Assembly (NCBI GenBank): GCA_947168585.1
Contig: CAMVMK010000014.1
Coordinates: forward strand, 1 to 47,179
DNA: 47,179 bases
Source of the DNA: an uncultured Fretibacterium sp.
GTDB taxonomy: Bacteria; Synergistota; Synergistia; Synergistales; Aminobacteriaceae
Direction: 5' to 3'
The position numbers and the translations under genes were made by a program. The notes under the pieces were generated by a model. That model saw only the letters and a program-made list of their open reading frames with translations, had not been told where the DNA came from and made no database searches. Position 1 is the first letter of the stretch, and every line of letters begins with the position of its first letter. Positions 1 through 47,179 of this stretch are shown here, one piece after another.

Positions 1-19
1 AATAGACTTGTCCACTAAG
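1..19 (+). repeat. left terminal inverted repeat of the IS5-type element
   Basis: AATAGACTTGTCCACTAAG. It matches the reverse complement of 872-890 at 17 of 19 positions (differences at positions 8 and 19). Confidence 0.9.
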
Positions 20-835
20 TATGCTGAAAATTATATATGGCGCAAATTAACGTGAATCTTTGCGAAAATCGTTTCCTATGATTTCTATATTTGCCTGAAA
101 ATATCCTAAATCTTTTAATATAACTATTAATATTTTCAATTTTTACGCGGCAGCTTGCAACAAGACGGTTATATAATTTTTCACAAGATGTAAGTTTATG
201 TTTTCTACTCGCCTTTCGAGGTAAAACACTATTGGAATGAATTTTCGTAATTCCATAATAGCCTTTATCTGCTATTACTTGCGTTTTAGATACAAAATGA
301 ACCTTACTTTCTTTGAATATTTTGAAATCATGTTTACGTCCGGGAGCCGTTGAGATGCATATTATATCTTTATTTGCAGCATCGGCTATAACCTGCGCTT
401 TTAACGTGTGTCTTTTCTTTTTTCCGCTGTAATATTTTTTCTGTTTTTTTTAGGCCTCTGTATTTCACATTCTGTTACATCCATTAGTACCACCACTGGG
501 GCTTTTTTTTCATCTTTAAGAATTCTTTTTGACGGCAAAGAAAACTCCTTGCTCTTCGTCAGAGTATCCTCTACCCACTGAATACTTTTATGAACCATAC
601 TTTTAGAGATATCCCAATCAAAAGCTATGTTTCGCATAGGTCTATATTCCCTATAATATCCCAACGTAATTGCCAGTTTGTCTGCTAATGATAATTTTGA
701 TAAATGTCTGCCCCCTTTTTTATGTTGCTCGGCATAGTTACGTTCAAGAATTTCAAGCATAGCATCAAAAGTTTGTTTTTTGACACCCAATATAGTTTGA
801 TAGTCTTCATCTTTTAGTTTTGAAAGTTTATTCAT
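15..835 (-). CDS. IS5-family DDE transposase, made by -1 ribosomal frameshift
   Basis: The first frame runs 835 to 401 (144 codons) and holds an N-terminal helix-turn-helix region and the first catalytic Asp (motif LMDVTE, about residue 119). The second frame continues to a TAG at 15-17 and contains YYSGKKKRHTLKAQ, the second Asp in GRKHDF, ADKGYYG and the catalytic Glu in RVKIENI. The frames join at minus-strand A_AAA_AAC (plus 443-449), with zero-frame codons AAA AAC. Slipping back one base gives a continuous product of about 273 residues, normal for IS5 transposases. Termination without slipping gives a 144-residue product lacking two catalytic residues, which could act as a DNA-binding regulator (inference). 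Confidence 0.88.
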
Positions 836-871
836 TTTTTTATGATAGCTTTTTAAGAACTATTTTTCAAG

Positions 872-890
872 ATTAGTGGACAGGTCTATT
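872..890 (-). repeat. right terminal inverted repeat of the IS5-type element
   Basis: On the minus strand this reads AATAGACCTGTCCACTAAT, the partner of the repeat at 1-19. The sequence between it and the transposase start (836-871) is a short untranslated leader. Confidence 0.9.
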
Positions 891-893
891 GAA

Positions 894-1172
894 TTATAAT
901 CCGAATAAATCTGCATGAGTTCCAGTTTCAGTAGCCGTTAAAATAAGCTTGTCATCTTCAATACGATATATTAAAAGCCAATCTGATTCTATATGGCATT
1001 CGCGAAAATCTGAAAGATTGCCTGTGTGTTTATGATCACGATTTTTGGGAGGCAGAGTTTTACCTGATGCAAGAATGTTCAAAACTGCTGTAAGCATTGA
1101 TATATTCTTTCTACGTCTTTCCATTCGTTTTACACCTTTTTTCATTTCTGCCGTAAAATGAATCTGATACAA
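894..1172 (-). CDS. RelE/YafQ-family mRNA interferase toxin
   Basis: A 92-residue protein of the RelE/ParE superfamily, closest in pattern to YafQ: basic N-terminus, and a C-terminal stretch with SDFRECHIESDWLLIYR followed by LILTATETGTHADLFGL. Family members cut mRNA in the ribosomal A site. It follows the antitoxin by 1 bp, the usual antitoxin-toxin order for DinJ-YafQ. The stop codon (894-896) lies 4 bp from the inverted repeat of the IS5 element, so the reading frame is complete but its downstream region has been replaced by the insertion. Subfamily assignment is from sequence pattern only. Confidence 0.85.
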   Translation of the reverse strand: MYQIHFTAEMKKGVKRMERRRKNISMLTAVLNILASGKTLPPKNRDHKHTGNLSDFRECHIESDWLLIYRIEDDKLILTATETGTHADLFGL

Positions 1173-1173
1173 G

Positions 1174-1431
1174 CTAATCCTCCAGCATTGCCGCTACAGC
1201 TTCTTCGGCAGTTTTATACGGGCCAAATAAATTACGGTGCAAGCGTGCATCTTCAATAGCTCTAATAGAATCACCTGCAAGACGGTTAACAGGGAACGGG
1301 AAACCGTTATATTCTTGTGCGGCTTTAAGAAAAATTCTTATCGCAGTCGAAGTATCAAGCCCCAAGTCTGTAAATAATTCGTCTGAGTTATTTTTTAATT
1401 TATCGTCAACACTAACTTCTAACACAGCCAT
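1174..1431 (-). CDS. RelB/DinJ-family antitoxin
   Basis: An 85-residue protein with the DinJ/RelB ribbon-helix-helix signature: a short beta strand (LEVSVDDKLKN) then helix ELFTDLGLDTSTAIRIFLKAA and the PFPV segment typical of DinJ. The N-terminus would bind the operon's own promoter and the C-terminus would wrap the toxin at 894-1172. The pair is tightly coupled (1-bp gap), and family knowledge predicts conditional autorepression. The promoter should lie in 1432-1485, where a degenerate TCCTAAC-type repeat is also found. Confidence 0.88.
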   Translation of the reverse strand: MAVLEVSVDDKLKNNSDELFTDLGLDTSTAIRIFLKAAQEYNGFPFPVNRLAGDSIRAIEDARLHRNLFGPYKTAEEAVAAMLED

Positions 1432-1485
1432 TTTATTTTGTTATCCTCACTAAAAAAATCAGGAGTTAGGAAAGACAATTAAAAA

Positions 1486-3363
1486 TTAAAATTCGCTCGC
1501 AGATTTTCCTGCAATTCTTCCGAAAACAACAAAGTCCGCTACAGCTGTTCCGCCGAGTCTGTTGCCTCCGTGAACGCCTCCTGTAACTTCTCCGGCTGCA
1601 AAAAGTCCCGGAATTATTGCACCGTTTCCGCGTAAAACATGAGCCTTGTTGTCAATTCTAAGTCCGCCCATAGTGTGATGAATACCCGGCGTTACTTTAA
1701 TTGCATAGAAAGGAGCTTTGTCTAACGGGTTTGCAAAACTCGTGCGCCCGAAATCAGGATCGTTCTTATCTTTTACGTAACTGTTCCATTTGTTCATTGT
1801 TTCAGCAAAGACAGCTGCCGGAAGATTAATAGCCGCTGCTAAATCCTCATAACTGTCGCCTTTGAACGTATAGCCTTTTGAAATATAGCCCTTAATGACT
1901 GCCGAAGCATCAGCCATATTCTGGTCAACTACGAGCCACGCGAACGAGTTAGGCTGATCTATTTCGGCTTTTGAAACGACATCCCGCGCTAAAACTTCAT
2001 CAATAAATCTTTTGCCCTCAGTGTTGACTAAAATTGCTCCGTCGCCGCGAAGTCCTTCAGTTATTAATGCTGAAGTATCAAATTGAACTGTCGGGTGAAT
2101 TTGAATTTGATTCATATCGACAACTCCTGCGCCGATTTCCTGAGCCATAACTATGCCCTCGCCGGTCGCGCCGGGAGCGTTAGTAGTCATGAAACCGTCA
2201 AGAGCCGGATTGAGAATTGCAACTAATTTCAAATTTGCTCCGAAACCGCCGGTCGCAAGAATTACAGCCTTAGATTTAATCGTAATTTTATTTCCTTTGC
2301 TGTCAGCTAAAATTCCGCAGACTTTTCCGTCTTCGTCCGTCAAAATTGACTTGGCCATTGTCTCGGTCAAGAGAGTAATATTTGAACGGTCTTTGCAGGC
2401 TTTTTCGAGTCTCGGTATCATGTAAGCACCGACGGAAACGACTTTTTTATTTTCGTCAACGGGTCTGTGAATACGTTTGACTGACGCTCCTCCAAAAGCT
2501 CCGACTGAACTTAAATCAATATTAACTTTCTTGAGCCATTCAATAGCGTCCGCAGTATTTTCGCAAAGGGCTTTGACGAGTTCAGGGTCGTTAATTCCGT
2601 GTCCGCCGATTACTGTATCAAGTTCCATTAATTCGACTGTATCGAAATAACCTTTTGAGCCGTCAGCCTGCCAAGCCTCGTATTGTTCTTTAACTTTAGC
2701 TGCTAAATCAGCGATAAATTTATTATTTGAAAATTTTTCAGCGGCTTTGAGAGTTTTTTCTATGCCTGCGTTCTCGTTGAATTTATTAACGTCCTGAGCA
2801 GGAGTGTGAGAAGCGTTCATTCCGCCCGTAGCACGTACAGAGTTTCCGCCGACCATAGCCTGTTTCTCGATTAAAATTACTTTTTTGCCTGCGTCTGCTG
2901 CTGTGATAGCCGCGACCATTCCTGCACCGCCTGCGCCGATTATAGCTATATCAGCATCGAAACTTTTTTCTTCGGCAACTTTGGGGGCTGCTGCTTTAAT
3001 CTTAAAATTTTCGGGATTTAATCCTGCGGCGGTTAATGCTGCTTCAGCGGCTTTCAAAATTCCTGTAGAACTTATCGTTGCGCCGGTCATTACATCAACG
3101 TTCACAGCATTTTTAGCGACCATATCAGCCGGAAGTTTTGTTAAAGCTACTGAGCCTATTCCTTCAGTTTCTTTCGGGCCTTCAGCTTTTACAGCTTTAA
3201 TTTTGCCGCCGTCAACCGTAACTGTTACAGTGATAGCGTCAGCACCTCCGAAGCCGTCAGCTGTGGCTTTGCCTGTTATCGAAGTGTCTTTTGCCTGTGA
3301 TGTTGTGAGCATAATACAGGCAGCAACGAGGACAGCAACAATTATAAATATTTTCTTCTTCAT
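1486..3363 (-). CDS. secreted FMN- and FAD-binding reductase (fumarate/urocanate reductase-like)
   Basis: A 625-residue exported flavoprotein. Residues 1-24 form a signal peptide (MKKKIF then a hydrophobic run). An FMN-binding domain follows (about 30-115) with VMTGATISSTG, whose Thr is the site at which ApbE-type transferases attach FMN covalently. From about 137 comes an FAD-binding domain with the dinucleotide motif IGAGGAGM and VGGNSVRATGGMN, and a C-terminal GGLRID and TGGVHGGNRLGG. This order matches soluble periplasmic reductases such as UrdA that reduce an enoate (fumarate, urocanate or similar) as a respiratory acceptor; the substrate cannot be assigned here. There is no heme domain, so an outside electron donor is needed. 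The ribosome site is GGGAGGA. Confidence 0.85.
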   Translation of the reverse strand: MKKKIFIIVAVLVAACIMLTTSQAKDTSITGKATADGFGGADAITVTVTVDGGKIKAVKAEGPKETEGIGSVALTKLPADMVAKNAVNVDVMTGATISSTGILKAAEAALTAAGLNPENFKIKAAAPKVAEEKSFDADIAIIGAGGAGMVAAITAADAGKKVILIEKQAMVGGNSVRATGGMNASHTPAQDVNKFNENAGIEKTLKAAEKFSNNKFIADLAAKVKEQYEAWQADGSKGYFDTVELMELDTVIGGHGINDPELVKALCENTADAIEWLKKVNIDLSSVGAFGGASVKRIHRPVDENKKVVSVGAYMIPRLEKACKDRSNITLLTETMAKSILTDEDGKVCGILADSKGNKITIKSKAVILATGGFGANLKLVAILNPALDGFMTTNAPGATGEGIVMAQEIGAGVVDMNQIQIHPTVQFDTSALITEGLRGDGAILVNTEGKRFIDEVLARDVVSKAEIDQPNSFAWLVVDQNMADASAVIKGYISKGYTFKGDSYEDLAAAINLPAAVFAETMNKWNSYVKDKNDPDFGRTSFANPLDKAPFYAIKVTPGIHHTMGGLRIDNKAHVLRGNGAIIPGLFAAGEVTGGVHGGNRLGGTAVADFVVFGRIAGKSASEF

Positions 3364-3429
3364 GAAAAATCCTCCCTTAATTATAAAAATTAAAATTTAT
3401 TTGAGTACTTAATATTATATAAAAAATTT

Positions 3430-4656
3430 CTATAAACTTGCCTTAAAATTATAGACAGGCTTAATTATCTCTAAGATTTCTACAGTTTCTGAAATTACAT
3501 CAAGAATATCATCAAGAGATTTATAAGCCATCGGGGCTTCGTCTAAAGTGTTTTCATTAATTGAAGTCGTGAAAATTCCCGACATACAGGCGCGGTATTC
3601 TTCCATATTGAGATTTTCTCTTGCAGATTTTCGGGACATTATACGCCCTGCACCGTGAGGAGCTGAAAAATTCCATTCCGGATTTCCTTTGCCGACAGCT
3701 AAGACCGAACCGTCCCGCATATTAATAGGAATTAAAACTTTTTCGCCTTTGTGGGCAGCGATTGCGCCCTTTCTCAAAATCATTTCGTCAGTATCGATAT
3801 AATTATGAACAGTATGAAAAGATTCGCCCGTGCTGAGACCTGTACGGGATAATAAAATTTCAGCAATTTTTTCGCGGTTACGGCGTGCAAATTCCTGGCA
3901 GATTTCTATATCGTGAAAATAATTTTCAAGATATTCTCCGTATAAAAAACATAAATCTTCAGGCATAACAGGATTAGTTTCCCGGCGGTATTTTTTGAGT
4001 TCAATTAAAGCCGCTTGAATTTCTGTCCGTCTGCCCTGCTCTTTGTAAGTTTTAATAATTTCGTCGCGCTGCTTAAAATATTCGTCTAAGCCTTTAGCTA
4101 AATCTATTGCAAGTTCCTGATAAAATTCAGCGACTTGTTTACCAAGATTACGGCTTCCCGAATGAATCACGAGATAATTTGTGCCGTCTGAAGATTTGTC
4201 GATTTCTATAAAATGATTTCCGCCGCCGAGAGTTCCTAAACTTCTTTCTATACGCCGGGAATTTTCTAAATTTCTATAACATAAGAGCCGCGTTAAATCG
4301 AAATGTTCATTGCGGCCCTCCCAAACATCAAAGCCCGACGGTATAAAATGAGCTGCCTCATCGAATTTTTCAAAATCAATTTCGCAGCGTCCTAAATTTA
4401 CCGTGAACATTCCACAGCCTATATCAACGCCGACAATATTAGGCACAGCGCGGTCTTTTACTGTCATCGTTGTGCCTACTGTACAGCCTTTACCGGCGTG
4501 AACATCCGGCATTATTCTGATTTTAACGCCTTCGGTACAAGGATAATCACACATTCGGCGGATCTGTTCGACTGCTTCGTTCTCAATTACTTTTGCGTAA
4601 CAAATTGCGCTGTTAATTTTTCCTTGAATTTCCATATTTTTATTATTTTTAAGCAC
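3430..4656 (-). CDS. rtcB: RtcB RNA-splicing ligase
   Basis: A 408-residue RtcB-family ligase, which joins RNA ends bearing 2',3'-cyclic phosphate or 3'-phosphate to 5'-OH with GTP and manganese. Diagnostic blocks are PDVHAGKGCTVG, VGVDIGCGM (metal-binding Cys), GTLGGGNHF, HSGSRNLG and APHGAGRIMSR (the His expected to take the GMP). Length fits the shorter bacterial RtcB type. The start overlaps the dnaE stop by 8 bp, so it is translated from the dnaE transcript; a second ATG (MEIQGK, residue 8) is an alternative start. No RtcR regulator, RtcA cyclase or archease is next to it. Confidence 0.93.
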   Translation of the reverse strand: MLKNNKNMEIQGKINSAICYAKVIENEAVEQIRRMCDYPCTEGVKIRIMPDVHAGKGCTVGTTMTVKDRAVPNIVGVDIGCGMFTVNLGRCEIDFEKFDEAAHFIPSGFDVWEGRNEHFDLTRLLCYRNLENSRRIERSLGTLGGGNHFIEIDKSSDGTNYLVIHSGSRNLGKQVAEFYQELAIDLAKGLDEYFKQRDEIIKTYKEQGRRTEIQAALIELKKYRRETNPVMPEDLCFLYGEYLENYFHDIEICQEFARRNREKIAEILLSRTGLSTGESFHTVHNYIDTDEMILRKGAIAAHKGEKVLIPINMRDGSVLAVGKGNPEWNFSAPHGAGRIMSRKSARENLNMEEYRACMSGIFTTSINENTLDEAPMAYKSLDDILDVISETVEILEIIKPVYNFKASL

Positions 4657-7600
4657 TCAACGCTAAATTTAATTCCGTAACTTTTTCAGGATTGACGCTG
4701 AGGCCGTTCAAACAAATTATGCAGGTTTCATCGCCGTCCTGCAAATTCAAAATAACTTTCGCTTTGCCTTTGCAGTCCCGTAATTTTTGAACAAACTCTT
4801 TTACATTCTGATTTTCTTTTTTGTTCACGTCAATCGGAATATTAAAATATTCTTGAGAGTTTTCGAGTTCGTCCGGAAGTTTTATTTTATCAACGATTAA
4901 CTGACCTCTATCGCCCATTTTCCCTTCAACAGTGCAGGCCGTTCCGACTTTTAATTTATCTTTGAGGTCTGCCCATGTCCGTGAAAAAGCTACGACTTCA
5001 GTATTATTTTCTGCGTCTTCGAGTGCGATTATTGCCATAGGTTCATTTTTTTTCGTAATTTTTTCAGTTATTGACGTTACAATACCGCCGAAACACGGTT
5101 TTGTATACTCGCCGCGCCAAGAATTTAATTTGCCGATAGTGCAATTTGTATAAGCCTGTAATTTTTCCTGAAAAACCTCGTAAGGGTGTCCGGACATATA
5201 TAAGCCCGTAACATCTTTCTCGAAATTTAATTTTTCGTGCTCGTCATATTCAGGTACAAGCGGCATCTCGGGCTCTGCTGAAATTGCTGCGTCATCATTA
5301 ACTTCATCGAATAAAGACATCTGCTCATCTTCTTTCTTGAGATTTTGAGCCGCGCTGAATAACAAAGGCAAAGCGTTAATCAACTGCGCCCGATTTTCGT
5401 GAAGCTGATCAAAAGCTCCGGCCTTGATTAAATTTTCGACAGCGGTTTTATTTATTAAACTTTTGTCAATACGTTCGATAAAATCCCATAAAGATTTGAA
5501 ATTTCCGTTTTCTGTACGTTCTTTAACAATCATTTCTATAGCGTTATGACCCATTCGGGAGACAGCACCGAAACCGAAACGTATTACTTTACCGTCGGGC
5601 GTGAAATTTTCTCTCGAAGAATTTATATCAGGCGGCAAAACTTTTATTCCGCTCCGTCTGACTTCGAGGACGTAATGACCTAAGACTTCTTTTTTTGCTT
5701 TCATTTGGCTCGAAAGATAAGACGCTAAAAACTCGACTTTATAATTTGCTTTGAGCCATGCAGTATCATAAGAAATTAAAGCATAAGCCGCGCTGTGAGA
5801 TTTATTGAAGCCGTAACCCGCGAATTTTTCAATGTTGTCAAAAATATCAGCCGCAGTTTTAGGGTCAATTTTATTTTTCTCAGCACCGGCCAAGAATTTT
5901 ATTTTTTGTTCCTGCATTACGTCGACTTTCTTTTTTCCCATAGCCTTGCGCAAAATATCAGCCTCGCCGAGCGTATAGTTAGCAAGAGCCGAAGCGCACT
6001 GCATAACCTGCTCCTGATATAAAATAACTCCGTAAGTTTCTTTCAAAACATTTTCGAGCAACGGGTGAGGATAAGTAACTTTTTTGCGCCCGTGTTTGCA
6101 TTCGATATAAGTATCAACCATGCCGCTGTCTAAAGGTCCTGGACGGTACATAGCTAAGGCCGCGACTAAATCTTCAAATCTGTCGATTCTAAGTTTTCGG
6201 AGCATTGCTCTAATTCCGTCGCTTTCAAGCTGAAATACCCCCATAGTGTCGGCCTCCTGCAAAATTTTGAAAGTTGCAGGATCGTTCATTTCGTCATTAA
6301 CTTTATTTAAGTCCGGGACAGGCTTTCCGTTATTTTTGATATTTTCGAGAGCCTCTTGAATTATTGAAAGAGTTTGTAAACCTAAAAAGTCCATTTTTAC
6401 AAGCCCTAATTTTTCGACAGGCTCCATTGTAAACTGAGTAACGATTTGGCTTATACCGCTGTCATCTCCGCCTGTGCTTATTCGTTTAACCGGAACAACG
6501 TCAGTAATAGGCACGGGCGTTATAACAACTCCTGCAGCGTGCTGTGAAGTGTGGCGCGCAAGCCCCTCGATATTCATAGCGGTGTTTACGATATTTTTGA
6601 CGCTCGGGTCATTCTCGTAACGTTCTTTGAAATCCGGAGTACTTTCTAAGGCTTCATTAATGCTCTTGGCCGTAGCAGGAATTAATTTTGCTGTGTCGTT
6701 CATAAGTTCATAAGGCAATCCTAAAGCACGCCCGACATCTTTAATTGATTGACGGCCTTTCATTCGTCCGAAAGTTATAATCTGAGCAACGTGATCGCTT
6801 CCGTATTTGCCGGAGATATATTTTAATAATTCGTCGCGTCCTTTGTCCGAAACGTCAGTATCAATATCGGGCATTGAAATTCTTTCAGGATTCAAAAATC
6901 TTTCAAAGAGAAGATTATATTTAAGCGGGTCAAGCTCCGTAATTTTCAAACTCCATGCAACTACAGAACCTGCCGCCGAACCTCGTCCCGGACCTATCGG
7001 AATATTTTTTTCTTTAGCAGCTTGAATAATTCCCGAAACAATTAAGAAATAAGCCGAAAATCCCATTTGAGTTATTACTCCTAACTCGTATTCAAGGCGC
7101 TTCAAATATTCTTCAGGGACTTCTGTTCCGCGAGCCTCAAAACGTTTTTTAAGTCCTGCGTGAGCTTTCTCGCTCAAATCTTCTTCGGCTGTCTGGCCTT
7201 CTTTCAAGTCCAAGTTAGGCAGAATATATTTTCCTGTTTTAAGCGGCAATTTAACATCGCAGCGTTCAGCAATAGCAAGAGTATTAGTGATAGCTTCGGG
7301 AATTTCATTCTCAAAAACCGCGCACATTTCTTCAGGCGACATCAAATAAAATTCATTCTTTGAAAATCCGAAAGCATCATCATCAGCACTCGCGTGAGTA
7401 TTAATTTTCAATAAAGTTTTGTGCCATTCATAATCAGATTTTTCGAGATAATGAGCGTCTCCCGTTGCGATAATCGGGATACCTGTTTTTTTTGAAATTT
7501 CTACGATAGCTTGATTAACTTTTTTCTGTTCCGACAATGAGTTAGGCATGACCTCAAGGAAAAAATTTTCTTTGCCTACTGTGTCGCGGTACCATTCAGC

Positions 7601-8068
7601 TTCACGCTGAGCCTCTTCAATTTTTCCATGAAGAATTAACTGAGGAATTTCTCCGGCCAAGCACGCTGACGAGAAAATAATTCCCTCGTGATATTTAGCT
7701 ATAAGTTCGTGATCTATTCGGGGTTTGTAATAAAATCCCTGAGTGTTAGCTATTGAAATTAATTTAATTAAATTATGCCAGCCTGTTAAATTTTCAGCGA
7801 GCAAAATTAAATGATTATATCTTTTATCTTCACGCGAAGAAATTCCCGACGGAGCTACATAAGTCTCACAGCCCAAAATAGGCTTAACGTCATTAGCTTT
7901 GCAATTCTCGTAAAATTCTACAGCACCGTACATAACGCCGTGATCCGTCATAGCTACGGCCTTGCGTTCCCAGCCCGCGACTTTTTGAGCTAATTTTTTA
8001 GTTCTGATTGCGCCGTCTAATAAACTGTATTCCGTGTGAACATGAAGATGGACAAATTCTTTAGGCAT
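4649..8068 (-). CDS. dnaE: DNA polymerase III alpha subunit
   Basis: The replicative polymerase, 1139 residues, of the DnaE type. The N-terminal PHP domain starts FVHLHVHTEYSLLDG; the polymerase core has GPGRGSAAGSV and the catalytic acidic motif PDIDTD (about residue 400); a helix-hairpin-helix region and a C-terminal OB fold follow (around KPCFGGIVTSITEKI). Length is usual for DnaE. It is followed by rtcB with an 8-bp overlap. The start has AAGGGAGA upstream. The gap before it holds the structured RNA unit E1, which ends with its own terminator about 80 bp upstream of dnaE, so dnaE probably has its own promoter. Confidence 0.97.
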   Translation of the reverse strand: MPKEFVHLHVHTEYSLLDGAIRTKKLAQKVAGWERKAVAMTDHGVMYGAVEFYENCKANDVKPILGCETYVAPSGISSREDKRYNHLILLAENLTGWHNLIKLISIANTQGFYYKPRIDHELIAKYHEGIIFSSACLAGEIPQLILHGKIEEAQREAEWYRDTVGKENFFLEVMPNSLSEQKKVNQAIVEISKKTGIPIIATGDAHYLEKSDYEWHKTLLKINTHASADDDAFGFSKNEFYLMSPEEMCAVFENEIPEAITNTLAIAERCDVKLPLKTGKYILPNLDLKEGQTAEEDLSEKAHAGLKKRFEARGTEVPEEYLKRLEYELGVITQMGFSAYFLIVSGIIQAAKEKNIPIGPGRGSAAGSVVAWSLKITELDPLKYNLLFERFLNPERISMPDIDTDVSDKGRDELLKYISGKYGSDHVAQIITFGRMKGRQSIKDVGRALGLPYELMNDTAKLIPATAKSINEALESTPDFKERYENDPSVKNIVNTAMNIEGLARHTSQHAAGVVITPVPITDVVPVKRISTGGDDSGISQIVTQFTMEPVEKLGLVKMDFLGLQTLSIIQEALENIKNNGKPVPDLNKVNDEMNDPATFKILQEADTMGVFQLESDGIRAMLRKLRIDRFEDLVAALAMYRPGPLDSGMVDTYIECKHGRKKVTYPHPLLENVLKETYGVILYQEQVMQCASALANYTLGEADILRKAMGKKKVDVMQEQKIKFLAGAEKNKIDPKTAADIFDNIEKFAGYGFNKSHSAAYALISYDTAWLKANYKVEFLASYLSSQMKAKKEVLGHYVLEVRRSGIKVLPPDINSSRENFTPDGKVIRFGFGAVSRMGHNAIEMIVKERTENGNFKSLWDFIERIDKSLINKTAVENLIKAGAFDQLHENRAQLINALPLLFSAAQNLKKEDEQMSLFDEVNDDAAISAEPEMPLVPEYDEHEKLNFEKDVTGLYMSGHPYEVFQEKLQAYTNCTIGKLNSWRGEYTKPCFGGIVTSITEKITKKNEPMAIIALEDAENNTEVVAFSRTWADLKDKLKVGTACTVEGKMGDRGQLIVDKIKLPDELENSQEYFNIPIDVNKKENQNVKEFVQKLRDCKGKAKVILNLQDGDETCIICLNGLSVNPEKVTELNLALSA

Positions 8069-8108
8069 TTTTTTCTCCCTTTAATTAAATATTAAATTTT
8101 GCTTTTCG

Positions 8109-8132
8109 TTCCTACTTCCTAACTCCTACTTA
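8109..8132 (-). repeat. degenerate 7-bp repeat, TCCTAAC family
   Basis: Three consecutive units (TCCTACT, TCCTAAC, TCCTACT) between the E1 terminator and dnaE. The same motif flanks the other side of E1 at 8503-8526. Confidence 0.6.
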
Positions 8133-8146
8133 CTTTTAAGTGCTAT

Positions 8147-8178
8147 AATAAAATAAAACCGTCTGGGAGAGGTCAGAC
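8147..8178 (-). terminator. intrinsic terminator of E1 with CCUCU loop
   Basis: Minus strand GTCTG-ACCTCTCC-CAGAC followed by GGTTTTATTTTATT. The loop CCTCTCC is the exact complement of GGAGAGG at the 5' end of the same RNA and overlaps the complement of the ORF's AGAGGT ribosome site. Confidence 0.75.
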
Positions 8179-8255
8179 GTTAAATTTTAAGGCTCAGCTG
8201 AAGTTGGGGGGTGGTATCCCCGCATCAGACATAAGCCTTAAATACGGAAGATAAA

Positions 8256-8366
8256 TTAGCGTTTAATGGCACGGATTAGATCCGTTACCGCTCGTACGAA
8301 GTTTGTGTTGGCTTCTACGAGCTTTATTTTTAGGTAGATTTTCATCAACTCAAATAACTTTTTCAC
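8256..8366 (-). CDS. small amphipathic protein of unit E1 (36 aa)
   Basis: Starts at GTG (8364-8366) 6 nt after AGAGGTGATAGC and encodes 36 residues. It is homologous to the 30-residue product at 11725-11817: both begin VKKL(F/L)EL, share LKIKLV and VRA, and have a helix-length pattern of Leu/Ile/Val alternating with Lys/Arg/Glu, so an amphipathic helix is likely. There is no signal peptide or long hydrophobic segment. An upstream in-frame ATG would give 64 residues, but the extension is not conserved in the second copy while the GTG and its ribosome site are. Function unknown: a small toxin, a leader peptide or a regulator are all possible. Confidence 0.65.
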   Translation of the reverse strand: MKKLFELMKIYLKIKLVEANTNFVRAVTDLIRAIKR

Positions 8367-8474
8367 GCTATCACCTCTTTTCACCTGAAATTTTTTCAAG
8401 CTACTTAGGGGCGATCCCCTGTAAGCCTCATTATGAAATTCAAACTTCAAATTTCAAAAAGCCTCTCCGAAAAA

Positions 8475-8483
8475 ATTTTATCA
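8475..8483 (-). promoter_or_regulatory. extended -10 promoter of E1
   Basis: Minus strand TGATAAAAT, an extended -10 (TGnTAnAAT type), 6 nt before conserved GGAGAGG. The second copy has TGTTAAAAT in the same place. Confidence 0.6.
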
Positions 8484-8502
8484 TGCCTTTATTTCTTTTT
8501 CA

Positions 8503-8526
8503 TTCCTACTTCCTAACTCCTACTTG
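8503..8526 (-). repeat. degenerate 7-bp repeat, TCCTAAC family
   Basis: TCCTACT-TCCTAAC-TCCTACT, almost identical to 8109-8132, between dnaX and the E1 promoter. E1 is therefore flanked on both sides by the same short repeat array. Confidence 0.6.
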
Positions 8527-8531
8527 CTTTT

Positions 8532-10295
8532 TTACTCGTTGTCTCCTTCCGATTCTAATTCTAAAACATTTTCATTTTCTTCTTCTTCGGCTTCGTTATG
8601 AGTAATTAAAATTACTTCGGGTTTAGTCTGAAGTCTTGCTAATTCCTGCTTAAATTTATCAAAAGGCGAATTTCTTTCGCGTTTTTCGCGTGTTTCGATT
8701 TTCGCAGGAATTTCTTCGGGGATAGGAGTTTCAAAATTATTTTCAGGAACTTCAACGGCATTTTTAATTTGCGGCGTTTCAGCTACTTGAGGCTTGAAAG
8801 ACCTGCAGGCAAATTCTTTAACTCCGAATTTTACGATGACGCTTGAATACCCGCTTAAAATTTCAGAAAGAGTCGCGCTGTTTCTATCCTGTCTGAAGAA
8901 TTCATAACAGTAAGGACTCGAAAAATCTAAAATCAAATTTTTATCCTGACCGCCGTCAGGCAGAGCCTGTTCATAAGGCCGCGAGTCAAAAAGTCCGCAG
9001 TAAATCAAAAAATTTTTTTCGTTTTCGTGAGCAGCGTTGATAATTTTTTCTTTCAATTCCGCGTCAAAATTCACTATATTTGGCTTATCGTTAATGATAA
9101 CCGGGGCAGGCTGTGCAGCAGGAGTCGCAGCTACCGTAGCAGGAGCAGGCGCAGCACTCAAGGTCGGCTTGGGCATTGAAACAATTTCAGGAGTTTGTGC
9201 CGGATTTTGCTCAATCATCATGAAAAACATTCCTAAAATAATATCGTTTCTCAGTCCCATTCGTGCTTGAGTTAAAATTTTATTAACAACACTCAACAAA
9301 TAATGAAGCCTCTCCGGCCTCCATTTTGAAGACTCTTCACGCAAAAATTTTTTTTCAGGCTCAGAGCCTCCAAGATTTTCTATAATTTTCTGCCATTTTG
9401 AAACAAGCCATAAATCCCGGACAAGAGCAAAAATTTCTTCAAAAACTCTAACTCCTGAAGCTCCTGCCTCAAACATTGATTTCAAAATTTCGTAAGCATT
9501 TTCCGGCTCGGTTCTCAAAGCCGTAAGCCAACGTTCAAAAGCTGCGCGGCTTCCCGTTCCGAATGAAGCTTCAACGTTAGCGAGAGTTATATCTCCGGCG
9601 GCTGTAACCTGTTCAAGCAAAGATAAAGCGTCCCTCAATGCTCCGTCAGCCTGTCTCGAAATTTCCCATAAAGCAGCAGGCTCAAAATTAAAATTTTCGC
9701 TCCTGCAGACTTCCTCAAGACGTTTATAAATATCCTGAGGGCTTATAGTATGAAAAGGAATATGCTGGCAGCGAGAACGGATTGTAACGGGAACTTTATT
9801 AGGCTCGGTCGTAGCCAAAATAAAAATTACATGCTCGGGAGGTTCTTCGAGAGTTTTAAGAAGAGCGTTAAAAGCTCCCTGCGACAACATATGAACTTCA
9901 TCGACTATATAAATTTTATATTTTGAAGTTAAAGGCGCGAGAGTTACATTTTCTTTTAAGTCGCGGATATTATCGACACCGTTGTTAGAAGCACCGTCAA
10001 TCTCTATAACGTCAAGACTTTCGCCGCTCTTTATACTCTCGCAGTTTGAACAATGCCCGCAAGGTTCAAAACCCTGACTGCCGTCGGGCAGGTTTTGACG
10101 GTCAAGACAGTTTATAGCCTTAGCAAAAATTCTTGCGACAGAAGTTTTCCCGCAGCCCCTTGAGCCTGAAAATAAATAGGCATGTCCTACGCGTTTTTTA
10201 ACGATTGAGTTCGTTAGAATATCTATAGCGGATTTTTGCCCGTAAACGTCAGCGAAACTCTGCGGCCTGTATTTTCGATATAATGAAATACTCAT
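8532..10295 (-). CDS. dnaX: DNA polymerase III gamma/tau subunit
   Basis: The 587-residue clamp-loader ATPase. The N-terminus MSISLYRKYRPQSFADVYGQ is family-typical, followed by Walker A GSRGCGKTS (about residue 45), a zinc module (CGHCSNC), Walker B IVDEVHMLS and the sensor SRCQHIPF. A variable Pro/Ala-rich linker (about 370-400) leads to a tau-like C-terminal part and a very acidic tail (EAEEEENEN). Whether a short gamma form is made by frameshifting cannot be told by eye. The usual partners ybaB and recR are absent here; downstream lie E1 and dnaE. Confidence 0.95.
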   Translation of the reverse strand: MSISLYRKYRPQSFADVYGQKSAIDILTNSIVKKRVGHAYLFSGSRGCGKTSVARIFAKAINCLDRQNLPDGSQGFEPCGHCSNCESIKSGESLDVIEIDGASNNGVDNIRDLKENVTLAPLTSKYKIYIVDEVHMLSQGAFNALLKTLEEPPEHVIFILATTEPNKVPVTIRSRCQHIPFHTISPQDIYKRLEEVCRSENFNFEPAALWEISRQADGALRDALSLLEQVTAAGDITLANVEASFGTGSRAAFERWLTALRTEPENAYEILKSMFEAGASGVRVFEEIFALVRDLWLVSKWQKIIENLGGSEPEKKFLREESSKWRPERLHYLLSVVNKILTQARMGLRNDIILGMFFMMIEQNPAQTPEIVSMPKPTLSAAPAPATVAATPAAQPAPVIINDKPNIVNFDAELKEKIINAAHENEKNFLIYCGLFDSRPYEQALPDGGQDKNLILDFSSPYCYEFFRQDRNSATLSEILSGYSSVIVKFGVKEFACRSFKPQVAETPQIKNAVEVPENNFETPIPEEIPAKIETREKRERNSPFDKFKQELARLQTKPEVILITHNEAEEEENENVLELESEGDNE

Positions 10296-10320
10296 TGAAA
10301 TTTTTTCACCTGTTGAAATT

Positions 10321-10371
10321 TATCATAACTCGCACGAAGACTCCCGTTGCTAAAGCGGGAGATGAATTGCG
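10321..10371. repeat. solitary IS200/IS605-like end hairpin
   Basis: The block TATCATAAC..CGCAC.GAAGACT and hairpin CTCCCG-TTGCTAAAG-CGGGAG followed by ATGAATTGCG is closely similar to 46706-46756. Such short hairpins mark the ends of IS200/IS605 elements. No transposase gene is attached here, so it is a solo end or the remains of a small non-autonomous copy. It lies 26 bp upstream of the dnaX start and faces the DUF362 gene. Confidence 0.55.
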
Positions 10372-10505
10372 CTGAATATTATTATATAATACTCGCGGTA
10401 TTCTATATGTGAACACGCCCTAGCAATAATTTTTTATTTGACGTAAAAAATTATTTTTGTTAATTTTAGCAGGAAGAAATTTAATTTGAGGGGATTTTTT
10501 ATAAA

Positions 10506-11633
10506 ATGGAAAAAGCAAAAGTATTTTTCACAGATTTCAGAACTCAAATCGGAGTAAGCCAATGCGCTAAACTTCAAAAATTATGCCGCGCCGCAGGTAT
10601 CGCTAATATTGATTTCAAAGATAAATTTGTTGCGATTAAAATGCACTTCGGCGAACTCGGGAACTGCGCCTATCTTCGTCCCAATTACGTCAAAGCCGTT
10701 GCAGATTTAATTAAAGAATTGGGCGGTGTTCCTTTCCTTACGGACTGCAATACTCTTTATCCCGGAAGCAGAAAAAACGCCGTAGATCATTTAACTTGCG
10801 CTGAAATTAACGGCTTCAACACTGTTACAACAGGATGTCACGTTATTATAGCTGACGGTCTGCGAGGCACTGACGACGTAGAAGTCCCGGTTGTCAACGG
10901 AGAATTTTGCAAGACTGCTTTAATCGGCAGAACTTTAATGGACGCTGATGTAATTATTTCTCTTTCGCACTTCAAAGGCCACGAAATGACGGGCTTCGGA
11001 GGAGCTATAAAAAATATCGGAATGGGCGGAGGCTCAAGAGCGGGAAAAATGCAGCAGCATAACGACGGAAAGCCGGTTGTAGACCCGGAACTCTGTCGCG
11101 GCTGTCATCGCTGTGCTAAAGAGTGCGGAAGCGATGCAATTTCTTACGGAGCAGACAACAAAGCCGTTATCGATAACGAAAAATGCAAAGGCTGCGGACG
11201 CTGTATCGGCGCATGTCCTTTTGACGCTATCTCGCCTATGTACGATACTGCGCTTGAAAGTTTATGCTGCAAAATGGCTGAATATACTCAGGCAATCTGT
11301 CATAATAAACCGTGCTTCCATATTAGTCTTATTATGGACGTTTCACCTAACTGCGACTGTCATGGAGAAAATGACGCTCCTATTTTACCGAATATCGGAA
11401 TGGCAGCTTCTTTCGACCCCGTTGCTCTTGACCAGGCCTGCGCGGATTTATGTCTGAAAGCTACGCCGGTACGCAATAGTCAATTAGGCGATAATTTAGC
11501 AGATCCGAACTGGAAACATCATCATGATCATTTCTTTGACAGCAATCCCAATATCCGCTGGAAAGAAACTTTATCGCACGGAGAAAAAATCGGTCTCGGA
11601 ACTCGTGAATATGAATTAAAGGTGATAAAATAA
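10506..11633 (+). CDS. DUF362 protein with two 4Fe-4S clusters
   Basis: A 375-residue protein. The N-terminal two thirds is a DUF362 domain (KVFFTDFRT, IKMHFGELGN, SHFKGHEMTGFGGAIKNIGMG). A ferredoxin module follows at about 195-245 with CRGCHRCAKECG and CKGCGRCIGACP, giving two 4Fe-4S clusters. The C-terminus again belongs to the DUF362 fold (ALDQACADLC). It has no signal peptide, so it is cytoplasmic. Its role is unknown, although proteins of this architecture are common in anaerobes and are presumed to carry electrons. The ribosome site is GAGGGG. The stop codon sits inside the U-tract of the oppositely directed terminator of E2, which can also act as a hairpin terminator for this gene. 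Confidence 0.9.
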   Translation: MEKAKVFFTDFRTQIGVSQCAKLQKLCRAAGIANIDFKDKFVAIKMHFGELGNCAYLRPNYVKAVADLIKELGGVPFLTDCNTLYPGSRKNAVDHLTCAEINGFNTVTTGCHVIIADGLRGTDDVEVPVVNGEFCKTALIGRTLMDADVIISLSHFKGHEMTGFGGAIKNIGMGGGSRAGKMQQHNDGKPVVDPELCRGCHRCAKECGSDAISYGADNKAVIDNEKCKGCGRCIGACPFDAISPMYDTALESLCCKMAEYTQAICHNKPCFHISLIMDVSPNCDCHGENDAPILPNIGMAASFDPVALDQACADLCLKATPVRNSQLGDNLADPNWKHHHDHFFDSNPNIRWKETLSHGEKIGLGTREYELKVIK

Positions 11634-11659
11634 GTTAAAACGTCCGGAAGAGGTCGGAC
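11630..11659 (-). terminator. intrinsic terminator of E2, shared end with DUF362 gene
   Basis: Minus strand GTCCG-ACCTCTTC-CGGAC then GTTTTAACTTATTTTA. The loop CCTCT can pair with AGAGG at the RNA 5' end and ACCTC with the ribosome site GAGGT. On the plus strand the hairpin lies just after the DUF362 stop. Confidence 0.7.
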
Positions 11660-11724
11660 AAAGTTTATAAACTCGCTGAAGCGGGGGTTGCGATCCCCCA
11701 CCTCGTTGAGAAATGGAAGACTAA

Positions 11725-11817
11725 TTACAATCGGCTCAACTCCGATATGGCTCGTACAAGTTCTATACGGGACTTTACGAGCTTTATTTTGAGCCAAAGC
11801 TCTAATAACTTTTTCAC
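11725..11817 (-). CDS. small amphipathic protein of unit E2 (30 aa)
   Basis: GTG start (11815-11817) after GGGAGGTGATAGC; 30 residues. It aligns with the E1 peptide with a 3-residue gap near the front: VKKLLEL, then LKIKLV, then VRAISEL. The codons for KLV...VRA are also the two arms of the conserved stem GCTCGTA/TACGAGC, so protein and RNA structure constrain the same bases. It is basic and amphipathic, and its function is unknown. It is too short for routine gene callers. Confidence 0.62.
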   Translation of the reverse strand: MKKLLELWLKIKLVKSRIELVRAISELSRL

Positions 11818-11924
11818 GCTATCACCTCCCTTTCACCCGAAATTTTTTCAGGCTACGGGAGTCCCCGTGCAAGCCTAATTCCTAAGTTAAAACTTCTAAC
11901 GTTAGGAAGCCTCTCCGAAAAATT

Positions 11925-11933
11925 ATTTTAACA
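11925..11933 (-). promoter_or_regulatory. extended -10 promoter of E2
   Basis: Minus strand TGTTAAAAT, 8 nt before GGAGAGG, the same arrangement as E1. No clear -35 box is seen, which is normal for extended -10 promoters. Confidence 0.58.
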
Positions 11934-11943
11934 TAATGAATTT

Positions 11944-12771
11944 TTATTTTTTATCTAAATTTTTTGCGCGTGTTTTTTGCCAAAGCGAAATATACTGCTC
12001 GTTTAAGAAAGTCGGATAGTCAACGCCTTCAGCAGGCCGTCCCCAATGATAAGTATCAGAGCGTTCAGATAAATATTTTCTTAATACCTTAGGAATATCA
12101 TCATCATAAACTGTAATAATATTTTTTGAGTTCATTTCGTCTAAATAATCCCGAAGCCCTATAAAATTTGCTTTGCCCCAGCGTTCAAATTTTTCTTTTT
12201 CGGGCTTTTCAATTTTACAGCCTGTAGCCTGCAATAAAATTCCGCATGAGCCGCTGAAATCGCAGACTGTAACATCTCTCAAAACTTGGCCGACTAAAAT
12301 AGCCCCCGACAGGCGCGCCTGAAATTCTGCAAGTCTTCTTTGATAATAAGGATAATTAGGCGTGTCCCATTCTGATAACGCCGTTAAAATTCTTTGAGCA
12401 ACAAAAGGAATTACAGACGGATCAATTATTAATGAATTATCTACAGGAAAAGACGAATATAAAAATTTTACGTTAAATTTTTCGAGACCTTTAATATTTT
12501 TTATTTCATCTTTATCGAGAGCAAGAACTCTTGAATTTGCAGGAAGCTCACGCAGAATTTTTCCGCGTTCAGCCGTAACTAAATCGCCGTTAGAGTTCCA
12601 AATTTTAAGCGGAATTACATTGACTTCCGAGCCGCCTATAAAAGACGTAAGCAGAGACAGCCACATATCCGTTACAACGATTTCGATTTTATTTTGAGAT
12701 AGAGCTGCTACGCCCGAAATAAAAATTATAAAAATAGAAATTAGGAGCAAAGAAAAAATTTTTTTTAACAT
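11944..12771 (-). CDS. exported ZnuA-like solute-binding protein, divergent
   Basis: 275 residues with an N-terminal hydrophobic signal segment (about 5-24). The segment KIEIVVTDMWLSLLTSFIGGSEVNVIPL resembles the start of metal-binding cluster A-I (ZnuA/TroA-type) binding proteins, and the later part (residues 125-170, LTALSEWDTPNYPYYQRRL) fits the helix linking the two lobes. The His residues that bind zinc or manganese in ZnuA are not evident, so metal binding is doubtful. No permease or ATPase gene is adjacent. The start is preceded by a TCCTAAC-type repeat that provides GGAG in front of the ATG. Assignment is tentative. Confidence 0.5.
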   Translation of the reverse strand: MLKKIFSLLLISIFIIFISGVAALSQNKIEIVVTDMWLSLLTSFIGGSEVNVIPLKIWNSNGDLVTAERGKILRELPANSRVLALDKDEIKNIKGLEKFNVKFLYSSFPVDNSLIIDPSVIPFVAQRILTALSEWDTPNYPYYQRRLAEFQARLSGAILVGQVLRDVTVCDFSGSCGILLQATGCKIEKPEKEKFERWGKANFIGLRDYLDEMNSKNIITVYDDDIPKVLRKYLSERSDTYHWGRPAEGVDYPTFLNEQYISLWQKTRAKNLDKK

Positions 12772-12800
12772 TCCTAACTCCTCACTCCTAATTCCTAATT
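12772..12800 (-). repeat. degenerate 7-bp repeat, TCCTAAC family
   Basis: Four units fill the gap between rnc and the ZnuA-like gene (TCCTAAC, TCCTCAC, TCCTAAT, TCCTAAT on the plus strand). On the minus strand the last unit reads GGAGTTAGGA-ATG, so the repeat forms the ribosome site of the next gene. Confidence 0.65.
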
Positions 12801-12804
12801 ATAA

Positions 12805-13536
12805 TTAGTCATCGCCGAACTTTGCTTTAAGGTCATTGAGGACAAGAGTAGCGACTTTATATTCTGCTCCGCGTCTGGTTCTGTCGCTTTCAATATGCTC
12901 AAAGCCGTTCATGTAGAGCCTCACCGTAAATTCCGGAGCGTGTGAAGGCCCTACAACTTTCAATAATTCATAATTCGGCAAGGGCATATGACGAGCCTGA
13001 AGCCATAACTGCAACGCCGTTTTAGGGTCGTGTGTAGCTTCCTGCTCTTCGAGGTCTTGAAGAAATAATTTTTTAATTACTCTATCAGCTGACGAAACTC
13101 CCCCGTCAAGAACTACTGCACCTAAAACACTCTCGACCGCATCAGCGCACATTGAATGAGGCAGAGGGTCTTTAATCGAACGGCCATGCAGTAATAAATA
13201 CGGAATATTTAATAATTCAGCACGTTTATAAAGCGATTCGCTCTTGACGAGTTCGGCGCGCATTTGAGTTAATTCGCCCTCGTTAGCTTCCGGATACATT
13301 CTATATAAGGCTCTGGCGGTTACGAAACTTAAAATTGAATCTCCTAAAAATTCAAGTCGTTCGTTATTGTGAAATAATCCGTTTTCACGAGAAAATGACG
13401 AATGAGTTAATGCCTCTTCGAGCAAATATCTGTCCTCAAATGTATAGCCTAAATTGTCTTCAAGGACTTTCAAGGCTTTTTCATCGAAGACAGCTTTTTT
13501 GCGTCTCGGGCCGAATTCTTCTTCAAACTTAGGCAT
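12805..13536 (-). CDS. rnc: ribonuclease III
   Basis: 243 residues. The N-terminal catalytic domain has the signature NERLEFLGDSIL (about residues 57-68) and a second acidic site CADAVESVLGAVVLDGG; a C-terminal double-stranded RNA-binding domain starts at about residue 168 (DPKTALQLWLQARH). It cuts structured RNA such as rRNA precursors. The start overlaps the fabF stop by 8 bp, so it is the last gene of the fatty-acid operon, an arrangement widely seen in bacteria. Confidence 0.96.
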   Translation of the reverse strand: MPKFEEEFGPRRKKAVFDEKALKVLEDNLGYTFEDRYLLEEALTHSSFSRENGLFHNNERLEFLGDSILSFVTARALYRMYPEANEGELTQMRAELVKSESLYKRAELLNIPYLLLHGRSIKDPLPHSMCADAVESVLGAVVLDGGVSSADRVIKKLFLQDLEEQEATHDPKTALQLWLQARHMPLPNYELLKVVGPSHAPEFTVRLYMNGFEHIESDRTRRGAEYKVATLVLNDLKAKFGDD

Positions 13537-14785
13537 ATCTCTGGAACGCTAAAACACCGTTATGACCGCCGAAGCCGAAACTGTTTACTAAGAGCCTGTC
13601 GACTTTTCTGTCTACGCCCCTGCCTGTTGCGATATTAACATCACATTCAGGGTCGGGGGTTGTGTAATTCAAAGTCGGGTGAATGAAATTCTCTTCGATT
13701 GCCTGCATTGAAGCTATAACTTCAAGACCGCCTGCCGCGCCTAAGCAGTGGCCTATCATGCTTTTTGTTGAAGTTACGGTTATGTTCTTTGCATTTTCGC
13801 CGAAGACGTGATTAATCATTCCGGCTTCCATTTTGTCGTTCAAGCCCGTTGAAGTTCCGTGAGCATTGATATAGTCAACTTGAGATTTATCCCAGCCCGA
13901 CATTTTCATTGCTTTTTCTGTAGCGAATGCCGCGCCTTTTGCTTCAGGGTCGGGGGCTGTAATATGTCCTGCATCGCATGAAGTTCCATAGCCCGTAAAC
14001 TCCGCATAAATATGAGCCCCGCGTGCTAAAGCGTGTTCAAGTTCTTCGAGGACTACAACGCCTGCTCCTTCGCCCATTACAAAACCGTCGCGGTCTTTGT
14101 CAAAAGGTCTTGAGGCGTGCTGAGGGTCATCGTTCTTTGTCGATAATGCTTTCATTGATGCAAATCCTGCAATGCTGATAGCCCTTAAAGCCGCTTCAGT
14201 TCCTCCTGCAATAATTACATCAGCGTCATCGCGGACAATAGCGTGATAAGCCTCGCCCATGCTGTGCAATGAAGTAGCGCAGGCCGTAACGACACATAAA
14301 TTAGGGCCTTTTGCTCCCAAAACTATAGCAACGTAAGCTGTGCTCATGTTGCTGATCATCATCGGAATAAAATAAGGGCTGACTCTTTTCGAGCCTTTTT
14401 CGAGCATAGTCTTGAAATTGTTGAAAGATGTTTCAATTCCGCCCTGACCCGTGCCGATATAAACACCTAATCTATAAGGATCAATGCTTGAAAGATCAAT
14501 TTTTGAATCTTCAACGGCAAGTTTGGCAGCAGCTACAGCAAAATGAATAGCCCTGTCAGAACGTTTAGCTTCTTTGCCGGGCATATAGACAGACGGGTCG
14601 AAATCTTTAATTTCAGCTCCGAAAGTTACAGGGCAGTCGCCTAAATCAAAAGTAGTGATAGGGCCGATACCGTTTTTACCGTCGCGGAGAGCCTGCCAGT
14701 AATCTTTTTTGCCGAGTGCTATAGGACTTACAGGACCTAAGCCGGTTACAACTACTCTGCGTTTTTTTTCGCTCAAATTCTTCAT
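13529..14785 (-). CDS. fabF: 3-oxoacyl-ACP synthase II
   Basis: 418 residues, the elongating condensing enzyme of type II fatty-acid synthesis. The Cys-His-His active site is visible: VVTACATSLHS (Cys), INAHGTSTGLND (His) and KSMIGHCLGAAGG (His). Length is typical. It lies downstream of acpP with a 93-bp gap that contains a TCCTAAC-type repeat array, and overlaps rnc. No fabH initiating synthase is in the window. Confidence 0.97.
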   Translation of the reverse strand: MKNLSEKKRRVVVTGLGPVSPIALGKKDYWQALRDGKNGIGPITTFDLGDCPVTFGAEIKDFDPSVYMPGKEAKRSDRAIHFAVAAAKLAVEDSKIDLSSIDPYRLGVYIGTGQGGIETSFNNFKTMLEKGSKRVSPYFIPMMISNMSTAYVAIVLGAKGPNLCVVTACATSLHSMGEAYHAIVRDDADVIIAGGTEAALRAISIAGFASMKALSTKNDDPQHASRPFDKDRDGFVMGEGAGVVVLEELEHALARGAHIYAEFTGYGTSCDAGHITAPDPEAKGAAFATEKAMKMSGWDKSQVDYINAHGTSTGLNDKMEAGMINHVFGENAKNITVTSTKSMIGHCLGAAGGLEVIASMQAIEENFIHPTLNYTTPDPECDVNIATGRGVDRKVDRLLVNSFGFGGHNGVLAFQRYA

Positions 14786-14842
14786 CTCCTAAAATAAAAT
14801 TTTTTATATAAAAAACAGGAAGCAACAAGCAGAAAGTGTTTT

Positions 14843-14873
14843 ACTTCCTACTTCCTACTTCCTAATTCCTAAT
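14843..14873 (-). repeat. degenerate 7-bp repeat, TCCTAAC family
   Basis: Units TTCCTACTTCCTACTTCCTA and TTCCTAA between acpP and fabF, beginning 6 bp after the acpP stop codon. Confidence 0.6.
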
Positions 14874-14878
14874 TATTT

Positions 14879-15130
14879 TTAGTCTTCCACGTTGATTTTC
14901 TCGAGCGTGTACTTTAATGCTTCGCCTACTGATGTTAATTTTTCGGCATCTTCGTCAGGAATTTCGATTCCAAATTCGTCCTCAATTCCCATGATAAGTT
15001 CAACTATATCAAGGCTGTCTGCGCCTAAATCCTCGACAAAAGATTTTTCTTCAGTAACCTGATCTTCTTCGACATCAAGACGATTTGCTACGATACCTTT
15101 CAGTTTTGCTACAACTTCTTCTTTCTTCAT
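14879..15130 (-). CDS. acpP: acyl carrier protein
   Basis: 83 residues, acidic, with the phosphopantetheine attachment Ser in [10 protein letters not shown] (Ser about 40). It carries the growing acyl chain between the Fab enzymes. The ribosome site GGGAGGTG is strong, as expected of a highly expressed gene. It is placed between fabG and fabF as in many bacterial fab operons. Confidence 0.97.
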
Positions 15131-15181
15131 GTTAATTCACCTCCCTTATGAGATAATCCTTAAAAAATTTCGCTTAAAATC

Positions 15182-15916
15182 TTAAATCATTGTCATGCCG
15201 CCGTCAACTGCTAAAACCTGACCTGTTATATATGAGCTTGTTTCGCTTGCAAAAAACGCGGCAGCCTTAGCGACATCTTCAGCTTTTCCGATTGAGCCTA
15301 AAGGAATTGATTTTAATATTCCCTCTTTGGCTTCGGGCTTTAAGACTTCAGTCATATCAGTTTCAATAAATCCCGGCGCGATTGCGTTAGCAGTTATTCC
15401 GCGATTTGCATATTCACGCGCTATAGATTTAGTGAAGCCGATTATACCAGCTTTTGAAGCGGCGTAATTAGCTTGGCCTGCGTTGCCTGTCAAACCTACG
15501 ACTGAAGCAATATTAATAATTCTTCCGTAGCGGGCTTTTGCCATATCACGAATAGCCTCGCGGGTGCAATAAAAAGCAGCGTTCAAATTCGTGTTAATGA
15601 CGGTCTGCCAGTCTTCGTTCTTCATCCGCATTAATAAATTATCGCGCGTAACTCCTGCATTATTTACTAAAATGCTGACGTTTTCGCCCATATTATCTTT
15701 AACGCTCTTAAATAAATTTATAACGTCATCGCTGTTACTCACATCAGCCTTGAAATAACCTGCTTTAACGCCCATTGAATTTATTTTACTGCATAAACTT
15801 TTTGCCGCGTCCATGCTGTTATTATAGTTTATAGCTACGTTAAAATTATTTTTCGCAAGTTCGAGAGCAACAGCGCGCCCGATACCTCTTGAAGCTCCTG
15901 TTACGAGTGCTAACAT
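15182..15916 (-). CDS. fabG: 3-oxoacyl-ACP reductase
   Basis: 244-residue short-chain dehydrogenase: NADPH motif VTGASRGIGRAVA, NNAGVTRD, catalytic Ser/Tyr/Lys (ASVVG, YAASK) and the FabG-type ending TGQVLAVDGGMTMI. It reduces the 3-keto group after each condensation. The start overlaps the end of fabD by 7 bp. Confidence 0.97.
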   Translation of the reverse strand: MLALVTGASRGIGRAVALELAKNNFNVAINYNNSMDAAKSLCSKINSMGVKAGYFKADVSNSDDVINLFKSVKDNMGENVSILVNNAGVTRDNLLMRMKNEDWQTVINTNLNAAFYCTREAIRDMAKARYGRIINIASVVGLTGNAGQANYAASKAGIIGFTKSIAREYANRGITANAIAPGFIETDMTEVLKPEAKEGILKSIPLGSIGKAEDVAKAAAFFASETSSYITGQVLAVDGGMTMI

Positions 15917-16866
15917 TTTTCTAATTCCTCACGGATAATTTCTAATTTTTCCGGCGTTGCGCCTGAAAATAAATTCATGCCTTTTTTACAGCGTTTAATT
16001 AATCCCGAAAGAACTTCGCCTGCTCCGATCTCGAAATAATTATTAATTCCTAAAGTGTCGGCCATGTAAGCAACACTCTGCGACCATAAGACAGGGCTGA
16101 AAGTCTGACGGTAAAGACAATCCCGAATTTCGTCAGGATTTTTTACAGGTTTCGCGCTGACGTTAGCAATAATATCAAATTTTGCCGTATTCCAGGAAAT
16201 TTTTTCAAATTCCGATTTTAATTTTTCAGCGGCAGGTTTCATATAAACGCTGTGGAACGGTGCAGAGACGTTTAATTTCACGCCTTTTTTAGCTCCGTAA
16301 GTTTTAGCGTTCTCGATAGCTTTATCAATAAATTCGCTCAAACCTGAAATTACAACTTGACCGGGCGAATTAAAATTAGCGGGCTGAATTTCGCCGTTCG
16401 GTGCTAAATCTTCGCAAAGTTTTTTAACTCCGTCATCATCGAGGCCAAGCATAGCCGCCATAGCTCCTTTACCTTCGGGTACAGCTTCCTGCATGAATAG
16501 ACCGCGCTTATGAACTAACTGAACAGCGTCCCTAAAATTCAAAACTTCGCTCGCTGCTAAGGCCGTATATTCTCCTAAACTATGACCGGCACAGCATACG
16601 GGATTAATATTTGCGCCCATTTCGTCAGTTAAAACTCTTAAAGCGGCAATGCTTACAGTCATAATTGCGGGCTGTGAATTTTTCGTTAAAGTTAATTCTT
16701 TTTCATCGCCGTTAAAAATTAAATCTTTCAAATGAAAATTCAAAGCATCGTCAGCTTCGTCAAAGACATCTTTAGCGGCATGAAAAGCCTCATAAATTTC
16801 TTTCCCCATTCCGACAGTCTGCGAGCCCTGTCCGGGAAAACATAAAGCGTATTTATTTTCACTCAT
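15910..16866 (-). CDS. fabD: malonyl-CoA:ACP transacylase
   Basis: 318 residues: FPGQGSQTVGMG at the N-terminus, the nucleophile motif GHSLGEYTAL and the catalytic His region SAPFHSVYMKP. It transfers malonyl from CoA to ACP. It overlaps fabG by 7 bp. A gap of about 117 bp with a TCCTAAC-type repeat separates it from the Sel1-like gene upstream. Confidence 0.96.
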   Translation of the reverse strand: MSENKYALCFPGQGSQTVGMGKEIYEAFHAAKDVFDEADDALNFHLKDLIFNGDEKELTLTKNSQPAIMTVSIAALRVLTDEMGANINPVCCAGHSLGEYTALAASEVLNFRDAVQLVHKRGLFMQEAVPEGKGAMAAMLGLDDDGVKKLCEDLAPNGEIQPANFNSPGQVVISGLSEFIDKAIENAKTYGAKKGVKLNVSAPFHSVYMKPAAEKLKSEFEKISWNTAKFDIIANVSAKPVKNPDEIRDCLYRQTFSPVLWSQSVAYMADTLGINNYFEIGAGEVLSGLIKRCKKGMNLFSGATPEKLEIIREELEKC

Positions 16867-16927
16867 AATTATTTTTCACCTTCTTTTTTTAACTTTAATT
16901 TTAGTGAAGAGATAGAAATTTTTTTTT

Positions 16928-16956
16928 AACTCCTCACTCCTAACTCCTAACTCCTG
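16928..16956 (-). repeat. degenerate 7-bp repeat, TCCTAAC family
   Basis: Units TCCTCAC, TCCTAAC, TCCTAAC, TCCTGAC in the gap between the Sel1-like gene and fabD, followed by a palindrome CTGCCGTCAGGCAG. Confidence 0.65.
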
Positions 16957-16983
16957 ACTGCCGTCAGGCAGGCCTCACTATTT

Positions 16984-17247
16984 TTAGTAGCCTCTTTGAA
17001 CTTTTGCTCTCATTTCGGTGCTGCTTGAACTTGGCGAAAATTGCGAAGTCTGCACAGAATTATATCTATACGCGAGATTATTTTTCGCTGCTTCATTGCC
17101 CTGATCGGCTGATTTATTAAGCCATCTTGAGGCCTCAGATTGATTTTGCATTCCTAAACGACCCTCACCGTAAGAAACGCCCAAACGATTTTGGGACATC
17201 GGATCGCCTGCTTCGGCAAGTCTTCTAATTTCGTCAAAATTGCTCAT
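16984..17247 (-). CDS. small Sel1-like repeat protein in the fab operon
   Basis: 87 residues containing two Sel1-type (TPR-like) helical repeats: AEAGDPMSQNRLGVSYGEG (about 11-30) and ASRWLNKSADQGNEAAKNNLAYRY (about 38-62), then a Ser-rich tail. It lacks a signal peptide, so it is cytoplasmic. Its ATG overlaps the fabK stop (TAATG), so it is translationally coupled to fabK. Such repeats usually mediate protein contacts; a role with the fatty-acid enzymes is inferred from position only. It is not a usual member of fab operons. Confidence 0.75.
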   Translation of the reverse strand: MSNFDEIRRLAEAGDPMSQNRLGVSYGEGRLGMQNQSEASRWLNKSADQGNEAAKNNLAYRYNSVQTSQFSPSSSSTEMRAKVQRGY

Positions 17248-18206
17248 TATTTTTTCACCTCTCCGATATTCGATAAAACTTTTTCAGCTTCGGCGAACAT
17301 ATTTTCAATTATAACTTTAGCCGGTAAAATCTCGTTGACCATTGCGGCACTCTGACCGGCCATTAATGAGCCCCAGTCTGTATCGCCGTCAATGACAGCA
17401 GCACGCAGTTTCCCTGTTCCTAAGGCTTCAATTTCACTCGCGGGAGCACGCGAAGCTTCTAATTTTTCAAATTCAGCCGTTAATTTATTTCTCAAACATC
17501 TTACAGGATGACCTAAAGATTGTCCGGTAATAGCTGTACTTCTGTCGCGAGCGTCTATAACGGCCTGCTTATAATTAGCGTGAACTGTACATTCTTCACA
17601 GCAAATAAATCTCGTACCGACCTGAACTCCCTCAGCACCGAGTGCAAAAGCCGCTACAACTCCGCGACCGTCAGCGACACCGCCTGCGCAAAATACAGGA
17701 ATTTTTACGGCCTGAGAAATTTGAGGCGTTAAAACCATCGTAGTTAATTCTCCGATATGTCCGCCTGCTTCCATGCCTTCAGCTACGACAGCGTCTGCTC
17801 CCTGCTTCTCTACTCTTTTAGCCTGAGCTACTGAAGCAACTACAGGAATTACGATAGTTCCGGCGGGCTTTAATTTTTCTAAAACTTTTCCGGGACTTCC
17901 TGCTCCTGTCGTAACTACCGGGACTTTATGCTTCAAAGCAACTTCGACAGCACTTTCAGCAGTCGGGGACATTAACATTATATTAAGACCGAAAGGACGG
18001 CCGGGTTCGATTAATTTTTTAGCCTTAATAATTTCCTGCTCTAAAATATCCGGCGGAGTTGCAGCAGCCGCGATTATTCCGAGACCTCCCGCGTTGCTCA
18101 CTGCCGAAGCTAATTCAGCGTTAGCTACCCAAGCCATACCGCCCTGAATTAAAGGGTATTTAGTGCCGAGCAGTTTGCAAATTCTGTTATTTTCTCTCAG
18201 TAGCAT
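17247..18206 (-). CDS. fabK: enoyl-ACP reductase II, FMN-dependent
   Basis: 319 residues of the nitronate monooxygenase-like TIM-barrel family, FabK branch: YPLIQGGMAWVAN at the N-terminus, the FMN-region EGMEAGGHIGELTTM and GGVADGRGVVAAFALGAEGVQVGTRF. FabK performs the last reduction of each elongation cycle and replaces FabI. Its position between plsX and fabD supports FabK over nitronate monooxygenase. The ribosome site is AAGGAG. Confidence 0.94.
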   Translation of the reverse strand: MLLRENNRICKLLGTKYPLIQGGMAWVANAELASAVSNAGGLGIIAAAATPPDILEQEIIKAKKLIEPGRPFGLNIMLMSPTAESAVEVALKHKVPVVTTGAGSPGKVLEKLKPAGTIVIPVVASVAQAKRVEKQGADAVVAEGMEAGGHIGELTTMVLTPQISQAVKIPVFCAGGVADGRGVVAAFALGAEGVQVGTRFICCEECTVHANYKQAVIDARDRSTAITGQSLGHPVRCLRNKLTAEFEKLEASRAPASEIEALGTGKLRAAVIDGDTDWGSLMAGQSAAMVNEILPAKVIIENMFAEAEKVLSNIGEVKK

Positions 18207-18230
18207 TTTTTATAAACTCACTCCTTAACT

Positions 18231-19220
18231 TTATTCTTTTATTTCTAAAAGACCGTTGACGTTTTCATTAATAAAATTTCTTGCGACCGAAACAGCACTT
18301 AAAATTGCCGGAGATTTTGAACGTCCGTGAGCTTTAATCACAGCACCTTTAACACCGAGCAAAGGCGAGCCTCCGTACTGTTCATAATTAAATCTCTTCC
18401 ATAATTTTTTTACGACCGGAGCCATTAAAACCATTCCGGCCTTAGCCATTAAAGATTTTTTAACTTCGTCAGTCAATAAAGATTTCAAACTCTGCATAAT
18501 TCCTTCGCCGAGTTTAAGCGCGATATTTCCGTTGAAACCGTCGCATACTATAACGTCAGCATGACCGGCTACGACTTCATTGCCCTCGATATAGCCGCCG
18601 AAATTAATATCTCCGTGCTGTTCTATTAATTCGCGGGCTCCTAAGACTGTATCATCGCCTTTAATTTCTTCTGTGCCGTTCGATAATAATTTTATTTCAG
18701 GACGCTCAACTTTCAAAATTTTTTTTGAATATAATTCGCCCATTAAAGCAAACTGCAGAAGATTTTTAGGGCTGCAGCGGACAGTTGCGCCGACATCAAG
18801 CATTAAAGAAACTTTTTCAACTGACGGAATAGGCACACCGAGTGCGGGTCTGTCAACACCGGGCAGACGGCCTACAACTAAGACACCGCCCGCAACGATT
18901 GCCCCCGTGCTTCCTGCTGAGACAAGGCCTTGAGCATCTCCGCGCCGTACCATTTCCATAGCTATTCTTAAACTTGAATTTTTCTTTTTTCTAATTGCGT
19001 TGGCCGGGTGTTCATCGGGGTCAATAAATTCGCTCGCGTGTTCGATATGAATTCTATCGTGATTAATTCCGCAGGCTTTAATTTTTTCACTGTCTCCGGT
19101 CAAAACGATTTCAATATCATTATATTTTTCAACGGCTTTTAATGCTCCGGCGCAAATTTCTCCGGGAGCGTTATCGCCGCCCATAGCGTCTAAAGCTATT
19201 ACGATATTTTTTCCGCTCAA
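18231..19220 (-). CDS. plsX: phosphate acyltransferase
   Basis: 329 residues: IALDAMGGDNAPGE at the N-terminus, SAGSTGAIVAGG, and VVCDGFNGNIALK. It makes acyl-phosphate from acyl-ACP for the PlsX-PlsY route of phospholipid synthesis. It overlaps fapR by 4 bp (ATGA), a translational coupling also found in Gram-positive fapR-plsX operons. Confidence 0.96.
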   Translation of the reverse strand: MSGKNIVIALDAMGGDNAPGEICAGALKAVEKYNDIEIVLTGDSEKIKACGINHDRIHIEHASEFIDPDEHPANAIRKKKNSSLRIAMEMVRRGDAQGLVSAGSTGAIVAGGVLVVGRLPGVDRPALGVPIPSVEKVSLMLDVGATVRCSPKNLLQFALMGELYSKKILKVERPEIKLLSNGTEEIKGDDTVLGARELIEQHGDINFGGYIEGNEVVAGHADVIVCDGFNGNIALKLGEGIMQSLKSLLTDEVKKSLMAKAGMVLMAPVVKKLWKRFNYEQYGGSPLLGVKGAVIKAHGRSKSPAILSAVSVARNFINENVNGLLEIKE

Positions 19221-19786
19221 AATTTTTCACCTGCCTCATCTAAGATTTCAATAATAAAGCGTCCTACAAAAATTTCTTTGTCGCCTACTCTTGTCCGGAC
19301 GCTGACAATTTTTTTGCCGTCATGATTAACTCCGACTTTAGCACGGGCGATTAAAACATCACCGACACGGGCGTGTCCTTTATATTCTCCGCGCATGGAG
19401 TCAATTATAACTTTAGCGGCATTTATAGCAGCAACTGCAATAGATCCGGCTTGAGCATAAATATAATTATCGCTGACAATGTCAGTAAATCTGAAAGCCA
19501 TTTCTTTAGCAGTTCTTAAAACTGAAAGAGCCCATTTATCCGGCTCAAGTTCTAAAAGTTCGCCGATAACTTCGGACGGGCTTAGAGATTGCAATTTGCT
19601 GACGGCTTTCTCCGCCATAGTTTTAATTCTTTCACGAAGTTCAGGCACTCCCGTCAAAGCGCGGTCAAGGCGAATTGTGCTGACGCTGACATTGAGACGC
19701 TCAGCGAGTTCATTATCCGTTATCATAGGATTTGAAGAAATTATTTTTAATAATTCGTCCTGCCGTGATTTTCGATTTTTTAGCAC
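19217..19786 (-). CDS. fapR: fatty-acid biosynthesis repressor FapR
   Basis: 189 residues: an N-terminal winged helix (SRQDELLKIISSNPMITDNELAERLNVSVSTIRLDR, in pieces about 7-43) and a C-terminal hotdog domain (about 75-189) containing ARVGDVLIARAKV, the family site for malonyl-CoA or malonyl-ACP binding. Without ligand FapR represses fab/pls genes. The start is GTG at 19784-19786: the nearest upstream ATG hits a stop after three codons. The ribosome site GAGG is unusually far from the GTG and lies within the presumed operator. The downstream order plsX-fabK-fabD-fabG matches a FapR regulon. Confidence 0.9.
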   Translation of the reverse strand: MLKNRKSRQDELLKIISSNPMITDNELAERLNVSVSTIRLDRALTGVPELRERIKTMAEKAVSKLQSLSPSEVIGELLELEPDKWALSVLRTAKEMAFRFTDIVSDNYIYAQAGSIAVAAINAAKVIIDSMRGEYKGHARVGDVLIARAKVGVNHDGKKIVSVRTRVGDKEIFVGRFIIEILDEAGEKF

Positions 19787-19790
19787 CTGA

Positions 19791-19809
19791 TATTAATACC
19801 TCATTATAA
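19791..19809. promoter_or_regulatory. FapR-like operator
   Basis: TATTAATACCTCATTATAA resembles the published FapR operator (TTAGTACCTAGTCTTAAT core), matching most positions including ACCT and the flanking TTA/TAA. It lies between the -10 box and the fapR start and overlaps the ribosome site, as expected for autorepression. Confidence 0.6.
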
Positions 19810-19822
19810 AAAATTTTTGCAA

Positions 19823-19851
19823 AGTATATTCACAGATTTGAAATTAGTCAA
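19823..19851 (-). promoter_or_regulatory. promoter of the fapR-fab operon
   Basis: Minus strand TTGACT (19846-19851), 17-bp spacer, TATACT (19823-19828): a near-consensus housekeeping promoter about 40 bp upstream of the fapR GTG. Confidence 0.75.
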
Positions 19852-19870
19852 TCAGAAATTTATTTGAAAA

Positions 19871-19903
19871 ATAAAAAAACTCCCGTAAAAAATTTTCCGG
19901 GAG
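19871..19903 (-). terminator. intrinsic terminator after the flavodoxin gene
   Basis: Minus strand stem CTCCCGG/CGGGAG with an A/T loop followed by TTTTTTTAT. It separates the flavodoxin gene from the fapR promoter. Confidence 0.8.
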
Positions 19904-19936
19904 ATTCTTCTTTTGGCCGTGTAAAAAATTTTTTTA

Positions 19937-20359
19937 TTACGCGAGTTTTGCTCCGAAGTCTTTGCAGGCGGCGAGAGCTTCGTCATCGGGTTCAAGATGA
20001 GCCTTGCAGCCTTCCGTAACGATAACGGCACCGGCCTCTTTGCAGCGGTCTTCCCAAGTTCTGAGCCATTCGCCGTCGCCCCAGTCGTATGAGCCGAAGA
20101 CAGCGACTTTCTTGCCTTTGATTGCCGAAGCAGCTTCAGTGAAGAAAGGTTCCATTTCTGCTTCTTCGATGACTTCCGCGCCCATTGCAGGCGATCCGAA
20201 AGCTATGACATCATAACCGGCAAGTTCGGAGACTGAAGCGTCGCCGACAGTTTTTAATGTAACGTCCGCGCCCGCGCCTTTTGCACCGTCAGCGATCGCG
20301 TTGGCCATTTTTTCGGTGTTGCCTGTTGTTGTTACGTAAACTACTAAAACTTTTGACAT
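19937..20359 (-). CDS. flavodoxin
   Basis: 140 residues, acidic: the phosphate-binding loop VTTTGNTEKMA (about 10-20) holds FMN phosphate, and the regions AFGSPAMGAEV and FGSYDWGDGEW flank the isoalloxazine. It is a one-electron carrier replacing ferredoxin under low iron or supplying radical-SAM enzymes; HydE is encoded 0.9 kb away. It lies 28 bp downstream of the DUF3793 gene in the same direction, so co-transcription is likely. Confidence 0.93.
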   Translation of the reverse strand: MSKVLVVYVTTTGNTEKMANAIADGAKGAGADVTLKTVGDASVSELAGYDVIAFGSPAMGAEVIEEAEMEPFFTEAASAIKGKKVAVFGSYDWGDGEWLRTWEDRCKEAGAVIVTEGCKAHLEPDDEALAACKDFGAKLA

Positions 20360-20387
20360 TTCTAAAAATCCTCCATTAAAAATTTTT

Positions 20388-20991
20388 TTAATGCCCCGTC
20401 AAAATTAACCGGGCAGCATCACACTCTGCTTTACGGTATTTCCTGAAAGTCTGCATGGCTTTGCTGACACCTGCGTAAACTTTCCAGTAACCGCAGCAAA
20501 GTTGATTTTCACATTTTTTATTTTCCATGAAGCATTTGACATCGTAAGGCGGATAATCTAAAAATAATCCGATCTCGTGAGGAAATTTGCCTGAGAATTT
20601 TTTTCTTAGGCAGGCCAAACAAGCATCTAAATCCTCAAGAGGATAGCCGCAAGCCCTGAGAATTTCGCAGGCTTCGTTACATTCAAGCGCACGGGCTAAT
20701 AATTCGCGCCTGTAAATCAAGACGAGAGCATTTTTATTTTTGCTGTCGTTTTCATTTAACAAGAGCCATTGAACTCCCAAAGGATTCAGCCATTTATCGG
20801 CATTTTGTTTCCATAAAGTTTTTATATCGATATTTCCTCTGCGTCTGAAATTTATCAGACATGCGGCCTTAATTCCCTTTATAGTTGGCGCGCCAAAAAC
20901 AAAATAATATACTTTTGACAAAATTTTCATCGTCAAAATTTTTAATATGCTCCATAAATTTTTTAATTATATCTGCGTCTTTAGAGTTCAT
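20388..20991 (-). pseudogene. DUF3793 family protein, frameshifted near its N-terminus
   Basis: The uninterrupted frame (20936-20388, 182 residues, TTG start) has DUF3793 traits: GAPTIKGIKAACLINF, ELLARALECNEACEILRACGYP, FPHEIGLFLDYPPYDVKCFM and CCGYWKVY. Its start is abnormal. The +1-shifted frame from an ATG at 20989-20991 encodes MNSKDADIIKKFMEHIKNF and FDDENFVKSILF, which is what DUF3793 proteins carry before the APT.AGIKPA block. Joining the frames near 20900-20910 gives a normal N-terminus of about 200 residues in total. A near-consensus promoter lies just upstream of 20991. Either a one-base insertion has broken the gene, a short form is used, or the base is an assembly error. The biochemical role of DUF3793 is unknown. 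Confidence 0.65.
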
Positions 20992-21031
20992 TTTATAATT
21001 TTCCCGTCATATAAATTTGTTTGGCCTAATA

Positions 21032-21060
21032 AACTTATAACGAGAACTTAAATTTGTCAA
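21032..21060 (-). promoter_or_regulatory. candidate promoter for DUF3793-flavodoxin
   Basis: Minus strand TTGACA (21055-21060), 17-bp spacer, TAAGTT (21032-21037). The -35 is perfect and the -10 weak; a TATAAG at 21034-21039 with a 15-bp spacer is an alternative. In the rest of 20992-21242 I see only AT-rich sequence and no gene. Confidence 0.5.
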
Positions 21061-21242
21061 GCGTAAAAATTTCTCTTTTCTTCAAGAATTATGAATTGAA
21101 TTTCTAATTTTTATTTAAGGATTATAAACCTTTGGAAAGACTAAATAATTTTTAAGTTTTTGTAGTTGAAAAAGTAGTTGAAAAAAATAATTCTCCCCGT
21201 ATCGAAGAATTTATTTGCGTGTATTATATCACAAACTTAAAA

Positions 21243-22283
21243 TTATTGCTTTTTAATATCGCCGCGTGAAGTTACAACTTCATAACCGATTTTTTTCATT
21301 CGGTTATTAAGACAGTCTCTGCACTGAGCACTTTCTTCGCCGGTGCAGATTTTGTTATCGTAAAGTTCATATTTTTTTCTGACATTTACGGGCGATAAAT
21401 TCGGCATTACAACATTAGCTCCGGATAAAATTCCAAGTTCGCGCCCCGTCGGGTGAATAGTTCCGAGTGCTGTAGTTGCAGGCAATAAAACGGGCGGATA
21501 AATTAATCTTATAATTGATAATAAATAACAAGTTAATTCAGCAGTCCCGGCCCTAAAATCTTTGAACGGAGTATCTTTATGCGGAATAAAAGGCCCTATG
21601 CCGCACATATCCGGCTTAAAAGTTTCTATAAATTTCAAGTCTTGAGCTAAATTTTTTTCAGTTTGGTAAGGCGAGCCGACCATAAAACCGCAGCCGGTTT
21701 GATAACCTAATTCACGCAAATTTTTTAAGCATTCAATTCTATTTTCGTAAGACATTGAAGACGGGTGCAATTTTGAATAATGCTCTTTATCTGCCGTTTC
21801 GTGGCGCAATAAATATCTGTCTGCCCCGCAGTCTCTTAAAAATTTATAACTCTCACAGCTTCGTTCGCCCATTGAAAGAGTTACGGCGCAGTCTGAATGA
21901 CGCGATTTAATTTCACGGATAATATCTCCTAAAATTTCATCAGTGAAAAAATTATCTTCTCCGCCCTGCAAAACAAAAGTCCTAAAACCTAATTCATAGC
22001 CCTCATCAGAACATGAAATAATTTCTTCGGGAGTTAGTCTGTAACGCTGACAGTTTTTGTTGCTTTTTCTAATTCCGCAATAAAAGCAGTCGTTCCTGCA
22101 AATATTAGAAATTTCTATTAAACCCCGAACAAAAATTTTATTCCCGTAAATTTCGCGCCTTGTTTTATCCGCTAATTTTCGTAAAGATTTCGCGGCCTCG
22201 TCATTATAATTTTTAATTAAAAATTCGTATTCTTGAAGCTCAAGCGAATGAGAAGACGCTAATTTTTCGATTAAAGTTTTCAT
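21243..22283 (-). CDS. hydE: [FeFe]-hydrogenase maturase HydE
   Basis: 346-residue radical-SAM enzyme. The cluster motif is CRNDCFYCG (about 63-71), preceded by GLIEISNICRNDC typical of HydE/BioB-like proteins, followed by TFVLQGGEDNFFT, SMGERS, RHETADKEHYSKLHP and GCGFMVGSPYQT. HydE helps build the diiron subsite of the hydrogenase H-cluster with HydF and HydG. No hydrogenase, hydF or hydG is in the window. The ATG follows the relE stop directly, so hydE is translated from a transcript that starts upstream with the TM1266-like gene and relBE. Confidence 0.92.
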   Translation of the reverse strand: MKTLIEKLASSHSLELQEYEFLIKNYNDEAAKSLRKLADKTRREIYGNKIFVRGLIEISNICRNDCFYCGIRKSNKNCQRYRLTPEEIISCSDEGYELGFRTFVLQGGEDNFFTDEILGDIIREIKSRHSDCAVTLSMGERSCESYKFLRDCGADRYLLRHETADKEHYSKLHPSSMSYENRIECLKNLRELGYQTGCGFMVGSPYQTEKNLAQDLKFIETFKPDMCGIGPFIPHKDTPFKDFRAGTAELTCYLLSIIRLIYPPVLLPATTALGTIHPTGRELGILSGANVVMPNLSPVNVRKKYELYDNKICTGEESAQCRDCLNNRMKKIGYEVVTSRGDIKKQ

Positions 22284-22547
22284 TTAATATATTTCCCTGC
22301 GATGACCTACAGCAGTAACAAGTATGATAACTTTATCATCTTGAATTTCTGCAATTAATCTATAATCACCAATCCGATAACGCCATTTTCCTGAATAATT
22401 GCCTGTTAAGGATTTTCCTAAACGTCTGGGATTTTCGCAGCCTTCAAGATTTTTTCTGACCCACTTTGTGATTGTCAGCGCGGTATTAACATCAAGTTTT
22501 TTTAATTCTTTGCGGGCTTTCTTTGAAAATTCAACGCTATACCGCAT
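22284..22547 (-). CDS. relE: RelE-family toxin
   Basis: 87 residues, basic: MRYSVEFSKKARKELKKLD at the N-terminus and the RelE core GKWRYRIGDYRLIAEI and VILVTAVGHRREIY, with conserved Arg and the terminal Tyr used in mRNA cleavage. It overlaps the antitoxin by 11 bp, and its TAA abuts the hydE ATG with no gap. It differs clearly from the YafQ-type toxin at 894-1172, so the two modules are not recent duplicates. Confidence 0.9.
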   Translation of the reverse strand: MRYSVEFSKKARKELKKLDVNTALTITKWVRKNLEGCENPRRLGKSLTGNYSGKWRYRIGDYRLIAEIQDDKVIILVTAVGHRREIY

Positions 22548-22764
22548 TACTCATTAACTCACGTTCAATTTCATCAAGTGAATATGTTTGCGGGTCTGCT
22601 TCATATTCAGCTTTTGACTGTTCATAAAGTCTCAAGTCCATTATATCTTCAATGCGTTCAAGAAGAATTTTTTTCGCAAGTTCTCCAACAGTCTCGCCGG
22701 TTTCAGAAGCATAGGTTTCAGCAAATTTTTGAGTATCTTCGTCAAGTTCAAAACTATACGTCAT
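22537..22764 (-). CDS. relB: RelB-type antitoxin
   Basis: 75 residues from the ATG at 22762-22764 (MTYSFELDEDTQKFAETYAS), chosen because GGAG precedes it and the MTYSF.LDE start is family-like; a longer frame upstream is poor in conserved residues. The N-terminal ribbon-helix-helix is followed by an acidic C-terminal helix (YEADPQTYSLDEIEREL) that should bind RelE. The upstream ribosome site GGGGTTAGGAG is part of a TCCTAAC-type repeat. Confidence 0.85.
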   Translation of the reverse strand: MTYSFELDEDTQKFAETYASETGETVGELAKKILLERIEDIMDLRLYEQSKAEYEADPQTYSLDEIERELMSNAV

Positions 22765-22766
22765 AA

Positions 22767-22782
22767 CTCCTAACCCCTCACT
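22767..22782 (-). repeat. short degenerate TCCTAAC-family repeat
   Basis: CTCCTAACCCCTCACT on the plus strand. On the minus strand it supplies GGAG immediately before the relB start. Confidence 0.5.
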
Positions 22783-22789
22783 AAAAAAA

Positions 22790-23038
22790 TTATTTCGAGA
22801 ACGCCGTTTTGACGCTGACACCATCAAGATTTCCGACACGTCCGGACAATGCCGAAATTATATCTTGAGGAGCATCGAGGGCAATGCTGATTATATTAAT
22901 TTTTTTCTGATGATAAGGCAGTCCCATACGGCCTATAATAAATTCGCGGTACTCATGAAGAATATTATTGAGAGTTTCAACGGCTTCAACATTTTCAACG
23001 ATTACGCTCATCACTGCTACACGTGTCTGCTCTTGCAT
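22790..23038 (-). CDS. TM1266-like iron-only hydrogenase system regulator
   Basis: 82 residues from ATG 23036-23038 (MQEQTRVAVMSVIVE), after ribosome site GGAGG. Pattern: VAVMSVIVENVEAVETLNNILHEY, then YREFIIGRMGLPYH and NIISIALDAP and LSGRVGNLDGVSVK, which matches the small ACT-like/NikR-C-like family named TM1266, usually found with hydE/hydF/hydG. The longer frame upstream to 23125 is an AT-rich leader without conservation. It heads the minus-strand set relB-relE-hydE. Its ligand and DNA target are not known. Confidence 0.87.
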   Translation of the reverse strand: MQEQTRVAVMSVIVENVEAVETLNNILHEYREFIIGRMGLPYHQKKINIISIALDAPQDIISALSGRVGNLDGVSVKTAFSK

Positions 23039-23123
23039 AATTAATAAAAACCTCCGAAAATTATTTTGAAATTTTTTCGTATTATATAATATTCTTAATT
23101 TCAGAAAGAAGGCGAATAAAATC

Positions 23124-23387
23124 ATGATTAGCTTAAGTAATTATGACGCGCTCGGCCAAAACGGCATGGCGATGATGCAAAAATCTATGGGCACGGCTGC
23201 AGCAGCAAGCAATCAAATTCTTGAAAGCGGAGCAGACCCTATGACAATAGCGGCAGCTTCAATGGATTTAAGTCAGGCTAAAGTCGGAATGGCTGTAGGT
23301 GCTTGGCTCGTAAAGCAGCAGAACGAAATGATGGAAACGTCTTTGCAGCTTTTCGGCATCGGTACTAAATTTAACGGAACTTTTTAA
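23124..23387 (+). CDS. YjfB-like putative motility protein
   Basis: 87 residues, rich in Met and Ala, predicted helical: MGTAAAASNQILE, then DLSQAKVGMAVGAWLVKQQNEMMETSLQLF. The segment with A..MDL.QAK...A..V.K...EM....L matches the YjfB (PF14070) putative motility family. It has no signal peptide. It is divergent from the TM1266-like gene, with AGAAAGAAGG as ribosome site. FliS and FlgN-like genes at 33111-34113 show that flagellar functions exist in this genome. Confidence 0.75.
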   Translation: MISLSNYDALGQNGMAMMQKSMGTAAAASNQILESGADPMTIAAASMDLSQAKVGMAVGAWLVKQQNEMMETSLQLFGIGTKFNGTF

Positions 23388-23392
23388 GACAA

Positions 23393-23419
23393 TGAGGAAT
23401 TAGGAGTTAGGGGTGGGGA
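23393..23419 (+). repeat. degenerate 7-bp repeat (reverse orientation)
   Basis: TGAGGAATTAGGAGTTAGGGG, the complement-strand form of the TCCTAAC family, directly after the YjfB-like gene. Confidence 0.55.
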
Positions 23420-23460
23420 ATGAAAAGAATTTCTCGCGCTTAACTCTTAAATAAAAAATT

Positions 23461-24768
23461 ATGAATATACAACAGGAAAAAATTTCTTTAATAAACGGCA
23501 AAATTCATACACGCTCTGGAGTTGCCTCGAATATAACTTTTGAAAACGGTTTAATAGTTTCGATTGATGACGAGGCAGGTTTCAGCGGAAAAATTATTGA
23601 TCTTCACGGCAGAACTGTTTTGCCCGCGTTTTGCGACAGCGGCATTAATTTTTTATCATGGGCTGAAAATCAGGAAAGATTAAATCTCTCCGGTGCTCAT
23701 TCAGTCAAAGATTTCAAAGATGCTTTAAGCGCGTTTTTTCAGTCTAAACAAAATCCTTTGCGCGGCTGGTATATCGCTGTAAATCTTCCGGAAGATGTTT
23801 CAATTTCACACGATGATATTGAAGAAGTCATTAACTCGCTTCCGTGTGCCGTTATTGACGCTAAAAATACTCACATAATCTTAAATTCTGCGGCTATGAG
23901 CGAGTTAAATATGCCTCAAGAAACCGTCGAGCCTGAAGAATTTTTCGGACATATTCCCGAACTTTCGAGCGATGAAATTAAATTTTTGTTTGAAACTTAC
24001 TCGCCTAAAATTATTGCACTTGGAATTTCTGAAATTTGGGCGGATTTTTACAACGAAAAAAATTTATGGGGCGTTCTTAATGATGTAATTTATGACAAAT
24101 TAAATTTTAGATTAAGATGCAATTTCGGTTTTGATAATTCAGCTTCATTAAATGAATTTTTAGCTTCAGGTTTAAGAACGGGCGACGGGCTTCCTTTTTG
24201 CAAAATCGGAGGAATTTTAATTAAAGACGCTCTTGATCAGCAGGAACAAAAAAATATGATTTTTTCTGCTCATTTATCGGGCTGTCAAGTTATTACAGAT
24301 AATAATAAATCATGCCTTAATGCCCTCGAAAGAGTTGCAAAAAAAGTTAAAAAAAATTCGCGCCATTTAGTAAAAAATTTCGCCGATTCAAGTCTTGAAC
24401 GAATGAAAATATTAAATTTAGGCGGAATTAGTATCGTAAATCAAAATGAAAATTTCATTCACGAAGCCTTTATGAACGGCGTTGTAAGCTCTATAAGTTC
24501 TGCAGATAATATAACTTCACCGCTTAAAAATATTTCACGTCTTGTTTCAAACGGCTTGAGCGTTGCTGAGGCTTTGAGCGTTTATACTTGGTGCGCTGCA
24601 TGGAACGGGGGCAATGATTTAAGACGCGGCGAGCTTGCTGTCGGTAATGACGCGGATTTAATTGTGCTTGAACAGGATCCGTTTTTAGTAAGACCCGAAG
24701 AAATTTCATTAATTGATATTTCAGCGACATTCACAGCGGGCTGTTCAGTTTATGATGAAAAATTGTAA
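23461..24768 (+). CDS. amidohydrolase-family (YtcJ-like) protein lacking metal ligands
   Basis: 435 residues with the amidohydrolase-3 frame: beta-sandwich start (LINGKIHTRSGV..ITFENGLIVSI), D-LHGRTVLPAFCDSGIN, GWYIAVNLPED, a barrel, and the typical ending LSVAEALSVYTWCAAWNGGND..RRGELAVGNDADLIVLEQDPF. The metal motif DSHxH is DSGIN (about 59-63), and the later His positions (HAIGD, RIEHA) read HLSGCQV and RHLVKNFA. The usual metal-dependent hydrolysis is therefore unlikely. It is shorter than active YtcJ proteins (about 530). The frame is intact and ends shortly before malQ in the same direction, so it seems to be a maintained pseudo-enzyme or binding protein. Confidence 0.72.
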   Translation: MNIQQEKISLINGKIHTRSGVASNITFENGLIVSIDDEAGFSGKIIDLHGRTVLPAFCDSGINFLSWAENQERLNLSGAHSVKDFKDALSAFFQSKQNPLRGWYIAVNLPEDVSISHDDIEEVINSLPCAVIDAKNTHIILNSAAMSELNMPQETVEPEEFFGHIPELSSDEIKFLFETYSPKIIALGISEIWADFYNEKNLWGVLNDVIYDKLNFRLRCNFGFDNSASLNEFLASGLRTGDGLPFCKIGGILIKDALDQQEQKNMIFSAHLSGCQVITDNNKSCLNALERVAKKVKKNSRHLVKNFADSSLERMKILNLGGISIVNQNENFIHEAFMNGVVSSISSADNITSPLKNISRLVSNGLSVAEALSVYTWCAAWNGGNDLRRGELAVGNDADLIVLEQDPFLVRPEEISLIDISATFTAGCSVYDEKL

Positions 24769-24783
24769 AGGAGGAATATTTTT

Positions 24784-26292
24784 ATGAACAAAAGAAGCGC
24801 GGGGATTTTACTGCCGGTTACTGCATTGCCTTCAAAATACGGCATCGGCGATTTCGGGGCGGAGGCTTGGAAATTTGCTGAATTTTTACATGACGCAGGC
24901 CAAAAAATTTGGCAGGTCTTGCCTCTGACGACTATTGACCCTGGCTGCGGAAATTCTCCTTACAGTCCTACATCGGCATTTGCGGGAAATTATTTGTTAG
25001 TAAGTCCGGACGAACTTGTAAAAGAAAATTTGCTTTTGCCCGAAGAACTTAAGAAAATCGCCGCTAAATTTAATTTCGATAAAGAACTTGAAAAAGTAAA
25101 CTACGAGGCAGCACGCGAATTTAAGACCGAAATATTAAACGCCGCTTATAAACGTGCACTAAAAAACAGCAGCGTTAATGAAAAATTTGAAGCGTTCAGA
25201 AAGTCAACGGAATGGCTCAGAGATTTTGCTTTATTCAGCGTAATTAAACAAGTAAACGGCGGAGCGGCTTGGTACGATTGGCCCGAAGACTTGAAGCACA
25301 GAGATCCGGCAGCGTTAAGGAAATTCAGCAAAGAATATTCCAACGAAATAGCGCGGCAGGAATTTTACCAGTTTATATTTTTCACTCAGGCCGCTGAATT
25401 AAGAAAACATCTTAAGAAATTAAATATAGAACTTGTCGGAGATATGCCTCTTTATGTAACGCGCGACTGTGCTGACGTTTGGCAAAATCCCGGACTTTTT
25501 GATTTCGATGAAGAATTAAATCCCGTTACAGTTGCAGGAGTTCCGCCTGATTATTTCAGTGCTACTGGACAGCTTTGGGGCAATCCGACTTACAAATGGG
25601 ACGTTATGGAAAAACAGGGCTTCAAATGGTGGATCGACAGACTTAAAAATCTCTTGAACATGTTCGATAAAGTCAGAATAGATCACTTTAGAGGCTTAAT
25701 AGCTTATTGGGCTGTGCCTTACGGTGAAACAACCGCTCAAAATGGTACATGGATAGATGTTCCTTACGAAAAATTTTTCGCGGCATTAAAAGAAAATTTC
25801 CCGTCAATGCCGTTTTGGGCTGAAAATTTAGGAATCATAACGCCCGATGTCGAAGAGTTACGCAAAAAAATGAATTTACCCGGAATGTTAGTTTTGCATT
25901 TTGCTTTTGGAAATCCCGCCGATAATCCTTATGCGCCTCACAATCATACAAGGGACAGCGTAGTCTACACCGGCACTCACGATAATAATACTTCAAGAGG
26001 CTGGTTTGAAAACGACGCGACTGACGAAGAAATTAAAAATTTTTCGTCTTATGTCGGCCGCGATATTATTGACGGATATATTTTCACGAGTGAAGTTACA
26101 AGGCTCGCTTTGAGTTCCGTTGCTGATACAGCTATAGTTCCTATGCAGGATTATTTGAAACTCGGAACTGAAAGCCGTACTAATATACCTTCAACACCGT
26201 CAGGAAATTGGGCTTGGAAAATGCAGGCTGATGCTGTTACTGAAGGTCTTGCAGACAGAATGAAAGCAGCGTGCAGACTTTACGGGCGATGA
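24784..26292 (+). CDS. malQ: 4-alpha-glucanotransferase (amylomaltase)
   Basis: 502 residues, GH77. N-terminus RSAGILLPVTALPSKYGIGDFG; catalytic motifs KVRIDHFRGL (nucleophile Asp), FWAENLGIITPDV (acid/base Glu) and YTGTHDNNT (transition-state Asp). It disproportionates maltodextrins in glycogen or maltose use. The ribosome site is AAAGGAGG. Its last 13 bp overlap the 3' end of the convergent dnaG. Confidence 0.96.
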   Translation: MNKRSAGILLPVTALPSKYGIGDFGAEAWKFAEFLHDAGQKIWQVLPLTTIDPGCGNSPYSPTSAFAGNYLLVSPDELVKENLLLPEELKKIAAKFNFDKELEKVNYEAAREFKTEILNAAYKRALKNSSVNEKFEAFRKSTEWLRDFALFSVIKQVNGGAAWYDWPEDLKHRDPAALRKFSKEYSNEIARQEFYQFIFFTQAAELRKHLKKLNIELVGDMPLYVTRDCADVWQNPGLFDFDEELNPVTVAGVPPDYFSATGQLWGNPTYKWDVMEKQGFKWWIDRLKNLLNMFDKVRIDHFRGLIAYWAVPYGETTAQNGTWIDVPYEKFFAALKENFPSMPFWAENLGIITPDVEELRKKMNLPGMLVLHFAFGNPADNPYAPHNHTRDSVVYTGTHDNNTSRGWFENDATDEEIKNFSSYVGRDIIDGYIFTSEVTRLALSSVADTAIVPMQDYLKLGTESRTNIPSTPSGNWAWKMQADAVTEGLADRMKAACRLYGR

Positions 26293-28010
26293 GGAATTTG
26301 AGAATTTTTAAGGGCTTTTTCGAGCTGTAATTTTTGAAGCAATAATAAATCTTCGGGCGAGGCTTTATTTTGCTGTAATTTAATTTGAAGTTCGGCGATT
26401 TTTCTTTTTATAGATTTAGATTTAATAATGCTGTAAAGAGACTGCCATTTGTCATTAATATTTTTGCCTTCAAGAGAACGTGAAAATTCTTCGCCGCGCT
26501 TAATAAAAGCAGTTTTATCAGTGTCGCCCGTCGAAAGCCATAACGAATAAAGAGTGTCCGGGTTTTCCGATAAAATTGATAAAGCTGTATCTTGTGCAAG
26601 TTCATTTGAAAGGATTTCACACGCTTCTGAAGGCTCAATGCTTAAACGGCACTCCGGATAATTAAAAAGCATTGCGCAAAATCCGGCTTCTAAAATGTCG
26701 GATGAGTTTTTGCGCGTAAAAATTTCGTCTTTAATGACCGTGTTAATTTTAGTATTATTATTTTTATTTTCTCCGAGTAAAATTTTATCGATTTCTGTCG
26801 GCGGTATCATCGTCAATTCGCTAAGCTGTGAACGGTACGGCAGAATTTCATTTATATTAAGACGCGATAAATTTTCAAATAATTCTTTAACTGCAGATTT
26901 TCGGGTTTCATTTTTTTTCAGCACAGGCTCAAGAGTTTTAATCTGATGCAGGACTAAAGGCTCGGCGTTTGAAATTGCTTTTTCAAATTCTTCGGGAGGA
27001 TTTGAACTCAAAAATTCGTCTGGGTCTTTGCCTTCGGGAATTTTTACGACTTGAACATCAAGCCCGTGTTCCTGCAGAATATACATTCCGCGTAAAATAG
27101 CGTTTTGTCCGGCCGTGTCGCTGTCGTAGCAGATATAACAGCGTGATGAAAATCTCGATAATAATTCCGCCTGTTCCGCCGTCAATGATGTCCCAAGAGA
27201 CGCAACTGTCTCGCAAAATCCGCATTTATGAAGCCTCAAAGCGTCCATATAACCCTCAACTAAAATCGAGCGTTTTTTTTCGCGTATAAATTTTTTAGCT
27301 TCGTTCAGCAAATATAAATTTTTTCGTTTGCTGTAAATTTCGCCTTCGGGACTGTTGATATATTTTGCCCCCTCTCCGTCTATTAAACGTCCTCCGAATG
27401 CTATAACTCTTCCGGCTATATCTTTGACGGGAAAAATTAAACGGCCCCGAAATCTGTCGTAAAGTCCGCGCGAGCCCTGCAAAGCTAATCCGGAATTTAA
27501 TAATTGATTATCTTTAACGCCTGTTCTTCTTAAATAATTAATTAAATTGTCCCAAGAGTTTAAGCTGTAACCGAGCGAAAATTTCGTAATGTCGTCAGCG
27601 TTCATGTTCCGTCTTTGCATATAGGCGCGGGCAGCTGAACCCTGAACGCCCGTTAAATTTGCCGTAAAAAATTTTGCGGCAATGTCTAAAATTTCATAGA
27701 GAGATTTTTCATTGCGGTTTTTATTTTCGTTACGGGAAATTTTTATTCCTGCACGGTCAGCTAAGAGTTCGAGAGCTTCCTGAAAACTCAAGCCCTCAGT
27801 TTTCATTACGAACGTGAAAATATCTCCGGCGGCCTGACAGCCGAAGCAATAATAAGACTGTGTGTCCGTGAAGACGTGAAATGACGGCGTTTTTTCTTCA
27901 TGGAACGGACATAAACCCACGAAGCCGCGCCCGCTGCGTTTCAGTCTTACACGCTCGCCGATAATATCCGCAATATCGAGAGCATTTTTAATCTCGTCAT
28001 ATATTTTCAT
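26280..28010 (-). CDS. dnaG: DNA primase
   Basis: 576 residues from ATG 28008-28010 (MKIYDEIKNALDIADIIGERV); the longer frame upstream does not resemble DnaG. The zinc-binding domain has CPFHEEKTPSF and YYCFGCQAAGD (CHC2), then the core with RFRGRLIFPVKD, the TOPRIM site LVEGYMDALRLH and CYDSDTAGQNA, and a helicase-binding C-terminus. No convincing Shine-Dalgarno precedes the ATG. It is not joined to rpoD or rpsU here. The 3' end overlaps malQ convergently. Confidence 0.95.
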   Translation of the reverse strand: MKIYDEIKNALDIADIIGERVRLKRSGRGFVGLCPFHEEKTPSFHVFTDTQSYYCFGCQAAGDIFTFVMKTEGLSFQEALELLADRAGIKISRNENKNRNEKSLYEILDIAAKFFTANLTGVQGSAARAYMQRRNMNADDITKFSLGYSLNSWDNLINYLRRTGVKDNQLLNSGLALQGSRGLYDRFRGRLIFPVKDIAGRVIAFGGRLIDGEGAKYINSPEGEIYSKRKNLYLLNEAKKFIREKKRSILVEGYMDALRLHKCGFCETVASLGTSLTAEQAELLSRFSSRCYICYDSDTAGQNAILRGMYILQEHGLDVQVVKIPEGKDPDEFLSSNPPEEFEKAISNAEPLVLHQIKTLEPVLKKNETRKSAVKELFENLSRLNINEILPYRSQLSELTMIPPTEIDKILLGENKNNNTKINTVIKDEIFTRKNSSDILEAGFCAMLFNYPECRLSIEPSEACEILSNELAQDTALSILSENPDTLYSLWLSTGDTDKTAFIKRGEEFSRSLEGKNINDKWQSLYSIIKSKSIKRKIAELQIKLQQNKASPEDLLLLQKLQLEKALKNSQIPHRP

Positions 28011-28062
28011 AGTTATATTATAATAAGTTACAAAAAATATTTTTCCGGGAGATATTAATAAA

Positions 28063-28800
28063 ATGAAGATTAAACAAAAATTTTTACTCGCGTTAATGAT
28101 TTCGATTTTCATGCTGCCCTGCATGGCCTGCGCTGACGAGGTTGAAGACCTTTTGAATTTTTACGTAAAGAAATTTACGCCCGAAAAAGCTACGCTCATA
28201 ATTGCAGACAAGCCCGATGCTACAGGTTTATTCACTGAAATTTATATGGACTTGAAGGGCGTTGTGATTGAAAAGCTGAGATTAAGTTCTCTTACCGTAA
28301 ATATGCGCGGAGTTCAGTTCAACGAGCCTTCAGAATGGTCAAAAGGCAATGTCGAGTGCAAGGACGCTATTTCAGTTTTAGCTACGGCGACTTTATTAGA
28401 GAACGACATTAATAAGTCAATCTCAGATAAAAATTTCGGCCAAAATGACGAGCATTGGCACGACCTGAACATGAAAATTTCGCCTAAGGGTCTCAGCGGA
28501 CGTGGATATTATAAATATTCGTTCCTTGATATTCTGCTCGAAATCGACAGCAAATTAAAAATCGTTCAAGGCAAAGAATTATGGCTCGATAATCCTTTCG
28601 TAAAAGTTAATAAGTTAGACGTTCCCGACTACGTTACGAATAAAGCCCTGAAAAAAATACAGCCTCTTGTTAATTTAAGAGAGTTTCCTCTGCCTTTGAC
28701 GCTTCACAAAGTCGTTTTGAAAAACGGGCAGGCAACTTTATCATCAAGGACTTTGCCTAAGGCTTTGAAGGGCGGAATTAAATACACTTACTCGAAATAA
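28063..28800 (+). CDS. exported DUF2993 (LmeA-like) protein
   Basis: 245 residues with a signal peptide (1-24, ending CADEVED). The body fits DUF2993: IYMDLKGVVIEKLRLSSLTVNMRGVQFN, DLNMKISPKGLSGRGYYKY, and a C-terminal ITLHKVVLKNGQATLSSR-like strand. Related LmeA proteins bind phospholipid in the cell envelope; the function here is not shown. Divergent from dnaG (52-bp gap) and followed after 25 bp by the DUF4153 gene in the same direction. Confidence 0.72.
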   Translation: MKIKQKFLLALMISIFMLPCMACADEVEDLLNFYVKKFTPEKATLIIADKPDATGLFTEIYMDLKGVVIEKLRLSSLTVNMRGVQFNEPSEWSKGNVECKDAISVLATATLLENDINKSISDKNFGQNDEHWHDLNMKISPKGLSGRGYYKYSFLDILLEIDSKLKIVQGKELWLDNPFVKVNKLDVPDYVTNKALKKIQPLVNLREFPLPLTLHKVVLKNGQATLSSRTLPKALKGGIKYTYSK

Positions 28801-28825
28801 AAATTAAAAATTAAATTTTTTCATC

Positions 28826-30532
28826 ATGAACAACATTGATAAAAAACGTTATATCTGGGTAATAATTTCGGCGATAATTCAAGGCTTGCTGCTTGCAGTT
28901 TATGCCGTATCTTTTACAGGTCCTATGAAATTTGCGCCGATGACGGTGATTTTTTTAGTTCCGTTTGTCTTTTGGCTCTCGCAGGAACATTGGGGGCGCA
29001 GACTTGTTAATCTGCTTTTCGGTTTGACTGCGGTTTTATTAATATTCTGGCTTTATCGTTTATGGTCGTGGTATTCGCCTGCTGTCGGAAATTTTGAAGT
29101 TATGCCGTCGCAAAAATCTGATTTAATCCGGGTCAGCATGACGGTATTTTTATTAATTCCGTTCTTTCAGTGCCGTATAGCCGCGTGGAGCTGGAAATTT
29201 CCTTACAGCGAGATATTTTTTCAGTTCTGCAGAAATTTATTTTTGCTGTTTCAGGCTTCAATAGTTATTGCTGTCTTTTGGGGCCTGCTTGTTACGGCGG
29301 GATTATTATTTGATATTGTCGGACTTCCTGAAGTTCCGTTCGTAATTTTTAATCCGTTAATTTCAGTTCCGCTGTCGAGCATAACGATAGCAATTTCGAT
29401 TTCAGTTGCTATTAAACACCCGGGCATAGACAGCTTAGGGCGGTGGGTTTTGTCGGTTTTAGCGTGGCTTCTGCCGTTTTTCTCTGTTCTTTCGGTAATG
29501 TTTTTATTATGTCTGCCTTATTCCGGCTTAAAAACTTTATGGAGCACAGGCCAGGCGAGTACTTTAATGCTCTTGCTGCAGGTTGGAACATTAATTTTAA
29601 CTAACGCCGCGTGGCTCGATGGAACTAAATCGGTTTTTAGAACTCCTTTCTTAAATTTATTAGCTAAAATTTCGCTGCTCTGCCTTCCGTTTTATTTTGT
29701 TTTATGCGTTTACTCAGTCGGTTTAAGAATTCAGCAGTACGGACTTTCAACGGACAGAATTCACGCTATGTTTTTAGTTATAGTTACGGGATTTTGGGGA
29801 TTAGGTTATGCCGGAGCAGTTTTATTAAGAAAGTGGCCGTCAGCTATAGGCCGTGTTAATATGGCTTCGGTTTTATTTATGGCAGTTATCGTTACATTAA
29901 TGAATTCGCCTATCCTTGACCCTTATAGACTCGCGGCTTTTAATCAGGCTCAAAGACTTCAAAATAACGAAATTTTGCCCGATGAATTTGATTATATTTA
30001 CACAAGATTTCATTTAGGACGGTACGGGAATCAAGTTTTAGAGGCTCTTGCCAGAGACGGCTCCGAAGAAGTTAAAAAAGGCGTTGCTTCTGCTATGGCT
30101 GTGAACGCTTCGGAATATGCAGTTTATTTATTGAATAACATTCCGCCGGAGTCAATAAGGCGCGAAATAATTTCAGCGGCAAAAGTCTTGCCTGAAGGCT
30201 CGAAACTTCCCGAAGAATATATAGATTATTTCGTTGAAGAATGGGGCGGAAATTCGGGGACTTTTCAAAATATCGAAACCTCAAACGAAATTCTTTTCAT
30301 GTTCGCAAACGTTGAACGCGGAGAGGGCAACAGCGATTTAATTTTATTCACGCAGAACTCCGGAACGGTCTATAAAATTAATAATGAAAATTCTTCGATT
30401 AAGCCGGAATTTTTAGGATTTGTGAACGGATTTTTTGAACCTTCTGAAATATCTTCGCAGGAATTTTCGACCTCAGAACCTGAATTTTTAGATATTAAAA
30501 TCGGCGGAGAAACTTATCAAATATTAAAATAA
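28826..30532 (+). CDS. DUF4153 integral membrane protein
   Basis: 568 residues. The N-terminal 370 contain about ten membrane helices (for example VIISAIIQGLLLAVYAVSF and VIAVFWGLLVTAGLLFDIV). The segment GYAGAVLLRKWPSAIGRVNMASV and PILDPYRLAAFNQAQRL is typical of DUF4153. A soluble C-terminal part (about 380-568) is probably exposed at one membrane face. Function unknown. It lies 25 bp after the DUF2993 gene, so the two may act together in the envelope. Confidence 0.82.
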   Translation: MNNIDKKRYIWVIISAIIQGLLLAVYAVSFTGPMKFAPMTVIFLVPFVFWLSQEHWGRRLVNLLFGLTAVLLIFWLYRLWSWYSPAVGNFEVMPSQKSDLIRVSMTVFLLIPFFQCRIAAWSWKFPYSEIFFQFCRNLFLLFQASIVIAVFWGLLVTAGLLFDIVGLPEVPFVIFNPLISVPLSSITIAISISVAIKHPGIDSLGRWVLSVLAWLLPFFSVLSVMFLLCLPYSGLKTLWSTGQASTLMLLLQVGTLILTNAAWLDGTKSVFRTPFLNLLAKISLLCLPFYFVLCVYSVGLRIQQYGLSTDRIHAMFLVIVTGFWGLGYAGAVLLRKWPSAIGRVNMASVLFMAVIVTLMNSPILDPYRLAAFNQAQRLQNNEILPDEFDYIYTRFHLGRYGNQVLEALARDGSEEVKKGVASAMAVNASEYAVYLLNNIPPESIRREIISAAKVLPEGSKLPEEYIDYFVEEWGGNSGTFQNIETSNEILFMFANVERGEGNSDLILFTQNSGTVYKINNENSSIKPEFLGFVNGFFEPSEISSQEFSTSEPEFLDIKIGGETYQILK

Positions 30533-30639
30533 ATTAGAGGGTTAAGTAAATCCGAATTATAAGCCGACTCTTGACAGTCTTAAAAAATTAAAATCAGCTT
30601 CAAATTCCAAGAAACGCAGAAAATAAAGAAATAAATAAT

Positions 30640-30680
30640 TAATAAAAAAAGTTCCCGGATTTAAGTCCGGGATTTTTATT
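30640..30680. terminator. bidirectional terminator between DUF4153 and glmM
   Basis: Stem TCCCGGA-TTTAAG-TCCGGGA (30653-30672). Plus strand continues TTTTTATTT; minus strand continues ACTTTTTTTATT. It serves the convergent genes on both sides. The rest of 30533-30640 holds no gene with a proper start. Confidence 0.85.
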
Positions 30681-32014
30681 TAGCAGAATTTTTCAAGTTC
30701 TGCAGCTAAAATATTTGAAATTTCTTCAACTTTGTTTTTTTCGGGAGCTTCAACTAAAATTCTAAGCAGCGGCTCAGTGCCTGAAGTCCGGACGAAAATT
30801 CTGCCGCCGGAAATTTCAGCTTCATATTTACTTACAATTTTATTAACTGCTTCAATGTCAACAAGATCACGGGATTTTTTCAGAGCTAAATTCGTAAGTT
30901 TTTGAGGATAACGCCCAAACCTGTCGACTAAATCCGAAATATTTTCGCCTAAATCTTTAACAGCGTTCAAAAATAAAACTGCCGTGCAGAGCCCGTCGCC
31001 CGTGCCTGTGAACTCGCTCGCTATAATATGCCCGGATTGTTCGCCGCCGAGACCTGCATTATTTTCGCGCATAGTTTCAAGGACGTATCTATCACCGACA
31101 GGGCAGCGCAGAGTTTTAATGCCGTCCTTTTTCAAATGAGCTTCGAGAGCCATGCTGCTCATCACTGTAACAACGACTTTATCACTACCCGGAGCGTTGC
31201 GTTTTTTTAGCCAGCGTCCAAGCACCCATAAAATAATATCTCCGTCGATGATCCGGCCTTTGTTGTCGCAGATTAAAACTCTGTCAGCATCGCCGTCAAA
31301 AGCAAAACCCAAAGACATTTTATTTTTTACGACATAATCAGTTAAATTTTCCATGTGCATAACGCCGCAATTTTTATTAATATTACGTCCGTCAAATTCA
31401 CGTGAAATTATTGCGGTGTTCAAAGCTGAAAATTTTGTTTTTTCGACTAAAACCGGCACGCTCATGGCCGAAGCTCCGCAGGCACAGTCGAAAACGACAT
31501 TATTAATTACGCTGTCATCATCTAAATAGCTTGCAATATGTTCAGCGTAATTTTTTACTAAGTCGGGACGTTGATGAATTTGCCCGATATTATCTTGAGA
31601 ATTATTATTATTTTCCGAGAATAATAATTTTTCAATAGCAAGTTCTTCATCGTCTGAAAGTTTACAGCCGTCAGAGCCTAAAAATTTTATTCCGTTATAT
31701 TCCGCAGGATTATGAGACGCGCTGATAACTGCTCCTCCGTCAGCTTTTAATTCTTTTACAGCAAAACTTACGCCCGGAGTCGGAATTATTCCAGCTGAAA
31801 AAACTTCCGCTCCCTCTGATGTCATTCCCGCGCTCAAAGCCCCTTCGAGCATAGAGCCGCTTAAACGTGTATCGAGGCCGATGACAATTTTTTTACCGTG
31901 ATTAAATTTTATAAATGCCCGTCCTAATCTTAAAGCTAATTCGGGTGTCATGTTGCCGGTGTTAGCTAAATCTCTAACGCCGTCAGTTCCAAAATATTTT
32001 CGTTGTACTGACAA
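30680..32014 (-). CDS. glmM: phosphoglucosamine mutase
   Basis: 444 residues: KYFGTDGVRDLAN at the N-terminus, the phosphoserine loop VISASHNPAEYNG, metal loop FAFDGDADRVLI, sugar loop GGEQSGHII and phosphate-binding RTSGTEPLLRILVE. It converts glucosamine-6-phosphate to glucosamine-1-phosphate for peptidoglycan and lipopolysaccharide. It lies 13 bp downstream of the csgG remnant on the same strand. Confidence 0.96.
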   Translation of the reverse strand: MSVQRKYFGTDGVRDLANTGNMTPELALRLGRAFIKFNHGKKIVIGLDTRLSGSMLEGALSAGMTSEGAEVFSAGIIPTPGVSFAVKELKADGGAVISASHNPAEYNGIKFLGSDGCKLSDDEELAIEKLLFSENNNNSQDNIGQIHQRPDLVKNYAEHIASYLDDDSVINNVVFDCACGASAMSVPVLVEKTKFSALNTAIISREFDGRNINKNCGVMHMENLTDYVVKNKMSLGFAFDGDADRVLICDNKGRIIDGDIILWVLGRWLKKRNAPGSDKVVVTVMSSMALEAHLKKDGIKTLRCPVGDRYVLETMRENNAGLGGEQSGHIIASEFTGTGDGLCTAVLFLNAVKDLGENISDLVDRFGRYPQKLTNLALKKSRDLVDIEAVNKIVSKYEAEISGGRIFVRTSGTEPLLRILVEAPEKNKVEEISNILAAELEKFC

Positions 32015-32027
32015 ATTTTACACTCCT

Positions 32028-32671
32028 TTAATCGTTCCAGTCATATTGATTCATTTCGTTGACGTGTTTAATTACTGCATCGCGTGTTGCCGCCGCTAAA
32101 ATTCCGCCGTAACTTGCTTGGCCGCCGCCTATAAAAAATCCTTTGTAAGCTGCTCCTGCTCCTGCGAGTTCTCTTTTTGCGCTGCCCTGCTCGCTGTTTA
32201 CGTAAACTAATTCGCCGGTAGTGTTGTCGATTATTCTAATATCGAGAGTAACATAAGCCGTTTTAGCTGCTGCCGCTCCTCCGGCTGCTAAAAAACCTGC
32301 CGCGCCGCCTTTTACATTATAGTGATAAAGTGTAACCGCTCCGGTTAAAGTATATTCAGCTCCTTTTAACTTTCCGGCTTTGTGGGCTGTCGATTGATCC
32401 ACGAGCCCGGACTGTCCGAGACGAATTTCGTCCGCAAGATAATCAAGTTTTTCACGTTCAAGAAGATTAAAAATCCCTGCGTTTCCTAATTCCGTTGTGA
32501 ACATATCCGTAATTGCTTCTGTCGGGATACGGGTATCCGTCTTATTCGTAAACGGCTTTACGGTAAGGCGGGGAAGCTGGTTAAATTTTGCTTCGGCTTT
32601 GCGAATGAAGCTGACGAAATTGACACGATTAAAAGTGCTAAAAGAAAAATTGCGAAAAATTTGCGCTTCAT
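32028..32671 (-). pseudogene. csgG: CsgG-family outer-membrane protein gene broken by a frameshift
   Basis: The downstream frame (from 32504, 158 residues) has CsgG traits: MFTTELGNAGIFNLLEREKLD, then EIRLGQSGLVDQST, AEYTLTGAVTLYHY, and VTLDIRIIDNTTGELVYVNSE. It starts in mid-domain. The expected preceding part LPRLTVKPFTNKTD is in the same frame further upstream, but its signal peptide (MKRKFFAIFLLALLIV then SASFAKPKQN) lies in another frame from ATG 32669-32671 and ends at a stop at 32558-32560. A single indel near 32575-32605 has split the gene. CsgG-type proteins form outer-membrane export channels, so this points to a diderm envelope. Confidence 0.75.
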
Positions 32672-32707
32672 GAAAAAATCCTCCGAATTAAATTATTTTA
32701 TAAAAAA

Positions 32708-32914
32708 TTAAAACATTTGCGCTAAACTCTCTTCAACTGCGTAGTTTATTGCGTTCTGCTGGGCTTCTTCAGTCGACAAGGCCTTTTTCTTTTTGAGTAA
32801 CGACAGATTTAGTCTGCCCTGTAGTTTTATCTGTTTAGACAAAATCAGCATAAGCCGGCAATATAAAAATAGAAATTAAAAAGAAAAAACAAGCAGAAAA
32901 CGAGAAAATTTCAT
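32708..32914 (-). pseudogene. decayed gene for a small exported protein
   Basis: From ATG 32912-32914 the frame begins MKFSRFLLVFSF and stops. A second frame continues the signal peptide (FLISIFILPAYADFV, stop). A third encodes DKTTGQTKSVVTQKEKGLVD, and a fourth segment STEEAQQNAINYAVEESLAQMF ends at 32708-32710. Put together this is one protein of about 68 residues with a signal peptide, interrupted by two or three indels. It is 36 bp upstream of the broken csgG on the same strand, so the whole small operon appears to be decaying. Confidence 0.6.
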
Positions 32915-33024
32915 ATAAAAACCTTCCTGTCTGAAATAAAATCAATGAAAAATTTTAACATGTATTTATATAATTAAACAAATTTAATTTTCACGCCGAT
33001 ATATTAACCAGCAGCGAAAAAATA

Positions 33025-33090
33025 GTGAGGAGTTAGGAGTGAGGAGTGAGGAGTTAAAATCCCTAATCTCTAATCCCTAATCCCTAATTA
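33025..33090 (+). repeat. longest TCCTAAC-family repeat array
   Basis: GTGAGGAGTTAGGAGTGAGG units (33025-33054) then a related variant ATCCCTAATCTCTAATCCCTA (33060-33088), upstream of fliS. Two heptamer types with opposite strand bias are joined. The rest of 32915-33024 is AT-rich without a gene. Confidence 0.65.
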
Positions 33091-33110
33091 AAAAATATGG
33101 GGGTCATTAA

Positions 33111-33668
33111 ATGATTAACAACAGCGCACAATTTAAGTATCAGGCAACAAGAATTTCAACAGCAACAAAAGAACAGCTTCTTCTTATAACTTACGACATC
33201 GGCATAAAAGCATGCCACGCGGCAGAAAACGCTATGCTCGCAAAGGGAAATAATGCGCCGGATTACGATTTAGCCAACCGCGAAATTATCCGCGCTCAAG
33301 AAGTAGTCCGCGAATTAATGGTAACGCTCAACCGCGACAAAGCCGGCGAAATGGGCGACAAACTCATTCAGCTTTATGAGTATATGTATCAGCTTCTAAT
33401 TGACGCTAACATGAAAAAAGAGCCGGAAAATCTCCGCACTGTCCGCAGTATGCTCGAAGAGTTAAAGCAGACTTGGGAAAATGCTTTAATGAAACTGCTA
33501 AAAGAATATCAGACCGAACACCCTGACGATAAAGACCTTCAGAACGCTATGGCCGAAATCGAAGGCAAAAAGCCCGCAGCAGCTTCTGCTCCGGCACAGG
33601 CAGCGTTAAAAACACCCGCTCAGGCAACATCAAATGTTAAGGCGAGGAGTTTCTCTCTTGCAGGCTAA
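33111..33668 (+). CDS. fliS: flagellar export chaperone FliS
   Basis: 185 residues. The first 125 are FliS-like: YQATRISTATKEQLLLITYDIGIKACHAAENA, then REIIRAQEVVRELMVTLNRDKAGEMGDKLIQLYEYMYQLLIDAN, in helical pieces. FliS binds flagellin and prevents premature polymerisation. The tail (about 145-185) is an Ala/Pro-rich extension beyond the usual 130 residues. The downstream FlgN-like gene starts within its last codons. Confidence 0.85.
   Translation: MINNSAQFKYQATRISTATKEQLLLITYDIGIKACHAAENAMLAKGNNAPDYDLANREIIRAQEVVRELMVTLNRDKAGEMGDKLIQLYEYMYQLLIDANMKKEPENLRTVRSMLEELKQTWENALMKLLKEYQTEHPDDKDLQNAMAEIEGKKPAAASAPAQAALKTPAQATSNVKARSFSLAG
33646..33650 (+). promoter_or_regulatory. ribosome site deciding the TTG start of the FlgN-like gene
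   Basis: AGGAG, 7 nt before TTG at 33658, inside the last codons of fliS. Confidence 0.7.
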
Positions 33669-34113
33669 TGTTCTCGAACAGTCTAAAGAGTTGATTTCAC
33701 GCGAAATTAAACTCTGCAAAAAGTTAAGGGCAATGATCTCACGCGAGCTTGAGGCCATTGTCCTTGACAGCGACATGGACGAGTTATTCAGGGTTTTAGA
33801 GCAGAAAGACGGATTAATTGCAGAACTTCAGCTGCTTGCAGACGGCTGGCGCGATGTTTTAACTAATCCTGCTGTAGGAAATTCTCCAAGCGGATTGAGA
33901 ACTCGTCTTTTAGAATTATATCCGGACGATGAAGAATTGCCCGGACTAATTCAGCAGAGCCGCGAAATAGCAACAAGCATAATGCAGGCCGAAGACAACG
34001 CTATAGCCGAACTTCAAAAATATAAAGATAGTCTGCGCTCGCAGATCTCCTCGCGTGTTCAGGGACGGAACGCCGCCGCAAGTTATGCACGTATGGGAGG
34101 TTCCATAATATAA
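33658..34113 (+). CDS. FlgN/FliT-like flagellar chaperone, TTG start inside fliS
   Basis: 151 residues, mostly helical: LEQSKELISREIKLCKKLRAMISRELEAI, FRVLEQKDGLIAELQLL, SIMQAEDNAIAELQKYKDSLRSQIS. Position after fliS, size and coiled-coil pattern resemble FlgN-type chaperones, which guard hook-associated proteins, but the match is not specific. The start is TTG (33658-33660): AGGAG at 33646-33650 is ideally spaced and both site and start lie in the fliS coding sequence, giving translational coupling with an 11-bp overlap. An ATG further upstream (33634) would lack this site. Confidence 0.65.
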   Translation: MQANVLEQSKELISREIKLCKKLRAMISRELEAIVLDSDMDELFRVLEQKDGLIAELQLLADGWRDVLTNPAVGNSPSGLRTRLLELYPDDEELPGLIQQSREIATSIMQAEDNAIAELQKYKDSLRSQISSRVQGRNAAASYARMGGSII

Positions 34114-34123
34114 TAGTGCAATT

Positions 34124-35200
34124 ATGAAGAAAAAATTTTTTATTTTTATATTTTTATTTCTATTTTTATTTTCAGGAATTTCAAACGCAATAGCAGCTGA
34201 AAAAGCCGAAAAAGATACTGATTTAGAAAAAGAGCGCAAAATCGGCCAGAAAGCTATTGAACAAATTGAACAGCAATGGCCTTTAGCTTCAGATCCTGCT
34301 GTACTTTCAAAATTAGAAATGATTGTAAACCGTCTTGAACCTTACATGGAGCGGCGAATAGACTGGCAGGTCAGGCTCGTTAATAGTGAAGAATTAAATG
34401 CTTTTTGTCTTCCCGGAGGCTTTATATTTTTTACTACCGGAATTATGAAAAAATTAGAGACTGACTCGGAACTTGCGGCAGTAATGGCTCATGAAATGAT
34501 ACACGCAGACAGAAAACACGGCTTAAAATTAGCGGCAGAAAGCCAAAAAGTTAGTTTAGGGGCTCTTGCCGTTATGATTTTGAGCGGCGGTGCTGCTGCT
34601 CCGATAGTTTTAGCTCAGGTTGCCCAAGTTGCTATAACGAGTTCTTACACTCTTGAACTTGAAAAAGAAGCAGATAAATTCGGCCTCGAAGCATTAATTC
34701 AGTCAGGATATTCGCCGACCGGAATGATAACATTATTTGAAAAATTTATGGCTGAAGAATATAGACAGCCTATTCACGATTACGGAATTTATATGAACCA
34801 CCCCGACACTCCTAAAAGACTTGACGCTGCTGTGAAAATTCTTCATGAAAAAAATATCCCGATTGAACGCAAATATTCACTCGGATTATTAAGAACATCA
34901 ATAAAACAGTTAAAAAATAAAATTAATCTCGATATTGACGGCGCAACAGTTTTGACAGCTGATAAAAATCCGGAAAATTTTAAGATTATTGCAGAAATTA
35001 AAGATAATATCGACAAATATTTACAGCTTGAAATAGCACCTTACGAACTTCACATTAGAAAAGAAAATTTATATATCGGCAATCATTTAACGGCTCAAAA
35101 TGTTAAAGGCATGACCCAGCCTGAGGAGTTAAGAAAAAATCTTTTGCGGGCGGTTAACTCAGCACGAGCTAAACACCCGACTTCAAAATTTTTCAAGTAA
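34124..35200 (+). CDS. exported M48-family zinc metalloprotease
   Basis: 358 residues with a strongly hydrophobic signal peptide (3-24). Catalytic motif AHEMIHADRKHG (HExxH at about 123-127) with third ligand Glu in LELEKEADKFGLEAL; FCLPGGFIFFTTGIM precedes, typical of BepA/YfgC- and LoiP-like peptidases. These work on envelope proteins in the periplasm of diderms. The C-terminal 130 residues show no TPR repeats, so it is not a full BepA. It lies 10 bp after the FlgN-like gene. Confidence 0.87.
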   Translation: MKKKFFIFIFLFLFLFSGISNAIAAEKAEKDTDLEKERKIGQKAIEQIEQQWPLASDPAVLSKLEMIVNRLEPYMERRIDWQVRLVNSEELNAFCLPGGFIFFTTGIMKKLETDSELAAVMAHEMIHADRKHGLKLAAESQKVSLGALAVMILSGGAAAPIVLAQVAQVAITSSYTLELEKEADKFGLEALIQSGYSPTGMITLFEKFMAEEYRQPIHDYGIYMNHPDTPKRLDAAVKILHEKNIPIERKYSLGLLRTSIKQLKNKINLDIDGATVLTADKNPENFKIIAEIKDNIDKYLQLEIAPYELHIRKENLYIGNHLTAQNVKGMTQPEELRKNLLRAVNSARAKHPTSKFFK

Positions 35201-35209
35201 AATTTTTAT

Positions 35210-35626
35210 CTAATCTTCGTGATGTTCCATAGGTATAACTTCCATGCCGTTTTTAGCTCTGTAATCGTTCAAAGCCGTGTGAATAGCCTCTTCGGCCAAG
35301 ACTGAACAGTGCATTTTTATTGGCGGAAGACCGTCAAGAGCTTCTGCTACCGCGCTGTTTGTCAAGTTCCAAGCGTCCTCAACTGTACGGCCTTTTATCA
35401 TTTCCGTTGCCATACTTGAAGACGCAATAGCCGAAGCACAGCCGAAAGTCTTGAATTTAACATCGTCAATCACTTTAGTTTCCGGATTGACTTTTAAGTA
35501 AATTTTCATAATGTCGCCGCACTTAGGGTTACCGGCCTCGCCTACCCCGTCAGCGTCAGGAATTTCGCCTACATTGCGGGGGTTAATAAAATGATCCATA
35601 ACTTTTTGACTGTAATCTAACGCCAT
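35210..35626 (-). CDS. iscU: Fe-S cluster scaffold (IscU/NifU N-terminal type)
   Basis: 138 residues: YSQKVMDHFINPRNVGE, then the three cluster ligands in EAGNPKCGDIMKIYL, KTFGCASAIASSS and IKMHCSVLAEEAI. It receives sulfur from the neighbouring cysteine desulfurase and assembles 2Fe-2S/4Fe-4S clusters. It ends convergently with the M48 gene, 9 bp away. Confidence 0.95.
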   Translation of the reverse strand: MALDYSQKVMDHFINPRNVGEIPDADGVGEAGNPKCGDIMKIYLKVNPETKVIDDVKFKTFGCASAIASSSMATEMIKGRTVEDAWNLTNSAVAEALDGLPPIKMHCSVLAEEAIHTALNDYRAKNGMEVIPMEHHED

Positions 35627-35679
35627 AATTTTTACGCTCCTTTTTTAATTTTAATTTTTTGTAATGAAGAAGTTTTTTT

Positions 35680-35704
35680 ACTTCCTAACTCCTAACTCCT
35701 CACT
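35680..35704 (-). repeat. TCCTAAC-family repeat overlapping the end of iscS
   Basis: TCCTAACTCCTAACTCCTCAC on the plus strand. On the minus strand GTG AGG AGT TAG forms the last codons and stop of iscS, so the repeat has supplied the gene end. Confidence 0.65.
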
Positions 35705-36879
35705 GTCTTTATAAAGTCTTCCCATAAGGGGGACATTGCGCGTCTTCTTGAAACTATCTCCGGCAGAACTTCAAGAACATAATCAATTTGTTCATCAGTC
35801 GTTAAACGCCCGATTGTAAATCTCAAAGAGCCGTGAGCCATTTCATGTTTCAATCCCAAAGCTAATAAAACATGAGACGGGTCAAGACTTTCAGAACTGC
35901 ACGCACTGCCTGTTGAAGCGCAAATTCCTTTTGCGTCAAGGTCTAATAATAAAGTTTCACCCTCAACGCCTATAAAACTGAAATTAATATTATTCGGAAG
36001 TCTTTTATCACCCCTCGCGCCGTTTAATTTAGCGTGAGGAATTTTCTCTAATATTCCTGCGATTAATCTATCACGGCGGGCAGAATTAATTTTTTTGTCA
36101 TCGTCAAGACGCGATTTCAAAATTTCCATAGCCTCGCCGAAGCCGACTATCCCCGCAATATTTTCAGTGCTTGCTCTGTGTCTTTTTTCTTGAGCTCCTC
36201 CGTGAATAAAATTCTCAATGTTTATGCCTTTTCTTAAATATAAAGCTCCGACACCTTTAGGCCCGTACATTTTGTGAGCCGACATTGAGAGCATATCTAT
36301 ATTCATTGCTTTAACGTCAATATCAAGATGAGCGGCGGCCTGAACAGCGTCAGTGTGAAAAGGAATTTTTTTCTCGCGGCATAAAGCTCCGATTTCTGCA
36401 ACAGGTTCAATAGTTCCAACCTCGTTATTTGCAAACATAATTGAAACTAAAGCAGTTTTATCGGTGATTGCGTTTCTAACATCTTCTACGCTCACAAAAC
36501 CCTCTGAATTAACGGGTAAATATGTAACGCTGGCACCGTGATATTTTTTAAGATATTCAGCCGTGTGTAAAATCGCGTGATGTTCAATTTGAGTAGTTAT
36601 TAAATGATTTTTTCCGGCTTTCATAGCTTTTTCAAGAGTTCCTTTTAATACCCAGTTATCAGCTTCAGTGCCTGAGCCGGTGAAAAAAATTTCGCCCTCG
36701 TCAGCGTTCAAAGCCTTAGCGACTTGGCCCCGCGCTTTTTCGATAGCGGCTCTGCTTTTACGCGAGAAAGAATAAACACTCGACGGATTTCCAAAATTTT
36801 CACTGAAATACGGCATCATAGCTTTCAAAACTTCCGGGCTTGTGGGAGTTGTTGCCGTGTGATCCATATAAACAAACAT
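35692..36879 (-). CDS. iscS: cysteine desulfurase (NifS/IscS)
   Basis: 395 residues, PLP-dependent: MDHTATTPTSPEVL, FTGSGTEADNW, the PLP Lys in SMSAHKMYGPKG, and the active Cys loop STGSACSSESLDPSHV. It takes sulfur from cysteine for IscU. The last residues (VRS-stop) are encoded within the short repeat at 35680-35704, so the C-terminus differs from relatives by a repeat-derived tail. Between iscR (9 bp) and iscU (65 bp), all co-oriented. Confidence 0.96.
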   Translation of the reverse strand: MFVYMDHTATTPTSPEVLKAMMPYFSENFGNPSSVYSFSRKSRAAIEKARGQVAKALNADEGEIFFTGSGTEADNWVLKGTLEKAMKAGKNHLITTQIEHHAILHTAEYLKKYHGASVTYLPVNSEGFVSVEDVRNAITDKTALVSIMFANNEVGTIEPVAEIGALCREKKIPFHTDAVQAAAHLDIDVKAMNIDMLSMSAHKMYGPKGVGALYLRKGINIENFIHGGAQEKRHRASTENIAGIVGFGEAMEILKSRLDDDKKINSARRDRLIAGILEKIPHAKLNGARGDKRLPNNINFSFIGVEGETLLLDLDAKGICASTGSACSSESLDPSHVLLALGLKHEMAHGSLRFTIGRLTTDEQIDYVLEVLPEIVSRRRAMSPLWEDFIKTVRS

Positions 36880-36888
36880 TTTTATAAA

Positions 36889-37383
36889 TTAATCCCCCTT
36901 TGAATTTTTAACAGCTAAATTTTTAATTTTTTCGCGTTCCGGATCTATAAATTTTTCAAGATTTTCAAGAAGAGAATTTTTTTCTGCGGCAATATCTTTC
37001 AAAGTCGTAGCCTCTAAAATCTCATCGACCGAAGATTTTACTTTCCTCCATAAATTAAAAGTCGGACAGGTTACGGCGTTCTCACAGCCTTTATCAGTCT
37101 GGCAAGAGCCGAATATAAAAGGTTCGCCGAGAGCCGCTAAAATATCAGCGATTGAAATTTCTTCAGCTTTTCTCGCTAAAAGATAACCGCCCTGAGCTCC
37201 CCTGACGCTTTCTAAAATTCCGTTGCGTCTTAATTTCCCGAATAACTGTTCAAGATAATTCACCGGAATATTTTGACGCGAGGCAATATCACTGACTGAT
37301 ACGGGGCTGTTAGTCTTTTCAAAACTCAAACATAAATCCGACATAGCCCGAAGACCGTAGCGCGCAGTCGTTGAAAGCCGCAT
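36889..37383 (-). CDS. iscR: Rrf2-family Fe-S regulator, IscR-like
   Basis: 164 residues: MRLSTTARYGLRAMSDL start, winged helix with ARQNIPVNYLEQLFGKLRRNGILESVRGAQGGYLL (in pieces), and a Cys cluster FGSCQTDKGCENAVTC at about 92-108 that binds 2Fe-2S in IscR. Expected to sense Fe-S status and repress this isc operon. The ribosome site is AGGAGAG. The first of three minus-strand genes iscR-iscS-iscU. Confidence 0.92.
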   Translation of the reverse strand: MRLSTTARYGLRAMSDLCLSFEKTNSPVSVSDIASRQNIPVNYLEQLFGKLRRNGILESVRGAQGGYLLARKAEEISIADILAALGEPFIFGSCQTDKGCENAVTCPTFNLWRKVKSSVDEILEATTLKDIAAEKNSLLENLEKFIDPEREKIKNLAVKNSKGD

Positions 37384-37489
37384 ATAAATTTTCTCTCCTT
37401 TCGTTTGATTTTTATTAATTAATTAAACGGCGGAAAGAATATCATATGCAACTATTTTTATCAAGATTAAAAATTCACAAAATACCTGA

Positions 37490-37495
37490 TATAAT
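37490..37495 (+). promoter_or_regulatory. -10 box of the thiamine operon
   Basis: TATAAT, 15 bp before the riboswitch aptamer; no clear -35. The stretch 37384-37489 holds the divergent iscR leader and nothing else I can name. Confidence 0.55.
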
Positions 37496-37508
37496 TATTA
37501 AAATTTTC

Positions 37509-37598
37509 ATGGGAGCTTGTTAAACAGGCTGAGAGGGGATTAAATAATTAAATTCCGACCATAATAACCTGATCCGGATAATGCCGGCGTAGGAAGCA
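37509..37598 (+). ncRNA. TPP riboswitch (THI element)
   Basis: Conserved aptamer parts in order: GGGAGCTTG, AGGCTGAGAGG (37528-37538 region), CCGACC, ACCTGATCCGGATAATGCCGGCGTAGGAAGC. It binds thiamine pyrophosphate and lowers expression of the downstream thi genes. About 95 nt separate it from thiM; no strong terminator hairpin is seen there, so control is more likely by hiding the ribosome site GGAGGG (inference). Confidence 0.95.
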
Positions 37599-37691
37599 TA
37601 AAAGCAAGTAGGAAGTTAAAAAAGGTTTTCACTTTCAAGCAAAAGTTTTTCACTCGCATGAAAAAATAAAATTTTCTGGAGGGAAAATATT

Positions 37692-38513
37692 TTGTTAGGT
37701 AAATATCTCGATAAAGTCCGCGAAAAATCTCCTTTAATTCATAACATAACGAATTATGTTACCGTTAATGACGTTGCCAACGCGATTTTAGCCTGCGGGG
37801 CAAGTCCCGTAATGGCTGACGAACCCGATGACGCTGTCGATATTACTTCAATCTGCGGCGGCTTAAATATCAACATCGGCACGTTAAATTCAAGAACTAT
37901 TCAAAGCATGTTCAAAGCCGGAAAAAAAGCTGAGGAATTAAATCACGCTCTTTTACTTGACCCCGTAGGAGCAGGAGCAAGCAAATTGCGGACAGATACG
38001 GCCGTGAATTTAATGAAAGAAATTAAATTTGATGTCATTCGCGGAAATTCTTCTGAAATTAAAACTCTCGTGCTCGGCTCTAATTCAACTAAAGGCGTAG
38101 ACGCTGACAAGGCTGACGCTGTGAGCGATGAAAATCTTTCTTTCATGGTCAAATTCGTCAAAGATTTCGCTAAAAATTCCGGCTCTGTTATCGCTTTAAC
38201 CGGCGCTATTGATTTAGTTGCTGATGATAAAAAATGCTTCGTTATTCGCAACGGCCGTCCCGAAATGGGAAGAATTACAGGCACGGGCTGTCAGCTTTCG
38301 GGAATAATGACGGCATTTATAGCGGCTAATCCCGAAAATAAATTAGAGGCTGCTGCTTCAGCTGTGTGTCTTATGGGCGTTGCGGGCGAAATTGCTTTCA
38401 AAAATTTACAGCACGGCGATGGAAATTCGACTTACCGCAACAGAATTATTGACGCAATTTATAACATGACGGGAAAAATTTTAGACGAGGGCGCGAAATA
38501 TGAAATTAAATAA
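37692..38513 (+). CDS. thiM: hydroxyethylthiazole kinase
   Basis: 273 residues: SPLIHNITNYVTVNDVANAILACGASPVMADEP, LLDPVGAGAS, and GRITGTGCQLSGIMTAF, the nucleotide/anion-hole motif of ThiM. It phosphorylates salvaged thiazole alcohol. The start is TTG at 37692 after GGAGGG. First gene after the riboswitch; its end overlaps thiE by 14 bp. Confidence 0.95.
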   Translation: MLGKYLDKVREKSPLIHNITNYVTVNDVANAILACGASPVMADEPDDAVDITSICGGLNINIGTLNSRTIQSMFKAGKKAEELNHALLLDPVGAGASKLRTDTAVNLMKEIKFDVIRGNSSEIKTLVLGSNSTKGVDADKADAVSDENLSFMVKFVKDFAKNSGSVIALTGAIDLVADDKKCFVIRNGRPEMGRITGTGCQLSGIMTAFIAANPENKLEAAASAVCLMGVAGEIAFKNLQHGDGNSTYRNRIIDAIYNMTGKILDEGAKYEIK

Positions 38514-39138
38514 AAAAGATTTAATCCTTTACGCCGTTACGGACAGGGCTTGGCTCAATGGAAGAAGACTTTATGACGACGTTGAAAAAGCTATACGGGG
38601 CGGAGCGACTTTAATTCAATTACGCGAGAAAAATTTAACTCACGAAGAATTTAAGGCCGAAGCTCTCGAAATTCAACAGCTTTGCAGAAAATATAAAATC
38701 CCGTTCATTATCAACGATGATGTTGAACTCGCAATAGAAATTAATGCTGACGGTATCCACGTAGGCCAAGACGATATGGAAGCCGGAAATGTAAGAAATT
38801 TAATCGGCAGTGAAAAAATTTTAGGCGTTTCAGTCAGAACTCCTGAAGAAGCAATCAGGGCTGAAGAAAAAGGAGCTGATTATTTAGGCGCAGGAGCAGT
38901 CTTTCATACGGGCTCAAAATTAGACGCTGTTGAAGTTTCTCACGAGACTTTGAAAAAAATCTGCGATGCCGTAAAAATTCCTGTCGTTGCTATCGGCGGA
39001 ATTAACGCGAAAAATATTCATGAACTTTCTGAAAGCAATTTAGCCGGAGTTGCCGTAATAAGCGCGATTTTTGCAAGCGGAAATATCGAAAATTCCGCGC
39101 GTGAATTAAGAAATTTATCAGAAAATTTTTGGGGGTAA
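38500..39138 (+). CDS. thiE: thiamine-phosphate synthase
   Basis: 212-residue TIM barrel: LYAVTDRAWL, GATLIQLREKNL, PFIINDDVELAIEINADGIHVGQDDM, LGVSVRTPEEA, YLGAGAVFHTGSK, VVAIGGINAKN. It joins HMP pyrophosphate and thiazole phosphate to give thiamine monophosphate. The start lies within the end of thiM, so translation is coupled. Confidence 0.96.
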   Translation: MKLNKKDLILYAVTDRAWLNGRRLYDDVEKAIRGGATLIQLREKNLTHEEFKAEALEIQQLCRKYKIPFIINDDVELAIEINADGIHVGQDDMEAGNVRNLIGSEKILGVSVRTPEEAIRAEEKGADYLGAGAVFHTGSKLDAVEVSHETLKKICDAVKIPVVAIGGINAKNIHELSESNLAGVAVISAIFASGNIENSARELRNLSENFWG

Positions 39139-39147
39139 AAAGTAAAA

Positions 39148-40245
39148 ATGAAAAAAATTTTTTTACTCGTTATTGCTTTATTTATTTTTGTTCCGTTTTC
39201 GTTTGCTGAAGAAAAATTTTTAGTAAGCCATGAAAAAGAATTCGGCGGTGTTATTATTCACTGCGCTATAAACGATTTTAATTCTTTAGGCTATGAGTAC
39301 GGAGACAGCTTGAATTTTAATTTTTCAAACGGTCAAAAACTCGAAGATATTCCTTACTACAACGGCTATTATTCTGAAATCGGAAGTCTTCTTTTACTTG
39401 CTTATCCGGACGGGAAAAATGTACTGCTTAAAAAAAATTTAGGCTCTGATATATGGGAAGATTTAAGCCTGAATGAAAATGATTTTGTTTTAGTGTCGTT
39501 AAACTCAAAAGGAAAATATAAAGATATTCAAGAGGTTCGAAATATTCAGTATTCAAACGACAGAAGCAAATATTCAAGCGATGAAGAATTTTCAAATTTC
39601 CGCGCCGTTAATATAGGGAAGCTGAAAAAAAATTTTCTTTACCGTTCCGCCTCGCCCTGCGACATTACATTTAATAGAGCCGACTATGTTGACGGACTTA
39701 TTAAAAATGCCGGAATAAAATGTATTTTAGATCTTGCCGATAACGAAGAAAAAATAAAAAAATTTATTTCAAAATCCGATTTTGCCTCGCCGTATTTTCT
39801 TGATTTATACGAAAATAAAAACGTTATTCTTTGCGGAATGTCAGCGAATTTTTATTCAGAAACTTTCAGAAAAAAATTAATTTCAGGCCTTAACGCTATG
39901 TCTGCTCATGAAGGCCCGTTTTTAATTAACTGTCTCGAAGGCAAAGACAGAACTGGTTTTGTCTGTATATTAATTTCTATGCTTGCCGGTGCGTCATATG
40001 AAGAAATTTTGAATGACTACATGATTTCTTTTGCTAATTATTACGGGATTACAAGTGAAAGCGATAATAAAAAATATAATACTATTATCACTCAGCTTTT
40101 TACCCCGATGATTAAAGAAATAATTCAAGATGAAAACGTTGACGCAAAAAACGCAGATCTTGTCTCTTATGCTGAAAAATTTTTGATCGCTTCAGGAATG
40201 AATGAAGCTGAGTTAAATAATTTTAAGTCTTGCATACTCGAATGA
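39148..40245 (+). CDS. exported tyrosine-phosphatase-like protein in the thiamine operon
   Basis: 365 residues with a signal peptide (1-20, ending SFAEE). Residues 25-125 form a beta-rich domain (FGGVIIHCAINDFNSLGYEYGDSL). From about 150 comes a phosphatase domain of the Y_phosphatase3/PTP type: RAVNIGKLKKNFLYRSASPC, CILDLADNEEK, and the P-loop NCLEGKDRTG (Cys about 262, C-x5-R complete). The active site is intact. It is 9 bp after thiE and 15 bp before thiD/tenA, so it belongs to the operon. Substrate unknown; a thiamine phosphate is an attractive guess, since the operon's ThiN needs free thiamine. Confidence 0.8.
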   Translation: MKKIFLLVIALFIFVPFSFAEEKFLVSHEKEFGGVIIHCAINDFNSLGYEYGDSLNFNFSNGQKLEDIPYYNGYYSEIGSLLLLAYPDGKNVLLKKNLGSDIWEDLSLNENDFVLVSLNSKGKYKDIQEVRNIQYSNDRSKYSSDEEFSNFRAVNIGKLKKNFLYRSASPCDITFNRADYVDGLIKNAGIKCILDLADNEEKIKKFISKSDFASPYFLDLYENKNVILCGMSANFYSETFRKKLISGLNAMSAHEGPFLINCLEGKDRTGFVCILISMLAGASYEEILNDYMISFANYYGITSESDNKKYNTIITQLFTPMIKEIIQDENVDAKNADLVSYAEKFLIASGMNEAELNNFKSCILE

Positions 40246-40260
40246 AAGGAAAAATAAAAA

Positions 40261-41718
40261 ATGAAAACAGCTTTAACTATTGCAGGCAGCGACAGCTCAG
40301 GCGGTGCGGGTATCCAAGCCGATATTAAAACAATGACAATGAACGGTGTTTATGCTATGAGTGCTGTAACGGCTCTGACGGCTCAAAACACTACGGGAGT
40401 TACAGGAATTTTAGAATCTTCGCCGGAATTTTTAAGACAGCAGCTTGACGCAATTTTTACTGACATTTTCCCGGATTCAATAAAAATCGGAATGGTATCA
40501 AGTTCCGAGTTAATAAAGACTATCGCCGAAAGATTAAAATTTTATAACGCTAAAAATATTGTCGTTGACCCCGTCATGGTAGCAACAAGCGGAGCAAGAT
40601 TAATTAATGAAAGCGCGGTTGAAACTCTCGAAAAAGAACTTTTGCCGCTCGCCCTCGTTGTAACTCCGAACATTCCGGAAGCTGAAATTTTATCCGGCGT
40701 TAAAATTCAAAATCAAAACGATATGCCGGAAGCCGCGAAAATTATTAATGAAAAATTCGGCTGTTCCGTCTTATTAAAGGGCGGTCATGATGTCAACGAT
40801 GCTAACGATTTTTTATATATCAGCGAAAATAATTCGCGCTGGTTCAAAGGCAAAAGAATCGAAACCTGCAACACTCACGGCACCGGCTGTACTCTTTCAA
40901 GCGCAATAGCCTCGAACTTGGCCAAAAATTTTTCTCTTGAAATTTCCGTTGAACGAGCAAAAGATTATATTTCAGGGGCTTTAGGCTCAGGCTTAAATTT
41001 AGGCAAAGGCTGCGGACCTATGAACCACGCTTTTAATTTAACGGGGAAATTCGCGACCTCTAAAAATCTCCGTGAAAGATTAATGTCATCAGTCAGCGAT
41101 ATTTGGCCGGAATATAATAATCACCCGTTTGTCAAAGGCATTGAGACAGGAACTCTCGACAAAAATAAATTCAAACGTTACATAATTCAAGATTATTTGT
41201 ATCTAAATGAATATTCGAAAGTTTTTGCATTAGGCGCGGCAAAATCCAAAAATCTTGAGACAATGAAATTATTTGCTTCGGTCATCAGCGCGATTGCGAA
41301 TGTCGAAATGGATATTCACAAAGGCTATATGGGACGGCTCGGAGTTTCTGAAAAAGACATAGAGGACGCTGAACGCGAACTCGAAAATCTTTCCTACACG
41401 TCTTATATGCTGAGAATTGCTTATGAAGAAGGCGAGGCTGAAATTTTAGCGGCTATACTTTCATGCGCTTTAAGTTATGAGGACATAGCTAAAACTATGC
41501 TGAAAAATAATCCAAACGCCGACAAAAATAATTTTTACAGCGAATGGATAAAATGCTACTCCGGCCAAGAATATTGCAGTCTCAATAAAATTTTTGTTGA
41601 GGCTCTTGAAAACGCCGTTAAAGATTACAGCGAAGAAAAATTAAATCACATTGCTGAAATTTTCCGTGAATGTTCGCTCTACGAGATGGACTTTTGGAAC
41701 ATGGGCGATAAAAAATGA
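40261..41718 (+). CDS. thiD: ThiD-TenA fusion: HMP(-P) kinase and aminopyrimidine aminohydrolase
   Basis: 485 residues. Residues 1-260 are ThiD: ALTIAGSDSSGGAGIQADIKT, DPVMVATSG, LLKGGHDV, CNTHGTGCTLSSAIASN. Residues about 275-480 are TenA: IWPEYNNHPFVKGIETGTL, YIIQDYLYLNEYSKVFALG, a Cys in AAILSCALSYEDIAK that fits the TenA nucleophile position, and YEMDFWNMG at the end with its Glu. ThiD phosphorylates HMP twice; TenA releases HMP from degraded thiamine or its amino-pyrimidine. The fusion pairs salvage with activation of the same pyrimidine. Confidence 0.93.
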   Translation: MKTALTIAGSDSSGGAGIQADIKTMTMNGVYAMSAVTALTAQNTTGVTGILESSPEFLRQQLDAIFTDIFPDSIKIGMVSSSELIKTIAERLKFYNAKNIVVDPVMVATSGARLINESAVETLEKELLPLALVVTPNIPEAEILSGVKIQNQNDMPEAAKIINEKFGCSVLLKGGHDVNDANDFLYISENNSRWFKGKRIETCNTHGTGCTLSSAIASNLAKNFSLEISVERAKDYISGALGSGLNLGKGCGPMNHAFNLTGKFATSKNLRERLMSSVSDIWPEYNNHPFVKGIETGTLDKNKFKRYIIQDYLYLNEYSKVFALGAAKSKNLETMKLFASVISAIANVEMDIHKGYMGRLGVSEKDIEDAERELENLSYTSYMLRIAYEEGEAEILAAILSCALSYEDIAKTMLKNNPNADKNNFYSEWIKCYSGQEYCSLNKIFVEALENAVKDYSEEKLNHIAEIFRECSLYEMDFWNMGDKK

Positions 41719-42338
41719 AACGTTGCATAATAGTCGGCGGTGCTGAAATAAAAAATTATGATTTAATCAAAAAATATTTTGAGCCGGACGATTTTTTTAT
41801 TTACTGCGACTGCGGACTTAAACATGAAAAATTTTTGGGTTTCAAACCTGATTTAATAATCGGGGATTTTGACAGCCATTCTAAACCTGAAAATTTAAGC
41901 AATGTTATAGTTCTTCCTGTTGTAAAAGATGACACGGATACAATTTTCGCCATTAAAGAAGCAATAAAACGCGGCTTTGAAGATTTTATCTTAACCGGCG
42001 TTACAGGAGGACGGCAGGATCATAATTTAGGAAATATTTACGCTCTCTTAATGCTTGCGAACGAAAATAAAAACGCCTTGATAATTGACGATTTTTCAGA
42101 GATAAAAATTATAAAACCTAACGAAAAAATTAAAATTCAACGAGGCTGGAAATTTTTTTCTCTGATTAATATAGTCGGCAAAGCACGCGGAATTAATATC
42201 TCCGGAGCAAAATATAATTTGAATGGCGCTGAAATTACTCCTGAATTTCAATACGGGATCAGCAACGAAATTCAAGAAGATTATGCTGAAGTTTCTTTGC
42301 GTGAGGGATTTTTATTGTTAATCTGCATTAGAAATTAA
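41715..42338 (+). CDS. thiN: thiamine pyrophosphokinase
   Basis: 207 residues: CDCGLKHEKFLGFKPDLIIGDFDSH, VIVLPVVKDDTDTIFAIKEA, LTGVTGGRQDHNLGNI, typical of the bacterial TPK family. It makes TPP from free thiamine. It overlaps the thiD/tenA stop by 4 bp (ATGA). It differs from ThiL, which uses thiamine monophosphate; no thiL is in the window. Confidence 0.93.
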   Translation: MKRCIIVGGAEIKNYDLIKKYFEPDDFFIYCDCGLKHEKFLGFKPDLIIGDFDSHSKPENLSNVIVLPVVKDDTDTIFAIKEAIKRGFEDFILTGVTGGRQDHNLGNIYALLMLANENKNALIIDDFSEIKIIKPNEKIKIQRGWKFFSLINIVGKARGINISGAKYNLNGAEITPEFQYGISNEIQEDYAEVSLREGFLLLICIRN

Positions 42339-42370
42339 CTTAAATTTATAAACTAAAAATAAAATTAAAA

Positions 42371-42410
42371 AGGGCTCGTGTCATAATCACAAGCCCTAAA
42401 TTTTTTCGTT
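42371..42410. terminator. bidirectional terminator between thiN and the cold-shock gene
   Basis: Stem AGGGCTCGTG-TCATAAT-CACAAGCCCT followed by AAATTTTTT on the plus strand and TTTTTAATTTT on the minus strand. Beyond it (42465-42485) is another hairpin CCTGTC-GTCT-GACAGG without a T-run in the 3' region of the csp gene. Confidence 0.85.
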
Positions 42411-42511
42411 TTTCGCGAGTTTTGTTTTTGAAGTTATGAAAATCTGCTGCTATTGTTACTGGTCAGCCTGTCGTCTGACAGGTTACGAGGTAGGCAGGAG
42501 ACTAAACAAAC

Positions 42512-42712
42512 TTATGCCTTGGTTACGTTAGCTGCCTGAGGGCCTTTGTTGCCGTTGACGATGTCGAACGAAACTTTCTGACCCTCGTTGAGAGTTTTGA
42601 AGCCGTCGCCCTGAATTGCGCTGTAGTGAACAAAGACATCCTTGCCGTCGTCAACTGTGATAAAGCCGTAGCCTTTGCTTTCGTTAAACCACTTTACGGT
42701 ACCCTGTGCCAT
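42512..42712 (-). CDS. cspA: cold-shock protein (CspA family)
   Basis: 66 residues from ATG 42710-42712 ([18 protein letters not shown]), with RNP1 KGYGFITV and RNP2 VFVHYSAI. Single-stranded nucleic-acid binding, RNA chaperone. The longer frame upstream (16 more residues) is leader. The ribosome site is GGAGG about 10 nt before the ATG. Its codons are richer in G and C than most neighbours, consistent with high expression. Confidence 0.96.
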
Positions 42713-42798
42713 AAAAAAAAGCCTCCTGAAAATAATAATAAAAAAATTTCTTTGCTGCACACATATATTTTAATATGAAAAACCTGCAACAAAGTGAA

Positions 42799-42827
42799 AT
42801 ATTAAATGTAAGTTCAATGAAAGTCAA
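42799..42827 (-). promoter_or_regulatory. promoter of the cold-shock gene
   Basis: Minus strand TTGACT (42822-42827), 17-bp spacer, TAATAT (42799-42804), leaving a leader of about 80 nt before the ATG. Confidence 0.7.
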
Positions 42828-42897
42828 GCGTAAAAAAATTCTAAAAACTTGTTATAATTACTAAAATTTAATTTTTTATTTAATCAGGGAAGCAAAA

Positions 42898-43539
42898 TTG
42901 AATTTATATAATCATCGTTCTTTAGCAATAATCTTTGACGCAGACGGGACTTTGCTCGACTCCATGTATATCTGGCAGGAACTTGGAGGCCGTTATCTGC
43001 GCAGTCTTGATATTATGCCGGAAAGAGATTTAGCAAAAATTTTATACCCTTTAAGCCTCGAACAGGGCTGTGAATATTTACAGAAAAATTATGTCCCGGA
43101 AAAAAATTTAGACGAAATCCGCGACGGCATAGTCAGAATTATTCAAGATTTTTATATTGATGAAGTTGAATTAAAAAACGGCGCGAAAAATTTTTTAGAG
43201 GCAATGAGCAAAAAAAATATTCCTATGGTAATAGCAACGTCCGGCGACAGAGTTTTATTAAATGCCGCTCTCGAACGCAACGGAGTTGATAAATATTTCA
43301 GTGCAATTTTCACGTGTTCAGAATTAAATACGAATAAACACGAGCCTGAAATTTATTTGAAATGCGCGGAATTTTTGAAACTTCAGCCTGAAAATATTGC
43401 GGTCTTTGAGGACTCTTTATTTGCAATCGAGACAGCAAAGGCCGCAGGTTTTATAACTTTCGGAGTTGAAGACGATTCTAATAAATTTGAGCGCGAAAAA
43501 ATTATCGAAACCGCCGATTATTACGTAGATTTTTATTAA
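42898..43539 (+). CDS. HAD-superfamily phosphatase (beta-PGM/Gph-like)
   Basis: 213 residues, TTG start at 42898. Motif I FDADGTLLDSM, motif II VIATSG, Lys in NKHEPEIYLK, motif IV VFEDSLFAIETAKAAG; a helical cap (about 18-85) marks subfamily I. Substrate not predictable (a sugar phosphate or phosphoglycolate are usual). A TATAAT lies at 42853-42858. The stop overlaps the convergent sbcC stop by 4 bp. Confidence 0.88.
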   Translation: MNLYNHRSLAIIFDADGTLLDSMYIWQELGGRYLRSLDIMPERDLAKILYPLSLEQGCEYLQKNYVPEKNLDEIRDGIVRIIQDFYIDEVELKNGAKNFLEAMSKKNIPMVIATSGDRVLLNAALERNGVDKYFSAIFTCSELNTNKHEPEIYLKCAEFLKLQPENIAVFEDSLFAIETAKAAGFITFGVEDDSNKFEREKIIETADYYVDFY

Positions 43540-46202
43540 TTTCTTTTAATTCCGGGCCCTTGAATAATGCTCACGCCCTCGCTTTTATGTATAACTTCAA
43601 TTTGAGCGGCTATTCTTTCACGCAAAGCAGCAACGTGCGAGATTATCCCGATCATTCTGCCGCCGCGTCTTAACTCTCCGAGTGCTTCAAGAGCAGTATT
43701 CAAAGCGTCTTCATCGAGAGAGCCGAAGCCCTCATCTAAAAATAACGAATCAATCCGCGATTTATTTCCCGAAATTTGCGACAGTCCTAGAGCAAGAGCA
43801 AGACTGATTATAAATCTCTCGCCGCCGGATAAATTTTCAGTCGGACGGATTTCACCGGCCTGTTCTTTATCGATTACGCTTAAATCTAATTCATTGCTGT
43901 CGGGACTGGCCGTCAAGATGTAACGCCCGTTCATTTTTTCAAGCTGTTCATTAGCTAAATTAATCATCATTGAGAGCGTAATATTTTGAGCAAAAACTCT
44001 GAATTTATCGCCCTGAGCCGAGCCTATTAAATTGCTGAGAGCAGACCAGCGCGCGTAAATTTCTTCTTGACGTTCATAATCTTTAGTTAATTTAGCGAGT
44101 TCTCTTTGTAATTTTTTGCGGTCTTCTAAAGATTTTTCGAGCAAAGTAATTTTTTTGTTGAGGTCATTAATAAATTTTTCAACGGCTTTAACTTCGGGTT
44201 CAAGTTCTTCAAGATTTTTTTTCGTTATAGATTTTTCTTTTTCGGCAGCTAAATTTCTCTCAAAATTATCTTTGAGTCCGCCCAGCCTGATTTTTTCGTT
44301 TTCGAGTTCCTGCTTACGATCCGTTAATCTTCTAATTTCGTCAGCGTCAATGATTGAGGCCGTGAAATTTTTTTCGTCCTCAAAATTTTTTTCGCGGAGT
44401 TTTTCTGAAAAATCTTTTTCTAAATTTTCGAGTTCATTTTTAGAAATTTCAATTTCAGAATTGGCTTGACTTAAAGAATTTTGTTTTGTATCGACACGGA
44501 TTTTGCAGTCGTTCCGTTTTTCGTTTAAGCGTCTTAAACTTTCTTCAAGATTTTTTAATTTTGCGAGCCAAGCGTCAATAGCCGGAATAATTTCGCCGAC
44601 ATTTTTAATTTTAATTCCGAGTTTATCAAGTAAATCAGAAATTTCAGATTTTGCTTCAGTGCGCTGATCAGAGATTTTATTAAATTCTTGAGTAGCGTTA
44701 TCTAAATTTGCGCGTGCAGTGCTGTTGTTAGCTTGGGAAATTCTAAAATTTTCGTCAGCTTTGTCTAAATCTTTGCGGGCTTTTTCAAATTGAATTTTTG
44801 CTAAATTCAGATCGTCATCGACATCGTTAATTTTTTCGTTGTGAATAATTAATCCCGGGTGCTCAGTAGATCCGCAGATAGGACAGGGCTGACCTGGTTT
44901 TAATTTCCGGCGTTCAATTTCTAAAATTCCTTCAACACGGACGTTCGAGAGTTCAAAAACTTTTTTCTCTTTCTCGTTATATATTGCTTGAAATTTATTT
45001 CGATTTTCTTCGGAGGCTTTCAAATTTCTTTGAGCAATTTGAAAATTTTTCTCATAAGCGGCTTTTTTGTTTTTAATATCATTTTCACGCACCGCTATTT
45101 CCGCAAAATTTTTCACACGTTCTTTAGCAAATCCGCAAAAACTTTCAGGAGATTCTTCGGGGGAAAAATTTTTTTTCATTTCTGAAATTTCTTTATTAAT
45201 TTTCGGAAGTCTTTCTTTTTCAATATCTGAAATTATAGCTTCTTCGTTTGAAATTTCGTCTTTTAATTTTCGGGCGTTATCCTGAAGTTTTTTATAACTT
45301 TCGCGGTTAGCTTTTAAGTTTGAAAAATCTCCGGCGAGTTCTGCGGCTCTTTTGCCTGTTTCGAGCTTTCTTGCTTCAGCTGTAAAATTTTCAAAACGTT
45401 TTTCAAGCTGAGAAATTTCGCGTGAATTTTCAGCTAAATTTTTTTCTAATTTTTGAATATTTTTGAGCCATTCGAGGCTTAAATTATTTTCTTTCTGCTT
45501 GGCCGATGCTGATTCTAAATTTTTTTCAGCTTCTTCTAAAGCTTCAGAAATTTCATTTTCACTTTGAAAATCATCGTTCGGCGTTCTATTGTCGCGTTGA
45601 AATTTTATATCGTCAAGTTTAATTTTTTCGTCTTTTGCGCGTTCATAAACTAATTTAGAAATTTCGCTGTAAATTTCAGTGCCTGTCAATAACTCTAAAA
45701 TTTCGGCACGGTCGTTTTTATTGGCCTTTAAGAAAGCGTCAAAACCGCCCTGTTCAAGCATAACGGCCTGCTTAAATCTTTTGAAGTCAAGCCCTGTTAA
45801 TTCCTGAATTTTCGCTTGAGTTCCTGTAACTGTTTCCGATATAATTTCGCCGGTGTCAGCGTCAGAAATTATGTGTTTAGGGCTTTGAAGATTTCTGCCT
45901 GAATAATGCTGCTCCCATTGAGTTAAATATTTCTCGCCGTTGACTTCAAATAAAACTCTTGCATAACATTCTTTAGTACGCCTGGACATAATTTCATTTT
46001 GCTGCCTGCCTATTTTTCCGAGTCTCGGTGTCTGGCCGTAAAGAGCGAGGCATACGGCATCAAAAATTGTAGTTTTTCCTGCACCTGTCGGGCCTGTTAC
46101 GGCAAAAATTCCGTTTGATTCATAAATTTCGTCAGATAAATTTATTGTCCATTTGCCTCGAAGGGAATTTAGATTTTCTAATTCAATTCTTAAAATTTTC
46201 AT
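43536..46202 (-). CDS. sbcC: nuclease SbcCD subunit C (Rad50-like ATPase)
   Basis: 888 residues: N-terminal ATPase half with VTGPTGAGKTTIFDAV (Walker A, about 35-45), Q-loop MLEQGGFDAFL, long coiled coils (about 190-420 and 460-700), the zinc hook CPIC at about 438-441, then the ABC signature ENLSGGERFIISLALALGL and Walker B SLFLDEGFGSLDED. With SbcD it cuts hairpins and protein-blocked DNA ends. No intact sbcD is next to it; its ATG overlaps the stop of a short frame that looks like an sbcD tail. The protein itself seems complete. Confidence 0.94.
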   Translation of the reverse strand: MKILRIELENLNSLRGKWTINLSDEIYESNGIFAVTGPTGAGKTTIFDAVCLALYGQTPRLGKIGRQQNEIMSRRTKECYARVLFEVNGEKYLTQWEQHYSGRNLQSPKHIISDADTGEIISETVTGTQAKIQELTGLDFKRFKQAVMLEQGGFDAFLKANKNDRAEILELLTGTEIYSEISKLVYERAKDEKIKLDDIKFQRDNRTPNDDFQSENEISEALEEAEKNLESASAKQKENNLSLEWLKNIQKLEKNLAENSREISQLEKRFENFTAEARKLETGKRAAELAGDFSNLKANRESYKKLQDNARKLKDEISNEEAIISDIEKERLPKINKEISEMKKNFSPEESPESFCGFAKERVKNFAEIAVRENDIKNKKAAYEKNFQIAQRNLKASEENRNKFQAIYNEKEKKVFELSNVRVEGILEIERRKLKPGQPCPICGSTEHPGLIIHNEKINDVDDDLNLAKIQFEKARKDLDKADENFRISQANNSTARANLDNATQEFNKISDQRTEAKSEISDLLDKLGIKIKNVGEIIPAIDAWLAKLKNLEESLRRLNEKRNDCKIRVDTKQNSLSQANSEIEISKNELENLEKDFSEKLREKNFEDEKNFTASIIDADEIRRLTDRKQELENEKIRLGGLKDNFERNLAAEKEKSITKKNLEELEPEVKAVEKFINDLNKKITLLEKSLEDRKKLQRELAKLTKDYERQEEIYARWSALSNLIGSAQGDKFRVFAQNITLSMMINLANEQLEKMNGRYILTASPDSNELDLSVIDKEQAGEIRPTENLSGGERFIISLALALGLSQISGNKSRIDSLFLDEGFGSLDEDALNTALEALGELRRGGRMIGIISHVAALRERIAAQIEVIHKSEGVSIIQGPGIKRN

Positions 46203-46258
46203 GTTTTTAATTTCGACAGCCTTTCAAAAAACGAATCAAATTTTTCGCGCGAGCAGCT
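46199..46258 (-). pseudogene. possible C-terminal remnant of sbcD
   Basis: A short frame ending REKFDSFFERLSKLKT overlaps the sbcC start as ATGA, the coupling normally seen between sbcD and sbcC. It is closed upstream by TGA at 46259-46261, and only AT-rich sequence follows up to the tRNA. Too short for a firm identity; position is the main argument. In 46262-46444 I see no gene. Confidence 0.4.
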
Positions 46259-46444
46259 TCATAAAAATTTACTAACACTAAAAAATTTTTAGATTTTTGT
46301 AGTTATAAATGTAATAATAAAATCATATTTTTATCTGCTTTTATCTGCGAAAAAAATTTCTGAAAAGATTTTATGAAATTATAGCATAAACTTGCGAAAA
46401 AAATTTTTTCGTGATAATATTCCTTACGTTTTGCTTTTTCAAGT

Positions 46445-46520
46445 GGCCTTATCGACTAGTGGTCTAGGTCGTAGCCCTCTCAAGGCTAAAACACGAGTTC
46501 GAACCTCGTTAAGGCTACCA
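46445..46520 (+). tRNA. tRNA-Glu (anticodon CUC)
   Basis: Full cloverleaf with encoded CCA: acceptor GGCCTTA/TAAGGCT with discriminator A, D arm GAC/GTC with TAGTGGTCTAG loop, anticodon stem TAGCC/GGCTA with loop CTCTCAA (anticodon CTC), T arm ACGAG-TTCGAAC-CTCGT. The first pair is G-U. The loop and D-arm layout is that of tRNA-Glu. IS debris starts within 100 bp downstream. Confidence 0.93.
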
Positions 46521-46599
46521 TTTTCTTAATTTATAATTATTTATCCGCTTTTCTATATTTTCTATAACCAGAGCTGTAGCTAACTCTTTTGGCCGCGAT

Positions 46600-46685
46600 A
46601 GTTCATTTTTTACCGAAAATTCGGCGCAAAGCTCCTATCTTTAGCTATGGGGATGTAGTGCCGTTAATGAATGTTTTTTTTAGGC
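46600..46685 (+). mobile_element. IS200/IS605-like end fragment
   Basis: Sequence around GCAAAGCTCCTATCTTTAGC and TATGGGGATGTAGTGCCG resembles the imperfect hairpins at the ends of IS200/IS605 elements. No open frame of useful length is present. Low-confidence remnant between the tRNA and the next fragment. Confidence 0.35.
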
Positions 46686-46705
46686 TTGTATTATATATAA
46701 TTTTT

Positions 46706-46985
46706 ATCATAACGCGCAAGAAGACTTCCGCTTCTTTAAGTGGGAGATGAATTACGTTGTTCGGTTAAGTGCGGTATAATTCAAAACATTGAATAAATGG
46801 AATATTCAGTTGAAATTCCGACAACATAGATTAAGTTAAATAATTTGGTACCTACGGGATGTAGGAAACCTGGACTTCAAAGTCCTAAACGCCTTTGGAG
46901 AGGACGTAAGACGGAAGCAGAAATGTTGCAACGCTGACCTCGTTGAATTAGGAAGCTCTAGCTTCTATAAGAGGGAGTAGTTCAC
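46706..46985 (+). mobile_element. internally deleted tnpB element (non-autonomous IS605-type)
   Basis: Left hairpin CTTCCG-CTTCTTTAAG-TGGGAG (46725-46746), a copy of the block at 10321-10371. A possible start codon frame (ATGGAATATTCAGTTGAAAT, stop after ten codons) and then a frame from about 46850 encoding WYLRDVGNLDFKVLN, FGEDVRRKQKCC and LGSSSFYKRE with stop TAG at 46978-46980, which has the look of a TnpB C-terminus. It closes with a right-end hairpin around GAAGCTCTAGCTTCTATAAG, then GGGAGTAGTTCAC. About 1 kb of tnpB is missing between the ends. Confidence 0.55.
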
Positions 46986-46986
46986 T

Positions 46987-47179
46987 GAAATTGAAATTAT
47001 GCCGGATCATGTCCATCTTCTTGTCGATGTTGATCCTCAATTTGGCATTCATAGACTTATTAAAAATATTAAGGGTAGAAGTTCTAGAATTTTGCGTCAG
47101 GAATTTAAGTTTTTAACAACTAAGCTGCCTACTCTTTGGACTAACAGCTATTTTGTTTCAACTGTTGGCGGAGCTCCAT
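46987..47179 (+). pseudogene. tnpA: IS200/IS605 transposase TnpA, N-terminus missing, runs off the window
   Basis: 64 codons of a Y1 (HUH) transposase: EIEIMPDHVHLLVDVDPQFG contains the His-hydrophobic-His metal site, then IKGRSSRILRQEF, LPTLWTNSYFVSTVGGAP with the nucleophile Tyr expected in the following part. The first 40 or so residues are absent: upstream is the right end (TTCAC) of the tnpB element. The 3' part lies beyond the window. Probably dead unless a complete copy elsewhere acts on it. Confidence 0.85.

Follow-up and report, generated by a model that had tools for sequence, protein, structure and literature searches.

A Multi-Copy Family of Small Folded Genes in Synergistaceae Encoding Short Amphipathic Peptides, Possibly Type I Toxin-Like

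Gene Organization of the Units E2 and E1

The window analyzed in this study is a stretch of 47,179 nt (contig CAMVMK010000014.1). Unit E2 lies in it on the minus strand between a DUF362 gene (10506–11633, plus strand) and a minus-strand gene at 11944–12771, beyond which follows a gene that was recognized by eye as RNase III-like (12805–13536). E2 is convergent to the DUF362 gene, as had been described in an earlier note on this DNA, and touches its stop codon. This DUF362 neighbor is present in only one other genome of 41.

E2 has an extended -10 promoter element (TGTTAAAAT, 11925–11933), which was read directly. The sequence GGAGAGG (11910–11916), located at or near the RNA start, forms the 5′ strand of a long-range pairing. 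It is followed by the 5′ leader hairpin P2 (TTCCTAA...TTAGGAA, 11876–11909), which is part of the predicted E2 fold, and the leader hairpin P3 (AGGCTTGCACGGGGACTCCCGTAGCCT, 11849–11875), whose CTCCC can pair with an upstream GGGG or, as an anti-SD, with the strong Shine-Dalgarno sequence (SD; GGGAGGTGA, 11822–11830, also read directly). The small ORF (11725–11817) has a GTG start and encodes an amphipathic peptide of 30 amino acids (MKKLLELWLKIKLVKSRIELVRAISELSRL; peptide model E 2.6e-12). It contains the two arms of an internal helix, P5, namely GCTCGTA (11777–11783) and TACGAGC (11750–11756). The hairpin P7 (CAACGAGGTGGGGGATCGCAACCCCCGCTTCAGCG, 11674–11708) is located in the 3′-UTR, and the terminal hairpin P8 (GTCCGACCTCTTCCGGAC, 11642–11659) carries in its loop the strand CCTCTTC (11647–11653), the partner of GGAGAGG. 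A T-rich tail (GTTTTAACTTATTT, 11628–11641) follows P8. Hairpin and T-run (11660–11641) were scored as terminator-like, in agreement with the terminator plan proposed earlier. All of these features are on the minus strand, and R1, a covariance model restricted to the sequence downstream of the stop codon and thus without the ORF, matches E2 at 11641–11726 on this strand (E 3.0e-9).

The sister unit E1 is located between dnaX and dnaE (8157–8478, minus strand). Its ORF (8256–8366, minus strand) encodes 36 amino acids (MKKLFELMKIYLKIKLVEANTNFVRAVTDLIRAIKR; peptide model E 3.6e-16) and its 7-mers are found at 8462–8468 and 8166–8172. The two units can be aligned end to end, and the shared blocks named in the earlier note (GGAGAGGCTT, TGAAAAAATTTC, GGTGAAA, GAGGTGATAGCGTGAAAAAG and the 3′ hairpin) occur in both of them in identical order on the minus strand. 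E2 is indeed the shorter unit, but by 33 nt and not by the 40 nt stated there: E2 spans 277 nt and E1 310 nt, counted from the 5′ 7-mer to the 3′ hairpin. The proposal that their divergence speaks against a recent duplication was borne out. Both units fold far better than their dinucleotide shuffles, E2 with -101.5 kcal/mol compared to -77.4 kcal/mol (z -4.8) and E1 with a z of -5.5. The similarity of E2 to other places is also beyond chance, since a blastn search against its own genome returned six of them with E<1e-5, five of these with E<1e-15.

Copy Number and Distribution

E2 is one of about 17 copies of a small folded gene in this Synergistaceae genome, which belongs to a rumen and termite-gut clade; the copies are dispersed as well as arranged in tandem. 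Blastn located further copies on several contigs of the genome, which, together with the model searches below, confirms the multi-copy family that had been suspected from the two copies in the window. A peptide model built from 11 copies gave 14 matches, comprising E1, E2, a tandem pair on contig C46, three copies on C95, two on C54, two 5′-truncated copies on C47, and one each on C5, C1, and C4. R1 matched 17 places at E<=1, of which 13 at E<=0.001, and added three units missed by the peptide model, on C6, C35, and C3, which encode a second class of peptide. In addition, a 5′ fragment (C35:12378) and a mini form without ORF on C27 were found.

With the peptide model A3, relatives were detected in 35 of the 43 genomes of the genus. 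In the whole phylum, 52 of 188 genomes gave a match, namely these 35, 16 from other genera of the family and a weak one outside of it. Apart from the genus itself, relatives occur in at least 12 genera of the family and almost nowhere else. R1 matched 51 of the 188 genomes, nearly all of the same family, plus the genome G151 and one weak match. The agreement of the two models, which describe different parts of the unit, on largely the same genomes argues strongly that the RNA and the peptide form one entity. Carrier records with a name are MAGs of Synergistaceae or Synergistales, which come from rumen and, judging from isolate names, termite gut. In G151 (L271, C169:497–580), which is of another family (f4) and has a contamination of 7%, a strong match to the 3′ domain (E 7.8e-18) accompanies a decayed ORF; contamination or transfer may account for this domain.

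The single-contig genome G090 (2,728,333 bases) carries two copies (L208 and L209, C1:1872400–1874800 and 1181400–1183600). By eye, they adjoin ORF pairs similar to type II toxin-antitoxin systems (MazEF-like and BrnTA-like), and one of them is near an integrase-like ORF. Tandem arrays of three to seven units were observed in several genomes (L103/L055 in G019:C99, L107 in G051:C4, L204 in G085:C86, and others), in which some ORFs are frameshifted while leader and 3′ domain survive. Arrays are often located at contig ends, so that copy numbers are underestimated.

Phage and plasmid DNA gave no match to the units, and a pattern search of viral contigs yielded no true match. Matches to the hairpin pattern outside the Synergistales (Clostridia, Leuconostoc, Lachnospiraceae, and others) were rejected as chance stem-loops in which the ORF is absent.

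RNA Architecture and Covariation

As judged from the sequence, each full copy is a transcription unit of its own, with an extended -10 element, a folded leader with a strong SD, an ORF of 27 to 38 codons and a 3′ hairpin with a T-run. The collection comprises 116 different units, 107 of them with a clear SD. The hallmark of the family is the 7-mer at the 5′ end, whose complement lies in the loop of the terminal hairpin on the 3′ side. This pairing is kept in 82 of the 101 full units by more than 25 distinct sequence pairs, and in 68 of these 82 the motif TGnTANNNT is located directly upstream of the 5′ 7-mer. In controls, pairing was found in 11% of cases when leaders were shuffled and in 28% when units of different code exchanged their 3′ ends; this second value is raised because the codes resemble each other. 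Versions of the pairing include GGAGAGG/CCTCTCC, GGCGAGG/CCTCGCC, GGGAAGC/GCTTCCC, GGATGAC/GTCATCC, and GGAAGGT/ACCTTCC, as well as GGAGAAC/GTTCTCC, GGCAAGGT/ACCTTGCC, GGACAGG/CCTGTCC, and GGGTAGG/CCTATCC.

In A4, an alignment of 28 units, 89.4% of the cells of the whole structure are paired, compared to 37–45% with the partners slid. There are 131 double changes, compared to 40.5 in shuffles, and 29 of 39 pairs are changed on both sides. The long-range pairing is intact in 99% of its cells. Helices 2 and 3, which correspond to P2, are paired in 76–78% and helix 4 (P5) in 92%; helices 5 to 7 (P7) show many double changes, and in helix 8 (P8) all five of five pairs are changed on both sides.

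The C-rich strand of the last leader hairpin has alternative partners, either the upstream Gs or the SD. Compact leaders take the form CCCCC-GAAA-GGGGG or CCUCC-GAAA-GGAGG, in which the anti-SD stem itself varies with compensation. Over all units, the SD-stem score is 69%, compared to 39% in shuffles.

The fold extends into the coding region. Over 94 sequences, P5 is paired in 76% of the cells compared to 30–44% when slid. A further helix, P6, fails in one fixed register (35% paired), which was therefore rejected. The sequences suggest two alternative registers for it, GCGGA/TCCGC or GCCG/CGGC, and the third positions of alanine and arginine codons are coupled there. The synonymous coupling amounts to 65 compared to 39 expected in P6 and to 55 compared to 39 in P5 (p<0.0005). 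Altogether, coupled synonymous codons were found at three pairs of the ORF helices (p<0.0005, shuffles that preserve the amino acids).

Rfam gave no covariance-model match for the element at or near the gathering score and none in E-value mode. Elsewhere in the window, a TPP riboswitch (RF00059, 72.3 bits) was identified at 37499–37612 on the plus strand, upstream of a plus-strand gene cluster.

Encoded Peptides

The common, A-type peptide forms by its pattern an amphipathic helix of three heptads with a consensus of roughly IIKLVKALTELIRALAELIRIFK. Its mean moment is 0.71, compared to 0.39 for shuffled sequences, and its mean charge is +3.2. It is under purifying selection, with a dN/dS of 0.20–0.35 over 94 distinct ORF segments; this estimate is conservative, because synonymous sites are bound by RNA helices. 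Together with the covarying synonymous sites and the excess of double changes described above, this supports the view of the earlier note that the conserved blocks are under selection.

The B-type peptide is found in the same RNA cassette and came to light through matches of the 3′ RNA model to units with a different ORF. It has about 35 amino acids, is more hydrophobic and usually ends with histidine (e.g., MKDLLDRIIELLQYISISATVLELILRVIRWLFTH). Its sites are G000:C6:75339–75422, C35:6197–6285, and C3:97440–97516, as well as L276, L278, L279, L282, and L283.

Neither Pfam nor NCBIfam gave a family match for 26 A-type or 7 B-type peptides, and PADLOC gave none for the A-type peptides. One of the 26 A-type peptides weakly matches the phenol-soluble modulin models PSM_alpha of NCBIfam (E 0.0012) and PSMalpha of Pfam (E 0.008), below the family cut-off. 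These matches are not significant after 26 tests and reflect composition.

Isoleucine at the IIK positions, ahead of the KL motif, is encoded by ATA in 123 of 132 cases, whereas its codons are mixed elsewhere in the ORF. This bias indicates a constraint at the level of the nucleic acid, which may be an antisense -10 element, an unpaired A-rich stretch or something else.

Inheritance and Movement of the Units

Several sites are shared between genomes. The flanks of units next to a flagellin gene are common to about a dozen genomes, one of which is from another genus (G110, L218). Those of units located between the genes for a ROK kinase and a Cdc48-like AAA ATPase are common to about fourteen genomes. 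For L057 and L082 (G020 and G007), both flanks are common with 92–95% identity. In contrast, E1 is specific to its lineage. The gap between dnaX and dnaE is 463 nt in this genome. Of 27 relatives measured, 23 have a gap of -11 to +33 nt, and in the closest relative it is 4 nt. The orthologous sites and the lineage-specific E1 together show that some loci of the family are passed on vertically, whereas others arose by duplication or movement, and that units multiplied in tandem in many genomes.

The flanks of E1 thus point to an empty site in the relatives, in which dnaX and dnaE almost abut, but not to a target-site duplication, which was rejected since the genome contains 133 occurrences of the 22-nt flank repeat when up to 3 mismatches are allowed. 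It belongs to a dispersed intergenic repeat of heptamer type, (TCCTAMT)n, with the consensus TCCTACTTCCTAACTCCTACTT, which is found at these 133 places on both strands and nowhere in a reversed-pattern control. In the window, it is located at 8098–8137 and 8492–8531, on both sides of E1, and at 14846–14874.

Some further features of individual sites were observed. Units beside the flagellin gene are divergent from it (L063, L184, L107, L185, and others), and a link in expression is possible. Units at the ROK/Cdc48-like site (L230, L233, L097, L053, and others) have a distinct leader with, by eye, an extra GCGGGG/CCCCGC pseudoknot before the SD. A CRISPR repeat suspected near L206 was discarded, as there are no direct repeats.

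Proposed Function and Alternative Explanations

What can be read from the sequence is a predicted transcription unit, RNA pairing, a conserved peptide and alternative pairings of the SD. We consider it an even call that E2 is a type I toxin-like module comparable to AapA, Hok or TisB, in which the RNA fold would restrain the translation of a membrane-active peptide acting on the cell that makes it. E2 would then be a self-contained small gene, with promoter, structured mRNA and terminator, for a short amphipathic helical peptide, and the fold would be its main safety catch. Pairing of the 5′ 7-mer with the terminal loop at the 3′ end may close the transcript into a compact form, and the C-rich leader segment could pair with the SD, so that the finished full-length RNA would be poorly translated. 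If the 3′ hairpin is lost or opened, by 3′ trimming, cleavage or stress, the leader would refold, the SD would become free and the peptide would be released to act on the membrane of its producer, where it is presumed to be toxic. The multi-copy arrays with decayed ORFs resemble type I loci and were counted in favor of this reading, as were the covarying fold with its long-range pairing, the coupled synonymous codons, the selected amphipathic peptide, the near-perfect SD with an anti-SD in the leader and the B-type peptide in the same cassette. On the other hand, the units show no conserved antisense promoter, their long-range pairing leaves the SD uncovered, unlike that of AapA, an amphipathic helix with charges spread along it also fits surface-active or signaling peptides, and the conserved sites beside flagellin and between the ROK kinase and Cdc48-like genes could indicate a housekeeping role.

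The peptide may instead be exported to act on other cells or surfaces, as a surfactant-like, antimicrobial or signaling peptide whose mRNA is controlled post-transcriptionally. Length, charge, and amphipathicity resemble phenol-soluble-modulin-like peptides, to which the weak match mentioned above also points, and copies and sequences diversify within arrays. This explanation seems unlikely to us, as that match is not significant, no recurrent exporter or modification genes were seen beside the copies, and the neighbors that were seen (flagellin, Cdc48-like, dnaE) are unrelated.

Doubtful, too, is that the unit is a full type I toxin-antitoxin locus whose antisense RNA is encoded in cis and starts inside the ORF, and the presence of such an RNA is held to be less likely than the toxin-like reading. 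The ATA codons at the IIK positions read TATTAT on the opposite strand, placed such that a transcript would run over the SD. However, a TATTAT-like hexamer (5/6 match) opposite these codons is found in only 31% of the units and has neither a -35 element nor a TG extension. No conserved antisense promoter was detected, the opposite strand shows no enrichment of the family's own -10 matrix, and the codons are accounted for just as well by an unpaired A-rich stretch that follows the start codon. The ATA bias could still conceal an antisense promoter in about a third of the units. We do not assign the family to any named type I family, since it matches no family model and an antisense RNA is only a possibility.

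A dual-function regulatory RNA similar to RNAIII, whose C-rich 3′ loop regulates target mRNAs while the ORF is secondary, is quite improbable. The commonest loop, CCUCUCC, is anti-SD-like, and the elaborate fold spans the ORF. But the loop varies freely (GUCAUCC, GCUUCCC, ACCUUGCC, and others) provided that the unit's own 5′ end covaries, which argues for an intramolecular pairing; moreover, the peptide is under purifying selection, and the cassette can hold a different peptide while the RNA is kept. Finally, a non-autonomous mobile or selfish element (MITE-like) bearing promoter, ORF and terminator by chance would suit the dispersed and tandem copies, the complementary ends and the lineage-specific insertion of E1, but is very unlikely given the orthology of several sites across at least a dozen species, in one case reaching another genus, the lack of a target duplication at E1, where the flank repeat is one of 133 genome copies, the lack of an identified transposase and of phage or plasmid carriers, and an end complementarity that sits inside an RNA hairpin loop.

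The type I toxin-like reading can be extended to a pseudoknot-locked mRNA cassette that would represent an undescribed RNA class, with at least two unrelated-looking but interchangeable membrane peptides, a copy-specific 5′-3′ code and a fold that alone replaces the antisense antitoxin. We regard this extension as tentative and lean against it. The family itself appears to be undescribed and almost confined to Synergistaceae; no description of such elements in Synergistetes was found in the open-licence literature. It adds an abundant family of RNA and peptide to this phylum, with unusually strong comparative proof of its structure. Should the peptide prove toxic, Synergistota would have a type I-like toxin family, whose naturally occurring variants could serve to test how end-to-end folding of an mRNA controls translation.

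Comparison to Known Systems

RNAIII of Staphylococcus is a structured RNA that has C-rich hairpin loops and encodes an amphipathic peptide in a short ORF. The E2 family differs from it in being multi-copy and in having loops that covary with the own 5′ end, which argues for internal pairing and not for mRNA targeting. Hok has an inert folded mRNA with 5′-3′ pairing, as is proposed for E2, and Ldr is found in tandem chromosomal copies like the E2 family. However, the peptides and folds of Hok/Sok and Ldr/Rdl are different, and these systems have an antisense RNA.

No TisB family match was obtained in Pfam, which presumably includes a TisB model, or in NCBIfam for the 26 A-type and 7 B-type peptides, and to our knowledge TisB has no 5′-3′ loop pairing of the E2 kind. 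TisB/IstR-1 of Escherichia coli also differs in its control by LexA and its separate antisense RNA. TisB is an amphipathic toxin of 29 amino acids (PMC11449926). As in E2, charges of both signs are located on one face of the helix, and a structured mRNA restrains translation, as is proposed for E2 (PMC11449926). By analogy, the peptides of the E2 family seem to resemble most closely such amphipathic membrane toxins in size and layout (PMC11449926; PMC8309996).

Pairing between the 5′ and 3′ parts of the mRNA and hairpins that sequester the SD are known from type I systems (PMC6733600). In AapA/IsoA, leader hairpins hide the SD during transcription, and 5′-3′ pairing closes the finished mRNA until its 3′ end is trimmed (PMC6733600). 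The E2 family is from a different phylum, has no detected antisense promoter, and its peptides gave no match in Pfam or NCBIfam, which may lack an AapA model. A long-distance 5′-3′ interaction is found in both, but in AapA it covers the SD, whereas in the E2 family the 3′ partner pairs with the extreme 5′ end, which joins the hairpin loop as a pseudoknot, and the SD is handled locally. Common to both are a membrane peptide of about 30 amino acids, which is predicted for E2, several chromosomal copies, an mRNA closed by long-distance 5′-3′ pairing and leader hairpins that sequester the SD, for E2 as a predicted alternative pairing (PMC6733600; PMC8309996). Based on this analogy, AapA/IsoA of Helicobacter and its relatives would be the closest worked example for the mechanism proposed for E2.
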